Shown here: piece after piece, positions 1-63,957 of the stretch
How the letters are laid out: each line of letters opens with the position of its first letter
How positions within the stretch are numbered: the stretch's first letter is position 1
Program-made: the position numbers and the translations under genes
Notes under the pieces: model-generated
The model's database searches: none
What the model saw: the letters and a program-made list of their open reading frames with translations, nothing else
Told to the model about the DNA's origin: nothing
Origin: Acidilobaceae archaeon
Lineage (GTDB): Archaea > Thermoproteota > Thermoprotei_A > Sulfolobales > Acidilobaceae
Direction: 5' to 3'
Length of the DNA stretch: 63,957 nucleotides
Assembly: GCA_027051095.1 (NCBI GenBank)
Contig: JALUAM010000021.1
Span: 1 to 63,957 of the forward strand

Positions 1-477
1 GAGCTCGTAGAGAGGATGCTAGGCGTGAAGGTGGTGGTCCCCGCGTGGGCGCGGGGGCTCGAGGAGGCTGAGAGGCCTCTGGCGCCGGGAATGAAGTATA
101 GGCACTACTCGCCGGACACGCCCGTGGTCTTAGTAGACTGCCCCGGCGAGGATCTATCCGTGGTCGCCAGGAAGCTTGTTGAGGTCGCCTCGGCATTGTC
201 TAAGAGAGGTTTTAGAGTGGCGGTTGCGGGGCCCGACGAGGTCCTAAGCCTAGCGCGCAAGGTATCGGATGGGAACAGGCTCTGGGCGGCGGAGTTGAGC
301 TTGGGGCCGGAGGGCAGGCCCGAGATAGCGGCAAGGAGGCTCTTCCAGGTCTTGAGGAGCCTCGATAAGATGGGCGTTGACGCCGCTGTCTTCGCGCCGG
401 TTGTGGAGAGAGGCGTAGGCTTGGCCGTAATGAATAGGTTGAGGAAGGCTGCATCCGAGAGGGTTTCCTGCAGGTAG
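1..477 (+). CDS. sua5: Sua5/YrdC/YwlC family L-threonylcarbamoyladenylate synthase, C-terminal part (5' cut by window edge)
   Basis: The reading frame is open from base 1, so the start lies outside the window and only about 158 residues are visible. The motif PGMKYRHYSP near residue 30 is the conserved linker between the YrdC catalytic domain and the C-terminal Rossmann-like Sua5 domain; the rest matches that Sua5 domain in size. Sua5 makes threonylcarbamoyl-AMP from threonine, bicarbonate and ATP for the t6A37 modification of ANN-decoding tRNAs. The catalytic YrdC half cannot be checked here. It lies 57 bp upstream of the thiW operon and probably belongs to a separate upstream unit. Confidence 0.85.
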   Translation, partial: ELVERMLGVKVVVPAWARGLEEAERPLAPGMKYRHYSPDTPVVLVDCPGEDLSVVARKLVEVASALSKRGFRVAVAGPDEVLSLARKVSDGNRLWAAELSLGPEGRPEIAARRLFQVLRSLDKMGVDAAVFAPVVERGVGLAVMNRLRKAASERVSCR

Positions 478-490
478 GCAGCCCTAAACC

Positions 491-524
491 ATATTTAAGA
501 GTTAATTACCACCTATAGTGGTAA
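491..524 (+). promoter_or_regulatory. Promoter with palindromic operator of the thiW operon
   Basis: A TATA-like stretch (atatttaaga, 491-500) is followed by a perfect inverted repeat, TTACCAC (506-512) and GTGGTAA (518-524), separated by five bases. The repeat sits between the TATA box and the ATG at 535, about where transcription should start, so a repressor bound there would block initiation. The bound protein is not known. Confidence 0.5.
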
Positions 525-534
525 AGGGGTTGTT

Positions 535-1080
535 ATGGCGCTGGAGAGGGCGGCTCTGGAGCGGAAGCTGGCCCTCGCAGCGGTCTTGGGGGGCGTGGCT
601 GTCGCCCTTGCGGGCGTCTACATACCTATAGGCCCTACGAAGGCCTACCCGGTGCAGCACATGGTTAACGTGATTGCGGGCGTCTTGCTAGGGCCCCTGT
701 GGGCTGGGGGGCTAGCCCTGGTGATTGGGCTTGTCAGGATGTCGCTCGGCCTGGGAACAATATACGCTATACCCGGAGGGATACCAGGGGCCGTGCTGGT
801 GGGGGTGGCGGCTAAGGTTTTAATGAAGAGGGGTAGGAACCCTATACTGGCCGCGTTGGCGGAGCCTTTTGGCACGGCAGTGGTGGGGTTCCTTCTGGCT
901 CTCTTCGTATTCGCGCCTCTGGTGGGAGACTATGAGAAGTGGCTAGCTGCCCTAGCACCTATATGGCTTGTCTGGCTGGCTAGCACACTGATAGGCACAG
1001 CGCTCGGAGCTGCGGCTCTCAAGGTCCTAGAGGTATCAGGTCTTGCGAGGCTCAGGCCTGAAGCTATTGATAGTAGGTGA
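535..1080 (+). CDS. thiW: ThiW-type substrate-binding (S) component of an ECF transporter
   Basis: This 181-residue, very hydrophobic protein with about five membrane spans resembles the ThiW family. The diagnostic part is the segment from about residue 34 to 60 (KAYPVQHMVNVIAGVLLGP, then IGLVRMSLGLGT and AIPGG). ThiW is predicted from its genomic context to import a thiamin precursor, usually the thiazole moiety. Two ECF ATPases and an EcfT follow in the same operon, giving a complete transporter. The ATG at 535 follows a palindromic operator. The exact substrate is inferred. Confidence 0.85.
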   Translation: MALERAALERKLALAAVLGGVAVALAGVYIPIGPTKAYPVQHMVNVIAGVLLGPLWAGGLALVIGLVRMSLGLGTIYAIPGGIPGAVLVGVAAKVLMKRGRNPILAALAEPFGTAVVGFLLALFVFAPLVGDYEKWLAALAPIWLVWLASTLIGTALGAAALKVLEVSGLARLRPEAIDSR

Positions 1081-1561
1081 GTCGGGGAGAGGTAAGACGC
1101 GTCTGACGGAGACGCTAGCCTTATTATTGTCTGCGGTGGCAGAATCCTCCAACATTGCTATCCTCGACTTTGCGCCAAATGTTATGGGGGTGGGAGCGCC
1201 GTTGAGGCCGCCGCCGGGGGCGAGATACGTTAGACCCAGCGGGATCAGGGCCCCAAGGCTCGAGTCGCGGGGAGACTGCCGCCTAGCCTGGAAGCTAGCG
1301 CTGCACAACGCTAGCCTGACGTCCCGGGCCCTGCTGCAATATATACACTCGCCTCTCCCCGTGCTTGTAATCAACGATGCTAGCATCCATCTCCACGCCG
1401 GCGATCCGCGTTTGATGATAGTAGCCATCAGGGTGTCTAGGGTTGCGGTGGTGAACGCTTACCTCGGGTCTAAGATAAGCGATGCATGCGGCATATCGTC
1501 TCGAGAGAGATGGGCGGTCTCGATGCTAGAGGGCCTGGTGGACGAGGTATGGAGGCTGTAG
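1043..1561 (+). CDS. P-loop NTPase-like protein of the thiW operon, function unknown
   Basis: This is a 172-residue protein with a Walker A motif (GESGRGKT, residues 12-19) directly after a hydrophobic first strand (LKLLIV). A later hydrophobic strand ending in ND (LPVLVINDAS, about residue 107) could act as Walker B. It lacks the ABC signature and so is not a third ABC ATPase. It starts at TTG 1043, overlapping thiW by 38 bp, and its end overlaps the next gene, so it is embedded in the transporter operon. A kinase or GTPase role linked to the imported thiamin precursor is possible but not shown. Confidence 0.6.
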   Translation: MRGSGLKLLIVGESGRGKTRLTETLALLLSAVAESSNIAILDFAPNVMGVGAPLRPPPGARYVRPSGIRAPRLESRGDCRLAWKLALHNASLTSRALLQYIHSPLPVLVINDASIHLHAGDPRLMIVAIRVSRVAVVNAYLGSKISDACGISSRERWAVSMLEGLVDEVWRL

Positions 1562-2271
1562 TGGAGCTTGACGGTGTCAGCTACCGCTACCCCGGTAGCA
1601 GGGAGTGGGCCCTGAGGGATGTGAGCCTGTCTATGGGTAAGGGCTTAACGCTGGTCACGGGGCCCACGGGCTCCGGCAAGAGCACTCTGCTACGGGTGAT
1701 CTCGGGCTCGGCGCAAACCGTCCACGGCGGCGAGCTCAGGGGCAGGGTTGAAGTCAAGGGGAGGCCGGTGCTGGTGCCGCAGGAGTTCGAGAGCTTCATA
1801 TTAATGCCCACGGTTGCGGAGGACCTAGAGCATGCTGCCCACGTGGGAGGGGCTTCCCTCTTTGAGGCGAGGCTAGTGGCGAGAAGGGTCGCCGAGGACT
1901 TAGGGATCGAGCACCTCATGCATAGGAGCGTGGTTGAGCTCTCGCTAGGAGAGAGGCAGAGGGTTGCTGTTGCGGCTGCCCTGGCTATGGGGGCCGACGT
2001 ACTCCTGCTTGACGAGCCGCTAGCCCACCAGGACTTTGAAGGCTCGTCACTGATAGTCGATGCCCTGAAGAGGTTTGAGGCCGTCGTGGTGGCCGAGCAT
2101 AGGGTGTCGAGGTTAGCGTCGATGGCCTCTAAAGTGATCGTAATGAGGGCTGGAAGGGTGGATGCTGAGGGGCCCCCAGAGGACCTAGCCGTGGTGATCG
2201 CAAGGCTCATGGATCCCTTAGCCGCCGGTCTAGAAGGCTTAGAGGCCTGTATGAGGGCATGTAGGAGTTGA
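1549..2271 (+). CDS. ECF transporter energizing ATPase (EcfA-type), first copy
   Basis: This ABC ATPase of about 240 residues has Walker A (GPTGSGKST), a Q-loop (LVPQEFESFI), the signature LSLGERQRV, Walker B (VLLLDEP) and the switch histidine (VAEHR). An upstream in-frame start at 1486 exists, but the ATG at 1549, preceded by a GAGG-like site, puts the N-terminus just before the conserved first strand (VELDGVSYRYPG). It overlaps the preceding gene by 13 bp and the next by 4 bp. It should pair with the second ATPase to drive the ThiW/EcfT transporter at the cytoplasmic face. Confidence 0.88.
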   Translation: MEAVVELDGVSYRYPGSREWALRDVSLSMGKGLTLVTGPTGSGKSTLLRVISGSAQTVHGGELRGRVEVKGRPVLVPQEFESFILMPTVAEDLEHAAHVGGASLFEARLVARRVAEDLGIEHLMHRSVVELSLGERQRVAVAAALAMGADVLLLDEPLAHQDFEGSSLIVDALKRFEAVVVAEHRVSRLASMASKVIVMRAGRVDAEGPPEDLAVVIARLMDPLAAGLEGLEACMRACRS

Positions 2272-2915
2272 GGGGCTGGGTCTTCGAGAACGTAGAAGTG
2301 CCCGGCAGGCTTAGAGGGGTCTCGCTAGAGGCCAGCGGCGTTACAGCTGTGCTGGGCCCCAATGGGAGCGGGAAGACCACGCTGCTCCTGGTAGCCGCCG
2401 GCGTGGTCAGGCCTTTGAGGGGGAGCATTAAAGGGCCTGAGAGGGTAGGGGCCGCCTGGCAGAACCCTTACCTGTCGTTCCACAGGCCAACCGTCATAGA
2501 GGAGCTGGAGTATACATGCGGCTCGAGGGGGGAAGCTATGAGGCTCCTGAGAGAGGCGGGCCTAGGACACGCTGCGGGCAGAAGCCCCTTCACGCTGAGT
2601 CTTGGAGAAGCCAGGAGGCTATCAATACTGCTGGCGTTCTCCTGGGGGCCTGACGCCCTGGTACTCGATGAGCCCACGGCGGGCCTAGACAACGAGTGGA
2701 AGGGGTGGGCTGCTAGGCTGGTAAGGGATGCAGGTGTCCATTCGCTAATAGCCACCCACGACGTCCTGTTCGCCCTAGCAGCAGCTGATAAAGCCGTTAG
2801 CTTAAGGCGCGGGGTGAAAGTCTATGAGGGCCCCGTACAGGGCGCCCCGGAAGCGGCAGTCCTCGTCTCACGAGGTGTAGGGAGCTGTGAGGCCCGCTGC
2901 CTCATCGGCCTATAG
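2268..2915 (+). CDS. ECF transporter energizing ATPase (EcfA-type), second copy
   Basis: A compact 215-residue ABC ATPase with Walker A (GPNGSGKTT, about residues 31-39), a Q-loop (AAWQNPY), a somewhat altered signature (LSLGEARRL), Walker B (ALVLDEPTAG) and the switch histidine (IATHD). It starts at TTG 2268, overlapping the previous stop codon as TTGA, which suggests translational coupling. With the first EcfA it would form the heterodimeric motor of the ThiW transporter. The C-terminus is short compared with many EcfA proteins. Confidence 0.85.
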   Translation: MRGWVFENVEVPGRLRGVSLEASGVTAVLGPNGSGKTTLLLVAAGVVRPLRGSIKGPERVGAAWQNPYLSFHRPTVIEELEYTCGSRGEAMRLLREAGLGHAAGRSPFTLSLGEARRLSILLAFSWGPDALVLDEPTAGLDNEWKGWAARLVRDAGVHSLIATHDVLFALAAADKAVSLRRGVKVYEGPVQGAPEAAVLVSRGVGSCEARCLIGL

Positions 2916-3534
2916 GCTAACACCCCCAGTCGCGGTCCTAGCCGCCGCGTGGAGCCTATACATGGTCGCTAGTGGAAGGCTCCTTGAGGCCTCTGTGCTT
3001 GCAGTAGCACTGGCATCAGCGTCGGGCCTGCTCGACAGGGCTCCAATGCTCTACCTCTGGCTGGCTGCTCCGAGCCTCGCCGTAGTGTCAGCATTCTACG
3101 GGCTCGAGGAGGGCGTGGAGGCCTCAGCCAGGATAGCAGTAGCCGCTCTCGCTTCCTCGGGCAGCCTGGCATCGGTCAGCTACCTAGAGGCTTACGCCTG
3201 GCTTAGAGCAGCCGGGTTGCCACCCCACTGGGCGCTTATGCCGGCTCTCGTCGCCAGGCAGGCCCAAGTTGCCCTTTCCTCCCTGGCCGAGGCCAGGGCG
3301 GCGCTGAAGGGGCGCGGGCTCTCCGGGCTAAGACTAGCATACACGCTCCCTATACCAGTCTTAGTACACATGTACAGGTACTCTGCGAGCCTCGCCGAGT
3401 CTCTAAACCAGAGGGGGGCGATTAAGCCTACACCCGTGAGGGTCAAGCCGAGACTCACGCTCGGCGACGCCGTGGTGCTAGCCTACATTGTATTAACTAC
3501 GCTGGCGGCTCTAGCGGGTAATAGGCCCTCCTAG
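2887..3534 (+). CDS. ecfT: ECF transporter transmembrane coupling protein EcfT
   Basis: A 215-residue membrane protein with several hydrophobic spans. The region ARAALKGRGLSG at about residues 138-149 matches the conserved Ala-Arg-Gly coupling motifs of EcfT that contact the ATPases; a second ARG-like site (LNQRGA) follows. It starts at GTG 2887, overlapping the second ATPase gene by 29 bp. Four to five membrane segments are expected, as in the family. It completes the ECF transporter begun by thiW. Its end overlaps the convergent gene at 3497 by 38 bp. Confidence 0.82.
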   Translation: MRPAASSAYRLTPPVAVLAAAWSLYMVASGRLLEASVLAVALASASGLLDRAPMLYLWLAAPSLAVVSAFYGLEEGVEASARIAVAALASSGSLASVSYLEAYAWLRAAGLPPHWALMPALVARQAQVALSSLAEARAALKGRGLSGLRLAYTLPIPVLVHMYRYSASLAESLNQRGAIKPTPVRVKPRLTLGDAVVLAYIVLTTLAALAGNRPS

Positions 3535-4042
3535 GCGGAGGCTCCGAGCCCGCGTCAACGCCTAGAAGCCTCGCTAGGGAGAGCCTTAGAGCACTTCTAT
3601 TCCTACGAGACGCAAGGCTCAGCGGCGAGGTCCTAGGGGGGCCCAAATCTACTATTTCCACGCCCGCAGCCTTAGACGCGGTTGAAAGAGCCAACCTGTA
3701 AGCCTTAACCTCGACATACGAGGCTATGAAGCTGTGAGCTGTGGAGGCCGCCTGAAGGTCTCTGGATAAGGCCCTCACTAGGGCCTCAAGCCTCCACGGA
3801 TTCTTGGAGTAGAGAGAGTCCCAGCGGGGGCTCAGGTCGCACCAGGAGAGGCTAGACTCCTCGCCCCAGTATACTAGCCCGGGCTTGCAGCTGTCGACAG
3901 CGGCGAGTCTGAGCAGGCCTGCCTCGACGAGATCCCACACGTAGTCGTACACTAGCCGCCAGTTCCTGCCCAGCATGTAGCTCCCCAGCCTTACACCCCC
4001 GTTGCAAGACAGCACTAGAAGGCCCCGGCGGCCTGTTAACAT
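3497..4042 (-). CDS. Uncharacterised protein
   Basis: I do not recognise this 181-residue protein. It starts with a hydrophobic strand and a Ser-Cys-Asn motif (LLVLSCNGG, residues 8-16), has a Cys/Trp-rich middle, and ends in a basic then Pro-rich tail. The length, ATG start and codon pattern look like a real gene. It converges on ecfT with overlapping 3' ends and is divergent from the PEBP gene. No membrane span or signal peptide is evident. The early strand followed by SCN resembles the start of YaaA- or TGT-like nucleoside domains, but that is weak. Confidence 0.55.
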   Translation of the reverse strand: MLTGRRGLLVLSCNGGVRLGSYMLGRNWRLVYDYVWDLVEAGLLRLAAVDSCKPGLVYWGEESSLSWCDLSPRWDSLYSKNPWRLEALVRALSRDLQAASTAHSFIASYVEVKAYRLALSTASKAAGVEIVDLGPPRTSPLSLASRRNRSALRLSLARLLGVDAGSEPPPRRAYYPLEPPA

Positions 4043-4115
4043 AGGAGCAGCTCACCATAGATATCTAGGCGGCTCGGCCAACTTTGAAGATCGGTTCCAC
4101 CGGGGGCGGCCGCTC

Positions 4116-4619
4116 ATGGCCAGGCTGAAGGAGTACGTAGTCAGGGAGGGGGTAGAGTTTAAGCTTGAGAGCCCAGCGTTCGAGAACGGCGGCGTGATAC
4201 CCAAGGCTTACACGTGCGACGGAAGAGATGTGAGCCCGCCGCTGAGGTGGAGCGGCCAGCCTGAGGCCAAGAGCTACGCGCTGATAATGTATGACCCCGA
4301 CGCCCCAGCAGGCACATTCATACACTGGGTCATATACGATATACCTGCGTCTAGATCGGACCTGCCTGAAGCCGTGCCGAGAAGGCCGGTCATAGAGGGG
4401 CTCGGGGTTCAAGGTGTTAACGACTTCGGCTACACAGGCTATGGAGGCCCCTGCCCGCCGGCCTGGCATGGTGAGCATAGGTACTTCTTCGCGCTACACG
4501 CGCTCAACACGGAAAGCCTAGGCCTGCCCAGCGGGTCAACCGCAGACGCCGTTATAGAGGCCATGAAAGGGAAAGTAGTGGGATACGCAATCCTAATGGG
4601 AAGGTATAAGAGAGGGTAG
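4116..4619 (+). CDS. YbhB/YbcL (PEBP, phosphatidylethanolamine-binding) family protein
   Basis: This 167-residue protein has the full PEBP fold signature: ESPAFENGGVIPKAYTCDGRDVSPPL near the N-terminus, then the ligand-pocket motifs DPDAPAGTFIHW and GYGGPCPP...HRYFF. An upstream in-frame extension to 4002 is unlikely, because homology begins only after the ATG at 4116. Archaeal and bacterial members are small soluble proteins that bind anionic ligands; their physiological role is poorly defined. It is divergent from the unknown gene at 3497-4042 and not obviously in an operon. Confidence 0.9.
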   Translation: MARLKEYVVREGVEFKLESPAFENGGVIPKAYTCDGRDVSPPLRWSGQPEAKSYALIMYDPDAPAGTFIHWVIYDIPASRSDLPEAVPRRPVIEGLGVQGVNDFGYTGYGGPCPPAWHGEHRYFFALHALNTESLGLPSGSTADAVIEAMKGKVVGYAILMGRYKRG

Positions 4620-4706
4620 GCGGTCCCAGGGCACTACTCCGGGAAGAATACCCTAAAAAACAGGGGCTCTTTTAAACTAAGCCTAGGAAGCGCCGCTTCT
4701 TGACAG

Positions 4707-5210
4707 CTACTTCCTTATACTCCAGAGCTTCCTCACTATGGCCTTGAAGCCTGCGCTAACGCTGTCCAGAACCTTGGGCGACAGCTGCATCCTAACCCTC
4801 TCAGGCGGCGGGTTTATCTTGCTCAGCTCCTCGCTAAGGCTGAGAGCATGGCTTAGCAGCGCGTGGGCTCCCTTAAAGCGCTCCTCCTCTACTACCATGC
4901 CCTCGAAGTAGGGTATCCAGGCGCTGGGGTCCCTGCTCCTCCTTATAAGCACCAGGTAGCCGCCGACAACAGGGCCTATCTCGGGCTTCAGCCTGTAGGC
5001 CCTGTAGTTCTCACTCGTACTCTCCTCAGTTATCATCTCGTGCTTCTTCAGAACCTCTATCATCTGGTCGAAGATCTCGCTAGCCTTCTTACCGCCCATC
5101 CTTATTAGCGTCGACTCTCTCATGTCGGGCGCGCTAACCCTAAACTGTATCACCGGGCCCCTCGCCGTCTTCCTAAGCACGAGCCTGTAGCTCCTGCCCT
5201 CCTGGCTCAT
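4707..5210 (-). CDS. Uncharacterised crenarchaeal-type protein
   Basis: A 167-residue soluble protein that I do not recognise. It has an even mix of charged and hydrophobic residues, no signal or membrane segment, and a likely helical C-terminus rich in Lys and Arg. The ATG at 5210 has an SD-like purine run upstream, and a TATA-like cttatattatt lies on the minus strand near 5246-5256. It stands alone, divergent from the AbrB/PhoU-like gene at 5477. Its composition suggests a nucleic-acid-binding or ribosome-associated protein, but nothing decisive is visible. Confidence 0.6.
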   Translation of the reverse strand: MSQEGRSYRLVLRKTARGPVIQFRVSAPDMRESTLIRMGGKKASEIFDQMIEVLKKHEMITEESTSENYRAYRLKPEIGPVVGGYLVLIRRSRDPSAWIPYFEGMVVEEERFKGAHALLSHALSLSEELSKINPPPERVRMQLSPKVLDSVSAGFKAIVRKLWSIRK

Positions 5211-5300
5211 CGCTCCCCACCTTGGGCCTGCACTCCACCTAGTAATAATATAAGGTCACGGGTTTATATACGTCTCGGTAATCCCTACAAGGCATATGTG

Positions 5301-5349
5301 GGCGTCCCGCCTCATTGGAGAGTAATACCTTGACTAGGCGTCCCGCCTC
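5301..5349. repeat. Pair of 13-bp direct repeats upstream of the AbrB/PhoU-like gene
   Basis: GGCGTCCCGCCTC occurs at 5301-5313 and exactly again at 5337-5349, 36 bp apart start to start. The gap 5211-5476 between divergent genes holds these repeats plus promoter-like AT-rich stretches (5428-5443 and 5454-5464) near the plus-strand gene. The spacing is about 3.4 helical turns. A regulator-binding role is inferred from position only. Confidence 0.6.
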
Positions 5350-5476
5350 CAGGGCACGAAGTATGCGATTAAGCGGGGCATGACTGGTTAAATGCCGGGG
5401 GAGTGCCAGAACGCGGACCGCAGAAGGTGTATTTAAATTATTTAGAAGCATCTATATTTAAAGGAGGCGGCCCCCG

Positions 5477-6520
5477 GTGGCCTCGGGTGAAAGTTCTAAA
5501 GCGTTCATATTAATCCCAAGGAAGGTTCAGAGGCTCGGCGCGTCAAGCCTCATAGTGACTATTCCTAAGGAGTGGGCTAGAAGAAACGGGATTAAGGTAG
5601 GGGATGTGATATCGCTAATCGACGTGGGCGACAGGCTAATAATACTGCCCAAGAACCATTTGAAGCGGACTGTTGTCAGCTTCGACGGCAAGCACAAGAG
5701 GGTTGTAATGCATATCGGCAGGGTCTCTCTCTGCGGCTTCATATTCGGACAGGATAAGATCATAGTTAACGCTCCGCGTCAAGGCACTGCCAGGGAGATA
5801 ATAAATAGGCTCGAGAACGTGATAAAGATCCTACCGTTCATCTACGTGCAGGGTAGGGGCAAGCAGGTGATAATAGATCTCGAAAGTCCCATGGAGGATC
5901 CCTGGCAAGCCTTCAAAGGGCTGGGCGACCACACGGTCAACTACCTAGAAAGGCTCATCAAGTATATAGACGGCGGTGACAGCATAAACCTGGATGAGCT
6001 AGAGTCCCTGAGGCTTATGGCTCAGAGGTATAGCTTCAGGCTGCTGAGGGCTGTGTCTCTCAGCGATGCGAGGGGGGGCCTAGAGTCTGTACTCGGCCTC
6101 CACCTCTTCCTTTACGCCTCGCTACTCGGGGTAGCAGTGGAGGAGTTCCATGACATAGGGAGAAGCATAGTGGAGTTGAGGGACAAAATGAATGACGACG
6201 AAAAGGAAAGGGTTAAAGCGTTCCTGCAGCTACTCGAGGTCGCTTTAGCAACGCTATCGACCAACTTGGACTCGTACAGCGTGAAAAAAGTCGAAGAGGC
6301 CTACTGGAAGCTTAAGTCGCTGCTCGACATGAAGTCTAAGATACACATGGCCCTTGAAAACGCGACCCCAGCCTACTCCTACATACTGGGCAAGCTGACG
6401 AGCGTTGCGACGCTACTCGAAATCGCGGGTAGCGTTATGGCGTGTTATATGGTTATACAGAAGTACTCGGAGCGAGTGGAGGAGAGCGAACTGGGGCTTA
6501 ACAGTAAGGAGCCCCGATGA
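5477..6520 (+). CDS. AbrB/SpoVT N-terminal domain plus PhoU-like helical protein, first copy
   Basis: This 347-residue protein begins with an AbrB-type swapped-hairpin DNA-binding domain (RKVQRLGASSLIVTIPKEW, then GIKVGDVISLIDVGDRLIILP, residues 14-60) followed by a long helical region resembling archaeal PhoU-related proteins. The family is linked to phosphate regulation in other archaea, but no phosphate transporter lies nearby. The GTG at 5477 has a strong GGAGG site about ten bases upstream, after an AT-rich promoter (tatatttaaa, 5454-5463). A paralogue lies at 11115-12017 on the other strand. Confidence 0.82.
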   Translation: MASGESSKAFILIPRKVQRLGASSLIVTIPKEWARRNGIKVGDVISLIDVGDRLIILPKNHLKRTVVSFDGKHKRVVMHIGRVSLCGFIFGQDKIIVNAPRQGTAREIINRLENVIKILPFIYVQGRGKQVIIDLESPMEDPWQAFKGLGDHTVNYLERLIKYIDGGDSINLDELESLRLMAQRYSFRLLRAVSLSDARGGLESVLGLHLFLYASLLGVAVEEFHDIGRSIVELRDKMNDDEKERVKAFLQLLEVALATLSTNLDSYSVKKVEEAYWKLKSLLDMKSKIHMALENATPAYSYILGKLTSVATLLEIAGSVMACYMVIQKYSERVEESELGLNSKEPR

Positions 6521-6572
6521 CGACGAACCCCTGATCAGGCTGGCAGCAGACCCCTCAGGGGGGATGGTGAGG

Positions 6573-6595
6573 CCCCGCATCTCGGAGGGGTTTTT
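6573..6595 (+). terminator. Possible terminator after the AbrB/PhoU-like gene
   Basis: A short stem CCCC (6573-6576) / GGGG (6587-6590) is followed directly by five T residues (6591-6595). The position, about 55 bp after the stop codon and about 60 bp before the TATA box of the next gene, fits a transcription end. The stem is short, and archaeal termination mainly needs the T run. Confidence 0.4.
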
Positions 6596-6694
6596 AAGTA
6601 GCCCTCAGGGCTAGGCGCTTATTGTAAGCTGCCGGCCCGCCGGGGGCCACAACGATTTAATCTCCATCCAACATCATTTCTTGGGGTATGAGGC

Positions 6695-7783
6695 ATGTCT
6701 CTGGTAACTGTGCTCTACCACGACGACTTCATGCTTCATAGCCCCGAGCCCTACCAGCACCCGGAGAACCCCGCCAGGCTTAGGAGGGTTCTCGAAGCGT
6801 TAAGGGCTAGAAGCTTGGAGGGGCGAGTCCAGGTTAGAGAGCCCAGGGAGGGTAACTCGTCGGTATTTACTTCCGTCCACAGCCCCTCGTATCTTAAGTA
6901 TGTGCTGTCTCTCGGCGATCAGGGAGTTTCGTGGATCGACGCTGACACATACGTGTCGCCTGGCACGAGGAAAGCCGTAGCTAGGCTTGCGGGTGCCGCT
7001 GACGAGGCGGTGAGCCTAGCCCTCGAGGGCGGGAAGGCCTTTATAGCTGGCAGGCCCCCTGGCCACCACGCGGGTATAGCTGGCCGGGCTCTAGGAGCGC
7101 CCACTAACGGGTTCTGCATAGTGAATACTGCCGCTCTGGTGGCTAGAATGCTCTCAGCCAGGTCTAAGCCCGTGGTGGTGGTGGACTTTGACCTTCACCA
7201 TGGCAATGGCACTCAGGAGATATTCTGGGACGATCCAAACATTATACATATTGATATTCACCAGGACCCGGCGACGATTTACCCTGGGGTAGGCTTCCCG
7301 GAGGACCTAGGAACCGGCGAGGCTAAGGGTACTAAGGTGAATATAGTCACGCCCCCCTACTCCGGAGACGACATCTACATGCATGCTCTGAGCGTGGTGA
7401 GGGCGATAGTGGAGGAGGTTAAGCCAGACTACATCGTGTTTTCTGCGGGCTTCGACGCTTACCGCGGGGACAACGACTTCACAGTGATGAACGTTGGCTC
7501 TAGGTTCTACTGGGAGGCGGGTAGAACGCTTTCAGCCCTGGCTAAAGGCGTGGTGGCGGTGCTGGAGGGGGGTTATGGAGTGGGCCTTGAAAGGGGGCTA
7601 GAGGCCTTCATGGCGGGGCTTACAGGCTTAAGTGAGGATCCTGTCGGCGACAGGGAGAGCGCTAGCATGGAGTCGGCTCTTAGGTTCTACTCAAGGGCAT
7701 TAGCGAGGCTTAAAAAGGCGTTGAAGGAGGCGGGGAGCCCCTACTGGGACGTCGTGGAGGAGCCTGGGCTCAGGCCCTCCTAA
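6695..7783 (+). CDS. Histone deacetylase / acetoin-utilisation (AcuC/AphA) family deacetylase
   Basis: A 362-residue arginase-deacetylase fold protein. All landmarks are present: RPPGHHA (His124, His125), the zinc site VVDFDLHHGNGTQ (Asp166, His168), SAGFDAYRGDN (Asp254) and the late EGGYG tyrosine. Family members remove acetyl groups from lysines or polyamines with a zinc ion; archaea lacking tailed histones may use them on other proteins or small amines. A TATA box (gatttaatc, 6653-6661) precedes the ATG at 6695. Its 3' end overlaps the convergent TldE gene by 14 bp. Substrate unknown. Confidence 0.92.
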   Translation: MSLVTVLYHDDFMLHSPEPYQHPENPARLRRVLEALRARSLEGRVQVREPREGNSSVFTSVHSPSYLKYVLSLGDQGVSWIDADTYVSPGTRKAVARLAGAADEAVSLALEGGKAFIAGRPPGHHAGIAGRALGAPTNGFCIVNTAALVARMLSARSKPVVVVDFDLHHGNGTQEIFWDDPNIIHIDIHQDPATIYPGVGFPEDLGTGEAKGTKVNIVTPPYSGDDIYMHALSVVRAIVEEVKPDYIVFSAGFDAYRGDNDFTVMNVGSRFYWEAGRTLSALAKGVVAVLEGGYGVGLERGLEAFMAGLTGLSEDPVGDRESASMESALRFYSRALARLKKALKEAGSPYWDVVEEPGLRPS

Positions 7784-9104
7784 CCCTGAGTCCCCCCTTC
7801 TCGGAGACGACTATGTGGGGCGCCCTGGTCGGCGTGTCTACCTCCCACCACTTTATGTTGAATAGCTTAGAGCCCAGCGCCTCCACGCCCCGTACCATCG
7901 ACCTTAGGCTCCCCTCAAGCCTTATCTTATACCCGGGCACGCAGGCAACAGGCCTGCCCGACCTCACTATGAATGCAGCGTCGCGCGGCACCGTCGAGAA
8001 GGTGCCCTCCAGGTAGTTCTGGAACCTAGTGTACCAGTTGTTAGTTATATAGACTCCATTGCCTAGAGCCTCCAGCTCCTCCCCCGCCCTCACATCGCCG
8101 GGCTCCACTCTTAGGTTGAAGAGCCTGGGGAATATCCATCCCGCGTTGCCTGTAGACTTGCCTCCTAGGATCCTAGCGGTCTTAGTGTTATGAAGTAAGG
8201 TTTTCAACATGCCGCTTTCTATGAACGCGACGTCCGTAGTGGCTACTCCTTCATCGTCGAAAAGGGAGTAGCCGGGTAACCCCTTGTCTCTCGGCGTGCT
8301 CTTGAGTGTAAGCCCCTCAGAGGCTACTCGGTCACCGGGCTTGGCGCTCGAGAGGAACGATGTGCCCGTTATAACCGAGCCGGCCAGGGCAGCGCTGGCC
8401 ACGTACTCCATGAGCTGGCTGGATGTCATCGGTGATAGCAGGATTCTCGAGACGCCCTCTTCAGGCTCCTCTCTTGGCAGGGAGCTACACTCCTCCGCCA
8501 GCCTAATAGCTATGTCTAGAGCCTCCTTGGCAAGGCTTGTATCAAGGCGTGTTGAAACCCAGGACCACTGACCGCTCACATCGCGCCCCTTGAAGACTCT
8601 AATGTAGCCCTCGAAGCCGGTCACCGACCTAGTCAGCCTGGCGCCCTTCGAGGTGGCGAGAGCGGCCTCTTCAAGGTAAACCGATGCCATACCAGACACG
8701 TCGATGCCAGAGCCGGCTCCCATGGCGGAGGCGAGGGCGCCGTAGTCGCTTTCATCCAGGATCTTCTCGACGCTGGGGTCCCTGGCGGAGCAGCTCTCGC
8801 CTGAGGGCTCCGGCAAGGGAGCGTAGAGCTTCGACGGCTCTAGCCTCGCTATGAGGTCCTCGGCCCTGCTCAGGAGCATCTCAGCGGCCCTTAGAGGGAA
8901 CGTTGACGTGTAGATCCTCCTATCCTTGACGAGGTATACTGACACATCGACGTCGTCCCAGTCCTGCACGGCGCTTATGCCTCCGCGGGCAGCCTTAACC
9001 ATGACGGACCTGGACCTAACAACGTAGACTGCAACCTCGTCGAAGGCCCTGGAAAGCATGTCGAGGAATCTCTCTGCATAGCCAGCAACGTCCTCGGAGC
9101 TCAC
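7770..9104 (-). CDS. tldE: TldE/PmbA family protein (partner of TldD)
   Basis: A 444-residue member of the TldD/PmbA (U62) family. It lacks the HExxxH zinc motif, which marks it as the TldE/PmbA half; TldD carries that motif in the next gene. In bacteria the TldD-TldE heterodimer is a zinc protease that degrades unfolded peptides and matures microcins and antitoxins; archaeal roles are mostly unknown. Its start overlaps the tldD stop by 4 bp (9101-9104), indicating one operon with tldD first. Confidence 0.9.
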   Translation of the reverse strand: MSSEDVAGYAERFLDMLSRAFDEVAVYVVRSRSVMVKAARGGISAVQDWDDVDVSVYLVKDRRIYTSTFPLRAAEMLLSRAEDLIARLEPSKLYAPLPEPSGESCSARDPSVEKILDESDYGALASAMGAGSGIDVSGMASVYLEEAALATSKGARLTRSVTGFEGYIRVFKGRDVSGQWSWVSTRLDTSLAKEALDIAIRLAEECSSLPREEPEEGVSRILLSPMTSSQLMEYVASAALAGSVITGTSFLSSAKPGDRVASEGLTLKSTPRDKGLPGYSLFDDEGVATTDVAFIESGMLKTLLHNTKTARILGGKSTGNAGWIFPRLFNLRVEPGDVRAGEELEALGNGVYITNNWYTRFQNYLEGTFSTVPRDAAFIVRSGRPVACVPGYKIRLEGSLRSMVRGVEALGSKLFNIKWWEVDTPTRAPHIVVSEKGGLRVRRA

Positions 9105-10534
9105 CCGACCCTCACCCCCCTAAGCCTGACGTGGGGGCCGCCCATCCATACCGGCAGGGGCTGCATGGGCTCGCCCTTGCCGCACATGCCTGGATAGAAG
9201 GCCAGGTCCCGGCCGACAGCGTCGATCTTAGAGTAGAACTCCGTTGTAGGTATCTGTAGGACGACGTTCTTCACAGGCTCCTCTAGCCTCCCATTCCTCA
9301 CTATATAGGCCTCCAGGCCGACGTACCTGGCCGTGAGCCTCCACTCATCTATATTCCACTCCATGTAAGTCTTGATGTAGACGCCCTCCTTAACGCTCTC
9401 CACTAGCTCGTCGAAGGTATAGTCGCCGGGTGCAAGATAAGTGTTAGCCATCCTGACTATAGGCTCGCTCCTGTAGTCCCTCGCCCTCGCGGCCGCGTTA
9501 CTCTTAACTCCCATCTCGGCAGCTGTCTCCCTATTATGGAGCATCTCTGCTAGGACGCCCCGGTCTATGAGCCTTCTCGGCCTGGCGGGCACGGCCTCGT
9601 CGTCGTATAGGTAGAAGCCCGAGCTGCCGGGGATCGTGGGGTCGTCTATGACAGTCACTATTTCACTACCTATCCTACCCGACGTATACTCCCTGTAGCT
9701 CCTGCCGGCCTGGGCGGCCTCTCTACCCAGGACCCTGTCAGCCTCGCTGGGGTGGCCTATACTTTCGTGGAGCGCGAGACCCACTATCTCTGGGGATATT
9801 ATCACGTCCATGACGCCCTTAGGCGGGTTGCGCGCCCTAGTCAGCGCCACCCTAAGCGACTCTAAGTCATCGGCGATTCTCCTTTGCAGCCCCAGCTTCT
9901 CTAGCGCCTCCAGACCGCCGCTACCGCCCACCTCGCCCCACTTGTTAGCCATCTCGCCGCCATACCTGGCGGAGATGTTGTAGAAGACTTCTACCCGGGG
10001 CACGAGGCTCTCCACCTCGCTACCATCACTAGTGACTAGGTATTTGTACTCAGCGCTATCAGAGTAGTGGAGGACCTTCGACGTTATCTCTATGCCCTTG
10101 GCCTCCAAGCTCTTTGAAACCTCCTTGATCCTGGACAGCTTGTCGTCGAACTCGACCTCCCACGGCTTCTCTCTAACCTTGACCTCGTAGCTTGCACGCC
10201 CAAGGGTCTCCTCAGACATGGAGACTTTCCTGGCGGCGCCGGCGAGTGACCTAGCAGACTTTACAGCCCTCTCTACAGCGTCTATCACGCTTCTCTCATC
10301 CCACTTGGAGGTAGAGGCGAAGCCGAGGGAACCGTCGACTACGACTCTGACAGCTATTCCGCCCGAGTAGCTGGGCCCGCCGCCCATCAAGTTGTCGTTT
10401 AGAAGCGAGAGCGAGTAGCCAAAGTTAACGTGAAGCCTAGCCTCGGCGTACGATGCGCCGAGGCTAGAGGCCCTCTCAACTGCCTTGAAAAGAACGGCAG
10501 GGTCGAAGCCCTCAGGGGTCCATGATAGCGCCAA
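9101..10534 (-). CDS. tldD: TldD metalloprotease
   Basis: A 477-residue protein with the HExxxH metal motif HESIGH at residues 256-261, followed by PSEADRVLGREA as in TldD. It should form the catalytic subunit of a heterodimeric zinc protease with TldE encoded just downstream. It starts at TTG 10534; on the minus strand a TATA box (gctatatatc, 10568-10577) lies about 26 bases before the expected start of transcription, giving a short leader. Full length for the family with no visible damage. Confidence 0.92.
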   Translation of the reverse strand: MALSWTPEGFDPAVLFKAVERASSLGASYAEARLHVNFGYSLSLLNDNLMGGGPSYSGGIAVRVVVDGSLGFASTSKWDERSVIDAVERAVKSARSLAGAARKVSMSEETLGRASYEVKVREKPWEVEFDDKLSRIKEVSKSLEAKGIEITSKVLHYSDSAEYKYLVTSDGSEVESLVPRVEVFYNISARYGGEMANKWGEVGGSGGLEALEKLGLQRRIADDLESLRVALTRARNPPKGVMDVIISPEIVGLALHESIGHPSEADRVLGREAAQAGRSYREYTSGRIGSEIVTVIDDPTIPGSSGFYLYDDEAVPARPRRLIDRGVLAEMLHNRETAAEMGVKSNAAARARDYRSEPIVRMANTYLAPGDYTFDELVESVKEGVYIKTYMEWNIDEWRLTARYVGLEAYIVRNGRLEEPVKNVVLQIPTTEFYSKIDAVGRDLAFYPGMCGKGEPMQPLPVWMGGPHVRLRGVRVG

Positions 10535-10567
10535 ACTGAGCCCCTGGGGGGTTGTCTAAGACGAGTT

Positions 10568-10577
10568 GATATATAGC
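10568..10577. promoter_or_regulatory. TATA box that can serve both strands (tldD and a candidate RNA)
   Basis: The sequence gatatatagc is near-symmetric. Read on the minus strand it is well placed for tldD (start codon at 10534). Read on the plus strand it would start transcription near 10598-10601, at the edge of the structured segment beginning GGGATGAG. Only the tldD use is reasonably sure. Confidence 0.5.
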
Positions 10578-10597
10578 TTTCCGTCATAAGCTGTTTT

Positions 10598-10656
10598 CCA
10601 GGGATGAGCGGACGACGGTCGGCGGAGCCCGTGAGAGGGCTGTGAAGACCGTTTCC
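10598..10656 (+). ncRNA. Candidate small structured RNA
   Basis: From 10601 the plus strand folds into nested helices: GGGA (10601-10604) with TCCC (10653-10656), ACGGTC (10615-10620) with GACCGT (10647-10652), and AGCCC (10626-10630) with GGGCT (10637-10641) closing a GTGAGA loop. The inner loop holds GGCGG opposite GTGAA. A TATA box at 10568-10577 is about 26 bases upstream. It matches no C/D or H/ACA guide pattern that I can defend. Transcription is unproven. Confidence 0.35.
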
Positions 10657-10669
10657 CCTTAAGCGACCA

Positions 10670-10786
10670 CTAGGAGCCCAGGCCAGCTACATAGGCCTCA
10701 TAGAATTCTAGCTCCTCGATGTCGGCCCGGGATACTTGGAACCTCGCCGCATCATAGCTTTGAGACTCGGCCTTAGCCACGGACAC
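10670..10786 (-). CDS. Possible small protein of 38 residues
   Basis: A short open frame starts at GTG 10786 and reads about 38 residues, rich in Ala, Glu and Tyr (for example RADIEELEFYEAYVAGLGS at the C-terminus), which looks more protein-like than chance. A TATA-like tatatttaga lies on the minus strand around 10803-10812, about 20 bases upstream, which would give an almost leaderless mRNA. I know no homologue. It fills part of the gap between the tldD promoter and the second AbrB/PhoU-like gene. Confidence 0.35.
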   Translation of the reverse strand: MSVAKAESQSYDAARFQVSRADIEELEFYEAYVAGLGS

Positions 10787-10927
10787 GATCCTTCACCATT
10801 ATCTAAATATACGGTAGCGGCTATTGATAAAGCTTAGCCTGCAGGTTCTACGGCTATAGACGTATAGAATCTGTGGAAGAGGCGGGAGGTCCTTAAGGCT
10901 GAGACCAAGTAATAATTTTAATATGAG

Positions 10928-11010
10928 GCGGGGCAGCCGCGATGCCTTGGCCTGATCGCTGCTGAATTCATAGTGATGAGCGAACCCGAGGAGGTATGCG
11001 GCTGCCCCGC
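10928..11010. ncRNA. Segment bounded by a perfect 13-bp inverted repeat, possible structured RNA
   Basis: GCGGGGCAGCCGC (10928-10940) is matched by its exact reverse complement at 10998-11010, enclosing 57 nt. On the plus strand the loop contains a CTGA (around 10962) and a TGATGA (10973-10978) flanked by TCGC and GCGA, like an internal D'/C' pair, but no terminal C and D boxes adjoin the long stem. An AT-rich stretch (10911-10923) borders it on the left. The strand is uncertain; on the minus strand it could be the 3' end structure of the gene ending at 11115. I see nothing else recognisable between 10787 and 11114. Confidence 0.35.
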
Positions 11011-11114
11011 TACTATCGCAAGGATGAATGAGGATGGCCGCTCCATTAGCCACTCTGCTGAATGATCTAGTGCTTCGGCGCCCGTCCGGGCGAGAGATTT
11101 AAAGCCTATGAGGG

Positions 11115-12017
11115 TTAAAGGGTGTTCTCCTCGATGGCGAGGCCGCATATAGCAGTCTTAGCCATGCTCTCCAGCAGATACGCTATGCTGGCCGTGTAGG
11201 CTGCAAAGCTTCCGCCGAACTCTAAGGCTATCTTAGCAGTTTCGATGCTCTCCAGCGCGGCTGCCTCAACCCTTTTAGTACTCCTGCTCGACACCCCGCC
11301 CAGTAGCTCTAGTAGCGCGCGTCTCAGCCTCTCCAGGACCTCGCTCCTCGCCTCCTCTGAGACCTCTCTGGAGGCTTCAGCAAGGCCTTCAAGCAGCCTG
11401 GGCAATGGCAGCATCATTGCCAGGGCCATACTGGTCTTTGCGGGCTCGCAGAAGCCTATCTCAGCTTTGGAAGCGCTTCTGACGACCCTCTCGACCGTAG
11501 CCTTTACTTCGCCAAGCGAGGACTTAGCACCGTCTACGTCGCCCAAGACAAGCTTGTCTATGAAGCTGTTGATAGTTGTTGCAAGTTTCTTCAAAAGGAA
11601 GGGGAGAGAAGCGTCCTCGTCCCTAGTAAGCTCTATGATAACCATGTCGTCTCTGAGAGTTATGTCATCGATTTTCTCGGTGCCCCCCATCTTAACACTC
11701 TTCACCGAGCCCTTCAGGGTCTTAGGTATCTTGTCGTTGTAGATTACTATCTTATCGTAGCCATGTAGATAAGAGCAGGAGACCATCAGCTTCATGTTGT
11801 CGGGCCTCGAAAGAGAATGTGTTAGCTTGAGCGCTAGACTCTTCGAGTTGGATGGCATGTTAGCCGGCATTATCTTGAGGTACTCGCCCTCATCGATAAC
11901 TATTATGTTGTCGCCTGCCTTAATGTTCATGCGTTTAACCCACGACTTTGGAAGAGTTACAACTAGGCTGCTGCCGCCCAGCTTCTGAACCCTCCTACTA
12001 TGCATCACTGTGGCCAA
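11115..12017 (-). CDS. AbrB/SpoVT N-terminal domain plus PhoU-like helical protein, second copy
   Basis: A 300-residue protein with the same design as the one at 5477: AbrB-type hairpin domain (RRVQKLGGSSLVVTLPKSWVKR, then GDNIIVIDEGEYLKIMP, roughly residues 7-53), then a helical PhoU-like region. It starts at TTG 12017 after a GGGGG-type ribosome site; an ATG at 12005 would also keep the DNA-binding domain. It lies downstream of the giant reverse gyrase and nitrilase-like genes on the same strand, but with a 102-bp gap carrying its own repeat-rich promoter. Confidence 0.82.
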   Translation of the reverse strand: MATVMHSRRVQKLGGSSLVVTLPKSWVKRMNIKAGDNIIVIDEGEYLKIMPANMPSNSKSLALKLTHSLSRPDNMKLMVSCSYLHGYDKIVIYNDKIPKTLKGSVKSVKMGGTEKIDDITLRDDMVIIELTRDEDASLPFLLKKLATTINSFIDKLVLGDVDGAKSSLGEVKATVERVVRSASKAEIGFCEPAKTSMALAMMLPLPRLLEGLAEASREVSEEARSEVLERLRRALLELLGGVSSRSTKRVEAAALESIETAKIALEFGGSFAAYTASIAYLLESMAKTAICGLAIEENTL

Positions 12018-12059
12018 ACCAGCCCCCTAGAATAGTATTCGCCCCCCCGCTCTGATAAG

Positions 12060-12095
12060 CTTTAACGGCGTTAAAGTCTTAATGCTAACGTTAAA
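12060..12095 (-). promoter_or_regulatory. Promoter region with three copies of a CGTTAAA half-site
   Basis: CTTTAAC (12060-12066) and GTTAAAG (12070-12076) form a perfect inverted repeat with a 3-bp spacer, and CGTTAAA recurs in direct orientation at 12069-12075 and 12089-12095. These cover the likely promoter of the AbrB/PhoU-like gene starting at 12017. AbrB-family proteins commonly bind clustered AT-rich sites, so autoregulation is a reasonable inference. Confidence 0.5.
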
Positions 12096-12119
12096 ACCTG
12101 TTTCCAATGTAGTCCGGGC

Positions 12120-13091
12120 CTACAGGGACCCCTCTGCCGCCTCGTAGCCCTCTGACCCAAAGTGGTGGGCATTAGTTAGGGCACCCCTCTTGTTCCTGCA
12201 TATCAGCGACTTGAACAGCTTGAGGGCGATTTCGGGGGCAGGCCTGGAGGAGCTGGTAGCCCTGTCAACCTCTATTATCATGTGTTCGTCGTCGTCGGTG
12301 AGCCCGTAGGACTTGCTCTTTATTATGCCATCGTCGGGATCAACGGGTATAGTCTCCATGAATGCTATAGCCCCCGAGTTGCCGAGGTCTAATATGCCGC
12401 CGACAAGCACCATGGGGACGCCTAGTTCCCTAGACCTAGCAACGAGGAAGTTGCCTATGAAGCTGGTATCCATGGTTATGACATTATCGCCCTGCTCTAC
12501 TATCCTGCCGAGGGTGTCGCTGTTGTAAGGCATCATCTCGCCTATCACTATGTTCACGCCGTGGAACTGCATGGCTCTGAAAAGCTCTGGGAGGGCTAGG
12601 TCCTCGTCTATGAATACCCCTACGCTGAAGCCGTCTCTAAGCTTGAAGACGCCGGGCTCCTTGCCGTGGCTTATACCAGCTTCTACCTCCTCCCTGGTCA
12701 GGTTGACCTTCCGATACTTACCCACTATGTCGCCCTCCGGCGAGGTGATAACCGTTGTAAGGTAGAGGCGGGGCCCAGCCCTCTCAACGAGGGGCCCCCC
12801 GAGCACGTAGACGCCGTACTCCCAGCTCCACTTAGCCATGAAGTTGACGGCAGGCCCCACGGAGCCGCTCCTCTCAGCGATCTTCTCCGCGAACTCCCTG
12901 AGCTTGGAGGCGATCTTCGATTTGCTGTAGTAGCCTATTATAGGCCCTGTAAATGGGTATGAGGGGAGAACAATCATGTCTATGGGCCCGGGGACGTCGC
13001 TCATAACCTTCTCGATAAGGTTGCCAAGCCTCCTTATATTGCTCCTCTTAGCGCCCATCTTCACCTTGGCGTGAAGCACCACTATCCTCAA
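12120..13091 (-). CDS. Nitrilase-fold (carbon-nitrogen hydrolase) protein lacking catalytic residues
   Basis: A 323-residue protein with the overall nitrilase-superfamily pattern. The usual Glu of the first motif is Ser (IVLPSYPFTG, Ser44), the catalytic Lys is kept (GKYRKVNL, Lys128), and the nucleophile Cys is replaced by Asp (SVGVFIDEDLALPEL, Asp162). It is therefore probably not an amidase; a binding or scaffold role is likelier. It starts at TTG 13091, overlapping the stop codon of the giant reverse gyrase by 4 bp, so the two are very likely co-translated. The function of the pair is unknown. Confidence 0.72.
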   Translation of the reverse strand: MRIVVLHAKVKMGAKRSNIRRLGNLIEKVMSDVPGPIDMIVLPSYPFTGPIIGYYSKSKIASKLREFAEKIAERSGSVGPAVNFMAKWSWEYGVYVLGGPLVERAGPRLYLTTVITSPEGDIVGKYRKVNLTREEVEAGISHGKEPGVFKLRDGFSVGVFIDEDLALPELFRAMQFHGVNIVIGEMMPYNSDTLGRIVEQGDNVITMDTSFIGNFLVARSRELGVPMVLVGGILDLGNSGAIAFMETIPVDPDDGIIKSKSYGLTDDDEHMIIEVDRATSSSRPAPEIALKLFKSLICRNKRGALTNAHHFGSEGYEAAEGSL

Positions 13092-16000
13092 CCACCCTCA
13101 CCCCCCTCTACCGGCCTCCTGACGAGGCCCCTCACCACGCAGTCGACGAAGTCTGCAATCCAGCCCGAGCCCCACCTACCCTCCCGACTCTTACCCCCCT
13201 CGAGGTTTATAGGAGCGGAAGCCCTGAGCGCCTCGACTTCTGCATGCGCTATCAGCTCCGCCAGGTCCTTAATCTCTCCGTAAACGGCTAGTAGCACATC
13301 TCTCCTATCCCTCTCACGCCTCTCAATAGCGTTCATAGCCTCCTGTAGCTCCCGCGTTTTCCTCTCGGACACGATGTAGGGTATAGTCTTGAATATCTCC
13401 GCGATCCTCGGGTCCAGGCTCTCTCCAAGGTGCTCCTCTGGCCTAGCGACTTTCTCGTTGAGATAAGTGCAGGCCTCAATGCCCCTCTTATTGGCTACTA
13501 GCGAGCCCGGAGGCTTGTCAAGGCTTGACACGTAGCCTCTACTAAGCAGGGTATCTATTATTTTAGCGTAGGTGCTAGGCCTTCCTATGCCCTCAGCCTT
13601 CATCTTCTGGACTACGTCGCCCTGGGTGTAGAGGAATGCTACCGGTATTCTAAGCCTTTTCACGAGGACCGGCATGTCGTATCTCTTGCCGGGCTCAGCG
13701 TCGGCTAGAGCCTCGGCCACGTTGAGCCCATAGTTCCACACTAGGGTGAAGCCCCTCTCAGGGTCTATCTCGCCGCCTTGCCCGCCGACCCTGACAGGCA
13801 CTTCCACCTCAAAAGATAGGTTGTAGAGCATGTCGTCCAGCTGTATTCTAACCCTTGCATAGTAGACTTTAGCCTCTCTCATCTGGCTTGCCAGGAACCT
13901 CTCGTATATTAACCTGTAGAGCCTTAGATGGTTGCCGGTGAATCCTTCAAGCTCTAGCTCGCCTTCCTGGATCATCCTCTGCAGCTCGTCGGGATCTATG
14001 GGCCTCGCAGGCCTAATGGCCTCATGGGCCCCACCCTCCTCCCAGGTCCTAGGCCTGAAGACGTCCTCTAGCCTGAAGCCGGCCTTGTCGGCGAGCCTGG
14101 AGAGGAGCTCCCTGGCGACTTGAATCCCCTTATCGCTAACCCGCCTAGAGTCAGTCCTGTGGTAAGTTATGAGGCCCCACTCGAAGAGATCCTGAGCTAG
14201 CCTCATAGTCTCGGACGCGCTGAGCCTAAGGTAGCGGTTAGCGTCTAGTATTAATGTATCGGTTGTGTAGGGGCTTGGAGGCTCCACAGTCCTCTCATAG
14301 ACGTCTTCTACTATTATGTACGCCCTGGACGGGACGCCTAGATTCTTAATTCTCTCCTTGAGCTTCGCCGCTATCTCGGCCAGGCTGCTAGTGTCGTCCA
14401 GGCTGCAATCAAGCTTCACGGCCAGGTCTCTGACCGCTTCGTGGCTCTTCGGAAGAATCTTTTCGACCTCGCTGCACGCCTTTGAGACTTTAGTTTTGCT
14501 AGTATTCCTAGCTATGGAGTCTAAGTTCTTGAGTAGGGCCTTCTCTCTGTCTCCATAGGCCTTAACTACTTCGTCATCGACGAATCTACTATCTAGTATT
14601 ATGGAGTAGCGCTGGCCCTCGCCAACGACGAAATAGCTGTGACCCAGGGGCCCTCTCTTAGCCTTCTCAGCGTCTAGGTTGAACGAGTACTCTCCAGGCA
14701 TGTATTTCTCCCTGATCATGCACGCAAGCAGGTGTTGCTCGTCCTCCCCCCGGCTCTCGGCGGCCTCTAGGCACTTATCCAGCCCCTCTCTTTCAGCGAC
14801 GTCCCTTAGTAGCTCGAAGCTTATCTCTCTCGGCTGGGAGGGAAGACCGCAGAGGTCTAGCTTGGAGCTGTTGCGGGTGGCTGCTAGACTGTAACGGCCG
14901 CTACCGCCTAGTATCAGCTCCACGGCCTTGTCAACCCTTGAAGGCCTTATCAAGAGCTGTAGCAGGGGCTGCACGTCTAGTTCCTTGGACTCCCTGAGCC
15001 TCTCGACAGCCTCGGAAAGCGACTCAGGGGTGTAGATGTTTACCTCCAGCGCGTTGAAGCGCCTTTTAGCCATCTGAGTCCTATTAACTATCCACTTGAG
15101 CGTGGGGGTCTGGACCCTGCCGGCGCTCAAATTGTAGTTGGGAGTGCTAGCCCTCTCACCGCTATCACCCTTAGCAGCCGTTCTACACCTTCTCAAGTCC
15201 ATGTAAGCGGCGTAGGTGAGCCTTTCCTCCGCCTCGCCCTCAAGCTCCTCCCTGCGCATCGGCACGCCGAGTACTGTACTAGTTAAAGTCGTGCAGTAGT
15301 GGGGCCAGAAGTTGCACCACAGCAGGGGCGATAGAGTGAATCCTATCCACCTATCCTCTACCCTCCTAACAACTTGGGCGTCGACTAATGAGAGGTTGAA
15401 TCTCCTCGGGTTCTCTAGGGCATGTATTATAGCCTTCTTGGTGACCTCATGGAACTCAAGCCTGACATAGTTGTTGTTGAAGGGTATCAGGGAGAGCAGG
15501 ACGTCCCACCCTATCTTCTCTCCCTCTGTGTCAGGGTCTGTGCCGATCATGACCTCGTCGGCCTCCCATGCAAGCCGCCTGAGGTCCTCGAGCGTGTCAA
15601 GTGAGTCCCGCACGCTGCCCCAATGGCAAGCCTTTCTAGGGCAGCAGAGGTCCTCGCCGCATAGGCTGTCGGAGGAGCCTCCCCCCACGTGCTCGTCTAC
15701 GAACTGGTAGCCGCAGGGGACGCACCTCTTCCTAGTAGTATACACTGGTATGAAATCTAAGGCACCGTTCCTCGAGATCTTCAGCACGCCGAAGAGGTCT
15801 CCAAGCACTCTCCCTATCTCCTCCTCGGCGATCCTCGCTAGGGCAAGGTCCTCGGCCAGCTCGTAGAAGCTCTTGGCTAAGTCATATACGTGGCCGCCGC
15901 TCGCGGCAACTATCAGTATTCTATCGCCAGTAGCCACCTCGTAGACCCTCAAGCCGCCGGGCAGTATCCTGATGCTGGGCTGCCCGAAGAAGCGTGCTAT

Positions 16001-18757
16001 CGTCCTGGCCTTATTCGGCGACTCCACTATGACTAGCGTGCTCCTGACAAGATCCTCCTCGAGCCTGACGCCCTTCTCCCTCAGCTCCTTGACCCTCCTC
16101 CTCTCATCCTCTATCTCTCTGACAATGTCGGCTAGCCGCCCACCATCTAACAGCCACTCGCCTCTCTCCTTGCGGAGTTCCTTCCACTCCGTCTCGATCA
16201 TCGGCTTCAGCCTTGACACGAGGCCCTTGAAGACGCCCCTTTCGCCGGGCCCCACAACAACTACGCTGAGGCCCTTAGTGACGCCCCCCGCGTAGAGCCT
16301 GCTGGTCCTGCCACTAGCCTGCACATAGGTGGGGGCATCAGGCACAAGGAGGACAGGCCTCCCGTTCTCCACAGTAACGCCAACATCTAGGCTCTTCAGG
16401 GCCTCCCAGACATAGCTCCTCTGAAGGGCCCTCTTGACGAGGAAGAATGACGAGAGTATCAGGCTTAGGACCTGCGCTCCAGGCACCCTACCCTTAGCGC
16501 CGCCCTCCCCGCCCTTAAGCCCCTCCACTATGCTCCTGATCTTCTCGCTGAACTCGTCGGGCGACTCGTAGTAAGCCTGTTCTAGACCGCGGTGCTCTTC
16601 AATTATCCTCTTAGCCCACTCGGTTATCTCTCTTAGCCTGTGGGGGCTAGTCTCCCTGACGAGCCTTGCCAGCCTGGCGCGGTACCTCCTCGCGGCGGCA
16701 GCAATCTCCTCCAGCTCCCGGGCCTCAGCCTCGGATACATCTTTGGGCGGGGCTGTCTGGGCTAGCAGGGAGAGTAGCCTAAGGAGCCTCGCGGGGTGAG
16801 GGTCTCCCACGTCGCTCGTGAACTTGTGCTTGGGGACCCCAGCGAATATCGCGTACTTTGCCCTAGTCGGCATGTCGAGGCCTCTGACCAGGAGGCCGTA
16901 GTACGTCGCCACGCCGACTAGAACGTTAAGCTTCTCATCCTTGAAGTCGTTCAAGATCCTCTCGTACTCCCTGGCGCTAATGCCAGCATGTACAGCCCTG
17001 ACCTTAACCCCTTCTACGTGACTCTCTATAAGCGAGGCTAGCTCCTCAGCCGCCTCGGCCCCCTCATCGAGGGGCACGTAGACTAGCACTCCGTCTCTTA
17101 GCTTGGACACCAGTTCCACTACAACCCTGAACACGGGATTCTTTATGTCCCTAAACCTCTCTTCAACGTAGACTTTCTCTGCTTCGACGAACGAGTCTAC
17201 AACCTCCCTGAGCCCGATGTCGCCCCCGCCCCCGGCCTCGAAGCCCAGCAGCACCCTGAATAGGCGTACCCGCCTGCCGCGCGGCCTTCCAGTAGCAGTG
17301 CTAACTATAAGTGTAGAGGCTCTAGACCTGGCCTCAGCTATCTCACTTTCAAGCCTAGCAAGCTCCTTTTTGATGCCCACGAGTCTTTCAATTAACTCGC
17401 GCCTTCTCTCCTCGTACGAGTCTAACACTCTCCTAACATCATCTATGTCGCTACAATACTTGTTTATCTTATCGGATATATCTTTAGCATCCCTAGCTTT
17501 CATGTTCTTAATGGCCTCTCGGAGGAGACTGTCGCCTTTACTCAATTCAGAGCATAGACGGTAAGGATTCAATACAGCCTCATCTAGTATTTCCTTCAGC
17601 TTGTGGTCAACCTTACCGGCGCTTCTGTAAATCCGGACTGGTATGCGGCTTAGCTTGCTCTCGATGTTTCTAATCTCTCGTAGCCTCGACCTAATATCCT
17701 TCGAAAGAGCCATTATCCTGTTCTCGAGCCTGTTCCTCTCCCTAGAGAGTTCTAAGTACCTCTCAGCCCTTTCCAGGTCCTCCGGCTTGAACCCGGCGAG
17801 TCTCAGTATGGCGTCGACGCTCTTAGCGCTCTTAATGACTGCGTCCACGTCGTCGGCAAAGACTAGCCTCAGCCTGATACCCCTGGAGGCGAGGCTGTCG
17901 GCTATCTCATCGGCCTTCTTGGTCATATACGCTGAAGTTATTATAGCGATATCGAAGGAGCCCTCCATTAGCCTTCTATCAGCCTCCTCCCTCTCCTCCT
18001 TCCTGAGAGCGCCGAACCTGCGCACAATTGTTACATTACAGCCCGTCGCCTTAGCTATAGCATCTATCTTCTCGGAGAGGTTCGAGGCTAAGGTAGTCGT
18101 GGGCACTATGAATAGGCTCTTGCCCTTACCCTTGCAGGCGAAGTATACTGCCATGACTGCACCAAACGTCGTCTTCCCCGTGCCGGTCGGCGCTATGATG
18201 CTAAAGCTATCCCCTCTAACTATCCTCTTAATCCAGGTTCTCTGGGCACCCCAGGGCTTAGACCCGATGGCCTTCTCAAAGAACGACACAGCGTCCTCGT
18301 ACTCCTTGTGAAGCCTGTATATCTCCTCGTAGCGTTTAAGCCTGGATTTACATAGGTCTAATACCCTTTCTAAGAGGTTGGGCCCGTCTTCCACCCCGTA
18401 CCTAGCGGCAATCGACTTAGCTACCTCTACTGCCTCATCGATCTCGCCCTTGCCTGCGAGCTTCTCAAGCCTGTTGCAGAGGCCTATAACCCCGTTCCTG
18501 CCCGCGAGAGCCTTGTAAACCGCCTCCACAGGGATCTTCTCGCCGTACTTCTTGACTAAGCTCACAGCCTGCTTGTATGGGAGGCATCTAGGGCACGGGA
18601 GCCCGTAGTAGAGCCTTGAATCTGTGTTAGAGAATCCGCAGTTAGGGCAGGAGTACCTGTAAATCCCCTTGACATCATTCAAGGAAGGAGGATTATAGTA
18701 ACCCTCTTCCTCTACTCCCCGTTTAACGGTTTCAAGCGCCTCCATAGGCTTAGACAA
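13088..18757 (-). CDS. Reverse gyrase, giant form of 1889 residues
   Basis: All functional parts are visible: N-terminal zinc finger (Cys37, 40, 55, 58), helicase Walker A (APTGTGKT, 189-196), Walker B DDVD (302-305), STATGRPRG (486-494), Toprim VESP (Glu912), second zinc finger (Cys1012, 1015 and later cysteines), DPDTEGE (1074-1080) and the nicking tyrosine in GLITYHRTDS (Tyr1532). It is about 670 residues longer than the copy at 36273. Extra sequence lies at about 330-480 (coiled-coil-like helices), 650-760, 1150-1205 and 1240-1475 in the topoisomerase gate. It introduces positive supercoils using ATP. It starts at TTG 18757 (or ATG 18745) and its stop overlaps the next gene. Confidence 0.95.
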   Translation of the reverse strand: MSKPMEALETVKRGVEEEGYYNPPSLNDVKGIYRYSCPNCGFSNTDSRLYYGLPCPRCLPYKQAVSLVKKYGEKIPVEAVYKALAGRNGVIGLCNRLEKLAGKGEIDEAVEVAKSIAARYGVEDGPNLLERVLDLCKSRLKRYEEIYRLHKEYEDAVSFFEKAIGSKPWGAQRTWIKRIVRGDSFSIIAPTGTGKTTFGAVMAVYFACKGKGKSLFIVPTTTLASNLSEKIDAIAKATGCNVTIVRRFGALRKEEREEADRRLMEGSFDIAIITSAYMTKKADEIADSLASRGIRLRLVFADDVDAVIKSAKSVDAILRLAGFKPEDLERAERYLELSRERNRLENRIMALSKDIRSRLREIRNIESKLSRIPVRIYRSAGKVDHKLKEILDEAVLNPYRLCSELSKGDSLLREAIKNMKARDAKDISDKINKYCSDIDDVRRVLDSYEERRRELIERLVGIKKELARLESEIAEARSRASTLIVSTATGRPRGRRVRLFRVLLGFEAGGGGDIGLREVVDSFVEAEKVYVEERFRDIKNPVFRVVVELVSKLRDGVLVYVPLDEGAEAAEELASLIESHVEGVKVRAVHAGISAREYERILNDFKDEKLNVLVGVATYYGLLVRGLDMPTRAKYAIFAGVPKHKFTSDVGDPHPARLLRLLSLLAQTAPPKDVSEAEARELEEIAAAARRYRARLARLVRETSPHRLREITEWAKRIIEEHRGLEQAYYESPDEFSEKIRSIVEGLKGGEGGAKGRVPGAQVLSLILSSFFLVKRALQRSYVWEALKSLDVGVTVENGRPVLLVPDAPTYVQASGRTSRLYAGGVTKGLSVVVVGPGERGVFKGLVSRLKPMIETEWKELRKERGEWLLDGGRLADIVREIEDERRRVKELREKGVRLEEDLVRSTLVIVESPNKARTIARFFGQPSIRILPGGLRVYEVATGDRILIVAASGGHVYDLAKSFYELAEDLALARIAEEEIGRVLGDLFGVLKISRNGALDFIPVYTTRKRCVPCGYQFVDEHVGGGSSDSLCGEDLCCPRKACHWGSVRDSLDTLEDLRRLAWEADEVMIGTDPDTEGEKIGWDVLLSLIPFNNNYVRLEFHEVTKKAIIHALENPRRFNLSLVDAQVVRRVEDRWIGFTLSPLLWCNFWPHYCTTLTSTVLGVPMRREELEGEAEERLTYAAYMDLRRCRTAAKGDSGERASTPNYNLSAGRVQTPTLKWIVNRTQMAKRRFNALEVNIYTPESLSEAVERLRESKELDVQPLLQLLIRPSRVDKAVELILGGSGRYSLAATRNSSKLDLCGLPSQPREISFELLRDVAEREGLDKCLEAAESRGEDEQHLLACMIREKYMPGEYSFNLDAEKAKRGPLGHSYFVVGEGQRYSIILDSRFVDDEVVKAYGDREKALLKNLDSIARNTSKTKVSKACSEVEKILPKSHEAVRDLAVKLDCSLDDTSSLAEIAAKLKERIKNLGVPSRAYIIVEDVYERTVEPPSPYTTDTLILDANRYLRLSASETMRLAQDLFEWGLITYHRTDSRRVSDKGIQVARELLSRLADKAGFRLEDVFRPRTWEEGGAHEAIRPARPIDPDELQRMIQEGELELEGFTGNHLRLYRLIYERFLASQMREAKVYYARVRIQLDDMLYNLSFEVEVPVRVGGQGGEIDPERGFTLVWNYGLNVAEALADAEPGKRYDMPVLVKRLRIPVAFLYTQGDVVQKMKAEGIGRPSTYAKIIDTLLSRGYVSSLDKPPGSLVANKRGIEACTYLNEKVARPEEHLGESLDPRIAEIFKTIPYIVSERKTRELQEAMNAIERRERDRRDVLLAVYGEIKDLAELIAHAEVEALRASAPINLEGGKSREGRWGSGWIADFVDCVVRGLVRRPVEGGEGG

Positions 18758-18786
18758 GGTGGGTCACCCGCGTTTGCAACGTACTT

Positions 18787-18896
18787 TTAGTCATAATAGT
18801 GCACCTCTGCATTGTTGGACGGGCATTATTCTAGAGTACCGCCTTTATTCCATACTCCCTGTGTAATACCACTTACACATATCGGGGGTTAAAAAG
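18787..18896. promoter_or_regulatory. Divergent promoter region between reverse gyrase and M42 peptidase
   Basis: On the minus strand actaaaag near 18787-18794 is placed to start transcription a few bases before the gyrase TTG (18757). On the plus strand gttaaaaagg (18887-18896) fits the peptidase TTG at 18931. Between them GTGTAA (18861-18866) and TTACAC (18873-18878) form a perfect inverted repeat with a 6-bp spacer, a possible operator. Confidence 0.45.
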
Positions 18897-18930
18897 GTGT
18901 TGGGGGGATCAGGTTTGTGAGGTGAGGTAG

Positions 18931-19962
18931 TTGAGCTGGAGCGGCGTTATAGAAACGCTTAGAGAAGTCGTAATGATACCGGGTCCCAGCGGCTTCGAGG
19001 ACAGGGTTAGAAGCTATGTGGTCGAGAGGCTCAGGTCTATGGGGTTAGAGCCTAGCATTGATGAGATGGGTAATGTGACTGTGGCCGTGGGCGAGGGGCC
19101 CACGCTTATAATCGCGGCCCATATGGATGAGCTGGGTTTTGTGGTCACGGGCATAACCGAGGAGGGGTTACTGGCTTTTAGAAAGCTTGGGGGCATCGAC
19201 GATAGAGTGCTGCCTGGGTCTCATGTTGAGGTGTTTACAAGGGAAGGGTCCATCCCCGGGGTTATAGGTATAATGCCGCCTCACCTCCAGTACGAGAAGG
19301 ACCGCCAGGTTGTTGAGTGGAAGGATCTGAGGATTGATGTGGGCGCTTCTAGCAGGAGAGAAGCTGAGGAGCTGGGGGTTAGAGTTCTCGATCCAGCCGT
19401 GTTCGCTAAGAGGTGGGCGGAGCTTAACAGGGGTAAAGCTATAGCTGTGAGGGGACTCGACGATAGGGTCGGCGTGGCAGTTCTGCTAGAACTCGCGTCT
19501 ATGATTGCCCGGGGCGAGGTGAAGCCGTCTTGGAGGGTGGTTCTAGCGTGGACTGTGCAGGAGGAGGTGGGCCTTAGGGGCGCCAGCTACCTTGCTTCGA
19601 GGCTTAGGGCGGACGCTTCGCTGATAGTAGACACTATGGCGTGCTGCTCCTTCGAGATCACAGGCGACGCCAGGCCTGGCGGGGGGCCCGTACTAAGGGC
19701 TCTAGACAATAACTACGTGGCTCCCGCCGCGCTAAGGGACTGGCTACTTAAGGCCTCTAAGAGGGCTGGAGTCGAGGTTCAGGTAGCGACCGCGGGAGGC
19801 TCCACGGACGCCGCGGCATTACAGAGGTCGGGTATACCATCTGTAGCCATAGGCGTCCTCACCAAGTATGCTCACAGCACCGCCGAAATGGCGTATAAAA
19901 GCGACATAATAGATGCTCTTAGGCTCGTGGCGGCAGCTGTGGAGGAGCCTCTGAAGCCTTAA
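18931..19962 (+). CDS. M42 family metallo-aminopeptidase (TET/deblocking type)
   Basis: A 343-residue M42 peptidase. Metal and catalytic residues are in place: AAHMDE (His64, Asp66), GLDDRVG, the general-base pair QEEVG, an Asp in LIVDTMA, and the late KYAHST histidine. M42 enzymes assemble into large tetrahedral particles and remove N-terminal residues from peptides left by the proteasome. It starts at TTG 18931, after a GGTGAGG ribosome site and a TATA box (18887-18896). It is a single gene, followed by tRNA-Cys. Confidence 0.93.
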   Translation: MSWSGVIETLREVVMIPGPSGFEDRVRSYVVERLRSMGLEPSIDEMGNVTVAVGEGPTLIIAAHMDELGFVVTGITEEGLLAFRKLGGIDDRVLPGSHVEVFTREGSIPGVIGIMPPHLQYEKDRQVVEWKDLRIDVGASSRREAEELGVRVLDPAVFAKRWAELNRGKAIAVRGLDDRVGVAVLLELASMIARGEVKPSWRVVLAWTVQEEVGLRGASYLASRLRADASLIVDTMACCSFEITGDARPGGGPVLRALDNNYVAPAALRDWLLKASKRAGVEVQVATAGGSTDAAALQRSGIPSVAIGVLTKYAHSTAEMAYKSDIIDALRLVAAAVEEPLKP

Positions 19963-20019
19963 CACAGAGGGGCGAAGTAAAATTCTAAGCCCTCTGCCAC
20001 GCGCTACGAAATAATGGAC

Positions 20020-20116
20020 GCCGGGGTGGCCGAGCGGTCTAAGGCGGCGGGCTGCAGAGGCCGGAGGCCCCGTAGGGACCCGTTGTTCCCGGGTTCGAAT
20101 CCCGGCCCCGGCTCCA
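20020..20116 (+). tRNA. tRNA-Cys (anticodon GCA) with a 20-nt intron, CCA encoded
   Basis: The acceptor stem GCCGGGG (20020-20026) pairs with CCCCGGC (20106-20112), followed by discriminator T and CCA (20114-20116). Removing 20 nt leaves anticodon loop CTGCAGA with anticodon GCA at 20054-20056 and a 5-nt variable loop. The D arm resembles those of Leu/Ser tRNAs, but the short variable loop and the U discriminator typical of tRNA-Cys settle the identity. Confidence 0.93.
20058..20077 (+). other. tRNA-Cys intron at canonical position 37/38
   Basis: The anticodon CTGC (20052-20055) pairs with intron GTAG (20072-20075), giving a 4-bp helix flanked by 3-nt bulges AGA and GGA. This is the bulge-helix-bulge motif cut by the archaeal splicing endonuclease after the second base of each bulge, which releases 20 nt. 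The intron core can form a GGCC/GGCC hairpin. Confidence 0.85.
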
Positions 20117-20217
20117 CGCTTCTCACATAACCTAGTTAATTTGTATCAATCGACCATCCCGCACAGTTTAAATACGTCTTTACATAGTTATGGCTACGCT
20201 CGGCGGGGTGCAGGGCG

Positions 20218-21141
20218 GTGCTGCTCAGCGAGTTCATATTAGCAATGGCTGCCTTCGTGTTCGCGGGCCTAGCGGTCATAACGTTCTCGATGTATTACGC
20301 TTACAGGTCTAGGGAGAACCTTGTCAGGGCGGTATCCTTCCTGCTACTATCCCTAGCATTCTTCGTGGGCCTATACTACCATTCAAGCAAAATTAATTTA
20401 ATTCTTATCCATAGAGGCGCCTTCGGCTTCGAGAATCCTTCCGGGCTAGCATTCGCTTTGATGATAGACCTTATACCCTTCAGAGGACCTCCTGTCTATT
20501 TGTTTGGCACGCTCACGGCTCTCGCGTCCCCCGAGGTCTACACTCCCTCCGGCCTGAACATAGCGCTGATAGCTCTATCTAAGCTGTTCCTAGTGGCCGG
20601 CCTGGTTCTCCTAGTCTACCAATCTATTCTTATATACTTAGGCGAGGTGCTAGGCAGGAGGAGCCTCGTGCTGGTAGGGCTCTCCATCATACTTGCCTTG
20701 GTATCGCTGGTTGCAACCCTTTCGCTTGCTTCAATGGTCAGAGGCCCGCTAGCGGAACCGGACGAGGCCAGGGCTAGAATGCTTATGAACATAGCCGCGC
20801 TCTCGACCCTAGCCCTATCAGTCCTGGCATTATCGACATCGTACAGCTACTTCAAGGTGTTCAGGGAGACGGGGGAGAGGAGCTACCTCTTCCAGGCGGC
20901 AGGGTTCCTGATATTAGCGCTCTTCATGGCCCATCTCTCAGGGGTATCTTCGTCCCTTACCTTAGACCTTGCGGGGGCGGCCATAACGTCCTTTGAAGCC
21001 CAGGCGTCGGTCACGCAAATATACCTAGCCATGTTCCTCATGGCCGCTCTATCCAGCGTGCTACTGGCGCTCGGCATGATACTCGAGATAGCACCGCCCG
21101 CCGCAGAGGAAGAGGAGCAGGCCGCGGAAGAATCGAGCTAA
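20218..21141 (+). CDS. Polytopic membrane protein, function unknown
   Basis: A 307-residue protein with about seven hydrophobic spans and an acidic cytoplasmic-like tail (AAEEEEQAAEESS). I do not recognise a family. The first span starts almost at the N-terminus and is followed by a positively charged YAYRSRENLVR. It starts at GTG 20218; a TATA box (agtttaaata, 20165-20174) gives a leader of about 25 nt. It stands between tRNA-Cys and a glycosyltransferase gene on the same strand, 73 bp apart. Confidence 0.6.
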   Translation: MLLSEFILAMAAFVFAGLAVITFSMYYAYRSRENLVRAVSFLLLSLAFFVGLYYHSSKINLILIHRGAFGFENPSGLAFALMIDLIPFRGPPVYLFGTLTALASPEVYTPSGLNIALIALSKLFLVAGLVLLVYQSILIYLGEVLGRRSLVLVGLSIILALVSLVATLSLASMVRGPLAEPDEARARMLMNIAALSTLALSVLALSTSYSYFKVFRETGERSYLFQAAGFLILALFMAHLSGVSSSLTLDLAGAAITSFEAQASVTQIYLAMFLMAALSSVLLALGMILEIAPPAAEEEEQAAEESS

Positions 21142-21214
21142 GCGGGACTTCCCCCAGGAAGAATCAGCTAATTTTCAGCTTCTACCCCCCATTAATACTT
21201 TAGGGGCTAGGCCT

Positions 21215-22384
21215 TTGGGGTTGAAGATCGCATTCGTGTCTAGGTATCCTCCAGTCCATTGCGGGGTCGGGGAGTACACTCGGATGCTAGCGGTGGCTAT
21301 GAGGACTATATCGCCGTCGACGAGCGTATACATAGTATCGAGCACGGAAGCCGGGCCTAAGGAGTACTTTGACGGCGAGGCGGGGGCCCGCGTCATACCG
21401 TCGTTTGAGCGAGGCGAATCGAGCTATGAGGGTGTATTGAAGACTCTGGAGGACCTAGGAGGTGTCGACGTGGTTCACGTCCAGCACGAGTACGGCATAT
21501 TCGGTAGGAACCCGGGCGTCTTCAAGGCGCTTAGGGAGGCTGTTAAGCGGGGGCTCGCGTCCATAGCCGTGGCTACCCTCCACACGGTATACCACTCCTC
21601 GACCGACCGTCACGACGCTCTGGAGGCACAGATGGAGGCTTCCAAGCTCGATGGCGTCATAGTTCACAGCTACCTCCAAGAGTTTGAGCTGCAGGCTCAA
21701 GGTTTCAACACCACCAGCGTGTTCAAGATACCTCATGGAACCCTTCTCAACCCCTACTTAGGGCATCCGCGGGACAAGCTGTTAGAGAAGGTGGGCTTAG
21801 ACCCCTCAGAGATGGACGACGTCATAGTCGTCATGCCTGGCTTCCTGAGGCCTGATAAGGGCCTAGACGTGCTGCTGTCAGCTGCGGCTCTCACAGACAG
21901 GAGGTTCACCCTGATAGTCGCCGGCGAGCCGGCCGGCGTCGACGTGGACTCTCTACCGTCTATGAGGGGGAGAGTTAAGGTCCTCGACAGATACCTGTCG
22001 AGCGACGAGATTCTAATGCTGGCTGCGGCGTCCGACGTGATAGTGCTGCCCTACAAGGACAGGCCGGGGAAGTATAGTGTCAGCGGCATACTGCATCTCA
22101 GCATGGGGAGCCTCAAGCCGCTGGTAGGCACTAGGGTTCCGCGTTTAATAGAACTATATCAATATGCTCCGAACCTCACGGTGCCTCCTAGAAGCCCGGA
22201 GCTGCTGGCCGCAAGGCTGGAATGGGTCATAGACAACTATGAGTTGGCGTCAGCCTATAGCACGCACCTGTTCGCCTATGCAGCCGAGACCCAATGGCCT
22301 AGAATTGCGAGGGCGCACTTAGAGCTTTATAAGGGCCTTATCAGCGACAGGAAACAGCTAGATTTATTCCCATCCCTCATCTAG
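21215..22384 (+). CDS. Glycosyltransferase, GT4-like (GT-B fold)
   Basis: A 389-residue GT-B glycosyltransferase. The N-terminal half opens with IAFVSRYPPVHCGVGEYTRML, typical of GT4 sugar-nucleotide-dependent enzymes, and has VHVQHEYGIF. The C-terminal nucleotide-binding half has MPGFLRPDKGLDVLLSAA and VIVLPYKDRPGKYSVSG, with a weak form of the EX7E region. It starts at TTG 21215 or the TTG two codons later. The likely role is glycan or glycolipid assembly; donor and acceptor are not predictable. Its stop overlaps that of the FUN14 gene on the other strand. Confidence 0.82.
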   Translation: MGLKIAFVSRYPPVHCGVGEYTRMLAVAMRTISPSTSVYIVSSTEAGPKEYFDGEAGARVIPSFERGESSYEGVLKTLEDLGGVDVVHVQHEYGIFGRNPGVFKALREAVKRGLASIAVATLHTVYHSSTDRHDALEAQMEASKLDGVIVHSYLQEFELQAQGFNTTSVFKIPHGTLLNPYLGHPRDKLLEKVGLDPSEMDDVIVVMPGFLRPDKGLDVLLSAAALTDRRFTLIVAGEPAGVDVDSLPSMRGRVKVLDRYLSSDEILMLAAASDVIVLPYKDRPGKYSVSGILHLSMGSLKPLVGTRVPRLIELYQYAPNLTVPPRSPELLAARLEWVIDNYELASAYSTHLFAYAAETQWPRIARAHLELYKGLISDRKQLDLFPSLI

Positions 22385-22710
22385 CCGTACTTGAATCCGA
22401 GGGCGAAACCCGCTAGGAAGGTGCCCGCGAAGGGTATATTAGCTATTATATGGGCTTGCAGGCTACCAGCCGCGGCTTCGGCGCCGCTTATAGCCCTCTC
22501 AACTAGCAGGACAAGCTTGTCGTAGTTAACGGATATCACTCCGTAGTATTCGAGCCCTATCAACGCGATTGTGAAGACTCCTAGCACCAGCAGGGCCAGC
22601 TTTAACGCCTTCTTAACAGCGTAGCCTGCAGCGAAGCCTAGCACTAGGCCGCCGCTAGCCTGGAATAGTATGGCAGGCAGGACGTCCTGAAAGGTTACAT
22701 CGCCTGCCAT
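22381..22710 (-). CDS. FUN14 domain small membrane protein
   Basis: A 109-residue protein with the FUN14 pattern: amphipathic start, a Gly-rich span (GGLVLGFAAGYAVKKALKLALLVLG), a middle segment, and a last Gly-rich span (FAGTFLAGFALGFKYG). The ATG at 22710 is preferred over an upstream GTG at 22725, because the GGAGGGGG between them makes a good ribosome site; an AT-rich promoter (atatttaaat region, 22735-22750) lies upstream. The function in archaea is unknown. Confidence 0.85.
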   Translation of the reverse strand: MAGDVTFQDVLPAILFQASGGLVLGFAAGYAVKKALKLALLVLGVFTIALIGLEYYGVISVNYDKLVLLVERAISGAEAAAGSLQAHIIANIPFAGTFLAGFALGFKYG

Positions 22711-22769
22711 CCGGGCCCCCTCCACAATAATTTAATATCATTTAAATATTAAAGTTATGGGTGTGAGCC

Positions 22770-24104
22770 TTAGGGCATAACTCTCTCCGTGTCTCTCGGT
22801 AGCATTCTGGCCTCCCTTATGTTGGATAGGCCTAGGCTCTGCATCACTATTCTCTCGAGGCCCATACCCGCTCCTCCATGGGGCGGGGCACCGTGCTTGA
22901 AGAAGTCCAGGTAGAACTGGAAGCTACGTGGGTCTAGGCCCTTGGATTTGAGGTTCTCAAGCAGCTTGTTATACCTGTGTTCCCTCTGCCCACCTGTGAC
23001 CACTTCAAGACCCCTGTATAAGAGGTCGAAGCTGTACGTCCACTCGGGCTCGCCGCTCTTCCTCATGGTGTAGAAGGGCCTCACCTTCCAAGGGTACTCT
23101 GTCACGAATATGAAGTCGCTGTCATACTCCTCGTGGGCATAGGCCGCTATCATTTTCTCCGCCTCGCCGTCTAGGTCCTCGCCTTCCGGTATGACCTTGT
23201 GGAACCTTTCTCTCAGGATCTCGTATGCCTCCCTCATGGTGACCCGTGGTATGCCCGAGGCAGGTATCCTCGGCGGCTCTGCCCCGTGGGCTTCCATAGC
23301 CTTCCTGGCGACTTCATCTTCTTCCATGCGCTTGGCCAGCTCCCGGAAGAAGCCCTCCACGTAGTTCATAACGTCGTCGTAGCCCTCTATGAAGCCAACT
23401 TCTATGTCGAGGCTGTGGTACTCGTTGAGGTGCCTCGCCGTGTGGTGGGGCTCGGCCCGGAACACGGGGCCTATCTCGAAGACCCTCTCGAGGCCCGCTA
23501 TGACGGCGAACTGCTTATAGAACTGGGGGCTCTGCGCTAGATAAACCGTCTTGTCGAAGTAGAGGACAGGGAATACCTCGGCTCCGCTCTCGGTTCCCGC
23601 AGCTACTATCTTAGGGGTGAATATCTCCACGAACCCCTCCCTAGTATAATACTCTCTGAACACCCTGGCGACGAACGCCTCGAACTCGAACACGCTTGAA
23701 ACCTTAGGGTTCCTTATGTCGAGCCACCTGTACTTCAGCCTGACGGGCAGCGCGGCCTTCTCAGAGCCCTCAGGCTCGAGGGGGAGAGGCTCCACAGGGC
23801 TGGAGAGGACTTTAAGGCTCTCAACCTTGATCTCCACACCCTCCTTGGTAGGCGCCTCGGATAACAGGCCCGAGACACATACTACCGACTCTAGGCGTAG
23901 GTCCTCCGCCGCCTGGAGGGCTTCCTCCGGCGTGACACCGGCCTTGAGAGTGGCTTGTATGAAGCCTGTCCTGTCCCTCAGGACTAGGAACTTGACCCTG
24001 CCAAGGTCTCTGATCCTGTGTACCCACCCGCACACGGTGACCCTAGAACCCTTGAGGCTCTCCTTCTCAGACACTATCTCGCCTATGAAACTCCTCTTCA
24101 GCAT
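22770..24104 (-). CDS. aspS: Aspartyl-tRNA synthetase, archaeal type, possibly nondiscriminating
   Basis: A 444-residue class II synthetase: N-terminal OB-fold anticodon domain (residues 1-105), class II motif 2 (FRAEPHHTARHLNE) and motif 3 (GAGMGLERIVM). It charges tRNA-Asp. In the OB fold, His29 (GWVHRIRDLG) occupies the site that is Trp in discriminating archaeal enzymes and His in nondiscriminating ones, which would also charge tRNA-Asn for GatCAB repair; another specificity position appears to keep Lys, so this is tentative. It may share an operon with the Nop5-fibrillarin-DUF61 genes upstream. Confidence 0.95.
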   Translation of the reverse strand: MLKRSFIGEIVSEKESLKGSRVTVCGWVHRIRDLGRVKFLVLRDRTGFIQATLKAGVTPEEALQAAEDLRLESVVCVSGLLSEAPTKEGVEIKVESLKVLSSPVEPLPLEPEGSEKAALPVRLKYRWLDIRNPKVSSVFEFEAFVARVFREYYTREGFVEIFTPKIVAAGTESGAEVFPVLYFDKTVYLAQSPQFYKQFAVIAGLERVFEIGPVFRAEPHHTARHLNEYHSLDIEVGFIEGYDDVMNYVEGFFRELAKRMEEDEVARKAMEAHGAEPPRIPASGIPRVTMREAYEILRERFHKVIPEGEDLDGEAEKMIAAYAHEEYDSDFIFVTEYPWKVRPFYTMRKSGEPEWTYSFDLLYRGLEVVTGGQREHRYNKLLENLKSKGLDPRSFQFYLDFFKHGAPPHGGAGMGLERIVMQSLGLSNIREARMLPRDTERVMP

Positions 24105-24166
24105 GCAGAGCCCCCCTCTCGTGTAGCATTCGCAGGAGATAAAGATTGAGCCGGCAGCGAGGGCCC

Positions 24167-24601
24167 TCAGACAGAGATGCTTACGAACAGGAGGCTAGAG
24201 TACTTGCCTGCTATCCTCTGGAAGTCGGAAACTGTAAGGGCTTCGACACCCCTCTCAGAGAAATCTCCTCTCAGCATTATCTCGACTAGCCTCCTCTGCC
24301 AGGGCCCGCCGAGCACTACATACCTCGCGGGCCCCTTCCCGCCGGGCTTCTCATACCTTAGGACGACCGGTATCTTAACAAGCTTCCAGAAGTAGGGTGG
24401 CACGGCGTTGAGGAGCCTCTCTACTTCGGATTTATCCATGTGGTGTAGCTCTCCACTCTGAAGCCTAACCGACAGCCTCCCCTTAGACGCCTCGTAGAGG
24501 GTTACAGCCTCGGCGGGAAGGCTCGATCTCAGCTTTCTAGCGGAGTCTAGATACTTCTGCCTGATAAGGTCGCTGGCCGGCCTCCGCCGGCCCGTGTCCA
24601 C
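24167..24601 (-). CDS. DUF61 / UPF0216 family protein
   Basis: A 144-residue basic archaeal protein resembling the UPF0216 (DUF61) family, with the pattern RLSVRLQSGELHHMDKSEVERL followed by LVKIPVVLRYE and ARYVVLGGPW. It starts at GTG 24601, only 4 bp after the fibrillarin stop, so it is in the same operon. No enzymatic motif is evident. Its position next to fibrillarin and Nop5 suggests an RNA-related role, which is inference. Confidence 0.7.
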   Translation of the reverse strand: MDTGRRRPASDLIRQKYLDSARKLRSSLPAEAVTLYEASKGRLSVRLQSGELHHMDKSEVERLLNAVPPYFWKLVKIPVVLRYEKPGGKGPARYVVLGGPWQRRLVEIMLRGDFSERGVEALTVSDFQRIAGKYSSLLFVSISV

Positions 24602-24605
24602 AGCG

Positions 24606-25310
24606 CTACTTCCTCCTAAACCTGGCGTATATCATCGCGTGGTCTCTATCGAAGGGGTCTAGGTGGACCACGTCTACTATTTCGAAGCCTCCCTCCTTGA
24701 GGGTGTAGACCTCCTTCCTGTAGACCTCGCTGGGCTCTGTGGTGACGTCTATGCTCCTAGCCTTTATAGCTAGGAGCAGGTAGCCGTCATCCCTCAAGAA
24801 GAACTTTGCGTTCCTGACCACTATGTCGGCCTGCGTGGGCTGCGCTATGTCAGCGTAGAGGCCGTCTACTCCCTCTACTAGGTGTCTGTACTTTTCGGGG
24901 AACCTGGCGTCTGCTAGCACAGGGAATATGTTGCGCCTATCTCTCACAACGGTTAAGAGGTCCCTCATGACCCTCGGCGCGAATTCGACCCCATAGATCC
25001 GGCCCTTCTCGCCTATAATATCGCTTACATGGCTCGCCGTGGTGCCGCTGGCTATGCCCAGGTAGAGGATCCTATCGCCCTCCTTGATCGGAAGCTCTAT
25101 AAGCCCCTTCAGGAGTGCGGCGGCCAGCTTACTCCTATACGCATTCCACTCCCTGTACTCCACGCCCTCGTAGTTGAAGATCCTCTCCCCGTAGACCCTC
25201 TGACCCGGCACTAGGTTTTTGGTTGCTATCCTGAGGCTTCCGTCCTCTAGCTCGACCACGTAGACGCCCTTCCACTTGTCGTGCTCCCTGACGCTCACAA
25301 CCTCAACCAC
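24606..25310 (-). CDS. flpA: Fibrillarin-like rRNA/tRNA 2'-O-methyltransferase
   Basis: A 234-residue fibrillarin. The SAM-binding motif (LYLGIASGTTASHVSDI), VYGVE-like acidic loop (IYGVEFAPRV), DARFPEKY and the YADIAQPTQADI motif are all present. It methylates ribose 2'-OH in rRNA and tRNA, guided by C/D box sRNAs, in a complex with Nop5 and L7Ae. It starts at GTG 25310, 18 bp after the nop5 stop; the nop5-flpA order is the usual archaeal one. Confidence 0.97.
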   Translation of the reverse strand: MVEVVSVREHDKWKGVYVVELEDGSLRIATKNLVPGQRVYGERIFNYEGVEYREWNAYRSKLAAALLKGLIELPIKEGDRILYLGIASGTTASHVSDIIGEKGRIYGVEFAPRVMRDLLTVVRDRRNIFPVLADARFPEKYRHLVEGVDGLYADIAQPTQADIVVRNAKFFLRDDGYLLLAIKARSIDVTTEPSEVYRKEVYTLKEGGFEIVDVVHLDPFDRDHAMIYARFRRK

Positions 25311-25328
25311 GACTATGCACCCCCGTCT

Positions 25329-26585
25329 CTACCTCCTACCCCTACCTCTCCTCCTCCGGCCTCTTCTACCCCTCGCAGGCGCCGCGGGCTTCTCCGGAGC
25401 AGGCTTCCTCTTAGGAGGCTTCGCGTAGATCTTCTTAATCTCGGCTATCCTCCTCTCCAGCTCGGCCTTCAGCTTGTCTCCTATGAACCTACCTGTGAAG
25501 GCGTCAACTTTGGCTGCGATTGCGAGCTTTGCTGCCAGGGCCCTAGCGATCTTGCCTCTCTGCCATCTAGGGCTCCTATGTATGTGGGGATACTGGAATA
25601 TAACTCCGTGCTTGGGCGGCTTGCCGCCGGTCCTCAAGGCCCTGAATAGAGCCTTCTCCGCGCCTAGCACCTGTATCGTGCTTGCTGGAAGCCTTGCAAG
25701 CTTCTCAAGGCCCCCTGCAAGGCTTATAAGCCTAGCGCCAAGGAGGGGGCCCACCAGGGCTGTTATGTTGGGCGCCACCTCCTTCATGACCTGCTCTATG
25801 TAGCCTGTGAGGCTCCTCCTGAGCTGGTATAGCTGCCTGGTTATGTTGGCTAGGGTCCTGATGGCCTCTATGTCGAAGTCGCTCAGATCCGCTCCTATAC
25901 TCTGCCTGGCAGCCTCGGCTATCTTCCTAGCCTTTTCCTCCTTGAAGCCAAGCTCCACGAGCTTCTCGACCGTTATGTTCTCCCTGTGGCCCAGCTCGGA
26001 CACTATCTTAACGTAGTCCTCGTGCTCCCTGACTAGGTCGTTCAGCTCGGGGAAGTGGACGCTGTACCACTCCCTCAGCCTGGCGACGAAGAGGTTTATA
26101 GTCCTGTCGATGTCGTCTATAGCCCTGATCGCCTGAGCCGCTAGCAGGTCCCTCTTCTGCGCTGCACCCCTCAGCTTTCTCCTCGTATATTCAACGTTGA
26201 GCTCGTAGAGCCAGGAGAACAGCTCCTCCTCAGTCTTGGCGAACTCCTTCTCGAGGGCTATGGAGAATAGCCTTTCACGTGCGAGGAAGGCAGGCGTGTT
26301 GCCGGGCTCTACCTTCACGTTGAAGCCTAGCTTAGACACACTTCTAGCCTCCTCGTCATCCTCGACTACTACCTCTGTCACGCCCATCTCCTTAAGCTTC
26401 TCCAGCAGTCTCTGGGCGGCCGCAGTGAGCGAGCCCTCCTCGACCTTCATAGCCTCTGCGACCGCCTCGTCTATACTCCTGGGCGCAAGCTCATACTCTA
26501 TAACCCTGCCGTCGGAGTCTACGGCGAACACTCCTATAGGCAGGTCGACTAGGTACACTCTCCTATCATCCCCTCCCTCGGTCAA
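25329..26585 (-). CDS. nop5: Nop5 (Nop56/58) C/D box sRNP core protein
   Basis: A 418-residue Nop domain protein: N-terminal fibrillarin-binding domain, central coiled coil, and Nop domain with the RNA/L7Ae-binding signature (GPLLGARLISLAGGLEKLA, then KHGVIFQYPHIHRSPRWQRG). The C-terminus is a very basic Lys/Pro/Arg tail typical of the family. It bridges fibrillarin and L7Ae in the box C/D methylation complex. It starts at TTG 26585 and heads the nop5-flpA-DUF61 operon. Confidence 0.96.
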   Translation of the reverse strand: MTEGGDDRRVYLVDLPIGVFAVDSDGRVIEYELAPRSIDEAVAEAMKVEEGSLTAAAQRLLEKLKEMGVTEVVVEDDEEARSVSKLGFNVKVEPGNTPAFLARERLFSIALEKEFAKTEEELFSWLYELNVEYTRRKLRGAAQKRDLLAAQAIRAIDDIDRTINLFVARLREWYSVHFPELNDLVREHEDYVKIVSELGHRENITVEKLVELGFKEEKARKIAEAARQSIGADLSDFDIEAIRTLANITRQLYQLRRSLTGYIEQVMKEVAPNITALVGPLLGARLISLAGGLEKLARLPASTIQVLGAEKALFRALRTGGKPPKHGVIFQYPHIHRSPRWQRGKIARALAAKLAIAAKVDAFTGRFIGDKLKAELERRIAEIKKIYAKPPKRKPAPEKPAAPARGRRGRRRRGRGRR

Positions 26586-26649
26586 AGCCTGCCACCCCCC
26601 GCCCTACCTCCTTCCTTGGTTGAAGGATACAGGGTAATTAGCGTATTCG

Positions 26650-26728
26650 GGGGCGGCTCTGAGACTGGTGTCACTCGCCACCCCCAGAGGGTCGGCAATA
26701 CCAGCCTTCTTCACAGCCGCCCCGCAGA
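26650..26728 (-). ncRNA. Candidate small RNA bounded by a 9-bp inverted repeat, with a well-placed TATA box
   Basis: GGGGCGGCT (26650-26658) and AGCCGCCCC (26715-26723) are perfect complements enclosing 56 nt. Within the loop CTGGT/ACCAG and GCC-ACCC/GGGT-GGC can extend the fold, giving a long hairpin with internal loops. On the minus strand ctttaaaagg (26748-26757) lies 26 bases before position 26728, exactly where a TATA box should be. The segment sits between divergent nop5 and SDR genes. It fits no guide-RNA class that I can confirm. Confidence 0.45.
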
Positions 26729-26768
26729 ATCTAGGCCTCCCCCTGGGCCTTTTAAAGCGGGGTCTGCT

Positions 26769-27545
26769 GTGTCCTGCGCCGGCCTCGTGCTAGGGGGTAG
26801 CCGAGGGCTTGGCTTTCATGCGGCTCGGGCGATAGCCTCGATCGGTTGCAACGTCGCGATCACGGCTAGAGGCGGCGAGGGTCTGGATAGGGCCGCTGAA
26901 GCCATTAGAAGCGTGTTCCCCGTAGAGGTCGTAGCTCTCCGGGCAGACCATTCGAGGGAGGGCTCTGTGGAGAGGGTTGTGAGCGAGGTCCTGAGGCTAT
27001 GGGGTGCTATAGACTACGTGGTCGCGGCTTACGGGAACATAAGCAGGGAGCCTCTGGAGCTGCACGAGGCAGAGTGGAGAGACTGGATCGAGGCGGCAGC
27101 GCTTTACATAGCTTCGACGGGCGAACTCTTCAAGAGCCTGATAAGGCTTAACCCCTCGAAGGCAACCGTGATATTAATCTCTAGCTTCTCCGTGCCCGAG
27201 CCCATGTCACCCCTAGTAGTATCCGATGCTGCTAGAGCGGCGCTCTCGAGGATAGTCAGGGTCGCCGCCCGCCGCTACCCCTCGAAGCTCAGGCCCATCC
27301 TACTGCTTGTCGGCAGCTTCCCCACGCCGGGCGCCATGGAGACTATATCGCGGCTGGCCTCTAAGAGGGGGGTCGAACCAGAGGACCTATGGAGGAGAGA
27401 GGTCGAGGCGAGGAGCCCTTTGGGCAGGGCTGGCAGGCTCGAGGAGTTCGAGCGCATGATAGTGTTGTTGCTCAGGAGCCCTGAGTACCTGGCGGGGGCC
27501 TCGATACTGTTCGACGGGTCCTCGTCCAGGATCGCCTGGCCTTAA
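26769..27545 (+). CDS. Short-chain dehydrogenase/reductase family protein without the YxxxK motif
   Basis: The Rossmann nucleotide motif VLGGSRGLGFHAARAI is near the N-terminus and the fold continues to a typical SDR C-terminus (SPEYLAGASILFDGSS). The strand-5 serines are present (ILISSFS), but the expected Tyr-x-x-x-Lys is replaced (VVSDAARAAL), so normal SDR catalysis is doubtful. I chose GTG 26769, just before the first strand, over upstream starts that overlap a candidate RNA on the other strand; a GTG at 26787 is also possible but would clip the first strand. Confidence 0.78.
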   Translation: MSCAGLVLGGSRGLGFHAARAIASIGCNVAITARGGEGLDRAAEAIRSVFPVEVVALRADHSREGSVERVVSEVLRLWGAIDYVVAAYGNISREPLELHEAEWRDWIEAAALYIASTGELFKSLIRLNPSKATVILISSFSVPEPMSPLVVSDAARAALSRIVRVAARRYPSKLRPILLLVGSFPTPGAMETISRLASKRGVEPEDLWRREVEARSPLGRAGRLEEFERMIVLLLRSPEYLAGASILFDGSSSRIAWP

Positions 27546-27607
27546 CGGGTATTATCGGAGCACGCCCCGGTTAAGGGCTGCAGCCCACGAGGCATCTCGC
27601 GGGGGCT

Positions 27608-27841
27608 ATGGATCCCAGAAGCGTGGAGGCGCTCAGGGTCTTAGCCTCCATGGGCCCTCTAAGCTTGGAAGAGGCGCTGGAGATCATAAAATTCATGGTA
27701 CGCGACGTCGGCGACGCCTGGGGGGTGCTAGAGGATCTGAGGAAAACCGGCCTTATAGTGGTGCGTGAGGGGCTAGTCTATGTAGATAGGAGGGGGGTCG
27801 AGATATTGAGAAGGACTCTAAAGGAGCGTAGAGGCCCCTAG
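27608..27841 (+). CDS. Small protein resembling a winged-helix domain
   Basis: A 77-residue charged protein with a predicted helix-helix-helix-wing layout: LRVLASMGPLSLEEALEIIKF, then a recognition-like helix and a short hairpin (LIVVREGLVYVDRRG). A DNA-binding role is plausible but the match is generic. ATG start. It ends one base before the convergent aKMT gene. Confidence 0.55.
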   Translation: MDPRSVEALRVLASMGPLSLEEALEIIKFMVRDVGDAWGVLEDLRKTGLIVVREGLVYVDRRGVEILRRTLKERRGP

Positions 27842-28390
27842 CTACTTGTCCGACTTGCCAATCACGTATAGGTATAGAGTTTTCTGCCAGACGCCCTCAG
27901 TCTGCACAGTTTTAACAGGCTCCCAGCCCGGTATTGGGAAGTCCAAGGTCACTATCCTGGTGCCGGGCCTAAGCTCCCGCTTAAGCTTGGGCTTAAGCGC
28001 CTCGTTAACGCTCGTGAGGAGGTACATATAAATTGCTGTCGCCTCGCTGAGGTTTATCTTGAAGAAGTCGCCCTCTATGACCTGGACCCTATCTGCTACC
28101 CCCTCTTTCTTAGCCCTCCTCCTAGTCTCCTCTGCCAGCTCCTTTCTCAGCTCCACGCAGACAACCTTCTTGACCGGGAATCTCTTCGCGGCCTCGACGA
28201 CTACCCGCCCGTCGCCGCAGCCTAAGTCGTAGAACACGTCGTCCTCTTTTAGGTCTAGGAGCTTGAACACCGCGGGTAGGACCTCGCTACGAGTGGGAAC
28301 GAAGGGTACCAGGGGATTGCCTCCTAAGGCCACACTAAGCCACCCTAAATCTAAGTCTCCCCAGGGATCAAGATCTTCATTACCGGTCAA
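27842..28390 (-). CDS. aKMT-type protein lysine methyltransferase
   Basis: A 182-residue class I SAM-dependent methyltransferase. It closely follows the crenarchaeal aKMT pattern: FVPTRSEVLPAV near the start, SAM motif VFYDLGCGDGRVVVEAAKRF, VCVELRKE, GDFFKINLSEATAIYMYLLTSVNE, KPKLKRELRPGTRIV and a final YLYVIGKSDK. aKMT of Sulfolobus is a broad lysine methyltransferase acting on chromatin proteins such as Cren7 and on many others. A TATA-like cctaaaatag (minus strand, 28436-28445) precedes the start. Confidence 0.88.
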   Translation of the reverse strand: MTGNEDLDPWGDLDLGWLSVALGGNPLVPFVPTRSEVLPAVFKLLDLKEDDVFYDLGCGDGRVVVEAAKRFPVKKVVCVELRKELAEETRRRAKKEGVADRVQVIEGDFFKINLSEATAIYMYLLTSVNEALKPKLKRELRPGTRIVTLDFPIPGWEPVKTVQTEGVWQKTLYLYVIGKSDK

Positions 28391-28472
28391 CGCTTAAACC
28401 CTCCCGCGCATCCTGCGTTTACCTGCAGACACCACTATTTTAGGCTATGGAGGCGGGGGCTTAAGCTGAGCT

Positions 28473-29666
28473 TTAGCTGGAGGCTTCGCCGCCTTGCTCC
28501 CTGCCGCGTCTCCTGATCTCCTCTACCTCGCCTCTCGGCAGGGTCCACGAGGGGGGCTCGGGTATCACGCCGCGAGGCCTGAAGTATATCACTGCTAGCA
28601 TGAGCAGGGCTATCAGCATGTACTCCAGCGCGTTGGCGAAATACCCCTCATCTATGCCTAGGACCTCTAGGGGGAGCAGCCTGGCTATGTCGTCCTTGTA
28701 GATTCTTATCGGGCCTATGACCATGGCGCCCACTATTATTGTAGCCAATGCTATACCCCTATTGCTGGACATGCCTCCGAGTATCATGAGGGCCCAGGGC
28801 CAGAAGGTCCAGAGCACCCTGTCGAAGATTGACTGGGCAGCGACGCTACTGCCCCCTAGCCAGGGGTTAAGGCTGTACACTAAACCAGCTAGGGCTGCTA
28901 GGGCGCCGCCTATAATCATGGCGTCTCTCCTCACAGATGCTATGTTCTTGCCGACGGCTCTTGCAGAGTCCTCGTCGTCTCTCACGGCCCTGAGCAGCCT
29001 CCCGCTGGGCGAGTTATAGAATAGCTCCATGTAGACGTATACTGCCGCGGCTACCAGAACCGTGAAGATCGTGGCAGCCAGCGTGGGGTCAGGCGCCCAT
29101 GCGAAGAGCCTTGGCTTGAAGAGGCCGACAGTCGGAGTAGCACCCATTACCTGGGGGGTGTAGGTGGCTAGCACCCTTATGCCCTCGCTGGCCGTCAGGA
29201 GCATTATGGCAAGGTACTCCCCTCTAAGCCTTAGGGCGGGGTACGATGCTATGTAGCCCAGCAGGCCTCCAAGAGCCAGGGAGAGGATTATCCCCACGAG
29301 TAGCATTAGTAGGGCGATTAGGGGCGACTGAGGGAGGAATTCGTTGTTTATTATCGTCAGCGTCTTCTCGTTGTTACCCAGCACGAGGTCGTCCACCATC
29401 CCAAGGCTGGGCTCTACAGGCTCACCGGTTATCCTAGCCACGTCGTCGGGCCCAAGGAACCCTGTGAGGATGGCTGCCGCCACGACTAGATGCGCTACAA
29501 GGTTGCCCACTACTATGCCGCCGACAGCGAAGAACATGGCGTGGCCGAAGTCTGGTATGCCTGTCATGCCGGCCTTCACGTTGAGCGCACTCGTCAATAT
29601 ATAGTATACCGCCGCAAACGCTATGATCTGCTCCGCGACCGTCACTATAGATTCTAAGCTAACCAC
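28473..29666 (-). CDS. livM: Branched-chain-type ABC transporter permease LivM
   Basis: A 397-residue LivM-type permease with about nine membrane spans and the signature region LRLRGEYLAIMLLTASEGIRVL followed by GRLLRAVRDDEDSARAVGKN, the cytoplasmic coupling loop that meets the ATPases. The C-terminus is a charged cytoplasmic tail. It starts at GTG 29666, overlapping livH by 8 bp, and is the last gene of the operon. It imports branched-chain amino acids or related amides; the exact substrate is not readable from sequence. Confidence 0.92.
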   Translation of the reverse strand: MVSLESIVTVAEQIIAFAAVYYILTSALNVKAGMTGIPDFGHAMFFAVGGIVVGNLVAHLVVAAAILTGFLGPDDVARITGEPVEPSLGMVDDLVLGNNEKTLTIINNEFLPQSPLIALLMLLVGIILSLALGGLLGYIASYPALRLRGEYLAIMLLTASEGIRVLATYTPQVMGATPTVGLFKPRLFAWAPDPTLAATIFTVLVAAAVYVYMELFYNSPSGRLLRAVRDDEDSARAVGKNIASVRRDAMIIGGALAALAGLVYSLNPWLGGSSVAAQSIFDRVLWTFWPWALMILGGMSSNRGIALATIIVGAMVIGPIRIYKDDIARLLPLEVLGIDEGYFANALEYMLIALLMLAVIYFRPRGVIPEPPSWTLPRGEVEEIRRRGREQGGEASS

Positions 29667-30741
29667 TCCTAGCCACCCCCCTCCTAAGCCTAGCTAGTAT
29701 ACCCCTACCCCTCCTGCCTGTGACGAGGCCTGCAAGACCCTCGGGGAAGAAGAGCAGCGTGAGCCCTACTGCAAGCATCGACAAGGCCTTGTTGTATTTA
29801 ATTATGACGCCTAGGCCTGTTAGCTGCTGGAGAAGGAAGGCGCCGTAGACCTCTATCACGCCTATTAGGAACCCGCCGCCGAGGCCCCCGAAGACGTTGT
29901 TGATGCCGCCGACTACGCTGCCCGCGAAGGCGCTGACTACTATCTCGTCCGCGGGTGACGTGGCGCTTATAGGCTTAAGCGCCGCTGTGTCTGCCGCAAA
30001 GAGCATTATAAAACCTGCTATCCCGGCTGTAGCACCGCCTATAGCCCATGCCAGAGCGTAGATCGCCTCGACGTTTATCCCCAGGACAGACGCCAGGGAG
30101 GGGTTCTCTATTGCGGCTCTCATCTTAACGCCTATCATAGTCTTAAATAGCAGTAGGTAGAGTAGGACAGCTATTAGTATGGAACTTAGAAGAGAGAATA
30201 GGAAGACTCCCCTGTAACCCTCGATTCTAATATCGTAAGACGACATGTCCATGCTTGTGGACGAGAGCGCTATGCTGTCCAGTAGGGGCTTCACGTAGGA
30301 GTGAGTGTTGTAGAGTGTTAAGAGAGCTAGCAACAGGAAATCATAGGCCAGGGTCGCTATCATCAGCTTGAGAAAGTCGGCTCCTCTTCTCAAAAGAGGC
30401 CTTATGATGACGTAATACTCGAAGAGAGTTGCGAGTGTTGTTGCTATCACTGCTGCCGAGAGCCCGGCCAAGTATACATACAGCGGGTATGGTATCCTGA
30501 CTGAGAGGCCCAGCACCTCCCTTTCCTCGAAGCTATACTCTAACCCGCCCTTAGAGACCAGGACTCCTATGGCTGTTGCAGCGGCATAGGAGCCCACGAG
30601 GGCTATCCGTGCGTGGGCGAAGTTGAACACCTTAGTGGTCATATACGTCAACGTTATGCCTAGGCTTAGCATAGCTATAACGCTTGAGTATATAACCATG
30701 TTTACAGCTACTATGGGGTCGAAGAGTGCCACACCGTTCAC
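29659..30741 (-). CDS. livH: Branched-chain-type ABC transporter permease LivH
   Basis: A 360-residue LivH-type permease with eight or more spans. The coupling loop GVKMRAAIENPSLASVLGINVEAIYALAWAIGG is typical. N-terminal region SLGITLTYMTTKVFNFAHARI matches the family start. The C-terminus ends in a basic cytoplasmic tail. It starts at GTG 30741, overlapping the livF stop by 4 bp, which indicates coupled translation. It forms the membrane channel with LivM. Confidence 0.92.
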   Translation of the reverse strand: MNGVALFDPIVAVNMVIYSSVIAMLSLGITLTYMTTKVFNFAHARIALVGSYAAATAIGVLVSKGGLEYSFEEREVLGLSVRIPYPLYVYLAGLSAAVIATTLATLFEYYVIIRPLLRRGADFLKLMIATLAYDFLLLALLTLYNTHSYVKPLLDSIALSSTSMDMSSYDIRIEGYRGVFLFSLLSSILIAVLLYLLLFKTMIGVKMRAAIENPSLASVLGINVEAIYALAWAIGGATAGIAGFIMLFAADTAALKPISATSPADEIVVSAFAGSVVGGINNVFGGLGGGFLIGVIEVYGAFLLQQLTGLGVIIKYNKALSMLAVGLTLLFFPEGLAGLVTGRRGRGILARLRRGVARSG

Positions 30742-31460
30742 CCCAGGCCGAGATACATCCTCGCTAGGTCCTCCCGCGCCATTAACTCCTTCGCGTCGCC
30801 GTCAAACACTACCCTGCCGTTGACTACAAGGACGCCTTTATGACCGATCTCTAGGCCGGCTTTCACGTTCTGCTCTACTAGCACGACAGTGTAGCCCTGC
30901 TCGTTAAGCGTCTTCACGTAGCCTAAGACCTCTCTGGCCAGCTTGGGAGAGAGCCCTGCAGTCGGCTCGTCTATCAGAAACACTTTGGGCTTCCTAATGA
31001 CGCCTATAGCCATGGCCAGCATCTGCCTCTCACCGCCGCTGAGGGTGCCCGCCTTCTGGTCCAGCCTCTCCCTAAGCCTCGGGAACATCTCGAAGACCTC
31101 TGCTAGCCTCTCCTCGAAGACGCTGGAGGGCAGGTCGTAGCCTGCTAGCTTTAAGTTCTCTCTAACGGTGAGGCCTGCGAATACGTTCTCCAACTGGAAT
31201 ATGAAGGCCATGCCCAGCTGCGCTCTCTTGTGCGGCGGCAGCCTGGTTATGTCGCGGCCTTCGAAGAGCACCCTGCCCTTGTAGACCTTGGTGAGGCCGA
31301 ATAGGGTCTTGAGCAGGGTGCTCTTCCCCGCGCCGTTAGGGCCTACTATCACGGTTATCTTTCCGCGGGGTATCTCAAGGTTGACGTCGAAGAGAGCCTG
31401 TAGGTCGCCGTACCCCGCGCTAAGGTCCTCAACCACTATGATGCTATCATCACCCGCCAA
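30738..31460 (-). CDS. livF: Branched-chain-type ABC transporter ATPase LivF
   Basis: A 240-residue ABC ATPase with Walker A (GPNGAGKST), Q-loop, the signature LSGGERQMLAMA, Walker B (VFLIDEPTAGLSP) and switch histidine region VVLVEQN, where LivF-type proteins carry Gln. The compact length and AGLSPK motif mark the LivF half. It starts at TTG 31460, 4 bp after livG. With LivG it powers import. Confidence 0.93.
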   Translation of the reverse strand: MAGDDSIIVVEDLSAGYGDLQALFDVNLEIPRGKITVIVGPNGAGKSTLLKTLFGLTKVYKGRVLFEGRDITRLPPHKRAQLGMAFIFQLENVFAGLTVRENLKLAGYDLPSSVFEERLAEVFEMFPRLRERLDQKAGTLSGGERQMLAMAIGVIRKPKVFLIDEPTAGLSPKLAREVLGYVKTLNEQGYTVVLVEQNVKAGLEIGHKGVLVVNGRVVFDGDAKELMAREDLARMYLGLG

Positions 31461-31464
31461 GGCA

Positions 31465-32253
31465 TCACCCCCCCAGGTAGCTCTCCAGGACGGCCTTGTC
31501 TGTGAGAACTTTCTCTGGGGGCCCCTCGCTTATGACCCTACCCATGTTCATAGCGTAGACATAGTCAACGTATTTGGACACCAAGCCTATTCTATGCTCT
31601 ACGACAAGGAATGTTATGCCTCTCTCGTTGGCAAGGCTCCTAAGCCTCTCAAATATCGAGTCAGCTAGCACAGGGTTCACGCCGGCGGCTGGCTCGTCCA
31701 TGATGATAGTGTCTGCCCCCCTCATTATCGCCCTGGCTATCTCAAGAAGCTTCATCTGCCCGCCGCTGAGCTCCGACGCCCTGACATCCCATTTATCTTC
31801 GAGGCCGACCCACCTCAGCACTTCGAAGGCCCTAGCAGTTATCCTCTTCTCAAAGGGCCTCCATAGCCCCCTAGTGAACGCCGCGAGGAACCTATTTTCG
31901 CCCGGATTCCCGTCCACCGATACCAAGAGGTTCTCCAGGACGGTTAAGTTTGTGAACGGCCTGGGTATCTGGAACGTCCTGGCTATGCCCAGCTTAGCCC
32001 TTTCGTGGGCCGGGAGCCTGGTTATATCGCGCCCCTTGTAGTAGACTCTGCCGGCATCCGGCTCTATGAAGCCTGTGATGACGTTGACAAGAGTCGACTT
32101 ACCGCTCCCATTAGGTCCTATCAGCAGGGTTACCTTACCTCTGGGAATCCTTATGGTCACTCCGTCGAGAGCTACTATGCCGCCAAACCTCTTCACAACG
32201 TTATCAGCTACTAGCACGTACTCGCCCCTCTCGCTACCTCCCCCTGTAGTCAC
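31465..32253 (-). CDS. livG: Branched-chain-type ABC transporter ATPase LivG
   Basis: A 262-residue ABC ATPase with Walker A (GPNGSGKST), the LivG-type insert containing NLTVLENLLVSV and a basic stretch, the signature LSGGQMKLLEIARA, Walker B (TIIMDEPAAGVNP) and the switch histidine (VVEHR). It starts at GTG 32253; a later GTG nearer the first conserved strand is possible. It is separated from the binding-protein gene by a 227-bp gap that holds hairpins and may have its own promoter. Confidence 0.93.
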   Translation of the reverse strand: MTTGGGSERGEYVLVADNVVKRFGGIVALDGVTIRIPRGKVTLLIGPNGSGKSTLVNVITGFIEPDAGRVYYKGRDITRLPAHERAKLGIARTFQIPRPFTNLTVLENLLVSVDGNPGENRFLAAFTRGLWRPFEKRITARAFEVLRWVGLEDKWDVRASELSGGQMKLLEIARAIMRGADTIIMDEPAAGVNPVLADSIFERLRSLANERGITFLVVEHRIGLVSKYVDYVYAMNMGRVISEGPPEKVLTDKAVLESYLGG

Positions 32254-32290
32254 TGTGCAGCCCTAGGAGGGAGAGCATACCCTCGATAAC

Positions 32291-32338
32291 TTAACCTTTT
32301 CCCGTGGGCTAATGGACGGGCTACGAGGAAAGGTTAAT
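32291..32338. repeat. Inverted repeat between the binding-protein gene and livG
   Basis: TTAACCTTTTCC (32291-32302) and GGAAAGGTTAA (32328-32338) pair over about 11 bp with one bulged base and a 25-nt loop. The right arm continues into GGTTAATAACC (32332-32342), itself palindromic. On the minus strand the left arm includes ggttaagttat, placed to act as a TATA box for livG (start 32253). It could be an operator of a secondary promoter or an mRNA structure. Confidence 0.4.
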
Positions 32339-32422
32339 AACCGGGATAATCGTGTGCACCGGGGCGAGCGCCGCTTGATTTTAGCTATGCGAAGCTAGAG
32401 GACGGGTCAAAGCGTGATAAAA

Positions 32423-32490
32423 GGGAGGGTAGGAACTTTAAGAATAACTTAAAAAACGATATTAAAAGTTTAGTTTGAGGCTACCCTCCC
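32423..32490 (-). terminator. Long hairpin at the 3' end of the binding-protein gene
   Basis: CTACCCTCCC (32481-32490, containing the stop codon of the binding-protein gene on the minus strand) pairs perfectly with GGGAGGGTAG (32423-32432) across a 48-nt AT-rich loop that contains TTTTTT. After the stem the minus-strand transcript runs into TTTTATC. This could terminate or stabilise the binding-protein mRNA, giving more binding protein than membrane parts. Confidence 0.5.
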
Positions 32491-34013
32491 CTCATTCTCA
32501 GGAAGTAGAAGGCAGCTGCGGCTATGATTACTATTATCACGACGGCCGCTATTATGGCTGTGGTGCTAATGCCGCCTTCCTCCTCTGCTGGAGCAGCCTC
32601 CGGCGTCTCTGCGGGGGTTGCAGCCTCCTCGGCCCTCTCCTCGGCAGGCGTTGCCTCCTCCGGCGTCTCCTGCTGAGGCGCCTCTCTCTCCTGCGGCTTC
32701 TCCATCATGGCGGCGAACTTCTCCTGGAACAGCTCGGGGAAGGTCTTACCGTTAGGCAGGGTTAGCCACTCGTTGACATCATCGACGCCCTTGTAGACGC
32801 CAACCTTGATCCACTCCGGCTTGCCTTCGACCTCGGCGATCAGCCACCAGTCGTAGTCTGCGGTGGCTCTATCGCCGGCCTCGTTGAGCGGGAACTTGCC
32901 GGTGGCAGCCATCCTGGCGAACTCGTCGCTTACAGTTATCTCGGGGAGTATCTCCTTCACGGCGTTGACTAGCTCGTCGGGGTTGTCCTTGGGACCCACC
33001 TTTAACAGGGCTAGGGTCAGGGCTACTACAGCGTCGTAGGCAGCATAGCTGTAAGCGTCAGGCTCCTCGCCTATCCTCTCTAGGACCTTCTGCTTAACCC
33101 TCTCCTGTGTCTCCGTGGCGGCAGGCGAGAATATCGGGTTAATGAAGAGGGTCTCTATGGCGAACTCTGCAGCCACAGGGTCCTTTATGAACTCGGAGAG
33201 GTTGGCTGTGCCATCGCTGCCGAACCAGACGACGCTCCTTAGCTCCTTGTAGTTAGCGGCCTGCTTGAACAGCTGCACGACCTCCTTGAAGCCTATCGCT
33301 ATCACGGCTACCTTATCCCTACCATATTTCTCCATTAGCTGCCTCACGTCGTTAGCGGCGCTACTGGCTATGGCAGAGAAGTTGGGGCTCTCGGGGTTGT
33401 AGCTATAGACATTTATGACCTCTACGCCCAGGTTCTCGAGCACGCTCTTAGTAGCCCTTGCTAGGCCCTCGCCCCACGTGTCGGCCCTGTTGATTATGAC
33501 GACACCCTTTATGCCCAGATCCCTAGCTAGCGCTCCTACAGCCTTGCTCTGGACGTCGTCTGCAGGCGTAAACCTGAAGACGTTGTCGCCGGGTATAGCA
33601 AGCTCGATAGCGGTGCTGCTGGGGCTTATGAGGAGCACGTTGTTCTGGTCAGCCAGCTCCTTGAGCTTCTTGACCTCGGCGCTGGTCATCGGGCCTACGA
33701 CGAACTTTATGCCCTGCGCTATGAGGCTGTTGAACTGGCTCACAGCGACGTCGGGCTTAGTCTGAGTATCAACCACTACCAGCTCGAGCCTGAACCAGGC
33801 GTTCTGCTCCTCGAGGAAGGCGTTCATATCCTCTACCGCAACCTCCACGGCAGCCTTGGCTCTAACGCCGTAGCTCTGCAGGTCGCCTGTGAGGGGTAGA
33901 AGCGCTCCTATAGTTATTGTCTGCTGCGCTGTGGACACGCTGGCCAGCGGGAGTATGGACGACAGGGCCAGCAGCGCCATGAGGGGGATAGCAGCAGCGA
34001 TCCTCTTCGACAT
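32481..34013 (-). CDS. Branched-chain-type ABC transporter substrate-binding protein, membrane anchored
   Basis: A protein of about 510 residues in the Leu/Ile/Val-binding family. After a signal peptide (SKRIAAAIPLMALLALSSIL) the mature domain starts ITIGALLPLTGDLQSYG, as in periplasmic binding proteins. The ligand domain runs to about residue 430. Then comes a Glu/Ala/Pro/Thr-rich linker and a C-terminal span (TTAIIAAVVIIVIIAAAAFYFL) ending in basic residues, so it is anchored on the outside of the cell. I prefer ATG 34013, with a GGGGGAGGAT ribosome site, over GTG 34031. First gene of the operon. Confidence 0.92.
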   Translation of the reverse strand: MSKRIAAAIPLMALLALSSILPLASVSTAQQTITIGALLPLTGDLQSYGVRAKAAVEVAVEDMNAFLEEQNAWFRLELVVVDTQTKPDVAVSQFNSLIAQGIKFVVGPMTSAEVKKLKELADQNNVLLISPSSTAIELAIPGDNVFRFTPADDVQSKAVGALARDLGIKGVVIINRADTWGEGLARATKSVLENLGVEVINVYSYNPESPNFSAIASSAANDVRQLMEKYGRDKVAVIAIGFKEVVQLFKQAANYKELRSVVWFGSDGTANLSEFIKDPVAAEFAIETLFINPIFSPAATETQERVKQKVLERIGEEPDAYSYAAYDAVVALTLALLKVGPKDNPDELVNAVKEILPEITVSDEFARMAATGKFPLNEAGDRATADYDWWLIAEVEGKPEWIKVGVYKGVDDVNEWLTLPNGKTFPELFQEKFAAMMEKPQEREAPQQETPEEATPAEERAEEAATPAETPEAAPAEEEGGISTTAIIAAVVIIVIIAAAAFYFLRMRGG

Positions 34014-34059
34014 CCCGACATCCTCCCCCACTACTTACTTACCGAATAATCAAAATAGT

Positions 34060-34083
34060 CGGGTTTAACCCGCTATATAAACC
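34060..34083 (-). promoter_or_regulatory. Promoter and palindromic operator of the liv operon
   Basis: On the minus strand a TATA box (ggtttatatag, 34073-34083) is followed at once by the palindrome CGGGTTAAACCCG (34060-34072), lying between TATA and the likely transcription start near 34050. This is a classic archaeal repressor position. GCGGGTTAAACCCG recurs at 57825-57838, upstream of the second CARF regulator. Confidence 0.65.
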
Positions 34084-34173
34084 TTATCTCCACTGGGAAT
34101 GGAAGCGCCTAGAAGCGCCGACTGCTAGAAGGCTGGTGTGGGGATGAGTGGACCGCCAGTGGCCCGACCTATA

Positions 34174-34273
34174 GGGGATGAGGAGCTTTCAGCGGCAACG
34201 ACCCGCAACAAGGGTCGGCTTAAACACGGCTCTTCACGGCTACGGCTCGTTTCACGGCCGTCTCCTCATCCCC
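34174..34273. ncRNA. Segment bounded by a perfect 12-bp inverted repeat, possible structured RNA or 3' structure
   Basis: GGGGATGAGGAG (34174-34185) pairs exactly with CTCCTCATCCCC (34262-34273), enclosing 76 nt. Inside, CGACCC (34199-34204) and GGGTCG (34212-34217) form a further hairpin, and the motif ACGGC occurs four times between 34226 and 34258. It lies in the gap 34014-34310, upstream of the liv promoter and downstream of the ABC-2 exporter genes on the minus strand, so it may be the 3' end of that transcript or a separate RNA. Confidence 0.4.
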
Positions 34274-34310
34274 GCGGAGTATTCTTATTGTGATCCGGGG
34301 GGCTTCCGGG

Positions 34311-35246
34311 TTATGCTTCCACCCTGAGCGCTATCCTATAATTCATATAGGCTAGGACTAGGGTGCCCGCTATGGTAGATGCTGCATAGAGCGGGAGGAC
34401 CTCGGCGGGGGTTATTGATAGCTCCACGAGCGACGCCGCGGTCTCGGGGTCGTCTACTAGGGGTAGCGGAAGGGGTATGAATGTGTTGTCGAACTCTACT
34501 AGGTAGTAGATTATCGATGGGAGCGTAGGGCCTGCCAGTATGGGTATGGCGCCCGAGGCGAGTATGGTCAGCTCGTAGTACCTTCTCCACGACTCTACGC
34601 TGAAGGGATCTCTAAGTACTACCACGCCGAGCGCTAGCCCCACGGCTGCTCCCGTCAGCAGCGTTACCGCGGCCCCCAGTATGAACCCCGTCATAGGGTT
34701 CCTAGTGAGGGCTCCAAAGGCCGAGGCTAGCAGAGCTATCTGCAGGCTTCCAAGGCCTATGAGGGCCCCCAGCAGGGGGGCCATCCAGGCCTTGCTCTGG
34801 GGGCCTCCGACGAGTGTGGCAGCCACTGCTACAGCTGCCCCCGCCGCCGTGAACGCTACGACTAGGAACGCTGCCAGCGCTATCATCTTGCCCGCCGCGT
34901 AGCCTCTCCTACCCACAGGCCTAACGGCTATGAGCCTGTATCCTCCCTCCCTCAGGTCAGATGCCAGGAGGTCGCCACCATACACCACCGCTACCAGCCA
35001 GGCCCAGCCGGCTATGCCGAGCCCGGCTACTAGGCCGCTCGCGGCGCCCGCTCCTATATCAAAGCCCATCATAACAGCCCAGAGCCTCTCCTCATCGACA
35101 GCTACCCCCAGTGCCTTCATGGCTATTGCGGCTATCACGGGGAGAGCCGTGAACACTAATATAAGAACTATGCCCTTCTTCCTCAAGTCCCTCTTCAACT
35201 CGTAGAGGAGTATCCCCCTAATCCCGCCTTCAATCAAGGCCTTCAC
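34311..35246 (-). CDS. ABC-2 type transporter permease
   Basis: A 311-residue membrane protein with about six spans, starting with a cytoplasmic helix (LIEGGIRGILLYELKRDLRKKG) typical of ABC-2 permeases. The next stretch includes LLASDLREGGYRLIAVRPVGRRGYAAGKMIAL, the conserved ABC-2 motif. It starts at GTG 35246, overlapping the ATPase gene by 17 bp, so the two form an exporter. The substrate (drug, lipid or peptide) is unknown. Confidence 0.85.
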   Translation of the reverse strand: MKALIEGGIRGILLYELKRDLRKKGIVLILVFTALPVIAAIAMKALGVAVDEERLWAVMMGFDIGAGAASGLVAGLGIAGWAWLVAVVYGGDLLASDLREGGYRLIAVRPVGRRGYAAGKMIALAAFLVVAFTAAGAAVAVAATLVGGPQSKAWMAPLLGALIGLGSLQIALLASAFGALTRNPMTGFILGAAVTLLTGAAVGLALGVVVLRDPFSVESWRRYYELTILASGAIPILAGPTLPSIIYYLVEFDNTFIPLPLPLVDDPETAASLVELSITPAEVLPLYAASTIAGTLVLAYMNYRIALRVEA

Positions 35247-36162
35247 CCCTCACTAAGGCTAGATAAGCCTCCTCTAGGCTGGGCTTCTCGACCCTGACCC
35301 CATCTATCCTGACTCTGCCCCTGAGGGCGTCGACAACATCTTCGACTGTGGAGTTATACACTGCTACACTCCTGCCGCCTATCATTTCTGCTCTAAACCC
35401 TCTTTCCCTGAGCGCCACTACAGCCTCCTTAGCCTGGGGCGTCTCGACTACAACCCTATTGGATCTGGAGAGGGCCTCTAGGAGCCCTTCAAGGGGGCCC
35501 CTATACAGGAGTCTCTGCCTTAGGACTACGACGCTGTCCGCCAGGTCCTCGACCTCTCTGAGAAGGTGGCTGCTTACCAGCACGCCAGCTCCCTCGCCTC
35601 TGGCGGCTGAGACTATCAGCCTCCTAGTCTCGGCCACCCACTCCGCGTCTAGGCCCGCGAGAGGTTCGTCCATTACGTAGAGGCTCCTGGGCTGGAGGAA
35701 GGCCTGGGCAACCAGCACCCTCTTCCTCTCCCCCTTGCTAAGGCTGCCAAGCCTCTTACCGCAGAGGTCCTCGGCCCCCATGAGTGCTAGAGCCTTCCTA
35801 GCTAGGACCCTCGCCTCGAACGATGACACGCCCTCCATCATGGCGAGGTATTCTAGCAACTCGCAGGGGGTCAGCCAGGGAGGGGCCTCTGGAGTCTCGG
35901 GGACGTAGCCTACCTTAGCTGCGACGTCCCTAGGGAGCTGCCCCTTTACCTCGACCCCGAGAACCCTTACAACGCCGCTGTCGGGCCTCGCGAGCCCTAG
36001 CAGGCACTTTATAGTTGTTGTCTTGCCGGCTCCGTTAGGTCCTAGAAGCGCTACTATCGAGCCCTCCTCTACGTCGAAGTCGACTCCCTGTACCGCGGTC
36101 CTTCTTCCATACCTCTTGCTTAGCTCCCTCACCTCTGCAAGCGCCAACCAGGGGCACACCAT
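35230..36162 (-). CDS. ABC-2 type transporter ATPase
   Basis: A 310-residue ABC ATPase with Walker A (GPNGAGKTT), Q-loop (VPETPEAPPW), the signature LSKGERKRV, Walker B (LYVMDEPLAGLD) and switch histidine (VSSHLL). The C-terminal 90 residues form the accessory domain seen in CcmA/DrrA-type exporters. ATG at 36162; the TTG at 36147 is an alternative nearer the first conserved strand. First gene of a two-gene exporter operon, divergent from the second reverse gyrase. Confidence 0.9.
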   Translation of the reverse strand: MVCPWLALAEVRELSKRYGRRTAVQGVDFDVEEGSIVALLGPNGAGKTTTIKCLLGLARPDSGVVRVLGVEVKGQLPRDVAAKVGYVPETPEAPPWLTPCELLEYLAMMEGVSSFEARVLARKALALMGAEDLCGKRLGSLSKGERKRVLVAQAFLQPRSLYVMDEPLAGLDAEWVAETRRLIVSAARGEGAGVLVSSHLLREVEDLADSVVVLRQRLLYRGPLEGLLEALSRSNRVVVETPQAKEAVVALRERGFRAEMIGGRSVAVYNSTVEDVVDALRGRVRIDGVRVEKPSLEEAYLALVRGEGLD

Positions 36163-36189
36163 TACCTCATTCAGCCGAGCCGAGGTAAT
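36161..36189 (-). promoter_or_regulatory. Inverted repeat over the start of the ABC-2 exporter operon
   Basis: ATTACCTC (36161-36168) and GAGGTAAT (36182-36189) are perfect complements with a 13-bp spacer. The left arm touches the ATG of the exporter ATPase (36160-36162). It could be an operator for the exporter or an mRNA hairpin that hides the start site. Confidence 0.45.
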
Positions 36190-36272
36190 ACTAACCCTCC
36201 CCTCCCCCGAGGAGAGCCCCCCATAGCTAGTCCACGGGGGCGCCGGGGTAGCGGGGTTTAAGCTGTCATAGG

Positions 36273-39200
36273 ATGCAGGTGAGCATCGCCGTGAAGGAGA
36301 TAATGGGCGTCTACAGGGGCTTCTGCCCTAACTGCAGAGGCGCTGTGAGCGAGGAGAGGCTGCTGGAAGGGCTGCCATGTGATAGGTGCCTCCCGCGGCC
36401 TGTAGGAGGCGGTTTGGAGCGGATAGCCCGCTTCCTACTTAAACGTGGCAGGCTCATGGGGTTCTACTGGATTTGGAGCCTACAGCGCGAGCTGGCGGAG
36501 TTCGAGAGATTCTTCGAGGAGCGGGTGGGCCTTAGACTGTGGAGCGCGCAGAGGAGCTGGGCGAAGAGGCTTCTCAGAAGGGAGAGTCTAGCGATAATAG
36601 CTCCCACAGGCGTGGGCAAGTCAACCCTCCTCAGCGCCTACGCTGCTTACCGCGCCGAGACGGGGGGCTGGAGGGTCCTTTACCTGGTGCCGACGGAGAA
36701 CCTTGTGAGGCAGGCGTATGAGAGGATATCGTCCATTTCGAGGGGCAGGGTAGTGTACTACTCTTCCAGGCTCTCGGAGAGGCTCAGGTCGGAAGCTCTC
36801 GAGGCCATACGATCCGGGGGCCCAGGCGTATACATAGTCACGACGGGCTTCCTCTCCAGGAGGTACGAGTACCTACGCTCGGGGGGCAAGTTCGAGCTTG
36901 TCATAGTAGACGACGTTGACAGCCTGTTAAGGTCGAGCAGGAACGTTGAGAGAGTGCTAGCCCTTCTGGGCTTCCCCGACGACTTAATTGTGTCAGCGCT
37001 GAAGCTAGTAGAGTTTAAGTTGAAGCTGTATAGGGCGTTGGCGTCAGGGTCGAGGAGGGTAGAGGATCTTCAAGTGCGTGTGGCCGAGCTTGAGGAAGCT
37101 GTGAGAAGGGGTTTAAGCTCCCTAGGCTCCCAGGGCCAGCTGGTCATAGCCAGCGCTACGGGCAGGCCTCGAGGCTATAAGCACCTGGTGTTCAGGGAGC
37201 TACTCGACTTCGAGGTGGGCGGCGGAAGCGACTATCTGAGGAACATACTGGACTCGTACCTGATCTGCAGTGATCCGTATAAGTGCCTGGTGGATGTTAC
37301 CGAGGACCTGGGCGACGGCGTCATAGTTTTCGTGTCGCAGAGACACGGCAAGGAGGCCGCTAGGAGGCTGGCCGGCGAGCTGGAGGCGAGGGGTCTCAGG
37401 GTAGCCCTCGCTTTAACAGGCTCCCGTAGGCCCCTAGAGATGTTCGCGTCGGGGAAGGTGCAGGCTCTGGTCGGGGTTGCCAGCAGGTACGGCGTGATAG
37501 TCAGAGGCATTGACCTGCCTCAGAGAGCCAAGTATGCGCTCTTCCTGGGAGCCCCCGGCGTGAGGCTCAGGATTGAGGAGGCGCTGCTAAACCCTCGAAG
37601 ACTGCTGAGGATACTAGACTACGCTGCCTCCCAGGGCGTGGAGCGGGCCTCCCTCTACTACGAGAGGCTTAGGCACATCGTTGAGAGACTGCCTGACCCC
37701 TCTCTCGTACCCGCGGCTGCTAAGGGGAAGCTTAGAGCCGAGGGCCTGCTCACAGAGGCTGCCAAGCTAGTCAAGGAGGCATCCGAGGTTGCGAGCAGCT
37801 GGCTACTAGAAGAGGCTAAGGCCCGGGGGGGAGTGCTCCGCGTTGGGGGCATAGTGGTAGAGTCTTGGGGATACGTCGTTGTGCCTGACGCGCTGACCTA
37901 CATACAGGCTAGTGGGAGGACGAGTAGGCTCTACAAGGGCGTCATGACGTTCGGCCTCAGCGTGGTGGTTGACTCTAGCGAGGAGTACGTTGAGGCTCTC
38001 TGGGAGAAGCTTAGATGGTCGACGGGCACTATATTCACGCCGTTCCACAAGGTCGAGATAGGGGAGGTTAAGCGTAGGGTAGAGGAGTCGAGGAGGGGTA
38101 AGGGCAGGAAGATCAACGTTAAAACAGTGCTACTCGTAGTAGAGTCGCCTGCGAAGGCTAGGACTATAGCGTGGTTCTGGGGGAGGCCTGGCAGAAGGAG
38201 GGTTGGAGGCCTCACAGTCTATGAGACGAGCGTTGCGGACGAGCCTACAGGCACGGTATATATAATCAACGTTACAGCTACCAGGGGCCATATAACCGAC
38301 CTTGCGGTGGACGTCGACGACTCGATGTATGGTGTGAAGGCGTCCAAGAGGGGCTACACGCCAGTCTACGACTCTATTAAACGCTGTAAGGAGTGTGGAT
38401 GGCAGTTCACGTCATCGTCTAGGGTGTGCCCCCGCTGCGGCTCCAGCCGGGTAGTTGATAGCATGGCGGTGGTGGACCTTCTGCGTAAGCTGGCGGTCGA
38501 GGTTGACGAGATAGTAGTAGCCTCCGACCCCGACAGAGAGGGCGAGAAGATAGCCTGGGACGTGTACCTCGCCGTTAAACCTTACAACCCCAACGTGAAG
38601 AGGGGGCGTTTCCACGAGGTAACGCCCAAGGCGGTTCTTGAAGCGCTCCGTAGCGCGGGCAGCTTCGACGAGAGGCTCGTGGAGGCCCAGGAGGCTAGGA
38701 GGATCGTCGATAGGTGGATAGGGTTCAGCCTAAGCGAGCATCTCTGGGCGGTATACGGCAAAACGTGGCTAGGCGCAGGCAGGGTTCAAACGCCGGTGCT
38801 CGGGTGGATCGTCGGAGCCTATGAGAAGTGGAAGGCTAGCAGAGGCTACTATGCCGTGCTGAAGCTGGAGAACGGCGCTAGGGTCTCCGTTTTCAGCGAG
38901 AGCAGGGAGAAGGCCGAGGAGGTCGCGTCTACCGGCTACGTGGAGGTCGTTAAGGTGGAGTCTGTGTGGGAGGAGAGGCAGCCACAGCCGCCTTTCACCA
39001 CGGATTCAATGCTCTACGAGGCCTCTAGCAGGCTGGGCCTAGGGGCGTCGACGGCCATGAGGCTCGCGCAGGACCTCTTTGAGTGGGGCCTGATAACTTA
39101 TCATAGAACAGACTCGACCAGAGTGAGCCCGGCAGGGATATCAATAGCGGCCGAGTGGCTTCAGAGGAAGGGCATGGAAGGCCTCTTCAAGCCCAGGGGG

Positions 39201-39926
39201 TGGGGCGAGGGGGGCGCCCACGAAGCTATAAGGCCTACGAGGCCGCTGGACGCCTCAGAGCTGGAGAAGGCTGTGCTAGACGGCTCTATTAGGGTGCCGG
39301 GCAGGCTAACTAGGATGCACCTAGCACTCTACGACTTAATATTCAGGAGGTTCGTGGCCAGCCAGATGAGCCCTGGAAGGCTGTTAGTAGTCAGGGCCGT
39401 CCTCAGGGCTTCATCGGCCGAGATAGAGGTTGAAGGTGTAGCGGCGGCTTCAGGAGGCTTCACCAGAGTCTACACGCCTAGGCTATCCGAGTGGCTCTCA
39501 AGCTTAAAGCCTGGCTACAGGGTAAGGGTCGTCGAGGGCAAAGTGGTAAAAGGTAGCAGGGAGAGGCTGCTCAGGAGCGGCGATGTGGTTAAAATGATGA
39601 GGGACCATGGGATAGGGAGGCCGAGTACCTATGCGAAGGCGATAGAAGCCAATATAAGGCATGGCTACGTGGTGGAGAGCAAGAAGCGGAGGTATCTGGT
39701 GCCTACCAGGCTCGGCATAGAGGTGTACAGATACCTGTCAACAGGGTTCCCAGAGCTGGTCTCGGTCGAGACCAGCAGGAGGCTGGAAGAGGAGCTGGAC
39801 CTGGTGGAGAGGAGGCTGAAAAGCCCCACGGCCATGCTGTCAGAGGCCTGGAAGCTCATAGAGGAGAAGCTGGAGGCGGCGAGGACCGTGGAAGGTCGGG
39901 TAGAGGCTGGGGAGGCTGCAGGCTAA
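36273..39926 (+). CDS. Reverse gyrase, normal-size form of 1217 residues
   Basis: Complete reverse gyrase: first zinc finger (Cys18, 21, 36, 39), Walker A (APTGVGKS, 110-117), DDVD (213-216), SATGRPRG, Toprim VESP (Glu624), second zinc finger (CKECGW...CPRC), DPDREGE (Asp752, Asp754, Glu756) and the nicking tyrosine Tyr943 in GLITYHRTDS. It adds positive supercoils using ATP, a hallmark of hyperthermophiles. ATG start; a TATA-like ggtttaagct (36255-36264) is close upstream, so the mRNA is probably leaderless. The other copy, at 13088-18757, is much longer. Confidence 0.97.
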   Translation: MQVSIAVKEIMGVYRGFCPNCRGAVSEERLLEGLPCDRCLPRPVGGGLERIARFLLKRGRLMGFYWIWSLQRELAEFERFFEERVGLRLWSAQRSWAKRLLRRESLAIIAPTGVGKSTLLSAYAAYRAETGGWRVLYLVPTENLVRQAYERISSISRGRVVYYSSRLSERLRSEALEAIRSGGPGVYIVTTGFLSRRYEYLRSGGKFELVIVDDVDSLLRSSRNVERVLALLGFPDDLIVSALKLVEFKLKLYRALASGSRRVEDLQVRVAELEEAVRRGLSSLGSQGQLVIASATGRPRGYKHLVFRELLDFEVGGGSDYLRNILDSYLICSDPYKCLVDVTEDLGDGVIVFVSQRHGKEAARRLAGELEARGLRVALALTGSRRPLEMFASGKVQALVGVASRYGVIVRGIDLPQRAKYALFLGAPGVRLRIEEALLNPRRLLRILDYAASQGVERASLYYERLRHIVERLPDPSLVPAAAKGKLRAEGLLTEAAKLVKEASEVASSWLLEEAKARGGVLRVGGIVVESWGYVVVPDALTYIQASGRTSRLYKGVMTFGLSVVVDSSEEYVEALWEKLRWSTGTIFTPFHKVEIGEVKRRVEESRRGKGRKINVKTVLLVVESPAKARTIAWFWGRPGRRRVGGLTVYETSVADEPTGTVYIINVTATRGHITDLAVDVDDSMYGVKASKRGYTPVYDSIKRCKECGWQFTSSSRVCPRCGSSRVVDSMAVVDLLRKLAVEVDEIVVASDPDREGEKIAWDVYLAVKPYNPNVKRGRFHEVTPKAVLEALRSAGSFDERLVEAQEARRIVDRWIGFSLSEHLWAVYGKTWLGAGRVQTPVLGWIVGAYEKWKASRGYYAVLKLENGARVSVFSESREKAEEVASTGYVEVVKVESVWEERQPQPPFTTDSMLYEASSRLGLGASTAMRLAQDLFEWGLITYHRTDSTRVSPAGISIAAEWLQRKGMEGLFKPRGWGEGGAHEAIRPTRPLDASELEKAVLDGSIRVPGRLTRMHLALYDLIFRRFVASQMSPGRLLVVRAVLRASSAEIEVEGVAAASGGFTRVYTPRLSEWLSSLKPGYRVRVVEGKVVKGSRERLLRSGDVVKMMRDHGIGRPSTYAKAIEANIRHGYVVESKKRRYLVPTRLGIEVYRYLSTGFPELVSVETSRRLEEELDLVERRLKSPTAMLSEAWKLIEEKLEAARTVEGRVEAGEAAG

Positions 39927-40219
39927 GCCTCCCCGCTACCCCGGCCCCCCTCCACCGCCTTAACGTGGACCACGACCTGCACGGTCTTATCCTCGAACCT
40001 TCTAGCGACGCCGAGCCTCTTAAACATGACTTCTATTTTGACGCCGTTTGCTTCGAGCATAGACTTCGCTATGTTGAGCGATTCGAAGAGCTTGCATATA
40101 TTAGCGCCTGAGGCTTGCAGCAGGACCTCCCCTCTCTCCGAGACCTCGAGCGCTATCTCGTGGGCGTAGCCCTCTGCATCGTCGTCTTCGCCAATGACTA
40201 TTCTACGCGTTTGTACCAT
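39923..40219 (-). CDS. Alba-like small nucleic-acid-binding protein
   Basis: A 98-residue protein with the Alba-type layout: a central helix-strand region (ASGANICKLFESLNIAKSMLEANGVKIEVMFKRLG) resembling the ARGRAISKAV...VEIVRNR core of Alba, then a beta hairpin and final strand (TVQVVVHVKA). The N-terminus is acidic rather than basic and the Alba lysine pair is not clear, so it is a divergent member. A minus-strand TATA box (tttaaaag, 40255-40262) precedes ATG 40219. Its 3' end overlaps that of the reverse gyrase gene by 4 bp. Confidence 0.55.
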   Translation of the reverse strand: MVQTRRIVIGEDDDAEGYAHEIALEVSERGEVLLQASGANICKLFESLNIAKSMLEANGVKIEVMFKRLGVARRFEDKTVQVVVHVKAVEGGRGSGEA

Positions 40220-40257
40220 AAACTTTCTCCCGCCTCATTCAAGCTACACCGGGGCTT

Positions 40258-41571
40258 TTAAAGGGGCCAGGCGGCTATGACGAGTGCTATTACAAGCGGG
40301 ACTAGGGATAATATTATGCTGGCGTAGGCAACGCCCCTGAGGACCTCGCCTCCCGCCCCCGCGGCCCTCGCATAGAATACCTTGTTAAGCGTCGCCGAGA
40401 AAATCGACATAAGCATGCCTGCCACGGCGTTCTCGAATCCAAGCTCCCCCGCAGCGCTGGCCAGGGATAACAGCGAGGCGGTCGCACTCGCAGCCCCTCC
40501 TATTACTCCCACAAGCATAGCCGCTACGAGCCCGCTCTGCGGTCCCGCCCAGGAGGCTAGGAACTTAGCCAGCAACGTGAGCGCTATGTAGACTAGAGCG
40601 CCCCTGAGCGCCGCCGCCCAGTCAAGGGGACTTCTCACGGCCGGGGGAACATTGTAAGCCTCTCTTAGCATCTCGGAGGAGTACTTCGCTAGTGCAAGGG
40701 AGAAGGCGGCGAGGGCTGCAAAGGGCGCGGTCAGCGCTAGGCTAGCGCCCGAGAGTAGCAGGGCTATAGAAGCGAGCAGCGAGGACCTGAGCTGCATCGC
40801 CGAGACTATTAGGGACGTGAGAAGGGCTGAGGTCCTGAAGTCGCGGGGCGGCTTGGAGAATACGCTGGACATCGCAGCTTCACTATTAACCATGCTCGCC
40901 AGGAAGGAGCCGGCCACCGCGCCGCGAGACCCCCACATCCTCGCGGCAGCGTAGCTCCCGAAGCTCACAGCCACGACAGCCGTAAAAAATATGTAAGCCG
41001 TGAAGAGGTCTATGACGGGCACGAGCCTAGAGTACTCCCTGACTAGCGGACCCACTATGACTATAAGAGCCGCGACCTCAAGCATAGCCAATAGTTCGCT
41101 ATAACTTATACTTCTGGCAAGTTTAACTATTGGATCCTTAAGGGCTAGTAGCATACTGACAGCGACGCTGACACCCGCGGCCTCGAGCACGAGGCCGAGG
41201 CCAGCCATGACCCCTACCAGGAATGTGAGCAGCACTACGAGATAAGTGGTGAAGCCGTATGCGCCCGCCTTTATCATCCTGGCGTAGGCGTACAGCATAA
41301 CGAGGAGTGTGACCGCTGAGGCTGGTATGAGGAGCATAGCCTCGCCGGCGAGCCCTCCGAGCGTCAGGGCGGTCACGCTTGACAAGCTACCGTAGAGGCC
41401 TACCAGGCCCATGCTCCTGAAGCCCGGTATAGCCCCGGGCTTCTTGGAGGATCTACCCGAGATCTGGGCCCTCTCCCTTTCGAGGCCTACTAGGGCCCCC
41501 CCTAGTAGCCCCGTGCCCACACGCAGGAGGAAGTCCTCGTAGCTGGTGATGGGCTCAGCCAAAGACTGCAC
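40258..41571 (-). CDS. MgtC/SapB family membrane protein with DUF4010 domain
   Basis: A 437-residue membrane protein with about twelve spans. The N-terminal MgtC signature is clear (GTGLLGGALVGLERERAQ...PGFRSMGLVGLYGSL), and the C-terminal half fits DUF4010. MgtC-type proteins affect magnesium homeostasis and membrane potential in bacteria; in archaea the role is unknown. It starts at GTG 41571, overlapping the preceding gene by 17 bp, so they form an operon. Confidence 0.85.
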   Translation of the reverse strand: MQSLAEPITSYEDFLLRVGTGLLGGALVGLERERAQISGRSSKKPGAIPGFRSMGLVGLYGSLSSVTALTLGGLAGEAMLLIPASAVTLLVMLYAYARMIKAGAYGFTTYLVVLLTFLVGVMAGLGLVLEAAGVSVAVSMLLALKDPIVKLARSISYSELLAMLEVAALIVIVGPLVREYSRLVPVIDLFTAYIFFTAVVAVSFGSYAAARMWGSRGAVAGSFLASMVNSEAAMSSVFSKPPRDFRTSALLTSLIVSAMQLRSSLLASIALLLSGASLALTAPFAALAAFSLALAKYSSEMLREAYNVPPAVRSPLDWAAALRGALVYIALTLLAKFLASWAGPQSGLVAAMLVGVIGGAASATASLLSLASAAGELGFENAVAGMLMSIFSATLNKVFYARAAGAGGEVLRGVAYASIILSLVPLVIALVIAAWPL

Positions 41572-42106
41572 CCGCCACCCTTAAAGCCTCGCCTACAGCT
41601 TCAACGGCCTCGTCGAGGCTCATGAGGAAGAGTCCTGGAGGTAGCTTAGATGTGACCCTCTTCGACTTAGCGAATGGGGTTCTCCTGCCAATCTTCAACT
41701 TGGCTTTACCATCGGCAGTAACCTCCACCTCAACGTACCGGCCCTCAACGACGCCGTAACCCACAACCCTTTCATCGCTCTTCTCCAGCTTAAAGCCCCT
41801 CGACAATAGGTGCTTAGCGGAGTCTGCTAGGCTCATGTTGAGCCTGCAGGTCACCTTGACTTCTATGCCTGAGGCGGCCAGCAGATCCTTAGCTGCTTGC
41901 GAAAGTTCTCTAAGCGCCTGACCTGAAAGGTTGGCTCTCACAACCCTATTCTCCTCGTCAACGTCTAGCACGACGCCCCCTAGCGACTCAACAAGCCTCA
42001 TAGCCCTGGTAATAAGCCTATCAGGCCTGACGTAAAGGGCCGCCACTGCGTATACGGAGCAGCCCAAAAGGCGGCGGTCATCCGGGGATAACGTCATCAC
42101 AGGCAC
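41555..42106 (-). CDS. Uncharacterised protein upstream of mgtC-like gene
   Basis: A 183-residue soluble protein I do not recognise. It looks like two small alpha/beta modules: an N-terminal strand-helix region ending near residue 85 and a second part with VEGRYVEVEVTADGKAKLKIG, a beta hairpin. It starts at GTG 42106, with a TATA-like gatataaac on the minus strand around 42123-42131. Its overlap with the MgtC/DUF4010 gene suggests a linked function. Confidence 0.6.
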   Translation of the reverse strand: MPVMTLSPDDRRLLGCSVYAVAALYVRPDRLITRAMRLVESLGGVVLDVDEENRVVRANLSGQALRELSQAAKDLLAASGIEVKVTCRLNMSLADSAKHLLSRGFKLEKSDERVVGYGVVEGRYVEVEVTADGKAKLKIGRRTPFAKSKRVTSKLPPGLFLMSLDEAVEAVGEALRVAGAVFG

Positions 42107-42306
42107 CCTCAGCCTACCTCGTTTATATCATCCCAGGCCGCCGCGCACCCAGAATTACTATATTGTTAAGGGAGGGGGAAGTATAAGGCTGGGGGAGGGA
42201 GGAAAAGTAGCCCCTCGGCAACACAGGCCCACTTCACAGCCCGTGGGGGCTCAGCGTGCGAGCTCTCCTCACTGGGGCCCCGTTTGCACACGCTCGCATC
42301 CCAGTA

Positions 42307-42395
42307 TGGCGCCGGGGGCGGGATTCGAACCCGCGCGCCCCTTGCGGGGCAACGGGTCTCAAGCCCGCCGCCTTGGGCCGCTCGGCCACCCCGGC
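42307..42395 (-). tRNA. tRNA-Ser (anticodon TGA), CCA encoded
   Basis: Read on the minus strand from 42395, the acceptor GCCGGGG pairs with CCCCGGC at the 3' end, followed by discriminator G and encoded CCA (42307-42309). The anticodon stem GCGGG/CCCGT closes loop CTTGAGA with anticodon TGA. A long variable arm (GCCCC/GGGGC with CAA-type loop) makes it a type II tRNA, as expected for serine. No intron. Confidence 0.95.
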
Positions 42396-42448
42396 ACCGT
42401 ATAGTAAAGCGGAGTCTGGGGCTGTTAAGGTCGCTGGGGCGGCTCGGG

Positions 42449-43198
42449 GTGGGCGGCCTGGAGGAGGGCCTCAGGAGGGCGGCTAGGCTGATAGAGGAGT
42501 CCAGCTACCTTGTGGCTTTTACCGGCGCCGGCATAAGCGCTGAAAGCGGGATACCCACGTTTAGGGGAGCCGGAGGCCTCTGGAAAAAGTATAGGCCCGA
42601 GGACCTTGCAACCCCCGAGGCTTTCGCCAGAAACCCCCGGCTCGTGTGGAGCTGGTATAAATGGAGGATGAACATAGTATTCAGCGCTAAGCCTAACCCG
42701 GCTCATAGGCTGCTAGCGGTGCTAGAGGAGAGGGGCGTTCTCAAGGCTGTTATAACCCAGAACGTGGATAACCTGCACAGGGCTGCGGGCAGCAAGAGGG
42801 TCATAGAGCTGCATGGCAGCATAAGGAGGGTGAGGTGCATAGCCTGCGGGTTCAAGGAGGAGCTTAGAGAGCCCCCCTCTGAGGACCTCCCCAAGTGTCC
42901 CTCCTGCGGCTCACTCCTGAGACCAGACGTGGTATGGTTTGGCGAGCCCCTGCCCGGCGAGGCCCTTGAAGAGGCGTTCAGAGAGGCGTCTAGATGCGAC
43001 GTCATGCTAGTAGTCGGCACGAGCGGCGTGGTGGAGCCTGCAGCATCGATACCAGTATATGCCAAGGCCGGCGGAGCAGCGCTGATCAACGTGAACCCGG
43101 AGCCAAACGCCTACACGGGGATTGCCGATGTGGAGTTAAGGATGAAGGCTGTAGAGTTTGCATTAAAAATCTCTAGGCTCCTGGGAATAGAAGTATAG
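42449..43198 (+). CDS. Sir2 family NAD-dependent protein deacylase
   Basis: A 249-residue sirtuin. NAD-binding motif [17 protein letters not shown] lies at residues 24-40, then [12 protein letters not shown] and ELHG with the catalytic His, and a structural zinc site (CIAC...CPSC). The core [10 protein letters not shown] and GTSGVVEPA are kept. In Crenarchaea Sir2 deacetylates Alba. The frame stays open upstream across the tRNA-Ser gene, but GTG 42449 places the start right before the first helix and avoids the tRNA. A TATA-like gtatagtaaa (42397-42406) lies upstream. Confidence 0.93.
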
Positions 43199-43227
43199 CA
43201 GGGTAGCGGCTGCTAAGGGCTAGAGCA

Positions 43228-45550
<2,323 letters not shown>

Positions 45551-45587
45551 ATAAGGGTTTAGGTTTGGGATTTAGACAAGCATCGCG

Positions 45588-46031
45588 CTATCCCCTTCTG
45601 AGGGCCCTGTAGCAGCTTCTGCAACGACTATGACGCGAGCCCTCTAAATCTAGCCATGGGAGGGACAAGTAGATCCAGCCCTCCCTGTGCATGGTAAGGT
45701 ATGCAGTGCCCTCTCCGCTTACGTCCAAGCCTTCTACGCAGATCGTCAGGGTTACGTCAAGGGGCGGCTCTAGTTCTATGCAAGGCCCTGCGGCGCTGGC
45801 TGGCAGCTTTACTCCGCCCCGGGGCGAGGCTAGGGCGCCGAGTACAGTGTGCTTCAAAGGTTCAAAGGGGAGGTCTAGGTGCGTGAATCTAGCTCCCATG
45901 CACCCCTTAGGGTGGATGTACCCTTCGACTAGTACCAGCTCGAGGGTCGACGAGTCTCTCACAGCTACTCTTACAGGTTTCTTGCACGGTGCCGCTTTAA
46001 GCCACCTCGAAGGCTTCCGGCGCCCCGACAC
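45588..46031 (-). CDS. Uncharacterised basic protein with C-terminal Cys pair
   Basis: A 147-residue protein with a basic N-terminus, a beta-rich middle (LELVLVEGYIHPKG, LDVTLTICVEGLDV) and a Cys-Arg-Ser-Cys near the C-terminus that, with earlier cysteines, might bind zinc. I do not recognise a family. It starts at GTG 46031; the AT-rich promoter-like stretch at 46036-46045 is very close, so the start may lie further in. It is upstream of cdc48 on the same strand. Confidence 0.5.
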   Translation of the reverse strand: MSGRRKPSRWLKAAPCKKPVRVAVRDSSTLELVLVEGYIHPKGCMGARFTHLDLPFEPLKHTVLGALASPRGGVKLPASAAGPCIELEPPLDVTLTICVEGLDVSGEGTAYLTMHREGWIYLSLPWLDLEGSRHSRCRSCYRALRRG

Positions 46032-46054
46032 TCTAATATTTTTAAGCCCTGTTT

Positions 46055-46069
46055 GACGCTTGAAGCGTC
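46055..46069. promoter_or_regulatory. 15-bp palindrome upstream of the gene at 45588-46031
   Basis: GACGCTT-G-AAGCGTC is a perfect palindrome with a single central base, adjoining the AT-rich stretch ctctaatatttttaag (46031-46046). Its position upstream of the minus-strand gene suggests a regulator site. Confidence 0.4.
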
Positions 46070-46115
46070 AACTTCAGCCCCCATCTCTTGAACATCTTGC
46101 GAGGTGTGGAGTCGA

Positions 46116-46190
46116 GGGCTGGGCCTCGAGCCCCGCGCGGACGCCTCATGAGGTTGTCGGCCCTGCATAGCGTCTTCACAGGCCCAGCCC
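46116..46190. ncRNA. Segment bounded by a perfect 10-bp inverted repeat, possible structured RNA
   Basis: GGGCTGGGCC (46116-46125) and GGCCCAGCCC (46181-46190) enclose 55 nt. An inner stem GACGC (46140-46144) / GCGTC (46170-46174) and a palindrome CCTCATGAGG (46144-46153) add structure. It lies between divergent genes and upstream of the ribH promoter, so it is not part of either leader. A weak TATA-like ttatagc (46204-46210) on the minus strand is slightly too close to be convincing. Confidence 0.35.
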
Positions 46191-46208
46191 GGCCCGTCTT
46201 AATGTTAT

Positions 46209-46227
46209 AGCTTTACGTTGAAAGTAA
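46209..46227 (+). promoter_or_regulatory. Inverted repeat in the ribH upstream region
   Basis: CTTTAC and GTAAAG form a perfect 6-bp inverted repeat with a 7-bp spacer, next to a TATA-like gttatagc. It lies about 65 bp upstream of the ribH GTG (46291) and may be a regulator site for the riboflavin genes. Confidence 0.35.
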
Positions 46228-46290
46228 AGTTTCCGGGGATTAGAGGGTTCTTGTTATAAGCCTTGCGCAGTTTAGGGCTTAAGTATTCGG

Positions 46291-46758
46291 GTGTATCCGG
46301 TGGATGGAGAGAATACTCGTGTAAGGCTTGCAATAGTTGTCAGCGAGTTTAACTTCGACGTGACTAGGATTATGGAGGAAAAGGCGATAGACCATGCTAA
46401 GTTCCTGGGAGCTGAGGTAGTGCTGGTTGTCAGGGTGCCCGGCTCATTTGATAGTCCCATGGCGGTGAAGGAGGTCCTAGCTAGGGACGATGTTGACGCG
46501 GTGGCCGTTGTGGGGGCGGTTATTAAGGGGGAGACCGGCCATGACGAGGTTGTAGCGCACCAGGCTGCGAGGAAGCTCCTGGACCTAGCAGTAGAGTATG
46601 GGAAGCCCGTGGGGCTCGGCATCATAGGCCCGGGGGCTTCCAGGCTCCAGGCTCTTGAGAGGGCGGAGGAGTATGCCAGGAGGGCTGTAGAGGCCGCTGT
46701 TAAGATGGCGCGTAGGCTTAGAAGGGTTAGGGCCGGGGAGAAGGGCCTGATAACCTAG
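46291..46758 (+). CDS. ribH: 6,7-dimethyl-8-ribityllumazine synthase
   Basis: A 155-residue lumazine synthase. The substrate-binding Phe/Asn region ([10 protein letters not shown]), [10 protein letters not shown] and the phosphate/proton site [15 protein letters not shown] are all present. It condenses the ribityl-aminouracil with dihydroxybutanone phosphate in the penultimate step of riboflavin synthesis, as a 60-mer or pentamer. It starts at GTG 46291. Followed after 20 bp by GTP cyclohydrolase III, which starts the same pathway. Confidence 0.95.
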
Positions 46759-46778
46759 GCGCAGCCGCTCTCAAAGGG

Positions 46779-47540
46779 GTGCATGTGGTGGATGGAAGGG
46801 TAAGGGTCGCGGTCATAGAGCAGGTGGGCTATCGAGAGTGGACTGAGTCTCTGGGTAGCGACAGGGAATGGTACATCCAGATGGTGCAGAGCAGGGTCTA
46901 TAGGGCCGGGCAGGAGGCGGCTACAAGGGTAGGAGGCTTTCTTCTCCCCTTAAGGTTCGATATAATGCTGTTGATAGCGTCCAGGCTGAGTAGCAAGGAG
47001 GTGGATATAGTCCACAGCGCCGTGGAAAGGGCTTCAACTGTGAGAGTGCGAACTGCCAGTAGCTGCGGGGACACCCCGCTCGAGGCCGCTGACAGGGCTT
47101 GGAGGCTCCTGATGGACGTGAGGCCGGGCCAGATGACCTTCGAGCCATGCGATGGGGACGAGCTGGTCGCAGTCGCCCATATAGACGTCAATAATATAAC
47201 TAGGCTTACCAGGAAGCTGGGGCCCCTGAGGACCTATTACATGGTGTTGGACACTATAAACAGGGTTAGGTCCGTGGCTGAGGACCTGGGAGCCGTGGTG
47301 CAGTATCTGGGCGGGGACAACCTGCTCGCTATACTGCCTCCTACGGGCAGCGTTGAAACAGTCGCGCGCAAGCTAGTCGAGGGGCCCGGCGACCTGAAGG
47401 CAGGCGTGGGCGTAGCTGGCAGGGCTAGGGATAGCCTGGCGCTCGCCGCTAAGGCCCTGCACCTTATAAGGCTTGGAAAGGCTAAGGGACCCGTGCTAGC
47501 GCTGTACGAGGCCGAGGTCCTAGGGGGTGATCGAAGCTAA
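46779..47540 (+). CDS. arfA: GTP cyclohydrolase III
   Basis: A 253-residue GTP cyclohydrolase III. The fold is a pair of cyclase-like palm domains; visible motifs are AHIDVNNITRLTRKLGP (metal-binding Asp) and VQYLGGDNLLAILP. It opens GTP to formylaminopyrimidine ribosyl phosphate, the first archaeal step of riboflavin and F420 chromophore synthesis. It starts at GTG 46779 and is in an operon with ribH. The third gene, at 47577, may be co-transcribed. Confidence 0.92.
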   Translation: MHVVDGRVRVAVIEQVGYREWTESLGSDREWYIQMVQSRVYRAGQEAATRVGGFLLPLRFDIMLLIASRLSSKEVDIVHSAVERASTVRVRTASSCGDTPLEAADRAWRLLMDVRPGQMTFEPCDGDELVAVAHIDVNNITRLTRKLGPLRTYYMVLDTINRVRSVAEDLGAVVQYLGGDNLLAILPPTGSVETVARKLVEGPGDLKAGVGVAGRARDSLALAAKALHLIRLGKAKGPVLALYEAEVLGGDRS

Positions 47541-47576
47541 TCTACCCTGAGCCGCAGGGTATTACCGTGGGGGGCT

Positions 47577-48323
47577 ATGAGCGAGGAGTGGGTATACGTT
47601 AAGGTCAGGCTCAGGAGGAGCGACTACGAAGCCCTGAAGGCCAGGGCGAGGGCCCTCGGCTTCCAGTCAGTGGCGGATTACATAGCAGAGACGGCTTTGC
47701 GTAGCCTGGCAGTGGAGTCGGCTCAGCCTCAGGCGGTGTTAGATTCTAAGAGGGTATCCGATGAGATCTCCAGGAGGCTGGAGAGGATTGTGGTAGACCT
47801 AATCAACCCCTTCACGGCGAAGATAGACGAGATGAATAGGAGGCTCGCGGAGGTTATAGAGATGATAGAGGCGCTCAGGGCGCCTGAAGCCGAGGAGAGA
47901 GTGGAGCGGGTGGAGCGTGTCGAGAGGGGGGAGAGGAGGCCGCAGGCAAGGTTCCAGCCAAGGCAGGAGGCGAGGGAGAGGGGAGGCTTCGACGCCCTCT
48001 CTAGGCTTAAGGAGGAGGGCGTGCTGTTCGGCGAGGAGGCCACGTGGATAAAGAACCCAGACCGTTTCTTCGCTTACCTCGAGAAGAAGGGCGCGGTGGT
48101 GATCGACCTGGCCGGCGAGAAGGTCGCTGTAGACCCGGAGTTCTGGGACAGGTTCAGCGAGCTTGTTGAGTCCCTCGAGATCTCTGACGCCGAGGAGGCC
48201 TCGGAGGTTGTAGCCGAGAAGCTGGGCCAGAGGGCGGCTAAGCTGTTCAAGAAGATGGTGGCTTCGGGCGTGCTCACCTACGATGAGGACCGTAGGACCT
48301 GGACGATCCTGCTACCGCCCTAG
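47577..48323 (+). CDS. Protein with ribbon-helix-helix-like N-terminus and charged linker
   Basis: A 248-residue protein. Residues 5-45 (VYVKVRLRRSDYEALKARARALGFQSVADYIAETALRSL) look like a ribbon-helix-helix DNA-binding domain. A coiled-coil-like middle and a low-complexity Glu/Arg/Val stretch (EERVERVERVERGERR) follow, then a folded C-terminal half of about 100 residues that I do not recognise. It lies 36 bp after GTP cyclohydrolase III, so it might regulate riboflavin genes, but this is inference. ATG start. Confidence 0.6.
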   Translation: MSEEWVYVKVRLRRSDYEALKARARALGFQSVADYIAETALRSLAVESAQPQAVLDSKRVSDEISRRLERIVVDLINPFTAKIDEMNRRLAEVIEMIEALRAPEAEERVERVERVERGERRPQARFQPRQEARERGGFDALSRLKEEGVLFGEEATWIKNPDRFFAYLEKKGAVVIDLAGEKVAVDPEFWDRFSELVESLEISDAEEASEVVAEKLGQRAAKLFKKMVASGVLTYDEDRRTWTILLPP

Positions 48324-48748
48324 ACTAGCTCGTCCTTGAGCAATAGGACTGTGAGCGCGAACGACGCTAGGTGTATGTGGATTGAGGGCATGAGCAGCAT
48401 TCCCCCCTCTTCAACCGTGAGAAGCGGTATGCTGAGGGGCGACGGCACGGCTGGGACGGCAGCTATCGCCACCACGCCGTATATCGTGTAACTTATCATC
48501 AGCAGGCCCAGCTTGAGCAGTAGGGTCCTGAACAGGATGCTCCGAGCCCTCTTGTAGTCGGGTAGCATCTTCTTAGCCCTTCTTGCAGCCCTCTTGCTTG
48601 TCCTAGCCTCCTCCTCAAGGCTCCTATAGACCCTCGCGACCTCGAGGGCCCACAGCACACGCTCCTTAGGCACGAGGCTCCGGTATATTATCATTGACGT
48701 GTATACTGCTAGGACCCCCGATAATACCGGCATGAACTCGACGGGCAT
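48320..48748 (-). CDS. DUF106 membrane protein (EMC3/TMCO1/Oxa1 superfamily)
   Basis: A 142-residue protein with an N-terminal span, a basic cytoplasmic coiled coil (EEARTSKRAARRAKKM), and two further hydrophobic segments. This three-span layout is that of archaeal DUF106 proteins, relatives of YidC/Oxa1 membrane insertases. Its place right after adk and secY is the usual archaeal order and supports a role in membrane protein insertion. ATG 48748. Its stop overlaps that of the convergent RHH-like gene. Confidence 0.85.
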   Translation of the reverse strand: MPVEFMPVLSGVLAVYTSMIIYRSLVPKERVLWALEVARVYRSLEEEARTSKRAARRAKKMLPDYKRARSILFRTLLLKLGLLMISYTIYGVVAIAAVPAVPSPLSIPLLTVEEGGMLLMPSIHIHLASFALTVLLLKDELV

Positions 48749-48760
48749 AGGGTTGACGCC

Positions 48761-50742
<1,982 letters not shown>

Positions 50743-50840
50743 ACCCGGGCACCCGCGCTACTCCAAACCCCCGGTGAGACGTGCTCTAAAGTCTTAAGGA
50801 ATCTCTCTACTCTACTCTAGCTGGGAGGAATGAAGGGGTA

Positions 50841-51761
50841 ATGCAGGAAGGTTTCAGGGTAGGGCCTAGTAGGTACCGGGAGGTGCACGACTACATAGTC
50901 TCCATATCGAGAGCTATAAGGGACTACCTATTAACGCAGGTGGGTCGGGTTGAGAACCTGTCTAGGGATAAGGCGCTGGACGTAGCCGAGAACGTGGAGA
51001 AAGCGCTTATAATAGCTGATAGGACGGGAGGGCGTGGCCTTGCATTCGCTGAGAACATTGCAACGTTGTATAGGATCGCGATTATTAGTGCTGCAGAGGA
51101 AAAGGAGAGGGTCGATTTTAAGAGGCTCCTCTCCTCTATACACGAAGTCATAGAGGGCTACGTAGCAGCTACCTATAAAGAGTTGGCGTCTGTCTGCGAG
51201 CAGCTATCTGGCAGGCTGGCCCTCTACCTCGACTATCGGGTGGGCAAGGAGTGCATACGGCTTAGGAAGGGCAGGGACGTTGTAGTCATAGATGACAGGC
51301 CGTTCTCCATGATCAGGAGAGCAGCGGCTGAGGAGGGCAAGGTCACGGTTTACCCTTACATAGCTGCCTCACAGGTCCTAGACGAGTCCGATTACTTGCT
51401 GATAGAGCTTCTATCGCTCTCATCGCGCTATGGCATAGCCAAGAGCGGGGCTCGACCGTTGATAAGTGTGCTAGGCGATACTAGGGCTAGGCTGGTAATA
51501 GTAGTGCCCGGGGTTTCCGTTAGAAGCATAATGAGTTATTACTCGCCTAAAGCGTTACCAAGGTACCAGATCATGCTTGAGTGGATGGAGCATGTGTACT
51601 TCCCGCTCTACGACGTTGTCGATGTGGAGAACGCCCACATGATTCATACTGAGAGCGTCAAGCTGGATAAGCTCGACATTGCGGGCCTTGAGGGGGTGTG
51701 GAGGAATACTCTTTCCAGGCTGCTAGAGGAGGCTCTCGCAAAGTATGTAAGGAGTGTATAG
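50841..51761 (+). CDS. Uncharacterised protein upstream of the riboflavin genes
   Basis: A 306-residue soluble protein. The first 150 residues look helical (HDYIVSISRAIRDYLLTQV... and IHEVIEGYVAATYKELASVCEQL), and the rest is alpha/beta with a strand-rich VVVIDDRPFSMIRRAAAEEGKVTVYPYIAASQ. I recognise no family or active-site motif. ATG 50841 has a strong upstream purine-rich site. It is 41 bp before ribB, so it may be part of a riboflavin operon; a missing archaeal pathway step is one possibility. Confidence 0.6.
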   Translation: MQEGFRVGPSRYREVHDYIVSISRAIRDYLLTQVGRVENLSRDKALDVAENVEKALIIADRTGGRGLAFAENIATLYRIAIISAAEEKERVDFKRLLSSIHEVIEGYVAATYKELASVCEQLSGRLALYLDYRVGKECIRLRKGRDVVVIDDRPFSMIRRAAAEEGKVTVYPYIAASQVLDESDYLLIELLSLSSRYGIAKSGARPLISVLGDTRARLVIVVPGVSVRSIMSYYSPKALPRYQIMLEWMEHVYFPLYDVVDVENAHMIHTESVKLDKLDIAGLEGVWRNTLSRLLEEALAKYVRSV

Positions 51762-51802
51762 GCGCTCGGCGTCATAGACGGCTTGATGGGGGTCAAAGAG
51801 GG

Positions 51803-52495
51803 TTGGTCTCTGCGATAGACAAGGCGATCGAGGCTCTGAAGAGCGGAGGCCCAGTGATGATATTTGACAGCAGGGAGCGGGAGGGAGAGGTCGACCTAGT
51901 CTATCCTGCATGGGCTGTCACCTGGAGGGAGATAAAGGATTTAAGGGTCACGGCCGGGGGCCTCATATGCTTCGCAACCCTCTACAGCCTGCTGAGGCCT
52001 ATGGGGGTTAGGTGGGCTAGCGAGATAATCTCGATGGTCCCCGAGCTGAGGCCCCTAGCGTCTAAGAGGCCCAGCTACGGTGACCCCCCCGCGTTCACCA
52101 TCTGGGTTAACCATGTGTCGGTTAGAACTGGAATCAGCGATGAGGATAGGGCTAGGACTGTGAGAGCCCTAGACAGAGTCGTAGAGGCGGCTGCCAACGG
52201 CAGGGTGGAGGAGGCTTCTAGGATGTTCAGAGAAGAGTTCATGTCGCCAGGCCACGTGCCGATCCTAGCGTCTAGAGGCCTTAGGAATAGGAGGGGCCAC
52301 ACGGAGCTGGCCGTCTCGCTAGCCCTGCTAGCAGGATTGAGGCCTAGCATAGTGCTAGCGGAGATGCTAGGAGATAGGTGGAGCTTGGGGCTTGATGAGG
52401 CCAGGAGGATAGCCGAGAAGAGGGGGATACCGCTCGTCACGGGGGACGAAATAGTGGAGGTGTGCTATGGGAGTGAAGTGTGTGGGAGTGGCTGA
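51803..52495 (+). CDS. ribB: 3,4-dihydroxy-2-butanone 4-phosphate synthase
   Basis: A 230-residue DHBP synthase. The acidic metal-binding loop (MIFDSREREGEVDL), TAGGLICFA, the Arg/Thr-containing RTGISDEDRARTVRA, and the late GHVPILASRGLRNRRGHTELAVSLA are present. It converts ribulose 5-phosphate to the four-carbon substrate of RibH. I chose TTG 51803, just before the first helix, over upstream in-frame starts that overlap the preceding gene. Its end overlaps ribC by 29 bp. Confidence 0.92.
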   Translation: MVSAIDKAIEALKSGGPVMIFDSREREGEVDLVYPAWAVTWREIKDLRVTAGGLICFATLYSLLRPMGVRWASEIISMVPELRPLASKRPSYGDPPAFTIWVNHVSVRTGISDEDRARTVRALDRVVEAAANGRVEEASRMFREEFMSPGHVPILASRGLRNRRGHTELAVSLALLAGLRPSIVLAEMLGDRWSLGLDEARRIAEKRGIPLVTGDEIVEVCYGSEVCGSG

Positions 52496-52940
52496 CACGA
52501 CGTTCGCCCGGGTCGACATGGCTAAGTACGTGATAGAGGAGCTGGAGAGGGGACTCCCGGGCTACAAGATCGTGAGGCACACAGTTCCGGGGATCAAGGA
52601 CCTGCCCGGCGCCGCTAAGAGACTCTTAGACATGGGTTGCGAGGCTGTAATAACACTCGGCTGGGTAGGCCCTAAAGACGTGGATAAGCTCAGCTACCTG
52701 GCTGCGAGCGTTGGGCTGATAATGCTGCAGGTGCTCACGGGCCGCATAATAATTGATGTTACGGTGCACGAGGACGAGGCTGAGAGGGAGGAGGAGCTCG
52801 CGTATATAGCTGAGGATAGGGCTAGGAAGCACGCCAGGAATCTAGTAAAAATGTTAAGGGAGGGGCTCCAAGCTCTCACTCCGTGGGCTGGCATGGGGCT
52901 TAGGCAGGGGGGCCCCGACGCTGGGCCCATAAGAGCGTGA
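52467..52940 (+). CDS. ribC: Riboflavin synthase, archaeal (lumazine-synthase-like) type
   Basis: A 157-residue archaeal riboflavin synthase, homologous to lumazine synthase rather than to bacterial RibE. Visible motifs are GVADTTFARVDMAKY, HTVPGIKDLPGAAKRLL, ITLGWVGPKDVDK and the family stretch HEDEAEREEELAYIAEDRARKHARNL. It dismutates two lumazines to riboflavin. ATG 52467 lies inside the end of ribB, indicating coupled translation. Confidence 0.94.
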   Translation: MGVKCVGVADTTFARVDMAKYVIEELERGLPGYKIVRHTVPGIKDLPGAAKRLLDMGCEAVITLGWVGPKDVDKLSYLAASVGLIMLQVLTGRIIIDVTVHEDEAEREEELAYIAEDRARKHARNLVKMLREGLQALTPWAGMGLRQGGPDAGPIRA

Positions 52941-52966
52941 GGGCGCAGCTTTAGAGGCTGGGCGGG

Positions 52967-55720
52967 TTGGCTGCTAGGTCCTCGGCGCTGGCAGCGCTAT
53001 TCTTAATAGTATTGGTAGTAATGGCTTCGGTGTCTGCATCATCCGACCCTGAAGCCCCCCTCGCGGCGTCGCAGCAAACTGCGGCGGGGCCGGGCATCGC
53101 CGCCATCCAATCCTCCAGGCCCGCGTCGCTCGGCATAGAGCCTGCTGTAGTGTACGGCGAGGGCTCCCGGGTTTATGTGGCCCCGTGGAGCCTCGACGGG
53201 AAGGCATGGCCCGTGCCTGCGGGTTGGCCCGCCCTAGCCTCTTGGAGTGGGCTGGCGCTGGCTGTAGCGGGATCGGAGGCGGTGGCGCTACTATCCCCAG
53301 GTCCTTGGGGCGGCTTGTCGTGGACCCTCTATATGGGGCACGGCATTTCCGGGGCGAAGCCTGTGCAGGTCGCTGCTAGCGGGTTATCTGTGGCCGCGTT
53401 ATACGAGGGCCCGGGAGTCTATGTGGCATCCCTCCACGCCGACGACATCTGGGGGACTTCCGGGATAGGGGTCGTGATTGAGCTGTCCTCGCGGCCCATA
53501 GCAGTGGCTGTCAGGCAGGCTACCGTGTACGTCGCATTCGAGGAGAGGGGAGATCTTCTCGTATATGGCGTCGAATGGGTGTCAGGCGCTGTAGAGGCCT
53601 GGCTGCTCGACGCGGGCTGGGTAGAGTGGGCGTGCCCCGTCAGCGGCTCGCCACCCTCGATACTCGCTGGGGGCGGGGGCCTGGTAGCCTGGGTAGACCT
53701 TGAGCGGCTGGAGGCGGCGGTGTATAAGCTGGGCGGCTATGAGGGATGCCTTAACGCCTATTCCGAGGGCGATACCCTTTCGGCTCTGCTGAAGGGGCCC
53801 TCAGGCGGCTCGCTGGTATTCCTCTACAGGAACGGCCCTGCTGCGGTTTACGATATTATTATGACTGAAGGCTTCAGGGCGTCGTACATAGCATCGAGCG
53901 GAGGGAGCGTAGCGCTCGGCCTGGAAGGAGGCGGCTGGAGTCTGGCGGTGTATGGCGAACCTAGGTCGTGGGGATCCCTTTCAATAATCACTCCTGAGGG
54001 GATAGTGGTGGCCGAGGCGCTCTGGAGGGGCACCAGAGAGTTCTTTACAGGCGTTTCCGGGCTGAAGCCTATCGAGGCTGACGCCAGCATAATAGAGGCC
54101 GTATCGTTCGGCCAGGGGAAGGCCGATATCCTAGAGGCCGAGTGCTGCGCCCCGGTAGCGGGGGCCCTCTCAGCTAGCCCCGACTTCGCTATGCCGGCCG
54201 CAGTGGCTCTACGCTTCTTTCACGAGGCGCTGGAAGCGGCTAGAAGGGAGTTGCTGACACTGGCTGTCAGGCTGGGAGAGATCGACATTGATAAGGCTAT
54301 AGGCGCCCTGGAGGTCCTAGCTGCCGCGCCCCACGAGGCCTCAGTGCACGCCGTCAGAGCGCTGACCCTGCTGGAATCCTCTAGTAGCTGGCAGGACGCA
54401 GTCGTCAAAGCTCACTCTCTAGTACTTTCAGCCTCAGGGGTAGCCGATTACTCTTCGCCCGCGGGCTCTTATCTCAAGCCGACCGCGGCGATGGAGCTAG
54501 TAGTCTCTTCCGAGCCCGACTCACTGCTAGCGTTGTCGGCCTTAGCAGACTCCCAGAGGCTTGCTTTAAGCCCCGCGCTAACCCGCGACCCCTCGTTGCC
54601 CTCGAGGCTTATGGTAGAGCTAGTGTCTAATTCCGAAGGGGTGGAGGGCCTAGACGACTTCATAGCACTCGTGAACGGCCTTCCGGGCCTCGACGCTGGC
54701 GCCGGCGTGGAACTGCTGCCCTGGGTCGCCCCCCTAGCGTTTAGAGGGCTTCTCATGGAGGCGGCCGCGGGGCTGGCCCTCTCAGCTGCATACGAGAGGG
54801 CGCTCAGCCTGGCATCGCTGGCTTCTTCGCTAGCCTCAGGCGACCCCCCTGAAGGGCTGCCTGGTGCGTGCGCGGTAATAGGCCCCCTGGGAGGCAATGC
54901 GCTCCCATACGTTTCGCGGTACGACGCCTTAAACATAGATCTCCACAGGACGGTTCTCTCGGGACACGAGGTCCTGGTCGACTGCGGTGGCAGTGTCTTT
55001 AAGGAGAGAGTGCCGCCAGCCTATTACATACCGCTCCTGACTAGGATAGGGATGGTAGAGAGCAGCGGCTACGTCTTCATGGTTGCTGAAGCCCTGATAG
55101 ATGGTCAGGCAGTTCCCAGGCTTCTAGCGTCAATAGCGTCAGATAGTCCTCCCGGGAGAGACGAGTGGCTGATCACAATCTGGGAGGTCTCCTCGGGGGA
55201 ACTGCCGATGATAGCAGCCTCTAAGAGCGGGTCCAGAGTGGTAGCCGCGGTTTATGCTGGCGGGTATAAGCTCTACCTGGGCGAGCTGCAGAGGTTGAGC
55301 GAGCTCGACTACGTGATAATAGCGTCTACCTCCGGCGCTGTAGAGGGGGGCGAGAGGCTCATTCCGGTTAAACCTCCAGGAGCCTCTGCCGTCCTAGTCA
55401 AGGAAGGATCTATAGTCTCGGTCAAAGGCGAAGCGGTGGCGATCCTTCAGTTGCAGGACTCAGTCACTGTTATTAGACTGACCGAAGGCTCTTACATGGC
55501 TCGGGCCGGCTACCCGCCTAGAGCGATAGAAACGATGGGTGGCGCTGAGGAGCAGGATCCCAAACCCGCCGGTGACGGGCTGAGCGGTCGAGGCGACGAG
55601 GTCCAAGGCGTGGAGCAGAGAACTTGGGACGCATTGCAACCATTAATAATTGCGTTAACCGTTTTAGCAGCGGCCACCACAGCGGCAATACTATTGGCAT
55701 ATTATAAAAAGAGGCGTTAG
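52967..55720 (+). CDS. Large surface protein with signal peptide and C-terminal membrane anchor, function unknown
   Basis: A 917-residue protein with an N-terminal signal (SSALAALFLIVLVVMASVSA) and a C-terminal span (PLIIALTVLAAATTAAILLAYY) followed by KKRR, so most of it faces outside. The first 400 residues are rich in short strands with Trp/Tyr/Gly turns, like a beta propeller; the middle (about 410-640) is helical, Ala/Leu-rich; then beta again. Only a few cysteines. I do not recognise a family. It starts at TTG 52967, 26 bp after ribC, but is probably functionally unrelated. Confidence 0.65.
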   Translation: MAARSSALAALFLIVLVVMASVSASSDPEAPLAASQQTAAGPGIAAIQSSRPASLGIEPAVVYGEGSRVYVAPWSLDGKAWPVPAGWPALASWSGLALAVAGSEAVALLSPGPWGGLSWTLYMGHGISGAKPVQVAASGLSVAALYEGPGVYVASLHADDIWGTSGIGVVIELSSRPIAVAVRQATVYVAFEERGDLLVYGVEWVSGAVEAWLLDAGWVEWACPVSGSPPSILAGGGGLVAWVDLERLEAAVYKLGGYEGCLNAYSEGDTLSALLKGPSGGSLVFLYRNGPAAVYDIIMTEGFRASYIASSGGSVALGLEGGGWSLAVYGEPRSWGSLSIITPEGIVVAEALWRGTREFFTGVSGLKPIEADASIIEAVSFGQGKADILEAECCAPVAGALSASPDFAMPAAVALRFFHEALEAARRELLTLAVRLGEIDIDKAIGALEVLAAAPHEASVHAVRALTLLESSSSWQDAVVKAHSLVLSASGVADYSSPAGSYLKPTAAMELVVSSEPDSLLALSALADSQRLALSPALTRDPSLPSRLMVELVSNSEGVEGLDDFIALVNGLPGLDAGAGVELLPWVAPLAFRGLLMEAAAGLALSAAYERALSLASLASSLASGDPPEGLPGACAVIGPLGGNALPYVSRYDALNIDLHRTVLSGHEVLVDCGGSVFKERVPPAYYIPLLTRIGMVESSGYVFMVAEALIDGQAVPRLLASIASDSPPGRDEWLITIWEVSSGELPMIAASKSGSRVVAAVYAGGYKLYLGELQRLSELDYVIIASTSGAVEGGERLIPVKPPGASAVLVKEGSIVSVKGEAVAILQLQDSVTVIRLTEGSYMARAGYPPRAIETMGGAEEQDPKPAGDGLSGRGDEVQGVEQRTWDALQPLIIALTVLAAATTAAILLAYYKKRR

Positions 55721-55780
55721 AGCGAAATTAATAGGCATGTCTTAAACAGGCAATGCTACTCAAAAGGGGGATAAAATAGT

Positions 55781-55936
55781 TTATGCCCTAGCGGGCGCGG
55801 AAACCTTCTCGAGCCTGTTCATATATTTTACCCTGTTCTTAAGTCTCGGGTGGTAGTTCTTCTTGTTCTTGGGCTCAATCCTGGGCGTCTGCTTCCTCAC
55901 CTTGCCAGCCTTTGTTAGGCTGCCGTGGGTGCCCAT
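55781..55936 (-). CDS. rps30e: Small ribosomal subunit protein eS30
   Basis: A 51-residue basic protein starting [20 protein letters not shown] and continuing to [15 protein letters not shown], which is the archaeal/eukaryotic eS30 pattern. It binds near the shoulder of the 30S subunit. ATG 55936 is preceded by a GGAGGGG-type site, and the stop is at 55781-55783. It is a stand-alone gene convergent with the large surface-protein gene. Confidence 0.93.
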
Positions 55937-56063
55937 GTTCTAACCCCTCCCAGCCTGATTTATTTGAGGAACGGCCCGTATAAGTGATTTCCCCGCGGCT
56001 AAACGCTAATGTAGGTATTACAAGACTGTTAAAGGAAACCTTCAGAAGCCTATGCGGGCTAGC

Positions 56064-56078
56064 TTAAATCTAATTTAA
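56064..56078 (+). promoter_or_regulatory. Promoter palindrome of the first CARF regulator gene
   Basis: TTAAAT (56064-56069) and ATTTAA (56073-56078) form a perfect inverted repeat with a 3-bp spacer that itself contains TATA-like sequence. It is about 40 bp before the ATG at 56117, right for a promoter, and its symmetry suggests autoregulation. I see nothing else recognisable in 55937-56116. Confidence 0.45.
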
Positions 56079-56116
56079 ATCACAGGATTTACTGATAGAT
56101 TTCTGGCCGATGAAGC

Positions 56117-56812
56117 ATGGCTGAGGAGAGAAGGATAGTCATGGTTGCTGGGGTCGGCGTTAACGTCGATTTTATTGCGAGGAGGATTCATGAACTGGGC
56201 AGTGGCGCTATAGGAAAGGTGATGCTTGTTGGGCTTGAAACGGGCGACCCTGGAGAGTCAGCTAGGGTAGCCCAGGCTAGAGAGCTTTTGCTGAACTACT
56301 TGCACTCGCTAGGCATAAATAATACCTTTGTAACTGTGAGCGCGGGTCAAGGTATAGTAAGGGAAGTGAAGAGGGTGATCCTGGAGGCTCGAAGGGAGGC
56401 TGAGAAGCTAAGGGCTGGAATAGTAGAGGTGTTCCTCGGAGGGGGGCCTAAGGCGCTCACCGCGGCAATGACCATAGCGGCTATAATTGTCGAAGCAGAG
56501 GCGTACTATGAGCGTGAGGCGAGAAGGATTGCCAGCAGGCTTGTGATCCAGGGCGAAGGCCTAGAGAAGCCCCTGGTAATAGATGTAAGCGTGCTTTACA
56601 GGCTTCTCAGCCTCGACGAGCTGTCGTGGAGTATAGTGAGGGAGCTGCTAACGGAGAGAAGCGTCAAGGAGCTGCTAAAGAAGCTGAGAATACCTAAGAG
56701 CACACTCTACAAGAAGCTTAACGAGCTTAAATCTAAGGGGCTCATAGAGCCCTCGCCCCGGGGGCGGGGCTACTGGGGGCTGAGTAGCCAGGCGGGGATG
56801 CTCCTTAACTAG
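56117..56812 (+). CDS. CARF domain plus winged-helix regulator (Csa3-like), first copy
   Basis: A 231-residue protein with a Rossmann-like CARF domain and a C-terminal winged helix. In the CARF part a phosphate-binding-type loop is visible (VEVFLGGGPKALTAAMTIAAIIV, about residues 95-117). The helix-turn-helix SVKELLKKLRIPKSTLYKKLNELKSKGLIEP spans about residues 188-218. Such proteins sense cyclic oligoadenylate and regulate cas genes or CRISPR arrays in Crenarchaea. It is just upstream of cas6, with a second such gene after it. No array or other cas gene is in the window. Confidence 0.82.
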   Translation: MAEERRIVMVAGVGVNVDFIARRIHELGSGAIGKVMLVGLETGDPGESARVAQARELLLNYLHSLGINNTFVTVSAGQGIVREVKRVILEARREAEKLRAGIVEVFLGGGPKALTAAMTIAAIIVEAEAYYEREARRIASRLVIQGEGLEKPLVIDVSVLYRLLSLDELSWSIVRELLTERSVKELLKKLRIPKSTLYKKLNELKSKGLIEPSPRGRGYWGLSSQAGMLLN

Positions 56813-56844
56813 CCAGCTTAAGTCGGCTTAGTAAGGCCTTTCGG

Positions 56845-56869
56845 CTCCACCCGGGTTTTATAGGTGGAG
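56845..56869 (+). promoter_or_regulatory. cas6 promoter with TATA box inside an inverted repeat
   Basis: CTCCACC (56845-56851) and GGTGGAG (56863-56869) are perfect complements flanking the TATA box (ggttttatag, 56854-56863). Transcription would start near 56885, ten bases before the ATG at 56895. A dimeric regulator bound here would block TBP; the flanking CARF-wHTH proteins are the obvious candidates. Confidence 0.6.
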
Positions 56870-56894
56870 GCCCCACCGAGGGTGCCACATTGTA

Positions 56895-57833
56895 ATGAAT
56901 TGGGTGCCGCGCCAGCTGCTCAGGCTGGGGGAGGCACGCGGGTACCTCTCGCTGGTGAGATTCGCACTCATACCACTCGAAGATGTGGTTCTACCTCCCT
57001 TCACATCGACCGTGATGAAGGCTATAATGCTCAGGGCTGAGTGCATGGAGCAGCTGGCCTGGCTTTATAGGCTGCGCGAGGCTAGCAGGCCGATAACGGT
57101 GAGAGTCCTTAAAACCCAGGATGGGAGGCCTCTCTACACAGTGACAGGCTCCCGCGGGGAGCTAGCAGTTAGGAGGGGCGAGAAGCTCATAGGAGAAGTC
57201 GGATTCCACGTTCTCCCCGAGTCAACTCCTATCTTCCCCGAGTCTGAGTGCCTCGGAGAGACTGTTAGGCTTGGAGGGGCCGCGTTTAGGGTATTCACGC
57301 TAGAGGCTGACACCGCGGAGGTGAGTAGCCTCGGGTCATCGCCGCCCGAGAGAATAGTAGTCGAACTCGTCACCCCAACAGCCATCCCCATTAAGCTGCT
57401 GGCTTCGAGCCTATCCAGGAGGCTCGTTAACTCTGCGAAGGCCTACAGGTTGCTCCCCACGCCAGGCTACATCCTAGGCGAGGCTGCAAGGCAGATGGCT
57501 TTGACTGTGATGGGCTCGACACCCGAGGAGGCTGCTAGAGCTGGGAGAAGGGTGGCGCTCCTAATGGACCCCCTCGTAGCAGAGGTGGACTTTAACCTGC
57601 GCCCTGTGACGGCGGTTTACGCTAGGCGCAAGCGGGTCAGAGGCGTAGTGGGCAGGCTTGTCCTGGAACCCCTTAGCGCTAGGATCGCGCCCCAGGTGTG
57701 GGGGCTTCTCAGGCTAGCGAGCTTCCTGGGGCTAGGTAAGAGCAGGGCGTTAGGCTTCGGCGAGGTGAAGGTTTCCAGGTCTAGGGGCAGGATCTCGGGC
57801 GGAGTTAAAAGGGGTGGCTTGGACGCGGGTTAA
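56895..57833 (+). CDS. cas6: CRISPR repeat endoribonuclease Cas6
   Basis: A 312-residue RAMP protein that follows the crenarchaeal Cas6 pattern: FALIPLEDVVLPPFTSTVMKAIML in the first ferredoxin-like domain, VELVTPTAIPIKLL in the middle, LLPTPGYILGEAAR, KRVRGVVGRLVLEP, and the hallmark C-terminal Gly-rich loop ASFLGLGKSRALGFGEVKV (about residues 277-295). Cas6 cuts CRISPR repeats to make crRNAs; catalytic residues vary and cannot be named here. ATG 56895 follows a TATA box inside an inverted repeat. It lies between two CARF-wHTH genes with no interference genes nearby. Confidence 0.9.
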   Translation: MNWVPRQLLRLGEARGYLSLVRFALIPLEDVVLPPFTSTVMKAIMLRAECMEQLAWLYRLREASRPITVRVLKTQDGRPLYTVTGSRGELAVRRGEKLIGEVGFHVLPESTPIFPESECLGETVRLGGAAFRVFTLEADTAEVSSLGSSPPERIVVELVTPTAIPIKLLASSLSRRLVNSAKAYRLLPTPGYILGEAARQMALTVMGSTPEEAARAGRRVALLMDPLVAEVDFNLRPVTAVYARRKRVRGVVGRLVLEPLSARIAPQVWGLLRLASFLGLGKSRALGFGEVKVSRSRGRISGGVKRGGLDAG

Positions 57834-57839
57834 ACCCGC
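57825..57839 (+). promoter_or_regulatory. 15-bp palindrome before the second CARF regulator gene
   Basis: GCGGGTT-A-AACCCGC is a perfect palindrome that includes the cas6 stop codon and lies 31 bp before the GTG of the next gene; its ttaaa centre could also serve as a TATA box. The first 14 bases are identical to the palindrome at the liv promoter (34060-34073, minus strand). Confidence 0.55.
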
Positions 57840-57869
57840 TTCTCGCCTAAGACTCGCAGGGCCCGGATC

Positions 57870-58553
57870 GTGGGGAGGCTACTGGCCTTCACGCTGGGCT
57901 TCACGGAAAGCTACGCCCTCAGAAGACTCGCTAAAATGAGGGCAGACGGGAAGGACTACGTAATAGTATTCACAATCGAGCCTGTCGTGGGCGCGGCTAA
58001 GGAGGCATTCAATGCCCTCAAGACCATGGCGGCTAAGATGGGGGTGGTCAACGTTGAAATGGAACCCCTGCCCCAGGGAGACTTGAGCAAGGCGATCTCG
58101 AAGGCGCTATTCAAGCTACGGGTCTTCGCCCAGTCAGGCTACACGCCGGTTCACGTGGATGTCACGGGCGGCTCGCGTTACATAGTCTCCGCGCTCGTGA
58201 TAGCAACGCTAATGCTGAGAGGGTTTGAAAGGTACCTATGGATAGCCAGCGACACGGGCGAAGACTGGGACACACACATAAATCTATCCGAATTCGATAA
58301 GATATACTGCAATCCTCTGAGGAAGGAGCACGAGAGGATACTCCATTACCTAGCCTCGAAGGGCAAAGGCGCTACTACAAGGGAGATAGCGGAGGCCCTC
58401 AGCTTGTCAGAGAAGACGGTGAAGAACAGGGTTAGCGAGCTAAAGAAGCTAGGCCTCTGCGCTCAGCCTGGCAGAGGGGAGGAGGTAACTATAACGCCCT
58501 GGGGGGAGGCCGTTCTCATATCCCAGTTAACCCGGCCCAGGACGCCCCGGTAG
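57870..58553 (+). CDS. csa3: CARF domain plus winged-helix regulator (Csa3-like), second copy
   Basis: A 227-residue protein closer to classic Csa3. The CARF part opens with LLAFTLGFTESYALRRLAKM and has the ligand motif VHVDVTGGSRYIVSALVIATLML (about residues 91-113). The winged helix (ILHYLASKGKGATTREIAEALSLSEKTVKNRVSELKKLGL) is at about 152-191. Csa3 proteins activate CRISPR adaptation or array genes in Sulfolobus. It starts at GTG 57870, 36 bp after cas6, probably in the same unit or from a promoter over the palindrome at 57825. Confidence 0.9.
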   Translation: MGRLLAFTLGFTESYALRRLAKMRADGKDYVIVFTIEPVVGAAKEAFNALKTMAAKMGVVNVEMEPLPQGDLSKAISKALFKLRVFAQSGYTPVHVDVTGGSRYIVSALVIATLMLRGFERYLWIASDTGEDWDTHINLSEFDKIYCNPLRKEHERILHYLASKGKGATTREIAEALSLSEKTVKNRVSELKKLGLCAQPGRGEEVTITPWGEAVLISQLTRPRTPR

Positions 58554-58569
58554 CCTGGGGCTCCAGCTA

Positions 58570-59169
58570 TTGAGGGTGGGCCTTGCTGTCCTGGCGGCCG
58601 GCTCAGGTTCAAGGGCGGGCGGGTGCAAGCAGGCGAGGAGGCTGTGCGGTAGGCCGCTCTTAGAATGGAGTCTTAGGGCTGGCCTCGGCGTAGACGCGGA
58701 TATAAGGCTTGTAGTGGTGGGCGCCTGCCTCTGCGCTTTGGGCCGTGTAGAGCCTCGGGTGCTAGCGGCCTATAGGGTCGTGTTCAACCCATGGTGGAGG
58801 GAGGGAATGGCCTCCTCTGTCAGGATCGCCGCTTCAACGCTGCTAAGCGAGGGCGTTGACGCCGCGCTAATAATTCACGGCGATATGCCGCTGGTGAGCC
58901 CGGGGCTCCTTTCGAGGCTCCTTGAGACCGTGAGGAGCGGCGCCGAAGCGGCTTACACCTCTCATCGAGGTGTGAGGGGGCCGCCGGCGGCTTTCAGGGG
59001 CAGAGTACTGCGTTTAATGATTAATCTTAGGGGTGATAGGGGCCCCGGGGCCCTTTGGGGCAAACTCAGGGCTGCACTAGTAGAGCCCGCGAGCCCCGAG
59101 GAGATCATGGATGTGGACACCTTGGAGGACTTTGAGAGGGTCACTAGACTCCTGTGCAACCGCATTTAA
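58570..59169 (+). CDS. MocA/MobA-like nucleotidyltransferase
   Basis: A 199-residue sugar/cofactor nucleotidyltransferase with the signature LAAGSGSRAGGCKQARRLCGRPLLEW near the start, the metal-binding IIHGDMPLVS, SHRGVRGPPAAF and the late MDVDTLEDFE. Best guess is CTP:molybdopterin cytidylyltransferase (MocA) or a related MobA-type enzyme. It starts at TTG 58570, 16 bp after csa3, on the same strand, though a functional link with CRISPR is unlikely. Confidence 0.78.
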   Translation: MRVGLAVLAAGSGSRAGGCKQARRLCGRPLLEWSLRAGLGVDADIRLVVVGACLCALGRVEPRVLAAYRVVFNPWWREGMASSVRIAASTLLSEGVDAALIIHGDMPLVSPGLLSRLLETVRSGAEAAYTSHRGVRGPPAAFRGRVLRLMINLRGDRGPGALWGKLRAALVEPASPEEIMDVDTLEDFERVTRLLCNRI

Positions 59170-59172
59170 CTC
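59160..59172 (+). promoter_or_regulatory. Promoter for the A-ATPase H and C genes
   Basis: gcatttaactcc (59162-59173) overlaps the end of the MocA-like gene and lies about 26 bases before the TTG at 59192, as expected for a leaderless transcript. Confidence 0.45.
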
Positions 59173-59191
59173 CTCCAGCACGTTAAGGGGC

Positions 59192-59539
59192 TTGGGGCGT
59201 TACGCTTTGAAGGGGCCTGTATCGAAGCTGGCAGAGGCTGTAAAGATGCTTGACGAGGAGGCCAAGAGGCTCAGGGAGATAGCTATAGAGGAGTCTAATA
59301 GAATCTCCGCTGTGGGGGACGAGGAGGCCAGGAACCTTAGGTCGGAGGTGTCATCCCTGATAGAATTCGCCCTCAGGGAGATGGAGGAGAGGGCGAGAAG
59401 GGAGGAGGAGAGGATAATGGAGGAGGCTTCCAGGAGGCTTGAGAGCGAGCTGCGTAGCGTGAGAGAACAGGCTAAGAGTAGGATGGACGCCGCGGTCGAG
59501 AGCGTGATAAGAGAGATAGAGAAGATCCTCTCGGGCTAG
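59192..59539 (+). CDS. A-type ATP synthase subunit H (AhaH-like coiled-coil stalk protein)
   Basis: About 115 residues, nearly all heptad-patterned and rich in Glu, Arg and Ala (EAVKMLDEEAKRLREIAIEESNRI...MEEASRRLESELRSVREQAKSRMD), as in the peripheral stalk subunit H or G of A/V-ATPases. I chose TTG 59192, which fits a TATA box at 59162-59173; TTG 59207 is the alternative. The neighbouring gene, 22 bp downstream, encodes subunit C, which supports the call. Other subunits are not in this window. Confidence 0.72.
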   Translation: MGRYALKGPVSKLAEAVKMLDEEAKRLREIAIEESNRISAVGDEEARNLRSEVSSLIEFALREMEERARREEERIMEEASRRLESELRSVREQAKSRMDAAVESVIREIEKILSG

Positions 59540-59561
59540 CCGGGCTGGCGGGGGCTTAGGG

Positions 59562-60611
59562 TTGTCGGCCCAGGCATACGCTAAGGTCGTATCCTACGCT
59601 AGAAACCTGCTCAGGCTGCTCCTGAAGCCCGAGGCCTTGAGGGAGGCCGCGGAGGCGTCAAGCATTCAGGAGGCCGTGGCGTCCCTCCCCGACACAATAT
59701 ACCAGGGGCTGAAGGACGCTAAGACGCGGGCCGACGCGGAAAGGGCTATATGGGGGGGCTACCTCCGCGCGGTTTACAAGGCAGTGAGGCTCGCCCCGAC
59801 ACATGCTTCCAGGGCCCTAAGCCTCTTCAGCCTGCTTGAGGAGGCGAGAGACGCGCTGGTGCTAGCCGAGGCTGTAAGGTCTGGGAGGGGCCCCGAGGCG
59901 CTCGAGGGCCTACCCTCTGCTCACGTCGACCAGTCGCCGCTATCTAGGCTGAGGGGCGAGGTGGACGCTCTTCAGAGCGTTCAGAGGCTATCGGAGACGG
60001 TAGGCGACAAGAGGATTTCTGCTCTACTCGAGGAGGCCTTGTCCTTCGAGCAGAAAAGCGGCGTCAGGGGGACCCTTATGTTCTATTATGCCCCCTTCGC
60101 CGCTAAGGCCGCCGGCTATGCTATATCGTCTCTGCCCGGAGGTGAGAGAGGCTTATACTCCAGGGTTGTATGCCCAAGGGTGCTATACATAGTGGTGTCT
60201 GCTCTCGTGCAGGCCAAGGAAAGGGGGCTAGAGGCTAGGCTAGTCGACGAGGCGTTCCAGGGCGTAAGCGTATGTGGGTTCAAGTGGGAGGATGCCCGGG
60301 GGATCTACGAGAGGGAGCCCGACCCTCAGGGCCTAGCTGCCTCTATGGCTCACCTGCTGCCGGGCTGGAAGACGGAGGGCGGCGTCGCCGAGATCTTGGA
60401 GTCTGCGAGGAGGGCTTACCGCTTCGAGGCTAGGCGCAGGTCCTCTGCAGCGATAGCGGGCTACCCATTTCAGGCGGGCTTCGTTGCCGCTGTCCTAGAG
60501 CTCGCTAGGCTGGAGGCGGAGGACCTAGTCTCCGTGTTGACCGGTATAGCTCTGAGGCTGAAACCCGAGGATTACGCCCCGAGGCTCTCACTCAAGATAG
60601 GCGTCGGCTAG
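59562..60611 (+). CDS. atpC: A-type ATP synthase subunit C (AC39 / V-ATPase d-like)
   Basis: A 349-residue, almost all-helical protein with the subunit C layout of three similar helical domains. Telling parts are KVVSYARNLLRLLL with SIQEAVASLPDTIYQ near the start and the end AGYPFQAGFVAAVLELARLEAEDLVSVLTGIALRLKPEDY. It sits on the membrane rotor ring and couples it to the central stalk. It starts at TTG 59562. Its 3' end overlaps the convergent chorismate mutase gene by 24 bp. Confidence 0.85.
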   Translation: MSAQAYAKVVSYARNLLRLLLKPEALREAAEASSIQEAVASLPDTIYQGLKDAKTRADAERAIWGGYLRAVYKAVRLAPTHASRALSLFSLLEEARDALVLAEAVRSGRGPEALEGLPSAHVDQSPLSRLRGEVDALQSVQRLSETVGDKRISALLEEALSFEQKSGVRGTLMFYYAPFAAKAAGYAISSLPGGERGLYSRVVCPRVLYIVVSALVQAKERGLEARLVDEAFQGVSVCGFKWEDARGIYEREPDPQGLAASMAHLLPGWKTEGGVAEILESARRAYRFEARRRSSAAIAGYPFQAGFVAAVLELARLEAEDLVSVLTGIALRLKPEDYAPRLSLKIGVG

Positions 60612-60857
60612 GCCTCGCTGAACGCTCTTACACGACTCGACGATAACTATCATCAAGACCCTCTCCCAGAGGCTCCTGGCCCTGGACAGCACCACGGCCT
60701 CTCTGACCCCGTCCTCGAGAGGGGCGCCTATAAGCGCCTTCACTCGCCCGATCTCCCTGCACACCCTCAGCCTCTCCCTGTAGAGCCTGAGTATCTCCTC
60801 GTCTATCCTGTCGATCTCGGACCTGAGCAGGGCTAACCTGTTATCCCAGTCGCTCAT
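60588..60857 (-). CDS. aroQ: Chorismate mutase, AroQ type
   Basis: An 89-residue three-helix protein of the AroQ family: RSEIDRIDEEILRLYRERLRVCREIGRVKALIGAPL covers the long first helix and the active-site Arg and Lys, and the last helix carries MIVIVESCKSVQ. It turns chorismate into prephenate for Phe and Tyr. ATG 60857 overlaps the aroC stop by 4 bp, making it the last gene of the aro operon. Confidence 0.9.
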   Translation of the reverse strand: MSDWDNRLALLRSEIDRIDEEILRLYRERLRVCREIGRVKALIGAPLEDGVREAVVLSRARSLWERVLMIVIVESCKSVQRGLADAYLE

Positions 60858-62011
60858 GGCAGTTCACCGCCGGCCCAAGGCCTCCTATCCTCCACCCTGG
60901 GGGCCCTCTGAGATAGCGACCTGAGAGCGTGGTCGGCAAGCACTATAGCGACTACGGATTCCACCACGGGCAGCGCTCTTGTGCCTATAACCGGGTCGTG
61001 GCGGCCTCCGCCCACGAGCTCGACCTCCTTTAGAGTCCTCAAGTCTACGGTCTTGACGGGCTTCCTGATCGTGGAGGGCGGCTTGAAGGCTACTCTAACA
61101 ACTATGGGGGCGCCTGTTGTCAAGCCGCCTAGTATGCCCCCGTGCTTGTTAGACGCGAACACCGGCCTCCCCTCCGCCCCCGGCACTAGGGGGTCTACCG
61201 CCTCGCTACCCCTCATCCTGGCCAGCCTGAAGCCCTCTCCCAACTCGAAGCCTTTAGCTGCGGGTATGCTCATTACAGCCTTTGCCAGGTCGCTGTCAAC
61301 ACCGTCCAGAGGCGGGTCGCCAAGGCCGGGTGGCACGTTGAACGCTACCACCTCAACTATACTCCCAAGGCTGTCGCCCTCCTCCCTAGCCCTCTCCACC
61401 GCCTCTATCATGAGTTTCTCGCTACGGGGCTCTGGACACCTCACAGGCGAAGAGTAGACCCTGTCCCTGAAGCCAGGGCTTGGCTCCACCTCGGCGTCGC
61501 ACTTCACGCCTCCAATCTCCTTCACTAGCCCGGCTATGAAGACACCCCACGAGTACTCCAGAATCCTCCTTGCGACGGCTCCAGCAGCTACTAAGGCTGC
61601 AGTCCTCCTCCCCGAGAATATGCCCCCGCCTCTGTAGTCCTGGTAGCCGAGGTACCTCTCCCAGGCGGGGTAGTCTGCGTGGCCGGGCCTGGGCGTGAAG
61701 CGTATCCTCTCGTAGAAGCTGGAGTCTACGTCCCTGTTCCTTATGAAGAGGGCTATGGGGGCGCCCGTGGTGAAGCCTCTGAAGAGCCCCGAGAGCACCT
61801 CAACCCTGTCCTCCTCCCTCCTCGGCGTGGCCAGCCTGCCGCCAGGCCTCCTCCTGTCCAGCTCGGACTGTATATACCCCTCGTCGAGGGGGATACCCGG
61901 GGGCACCCCCTCGACCAGAGCACCCACTCCCACTCCGTGGCTCTCGCCGAAGATGCTAACCCTAAAGACCCTCCCCAGGCCCAAACCTCTCGACCCCCAC
62001 GCGGGCCCCAA
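60854..62011 (-). CDS. aroC: Chorismate synthase
   Basis: A 385-residue chorismate synthase. The conserved start FRVSIFGESHGVGVGALVEGVPPG, DRRRPGG, RPGHADYPA, YRGGGIFSGRRTAALVAAGAVA and SNKHGGILGGLTTGAPI are intact. It removes phosphate from EPSP using reduced flavin, which fits the nearby riboflavin genes only by coincidence of place. It starts at TTG 62011, overlapping aroA by 50 bp; TTG 61984 would shorten that overlap. Confidence 0.97.
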   Translation of the reverse strand: MGPAWGSRGLGLGRVFRVSIFGESHGVGVGALVEGVPPGIPLDEGYIQSELDRRRPGGRLATPRREEDRVEVLSGLFRGFTTGAPIALFIRNRDVDSSFYERIRFTPRPGHADYPAWERYLGYQDYRGGGIFSGRRTAALVAAGAVARRILEYSWGVFIAGLVKEIGGVKCDAEVEPSPGFRDRVYSSPVRCPEPRSEKLMIEAVERAREEGDSLGSIVEVVAFNVPPGLGDPPLDGVDSDLAKAVMSIPAAKGFELGEGFRLARMRGSEAVDPLVPGAEGRPVFASNKHGGILGGLTTGAPIVVRVAFKPPSTIRKPVKTVDLRTLKEVELVGGGRHDPVIGTRALPVVESVVAIVLADHALRSLSQRAPRVEDRRPWAGGELP

Positions 62012-63269
62012 GCGACTTCAGGTGATCCAGGAACCCCGGGTAGGAGTCCCTGAACCTATCTGCCCTATCGATCACTATCGGCCGCTTGGACGCTAGCCCC
62101 GCAACTGCGAAGGCCATTATAATCCTATGGTCGTTGTACCCGCTGACATGGCCTCCCTCAACCTCGCCCCTGCCTAGGACCTCCAGGCAGTTGCCGCCGC
62201 ACGTCACCCTAGCATCCACACCTATCCTCGATAGGTTCTCCACGATGGCGGCTAGCCTATCGGACTCCTTGTACCTCAGCCTCCCCACGCCTCTCAGCAC
62301 GCTCCTGCCCCTGGCATAGGCTGCCAGCACCGCTAACGGCGGGGCCAGGTCAGGAGAGTCGCTTAGATCCGCCTCGAAGGGCTCCAGGGGCCCCGTGTTC
62401 TCGGCCTCTACGTAGCCGGGGCCTAGCCTCACGGTGGCGCCGGACTTCCTCAGCACGTCTACGACGGCCCTATCGGGCTGGACGTCGCCGGGGTCGATGC
62501 CTTCAACCCTCACTTTACCCGCTATGGCGCCTGCCACCAGCATGAACGAAGCGCTGGACCAGTCGCCGGGGACGACGTACCTCGAGGGAGAGGGTCTTCC
62601 CCGCGGCCTGAAAACAGAGGAGGACGCGCGCTCGAATTCAACGCCGAACCCCCTGAGCACTCTCAGGGTTATCTCTACGTAGGGCCTGCTGGAGACTCTG
62701 AGAGCTCTGACCTCTAGGTCTCCCAGGGCAGCGGCTAGGAATAGCATGGCTGAGAGGAACTGGCTGCTGATCCACGCGTCGACCTCTACTAGCTTGGAGC
62801 CAGGCTTGGACCCGAAGCCGGAGACCGCGACGGGCGGAGTTCCCCCAGGGGCTGTTAGCACCCTCGCGCCTAGGGCCTCAAGGGCCTCTGCCAGGGGCTT
62901 CACGGGCCTCCTGTTAAGCGTATCATCGCCGTAGAGCAGGCTGGGCTCCTCGACTAGAGCCGCCAGGGCCATGGCTATCCTCAGCGTTGTAGCGCTCCCA
63001 GCGGCGTAGATCGAGCCCGGCCAGCGGGGCGACCCCACGCCTTCAACGGCTAGGCCCTGCTCTACGCGTTCAACACGTGCGCCCATAGCCCTCACAGCGT
63101 TTATTGTGGCCTCGGTGTCGCCGGCAATTAGAGGGTTCTCTACGACGCTTCTGCCCTCAGCTAGAAGGGCGGCGAAGAGAGCCCTGTGGGTGTAGCTCTT
63201 CGAGGGAGGCGCCCTCACCGAGCCCTCGATCCTAGACGCCCTAACTATTAGCTTGAATCCGCCCCTCAT
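61962..63269 (-). CDS. aroA: 3-phosphoshikimate 1-carboxyvinyltransferase (EPSP synthase)
   Basis: A 435-residue EPSP synthase. The substrate motif PPSKSYTHRALFAALLA, YAAGSATTLRIAMALAAL, the central GDWSSASFMLVAGAI and the late SRIG...CGGNCLEV and GYNDHRIIMAFAVAGL are present. It condenses shikimate 3-phosphate with PEP. It starts at ATG 63269, overlapping the aroK stop by 4 bp. Middle gene of the operon aroK-aroA-aroC-aroQ. Confidence 0.97.
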   Translation of the reverse strand: MRGGFKLIVRASRIEGSVRAPPSKSYTHRALFAALLAEGRSVVENPLIAGDTEATINAVRAMGARVERVEQGLAVEGVGSPRWPGSIYAAGSATTLRIAMALAALVEEPSLLYGDDTLNRRPVKPLAEALEALGARVLTAPGGTPPVAVSGFGSKPGSKLVEVDAWISSQFLSAMLFLAAALGDLEVRALRVSSRPYVEITLRVLRGFGVEFERASSSVFRPRGRPSPSRYVVPGDWSSASFMLVAGAIAGKVRVEGIDPGDVQPDRAVVDVLRKSGATVRLGPGYVEAENTGPLEPFEADLSDSPDLAPPLAVLAAYARGRSVLRGVGRLRYKESDRLAAIVENLSRIGVDARVTCGGNCLEVLGRGEVEGGHVSGYNDHRIIMAFAVAGLASKRPIVIDRADRFRDSYPGFLDHLKSLGARVGVERFGPGEGL

Positions 63270-63957
63270 GCGCAGCCTCCCCTAGTCCTGGCCATGGCAA
63301 CCATGACCTTGAGCCCCCTTCTCCTCCAGGCCTCCGCCACGGGCTCAGGGTCGTCGGCTAGGGCGAACAGCGTGGGGCCTTTGCCCGTGACGCCGGCTGC
63401 AAGGGCGCCAGCCCTGTAAGCTTCTACCACTTCGCCCGCTACGCCGTCTATAGCCGCGCCGAGGAGGCCGTTGAGTCTCATAGCTGTCAGCCAGTCGCCG
63501 CTCACAGCGGCCGCTGCGGCAAGCGAGTAGAGGCCCTTGAGGGGCTCGTAGTCCCTGGGTGACACTGACGAGACCACCCTCTCACCTCGGAGTCCTAGCA
63601 CGACCGGCACGCACCGCTCCAGCTTGTAGCTGCCAAGGACGATGCCGTTGCCTGCGAGGTTGAAGGTTACATGGATGCCTGGCTCGAGGCTGGCCAGGTG
63701 GTCGTCCAAGGCGCCTGTCACCGTGAGCCCTGCTCTCTTGGACGCCTCCACAGCCCTGAGTGCGGCCTCCAGAGGGTCCAGGTCTAGACCTAAAGCGTCG
63801 GCAGTGGCTGCTACGAGTGCAGCTGAGAGGGCCGAGCTGCTCTTAAGCCCTGAAGCCGGGGGGATAAGGCTCTCCACCCTGGCTTTAACCCCCCCTGCGC
63901 CGAGGACCTCCGATACCGCCTTAAGGAGGCCTCTCGGTATCTCGAGGCGGCCCCAGG
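63266..63957 (-). CDS. aroK: Shikimate kinase, archaeal GHMP type, C-terminal part (5' cut by window edge)
   Basis: The frame runs open to the window end (about 230 residues), so the N-terminus is outside. The ATP-binding motif IPPASGLKSSSALSAALVAA identifies the GHMP kinase fold used by archaeal shikimate kinase, unrelated to bacterial AroK. The late GVTGKGPTLFALAD is the third GHMP motif. An internal GTG at 63877 is not the start, since upstream sequence (LLKAVSEVLGAGGVKARVE) is kinase-like. First visible gene of the aro operon. Confidence 0.93.
   Translation of the reverse strand, partial: WGRLEIPRGLLKAVSEVLGAGGVKARVESLIPPASGLKSSSALSAALVAATADALGLDLDPLEAALRAVEASKRAGLTVTGALDDHLASLEPGIHVTFNLAGNGIVLGSYKLERCVPVVLGLRGERVVSSVSPRDYEPLKGLYSLAAAAAVSGDWLTAMRLNGLLGAAIDGVAGEVVEAYRAGALAAGVTGKGPTLFALADDPEPVAEAWRRRGLKVMVAMARTRGGCA

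Follow-up and report, generated by a model that had tools for sequence, protein, structure and literature searches.

What does a cas6 gene do when it stands between two regulator genes and away from every other component of a CRISPR-Cas system? This question is raised by a csa3-cas6-csa3 block, with all three genes on the plus strand, at positions 56117–58553 of a contig from an Acidilobaceae draft genome belonging to Aeropyrum (1.43 Mb in 76 contigs, 82.6% complete). The DNA analyzed here, which we call the window, is 63,957 nucleotides long and makes up the entire contig (C21). An earlier note, made from the sequence alone, had suggested either a detached crRNA-processing unit under cyclic oligoadenylate (cOA) control or a Cas6 repurposed for other RNAs.

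A Cas6 between two Csa3 regulators at a housekeeping position

The central protein matched the Pfam families Cas6_N (1e-12) and CRISPR_Cas6 (9e-10), both above cut-off, as well as PADLOC Cas6a (3e-29) and, among PDB sequences, Sulfolobus Cas6 3zfv (1e-17) and 4ill (2e-16). Its structural model (pLDDT 81) matched Sulfolobus Cas6 4ilm/4ill with an E-value of ~1e-22 and a TM-score to the target of 0.81. It has the RAMP (ferredoxin-like) architecture of the crenarchaeal Cas6-1/Cas6a type, and the C-terminal Gly-rich loop, GLGKSRALGFGE, is intact. The right neighbor matched Csa3_N (7e-20) and a winged helix, scored above the NCBIfam Csa3 cut-off and matched Csa3 in the PDB (E 1e-14). The left neighbor missed the NCBIfam cut-off by about 6 bits (54.5 versus 60.2 bits) and matched PADLOC CARF3 at 1e-35; the structures closest to its model (pLDDT 90) were Sulfolobus Csa3 2wte and the cA4-bound 6wxq. 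We consider the family evidence strong for Cas6 and the right Csa3, and good for the left Csa3. Both flanking genes were also confirmed, eS30 by a Ribosomal_S30 match (1e-13) and the other as a MocA-like NTP transferase (Table 1).

The earlier note had recognized Cas6 from its Gly-rich loop and RAMP pattern, placed it between two CARF-winged-helix regulators and regarded the eS30 and MocA flanks as housekeeping genes. The open reading frames, profile matches and fold matches bear this description out, with domain matches supporting the right regulator and PADLOC and structural matches the left one. Its statement that no array, effector or adaptation genes surround the block holds for the 64-kb contig as a whole: we found no other cas gene in the window and no CRISPR array or repeat-like sequence, and csa5, cas7, cas5, cas8a, cas3′ and cas3″, none of which is present there, sit on another contig (C47).

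Table 1. Positions in the window of the three block genes, the flanking genes and the candidate promoter elements.
Feature	Position	Strand	Description
left csa3	56117..56812	+	231 aa; CARF + winged helix; interference-linked clade; F10→V, R98→K
cas6	56895..57833	+	312 aa; crenarchaeal type; Gly-rich loop intact
right csa3	57870..58553	+	227 aa; CARF + winged helix; adaptation-linked clade
ribosomal protein eS30	55781..55936	-	flanking, outside the unit; marks a conserved chromosomal position
MocA-like nucleotidyltransferase	58570..59169	+	flanking, outside the unit; 16 bases past the right csa3
TTTTATA	56856..56862	+	candidate archaeal TATA box, from reading the sequence only; ~35 bases upstream of the cas6 start
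TTTAAAT	56074..56080	+	putative archaeal TATA box; ~40 bases upstream of the left csa3 start

The gap between cas6 and the right csa3 is 36 bases; these two genes are likely co-transcribed, and the MocA-like gene is perhaps co-transcribed with the right csa3. A sigma-70 and terminator scan gave nothing above shuffled sequences, such scans being ill-suited to archaea.

Elsewhere in the window there are two reverse gyrase genes, one at 13091–18757 on the minus strand (1888 aa) and one at 36273–39923 on the plus strand (1217 aa). The longer protein has extra stretches compared with the second, at about residues 1150–1483 and in the helicase part, which are possibly inteins or large inserts. A gene at 52967–55717 (plus strand) encodes a 917-aa protein with a signal-like start, a C-terminal membrane segment and no Pfam match; it adjoins the block in a second Aeropyrum species (G002) too, with 43% identity.

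The Cas6 active site and the position of the block proteins in the Cas6 tree

Work on the Sso Cas6 found Lys28 to be all but essential, with effects of 10-fold or more for Lys25, Lys51 and Arg231/232 (PMC3652601). Three of the four equivalent positions are basic in the block protein: Lys28 corresponds to K42, Lys51 to R65 and Arg232 to a basic Lys. The Lys25 position is non-basic in both block Cas6 proteins, T39 here and Ala in G002, and is Lys or Arg in 21 of the 22 other Cas6 proteins in the alignment. Since K42, R65 and a basic residue at the Arg232 position are kept and Lys25 is lost, the block Cas6 is likely active, and its activity may be altered. Arg replaces the near-essential Lys28 in the Cas6 of two other genomes, G011 and G013 (loci L037, 15940–16872, and L010).

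In a quick tree of 24 Cas6 proteins, with SH-aLRT as its only support measure, the two block proteins were sisters (support of 100) inside a group of type I-A Cas6 proteins of the same family. Their nearest relatives were the proteins of G005 and G003, and the stem leading to the block pair was long (0.99 changes per site).

The two regulators fall into separate Csa3 clades

A tree of 24 Csa3 proteins, likewise quick and with SH-aLRT support only, grouped the right Csa3 with Csa3 proteins of adaptation cassettes (99%) and the left Csa3 with those of type I-A interference operons (98%). As the two lie in separate clades, the block unites cas6 with one regulator per module. The earlier note had remarked on two different regulators around one nuclease, and the clade assignment makes that case stronger than originally claimed. 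Csa3a of S. islandicus is an activator of adaptation genes and arrays, and Csa3b of the same species is a repressor of adaptation and type I-A genes (PMC7480081).

Binding of cA4 by the Sso Csa3 requires Phe10, Phe14, Gly96 and Arg98 (PMC8844856). At these positions the right Csa3 has F, Y, G and R, and the G9 equivalent is also kept. The left Csa3 has V, F, G and K, two ligand residues being changed, and its counterpart in G002 has F, F, G and R. Upstream of the block, the type I-A operon on C47 and the G002 block we found no convincing shared palindromes or words, nor an operator motif common to the block and the type I-A operon.

The block is conserved in a second Aeropyrum species

We compared five other genomes of the genus, including G002, G003, G004 and G005, of which G003 and G004 are complete. 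G002 carries the same three genes in the same place, with the eS30 and MocA neighbors, at 44–69% protein identity. Synonymous sites are saturated (pS ~0.7–0.8), dN is 0.23–0.54 and the three frames are intact in both species, which indicates that the block is under purifying selection. A stop in the match to the G002 Cas6 falls at its C-terminal end and leaves an intact frame of 301 residues. The G002 block comes from an independent assembly, and the block studied here is not at a contig end. The earlier note had proposed conservation in relatives as a check, and the block passes it in G002.

We did not find the block in G003, G004 or G005, where all Cas6 and Csa3 matches lie elsewhere; because the MocA locus of G003 and the window show no synteny, this absence rests on the genome-wide Cas6 and Csa3 searches. 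Among 25 tabulated Cas6 loci, most cas6 genes lie in or end a type I-A operon, or lie beside an adaptation cassette or array, and csa3-cas6-csa3 alone occurs only in the G002 copy of the block. No fossils of the genes from csa5 to cas3″ were detected between csa3 and cas6 in either species. G002 carries an operonic Cas6 in addition to the block Cas6 (C44, C46), and the three array contigs read from this genome share one repeat, GAATCCATAAAATGGAATTGAAAG. No type III genes were found in G002.

The remaining CRISPR-Cas genes of the draft lie on other contigs

A search of the rest of the genome for arrays and cas genes, another check that the earlier note had called for, revealed an array, a type I-A operon and a partial csm operon, each on a different contig. 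By both the Pfam model and protein search, the cas6 gene in the window is the sole one found in its own draft. Contig C47 carries a complete type I-A interference operon, csa3-csa5-cas7-cas5-cas8a-cas3′-cas3″, without cas6. The operon stops at cas3″ and an unrelated open reading frame follows, so it is assembled beyond its 3′ end.

The array, on contig C52, has 27 identical 24-nt repeats, GAATCCATGAAATGGAATTGAAAG, and spacers of 38–58 nt, and is surrounded by housekeeping genes and tRNAs. The repeat can form a 5-bp TCCAT/ATGGA hairpin (-3.3 kcal/mol, not clearly better than shuffles) followed by 8 nt, ATTGAAAG; an 8-nt tail of this kind is the usual form of a crRNA handle. The spacers gave zero matches to phage records.

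Contig C65 carries csm3-csm4-csm5-cas10 (type III-A), with only the first 668 residues of Cas10, and the operon ends at the contig end. A search for palm2 (Cas10 cyclase) gave no match in the draft, the cyclase part being absent from the assembly. From this search we had taken the view that the genome has no type III system and hence no cOA, and we dropped it when a RAMP search found csm3–5 and the cut Cas10. The csm operon (C65, 799–9113) has genes for an archaeal phage integrase and a resolvase nearby and may sit on an integrated element; no cas6 was seen with it.

Contig C31 (6794–8115) carries an orphan csa3 whose ligand motifs are altered (GS, TEGPA), together with a cas4, next to the same metallo-hydrolase gene that precedes csa3-csa5 in G002. 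This pair looks like a decayed locus at the site where the type I-A operon of G002 starts. Cas1 was not found in the draft and is present in all four near-complete congeners. The draft, at 82.6% completeness, may lack a second Cas6 or a Cas1, and the missing 17% may explain why no Cas1 was found.

Discussion

We consider it likely, with some reservation, that the block is a stand-alone crRNA-processing unit that acts in trans and possibly serves two effectors. The detached unit envisaged by the earlier note is well supported by an array, a cas6-less type I-A operon and a partial csm operon elsewhere in a genome where no second Cas6 was found, and its two different regulators stand as well; repurposing for other RNAs is not required to explain the block. 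In the favored reading, Cas6 would be produced separately from the effectors and would cleave the transcript of the C52 array. The cut would fall at the base of the hairpin and leave the 8-nt handle, with AUUGAAAG as the crRNA 5′ handle; we propose GAAUCCAUGAAAUGGAAUUGAAAG as a candidate substrate of the block Cas6, to be cut 8 nt from its 3′ end. The type I-A complex, and probably the Csm complex too, would take up the freed crRNAs, and the two Csa3 proteins would control how the block, the distant cas operons or both are transcribed. The block probably derives from a fuller type I-A locus, from which genes around cas6 would have been lost or departed, and would then have been retained by selection.

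A separate Cas6 in common use is already known from Sulfolobales, and the array, the csm operon and the type I-A operon without cas6 would fit this. The Cas6 of Sulfolobus acts by itself and with multiple turnover, with differing repeat specificities (PMC4041471), and in archaeal type I-A systems cas6 is often transcribed apart, consistent with products common to several effectors (PMC4390879). Counting against the favored reading, both block Cas6 proteins lack the basic Lys25 residue, and Sulfolobus Cas6 deprived of it was slower by a factor of at least 10 (PMC3652601); in addition, the draft is incomplete, the Csm operon is seen in part only and no common operator motif was found. Since G002 has an operonic Cas6 and no type III genes were found in it, effector sharing is not the sole reason why the block persists.

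Three other explanations have to be weighed. The absent 17% of the draft could hold a cas6 and an adaptation cassette, which would make the block a redundant extra copy. The number of contigs, the contig end that cuts the csm operon and the lack of Cas1 compared with its congeners all speak for this, but the assembly extends past the 3′ end of the type I-A operon without showing a cas6, and the block lies away from the contig end and is reproduced in the independent G002 assembly; we judge this explanation improbable. About as improbable, in our view, is that the block Cas6 has taken on a new role, cutting non-CRISPR RNAs or regulating rather than making crRNA. Processing of a non-CRISPR RNA is known for one Sulfolobus Cas6 (PMC4041471), and the long stem of the block pair, the Thr or Ala at the Lys25 position and the operonic Cas6 retained in G002 could be read in the same way; yet the genome offers no other Cas6 for its array, the Lys28, Lys51 and Gly-loop positions are retained and the window has no repeat-like sequence.

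We give least credence to the block being the leftover of a lost type I-A locus that does little now. Deleting the effector genes of a G003-like operon would produce just this order of interference-type csa3 and cas6, another apparent relic exists on C31, where G002 has csa3-csa5, and two ligand residues are gone from the left Csa3. Against this stand three intact frames in two species with dN well under saturated dS, the absence of fossils of the missing genes among the three, and the position of this cas6 as the only one found in a genome with an intact array and effector. We conclude that the block is real, conserved and probably functional.

Cyclic-oligoadenylate control of the block is possible, judging from the residues of its regulators, and the Cas10 fragment makes a cA4 source in the genome plausible. 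The right Csa3 keeps the cA4 residues, the left Csa3 carries F10V and R98K, and the G002 block occurs in a genome where no type III genes were found. A more elaborate scheme, which we hold to be unlikely, would make the block a signal-gated hub of crRNA supply: cA4 from Csm/Cas10 would raise or lower Cas6 through the adaptation-clade Csa3, detection by the type III system would in this way tune the guide pool of the cas6-less type I-A system, and the second Csa3 would be a ligand-independent arm.

The block shares its Cas6 group and its two Csa3 clades with type I-A operons that have a terminal cas6 and csa3 (G003, G005 and G017; S. islandicus), and in G003, G005 and G017 both Csa3 genes lie near one type I-A locus. 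Unlike these operons, it lacks csa5, cas7, cas5, cas8a, cas3′ and cas3″; its cas6 directly follows the interference-type csa3, and the adaptation-type csa3 lies downstream on the same strand. In G034, G011, G021 and G044, cas6 also adjoins an adaptation-clade csa3, and in G034 this pair and the interference operon lie on separate contigs, as with the block. There, however, cas4-cas2-cas1-csa1 lie directly beside the pair, whereas the block has no adaptation gene nearby. Cas6 of S. islandicus REY15A and Cas6-1 of S. solfataricus feed several effectors and are not integral Cascade subunits (PMC4390879, PMC4041471); the block, whose Cas6 may do likewise, differs in that its gene lies away from all cas operons and is flanked by two regulators. 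Sulfolobus Csa3a and Csa3b likewise form a pair of CARF-wHTH regulators, the one associated with adaptation genes and the other with interference genes (PMC7480081, PMC8844856), but in the block the pair brackets cas6 alone, and its left member is without two residues that the Sso Csa3 needs for cA4. The compact dual-regulator layout is new or at least unusual.

The block is a clean natural example of guide-RNA processing set apart from the genes for memory and attack and standing next to one regulator of each branch. If these regulators act on the block cas6, crRNA processing would be a regulated step linking two effector types. It is also a compact system in which to test which Csa3 clade controls what, free of the confusion of a shared operon.
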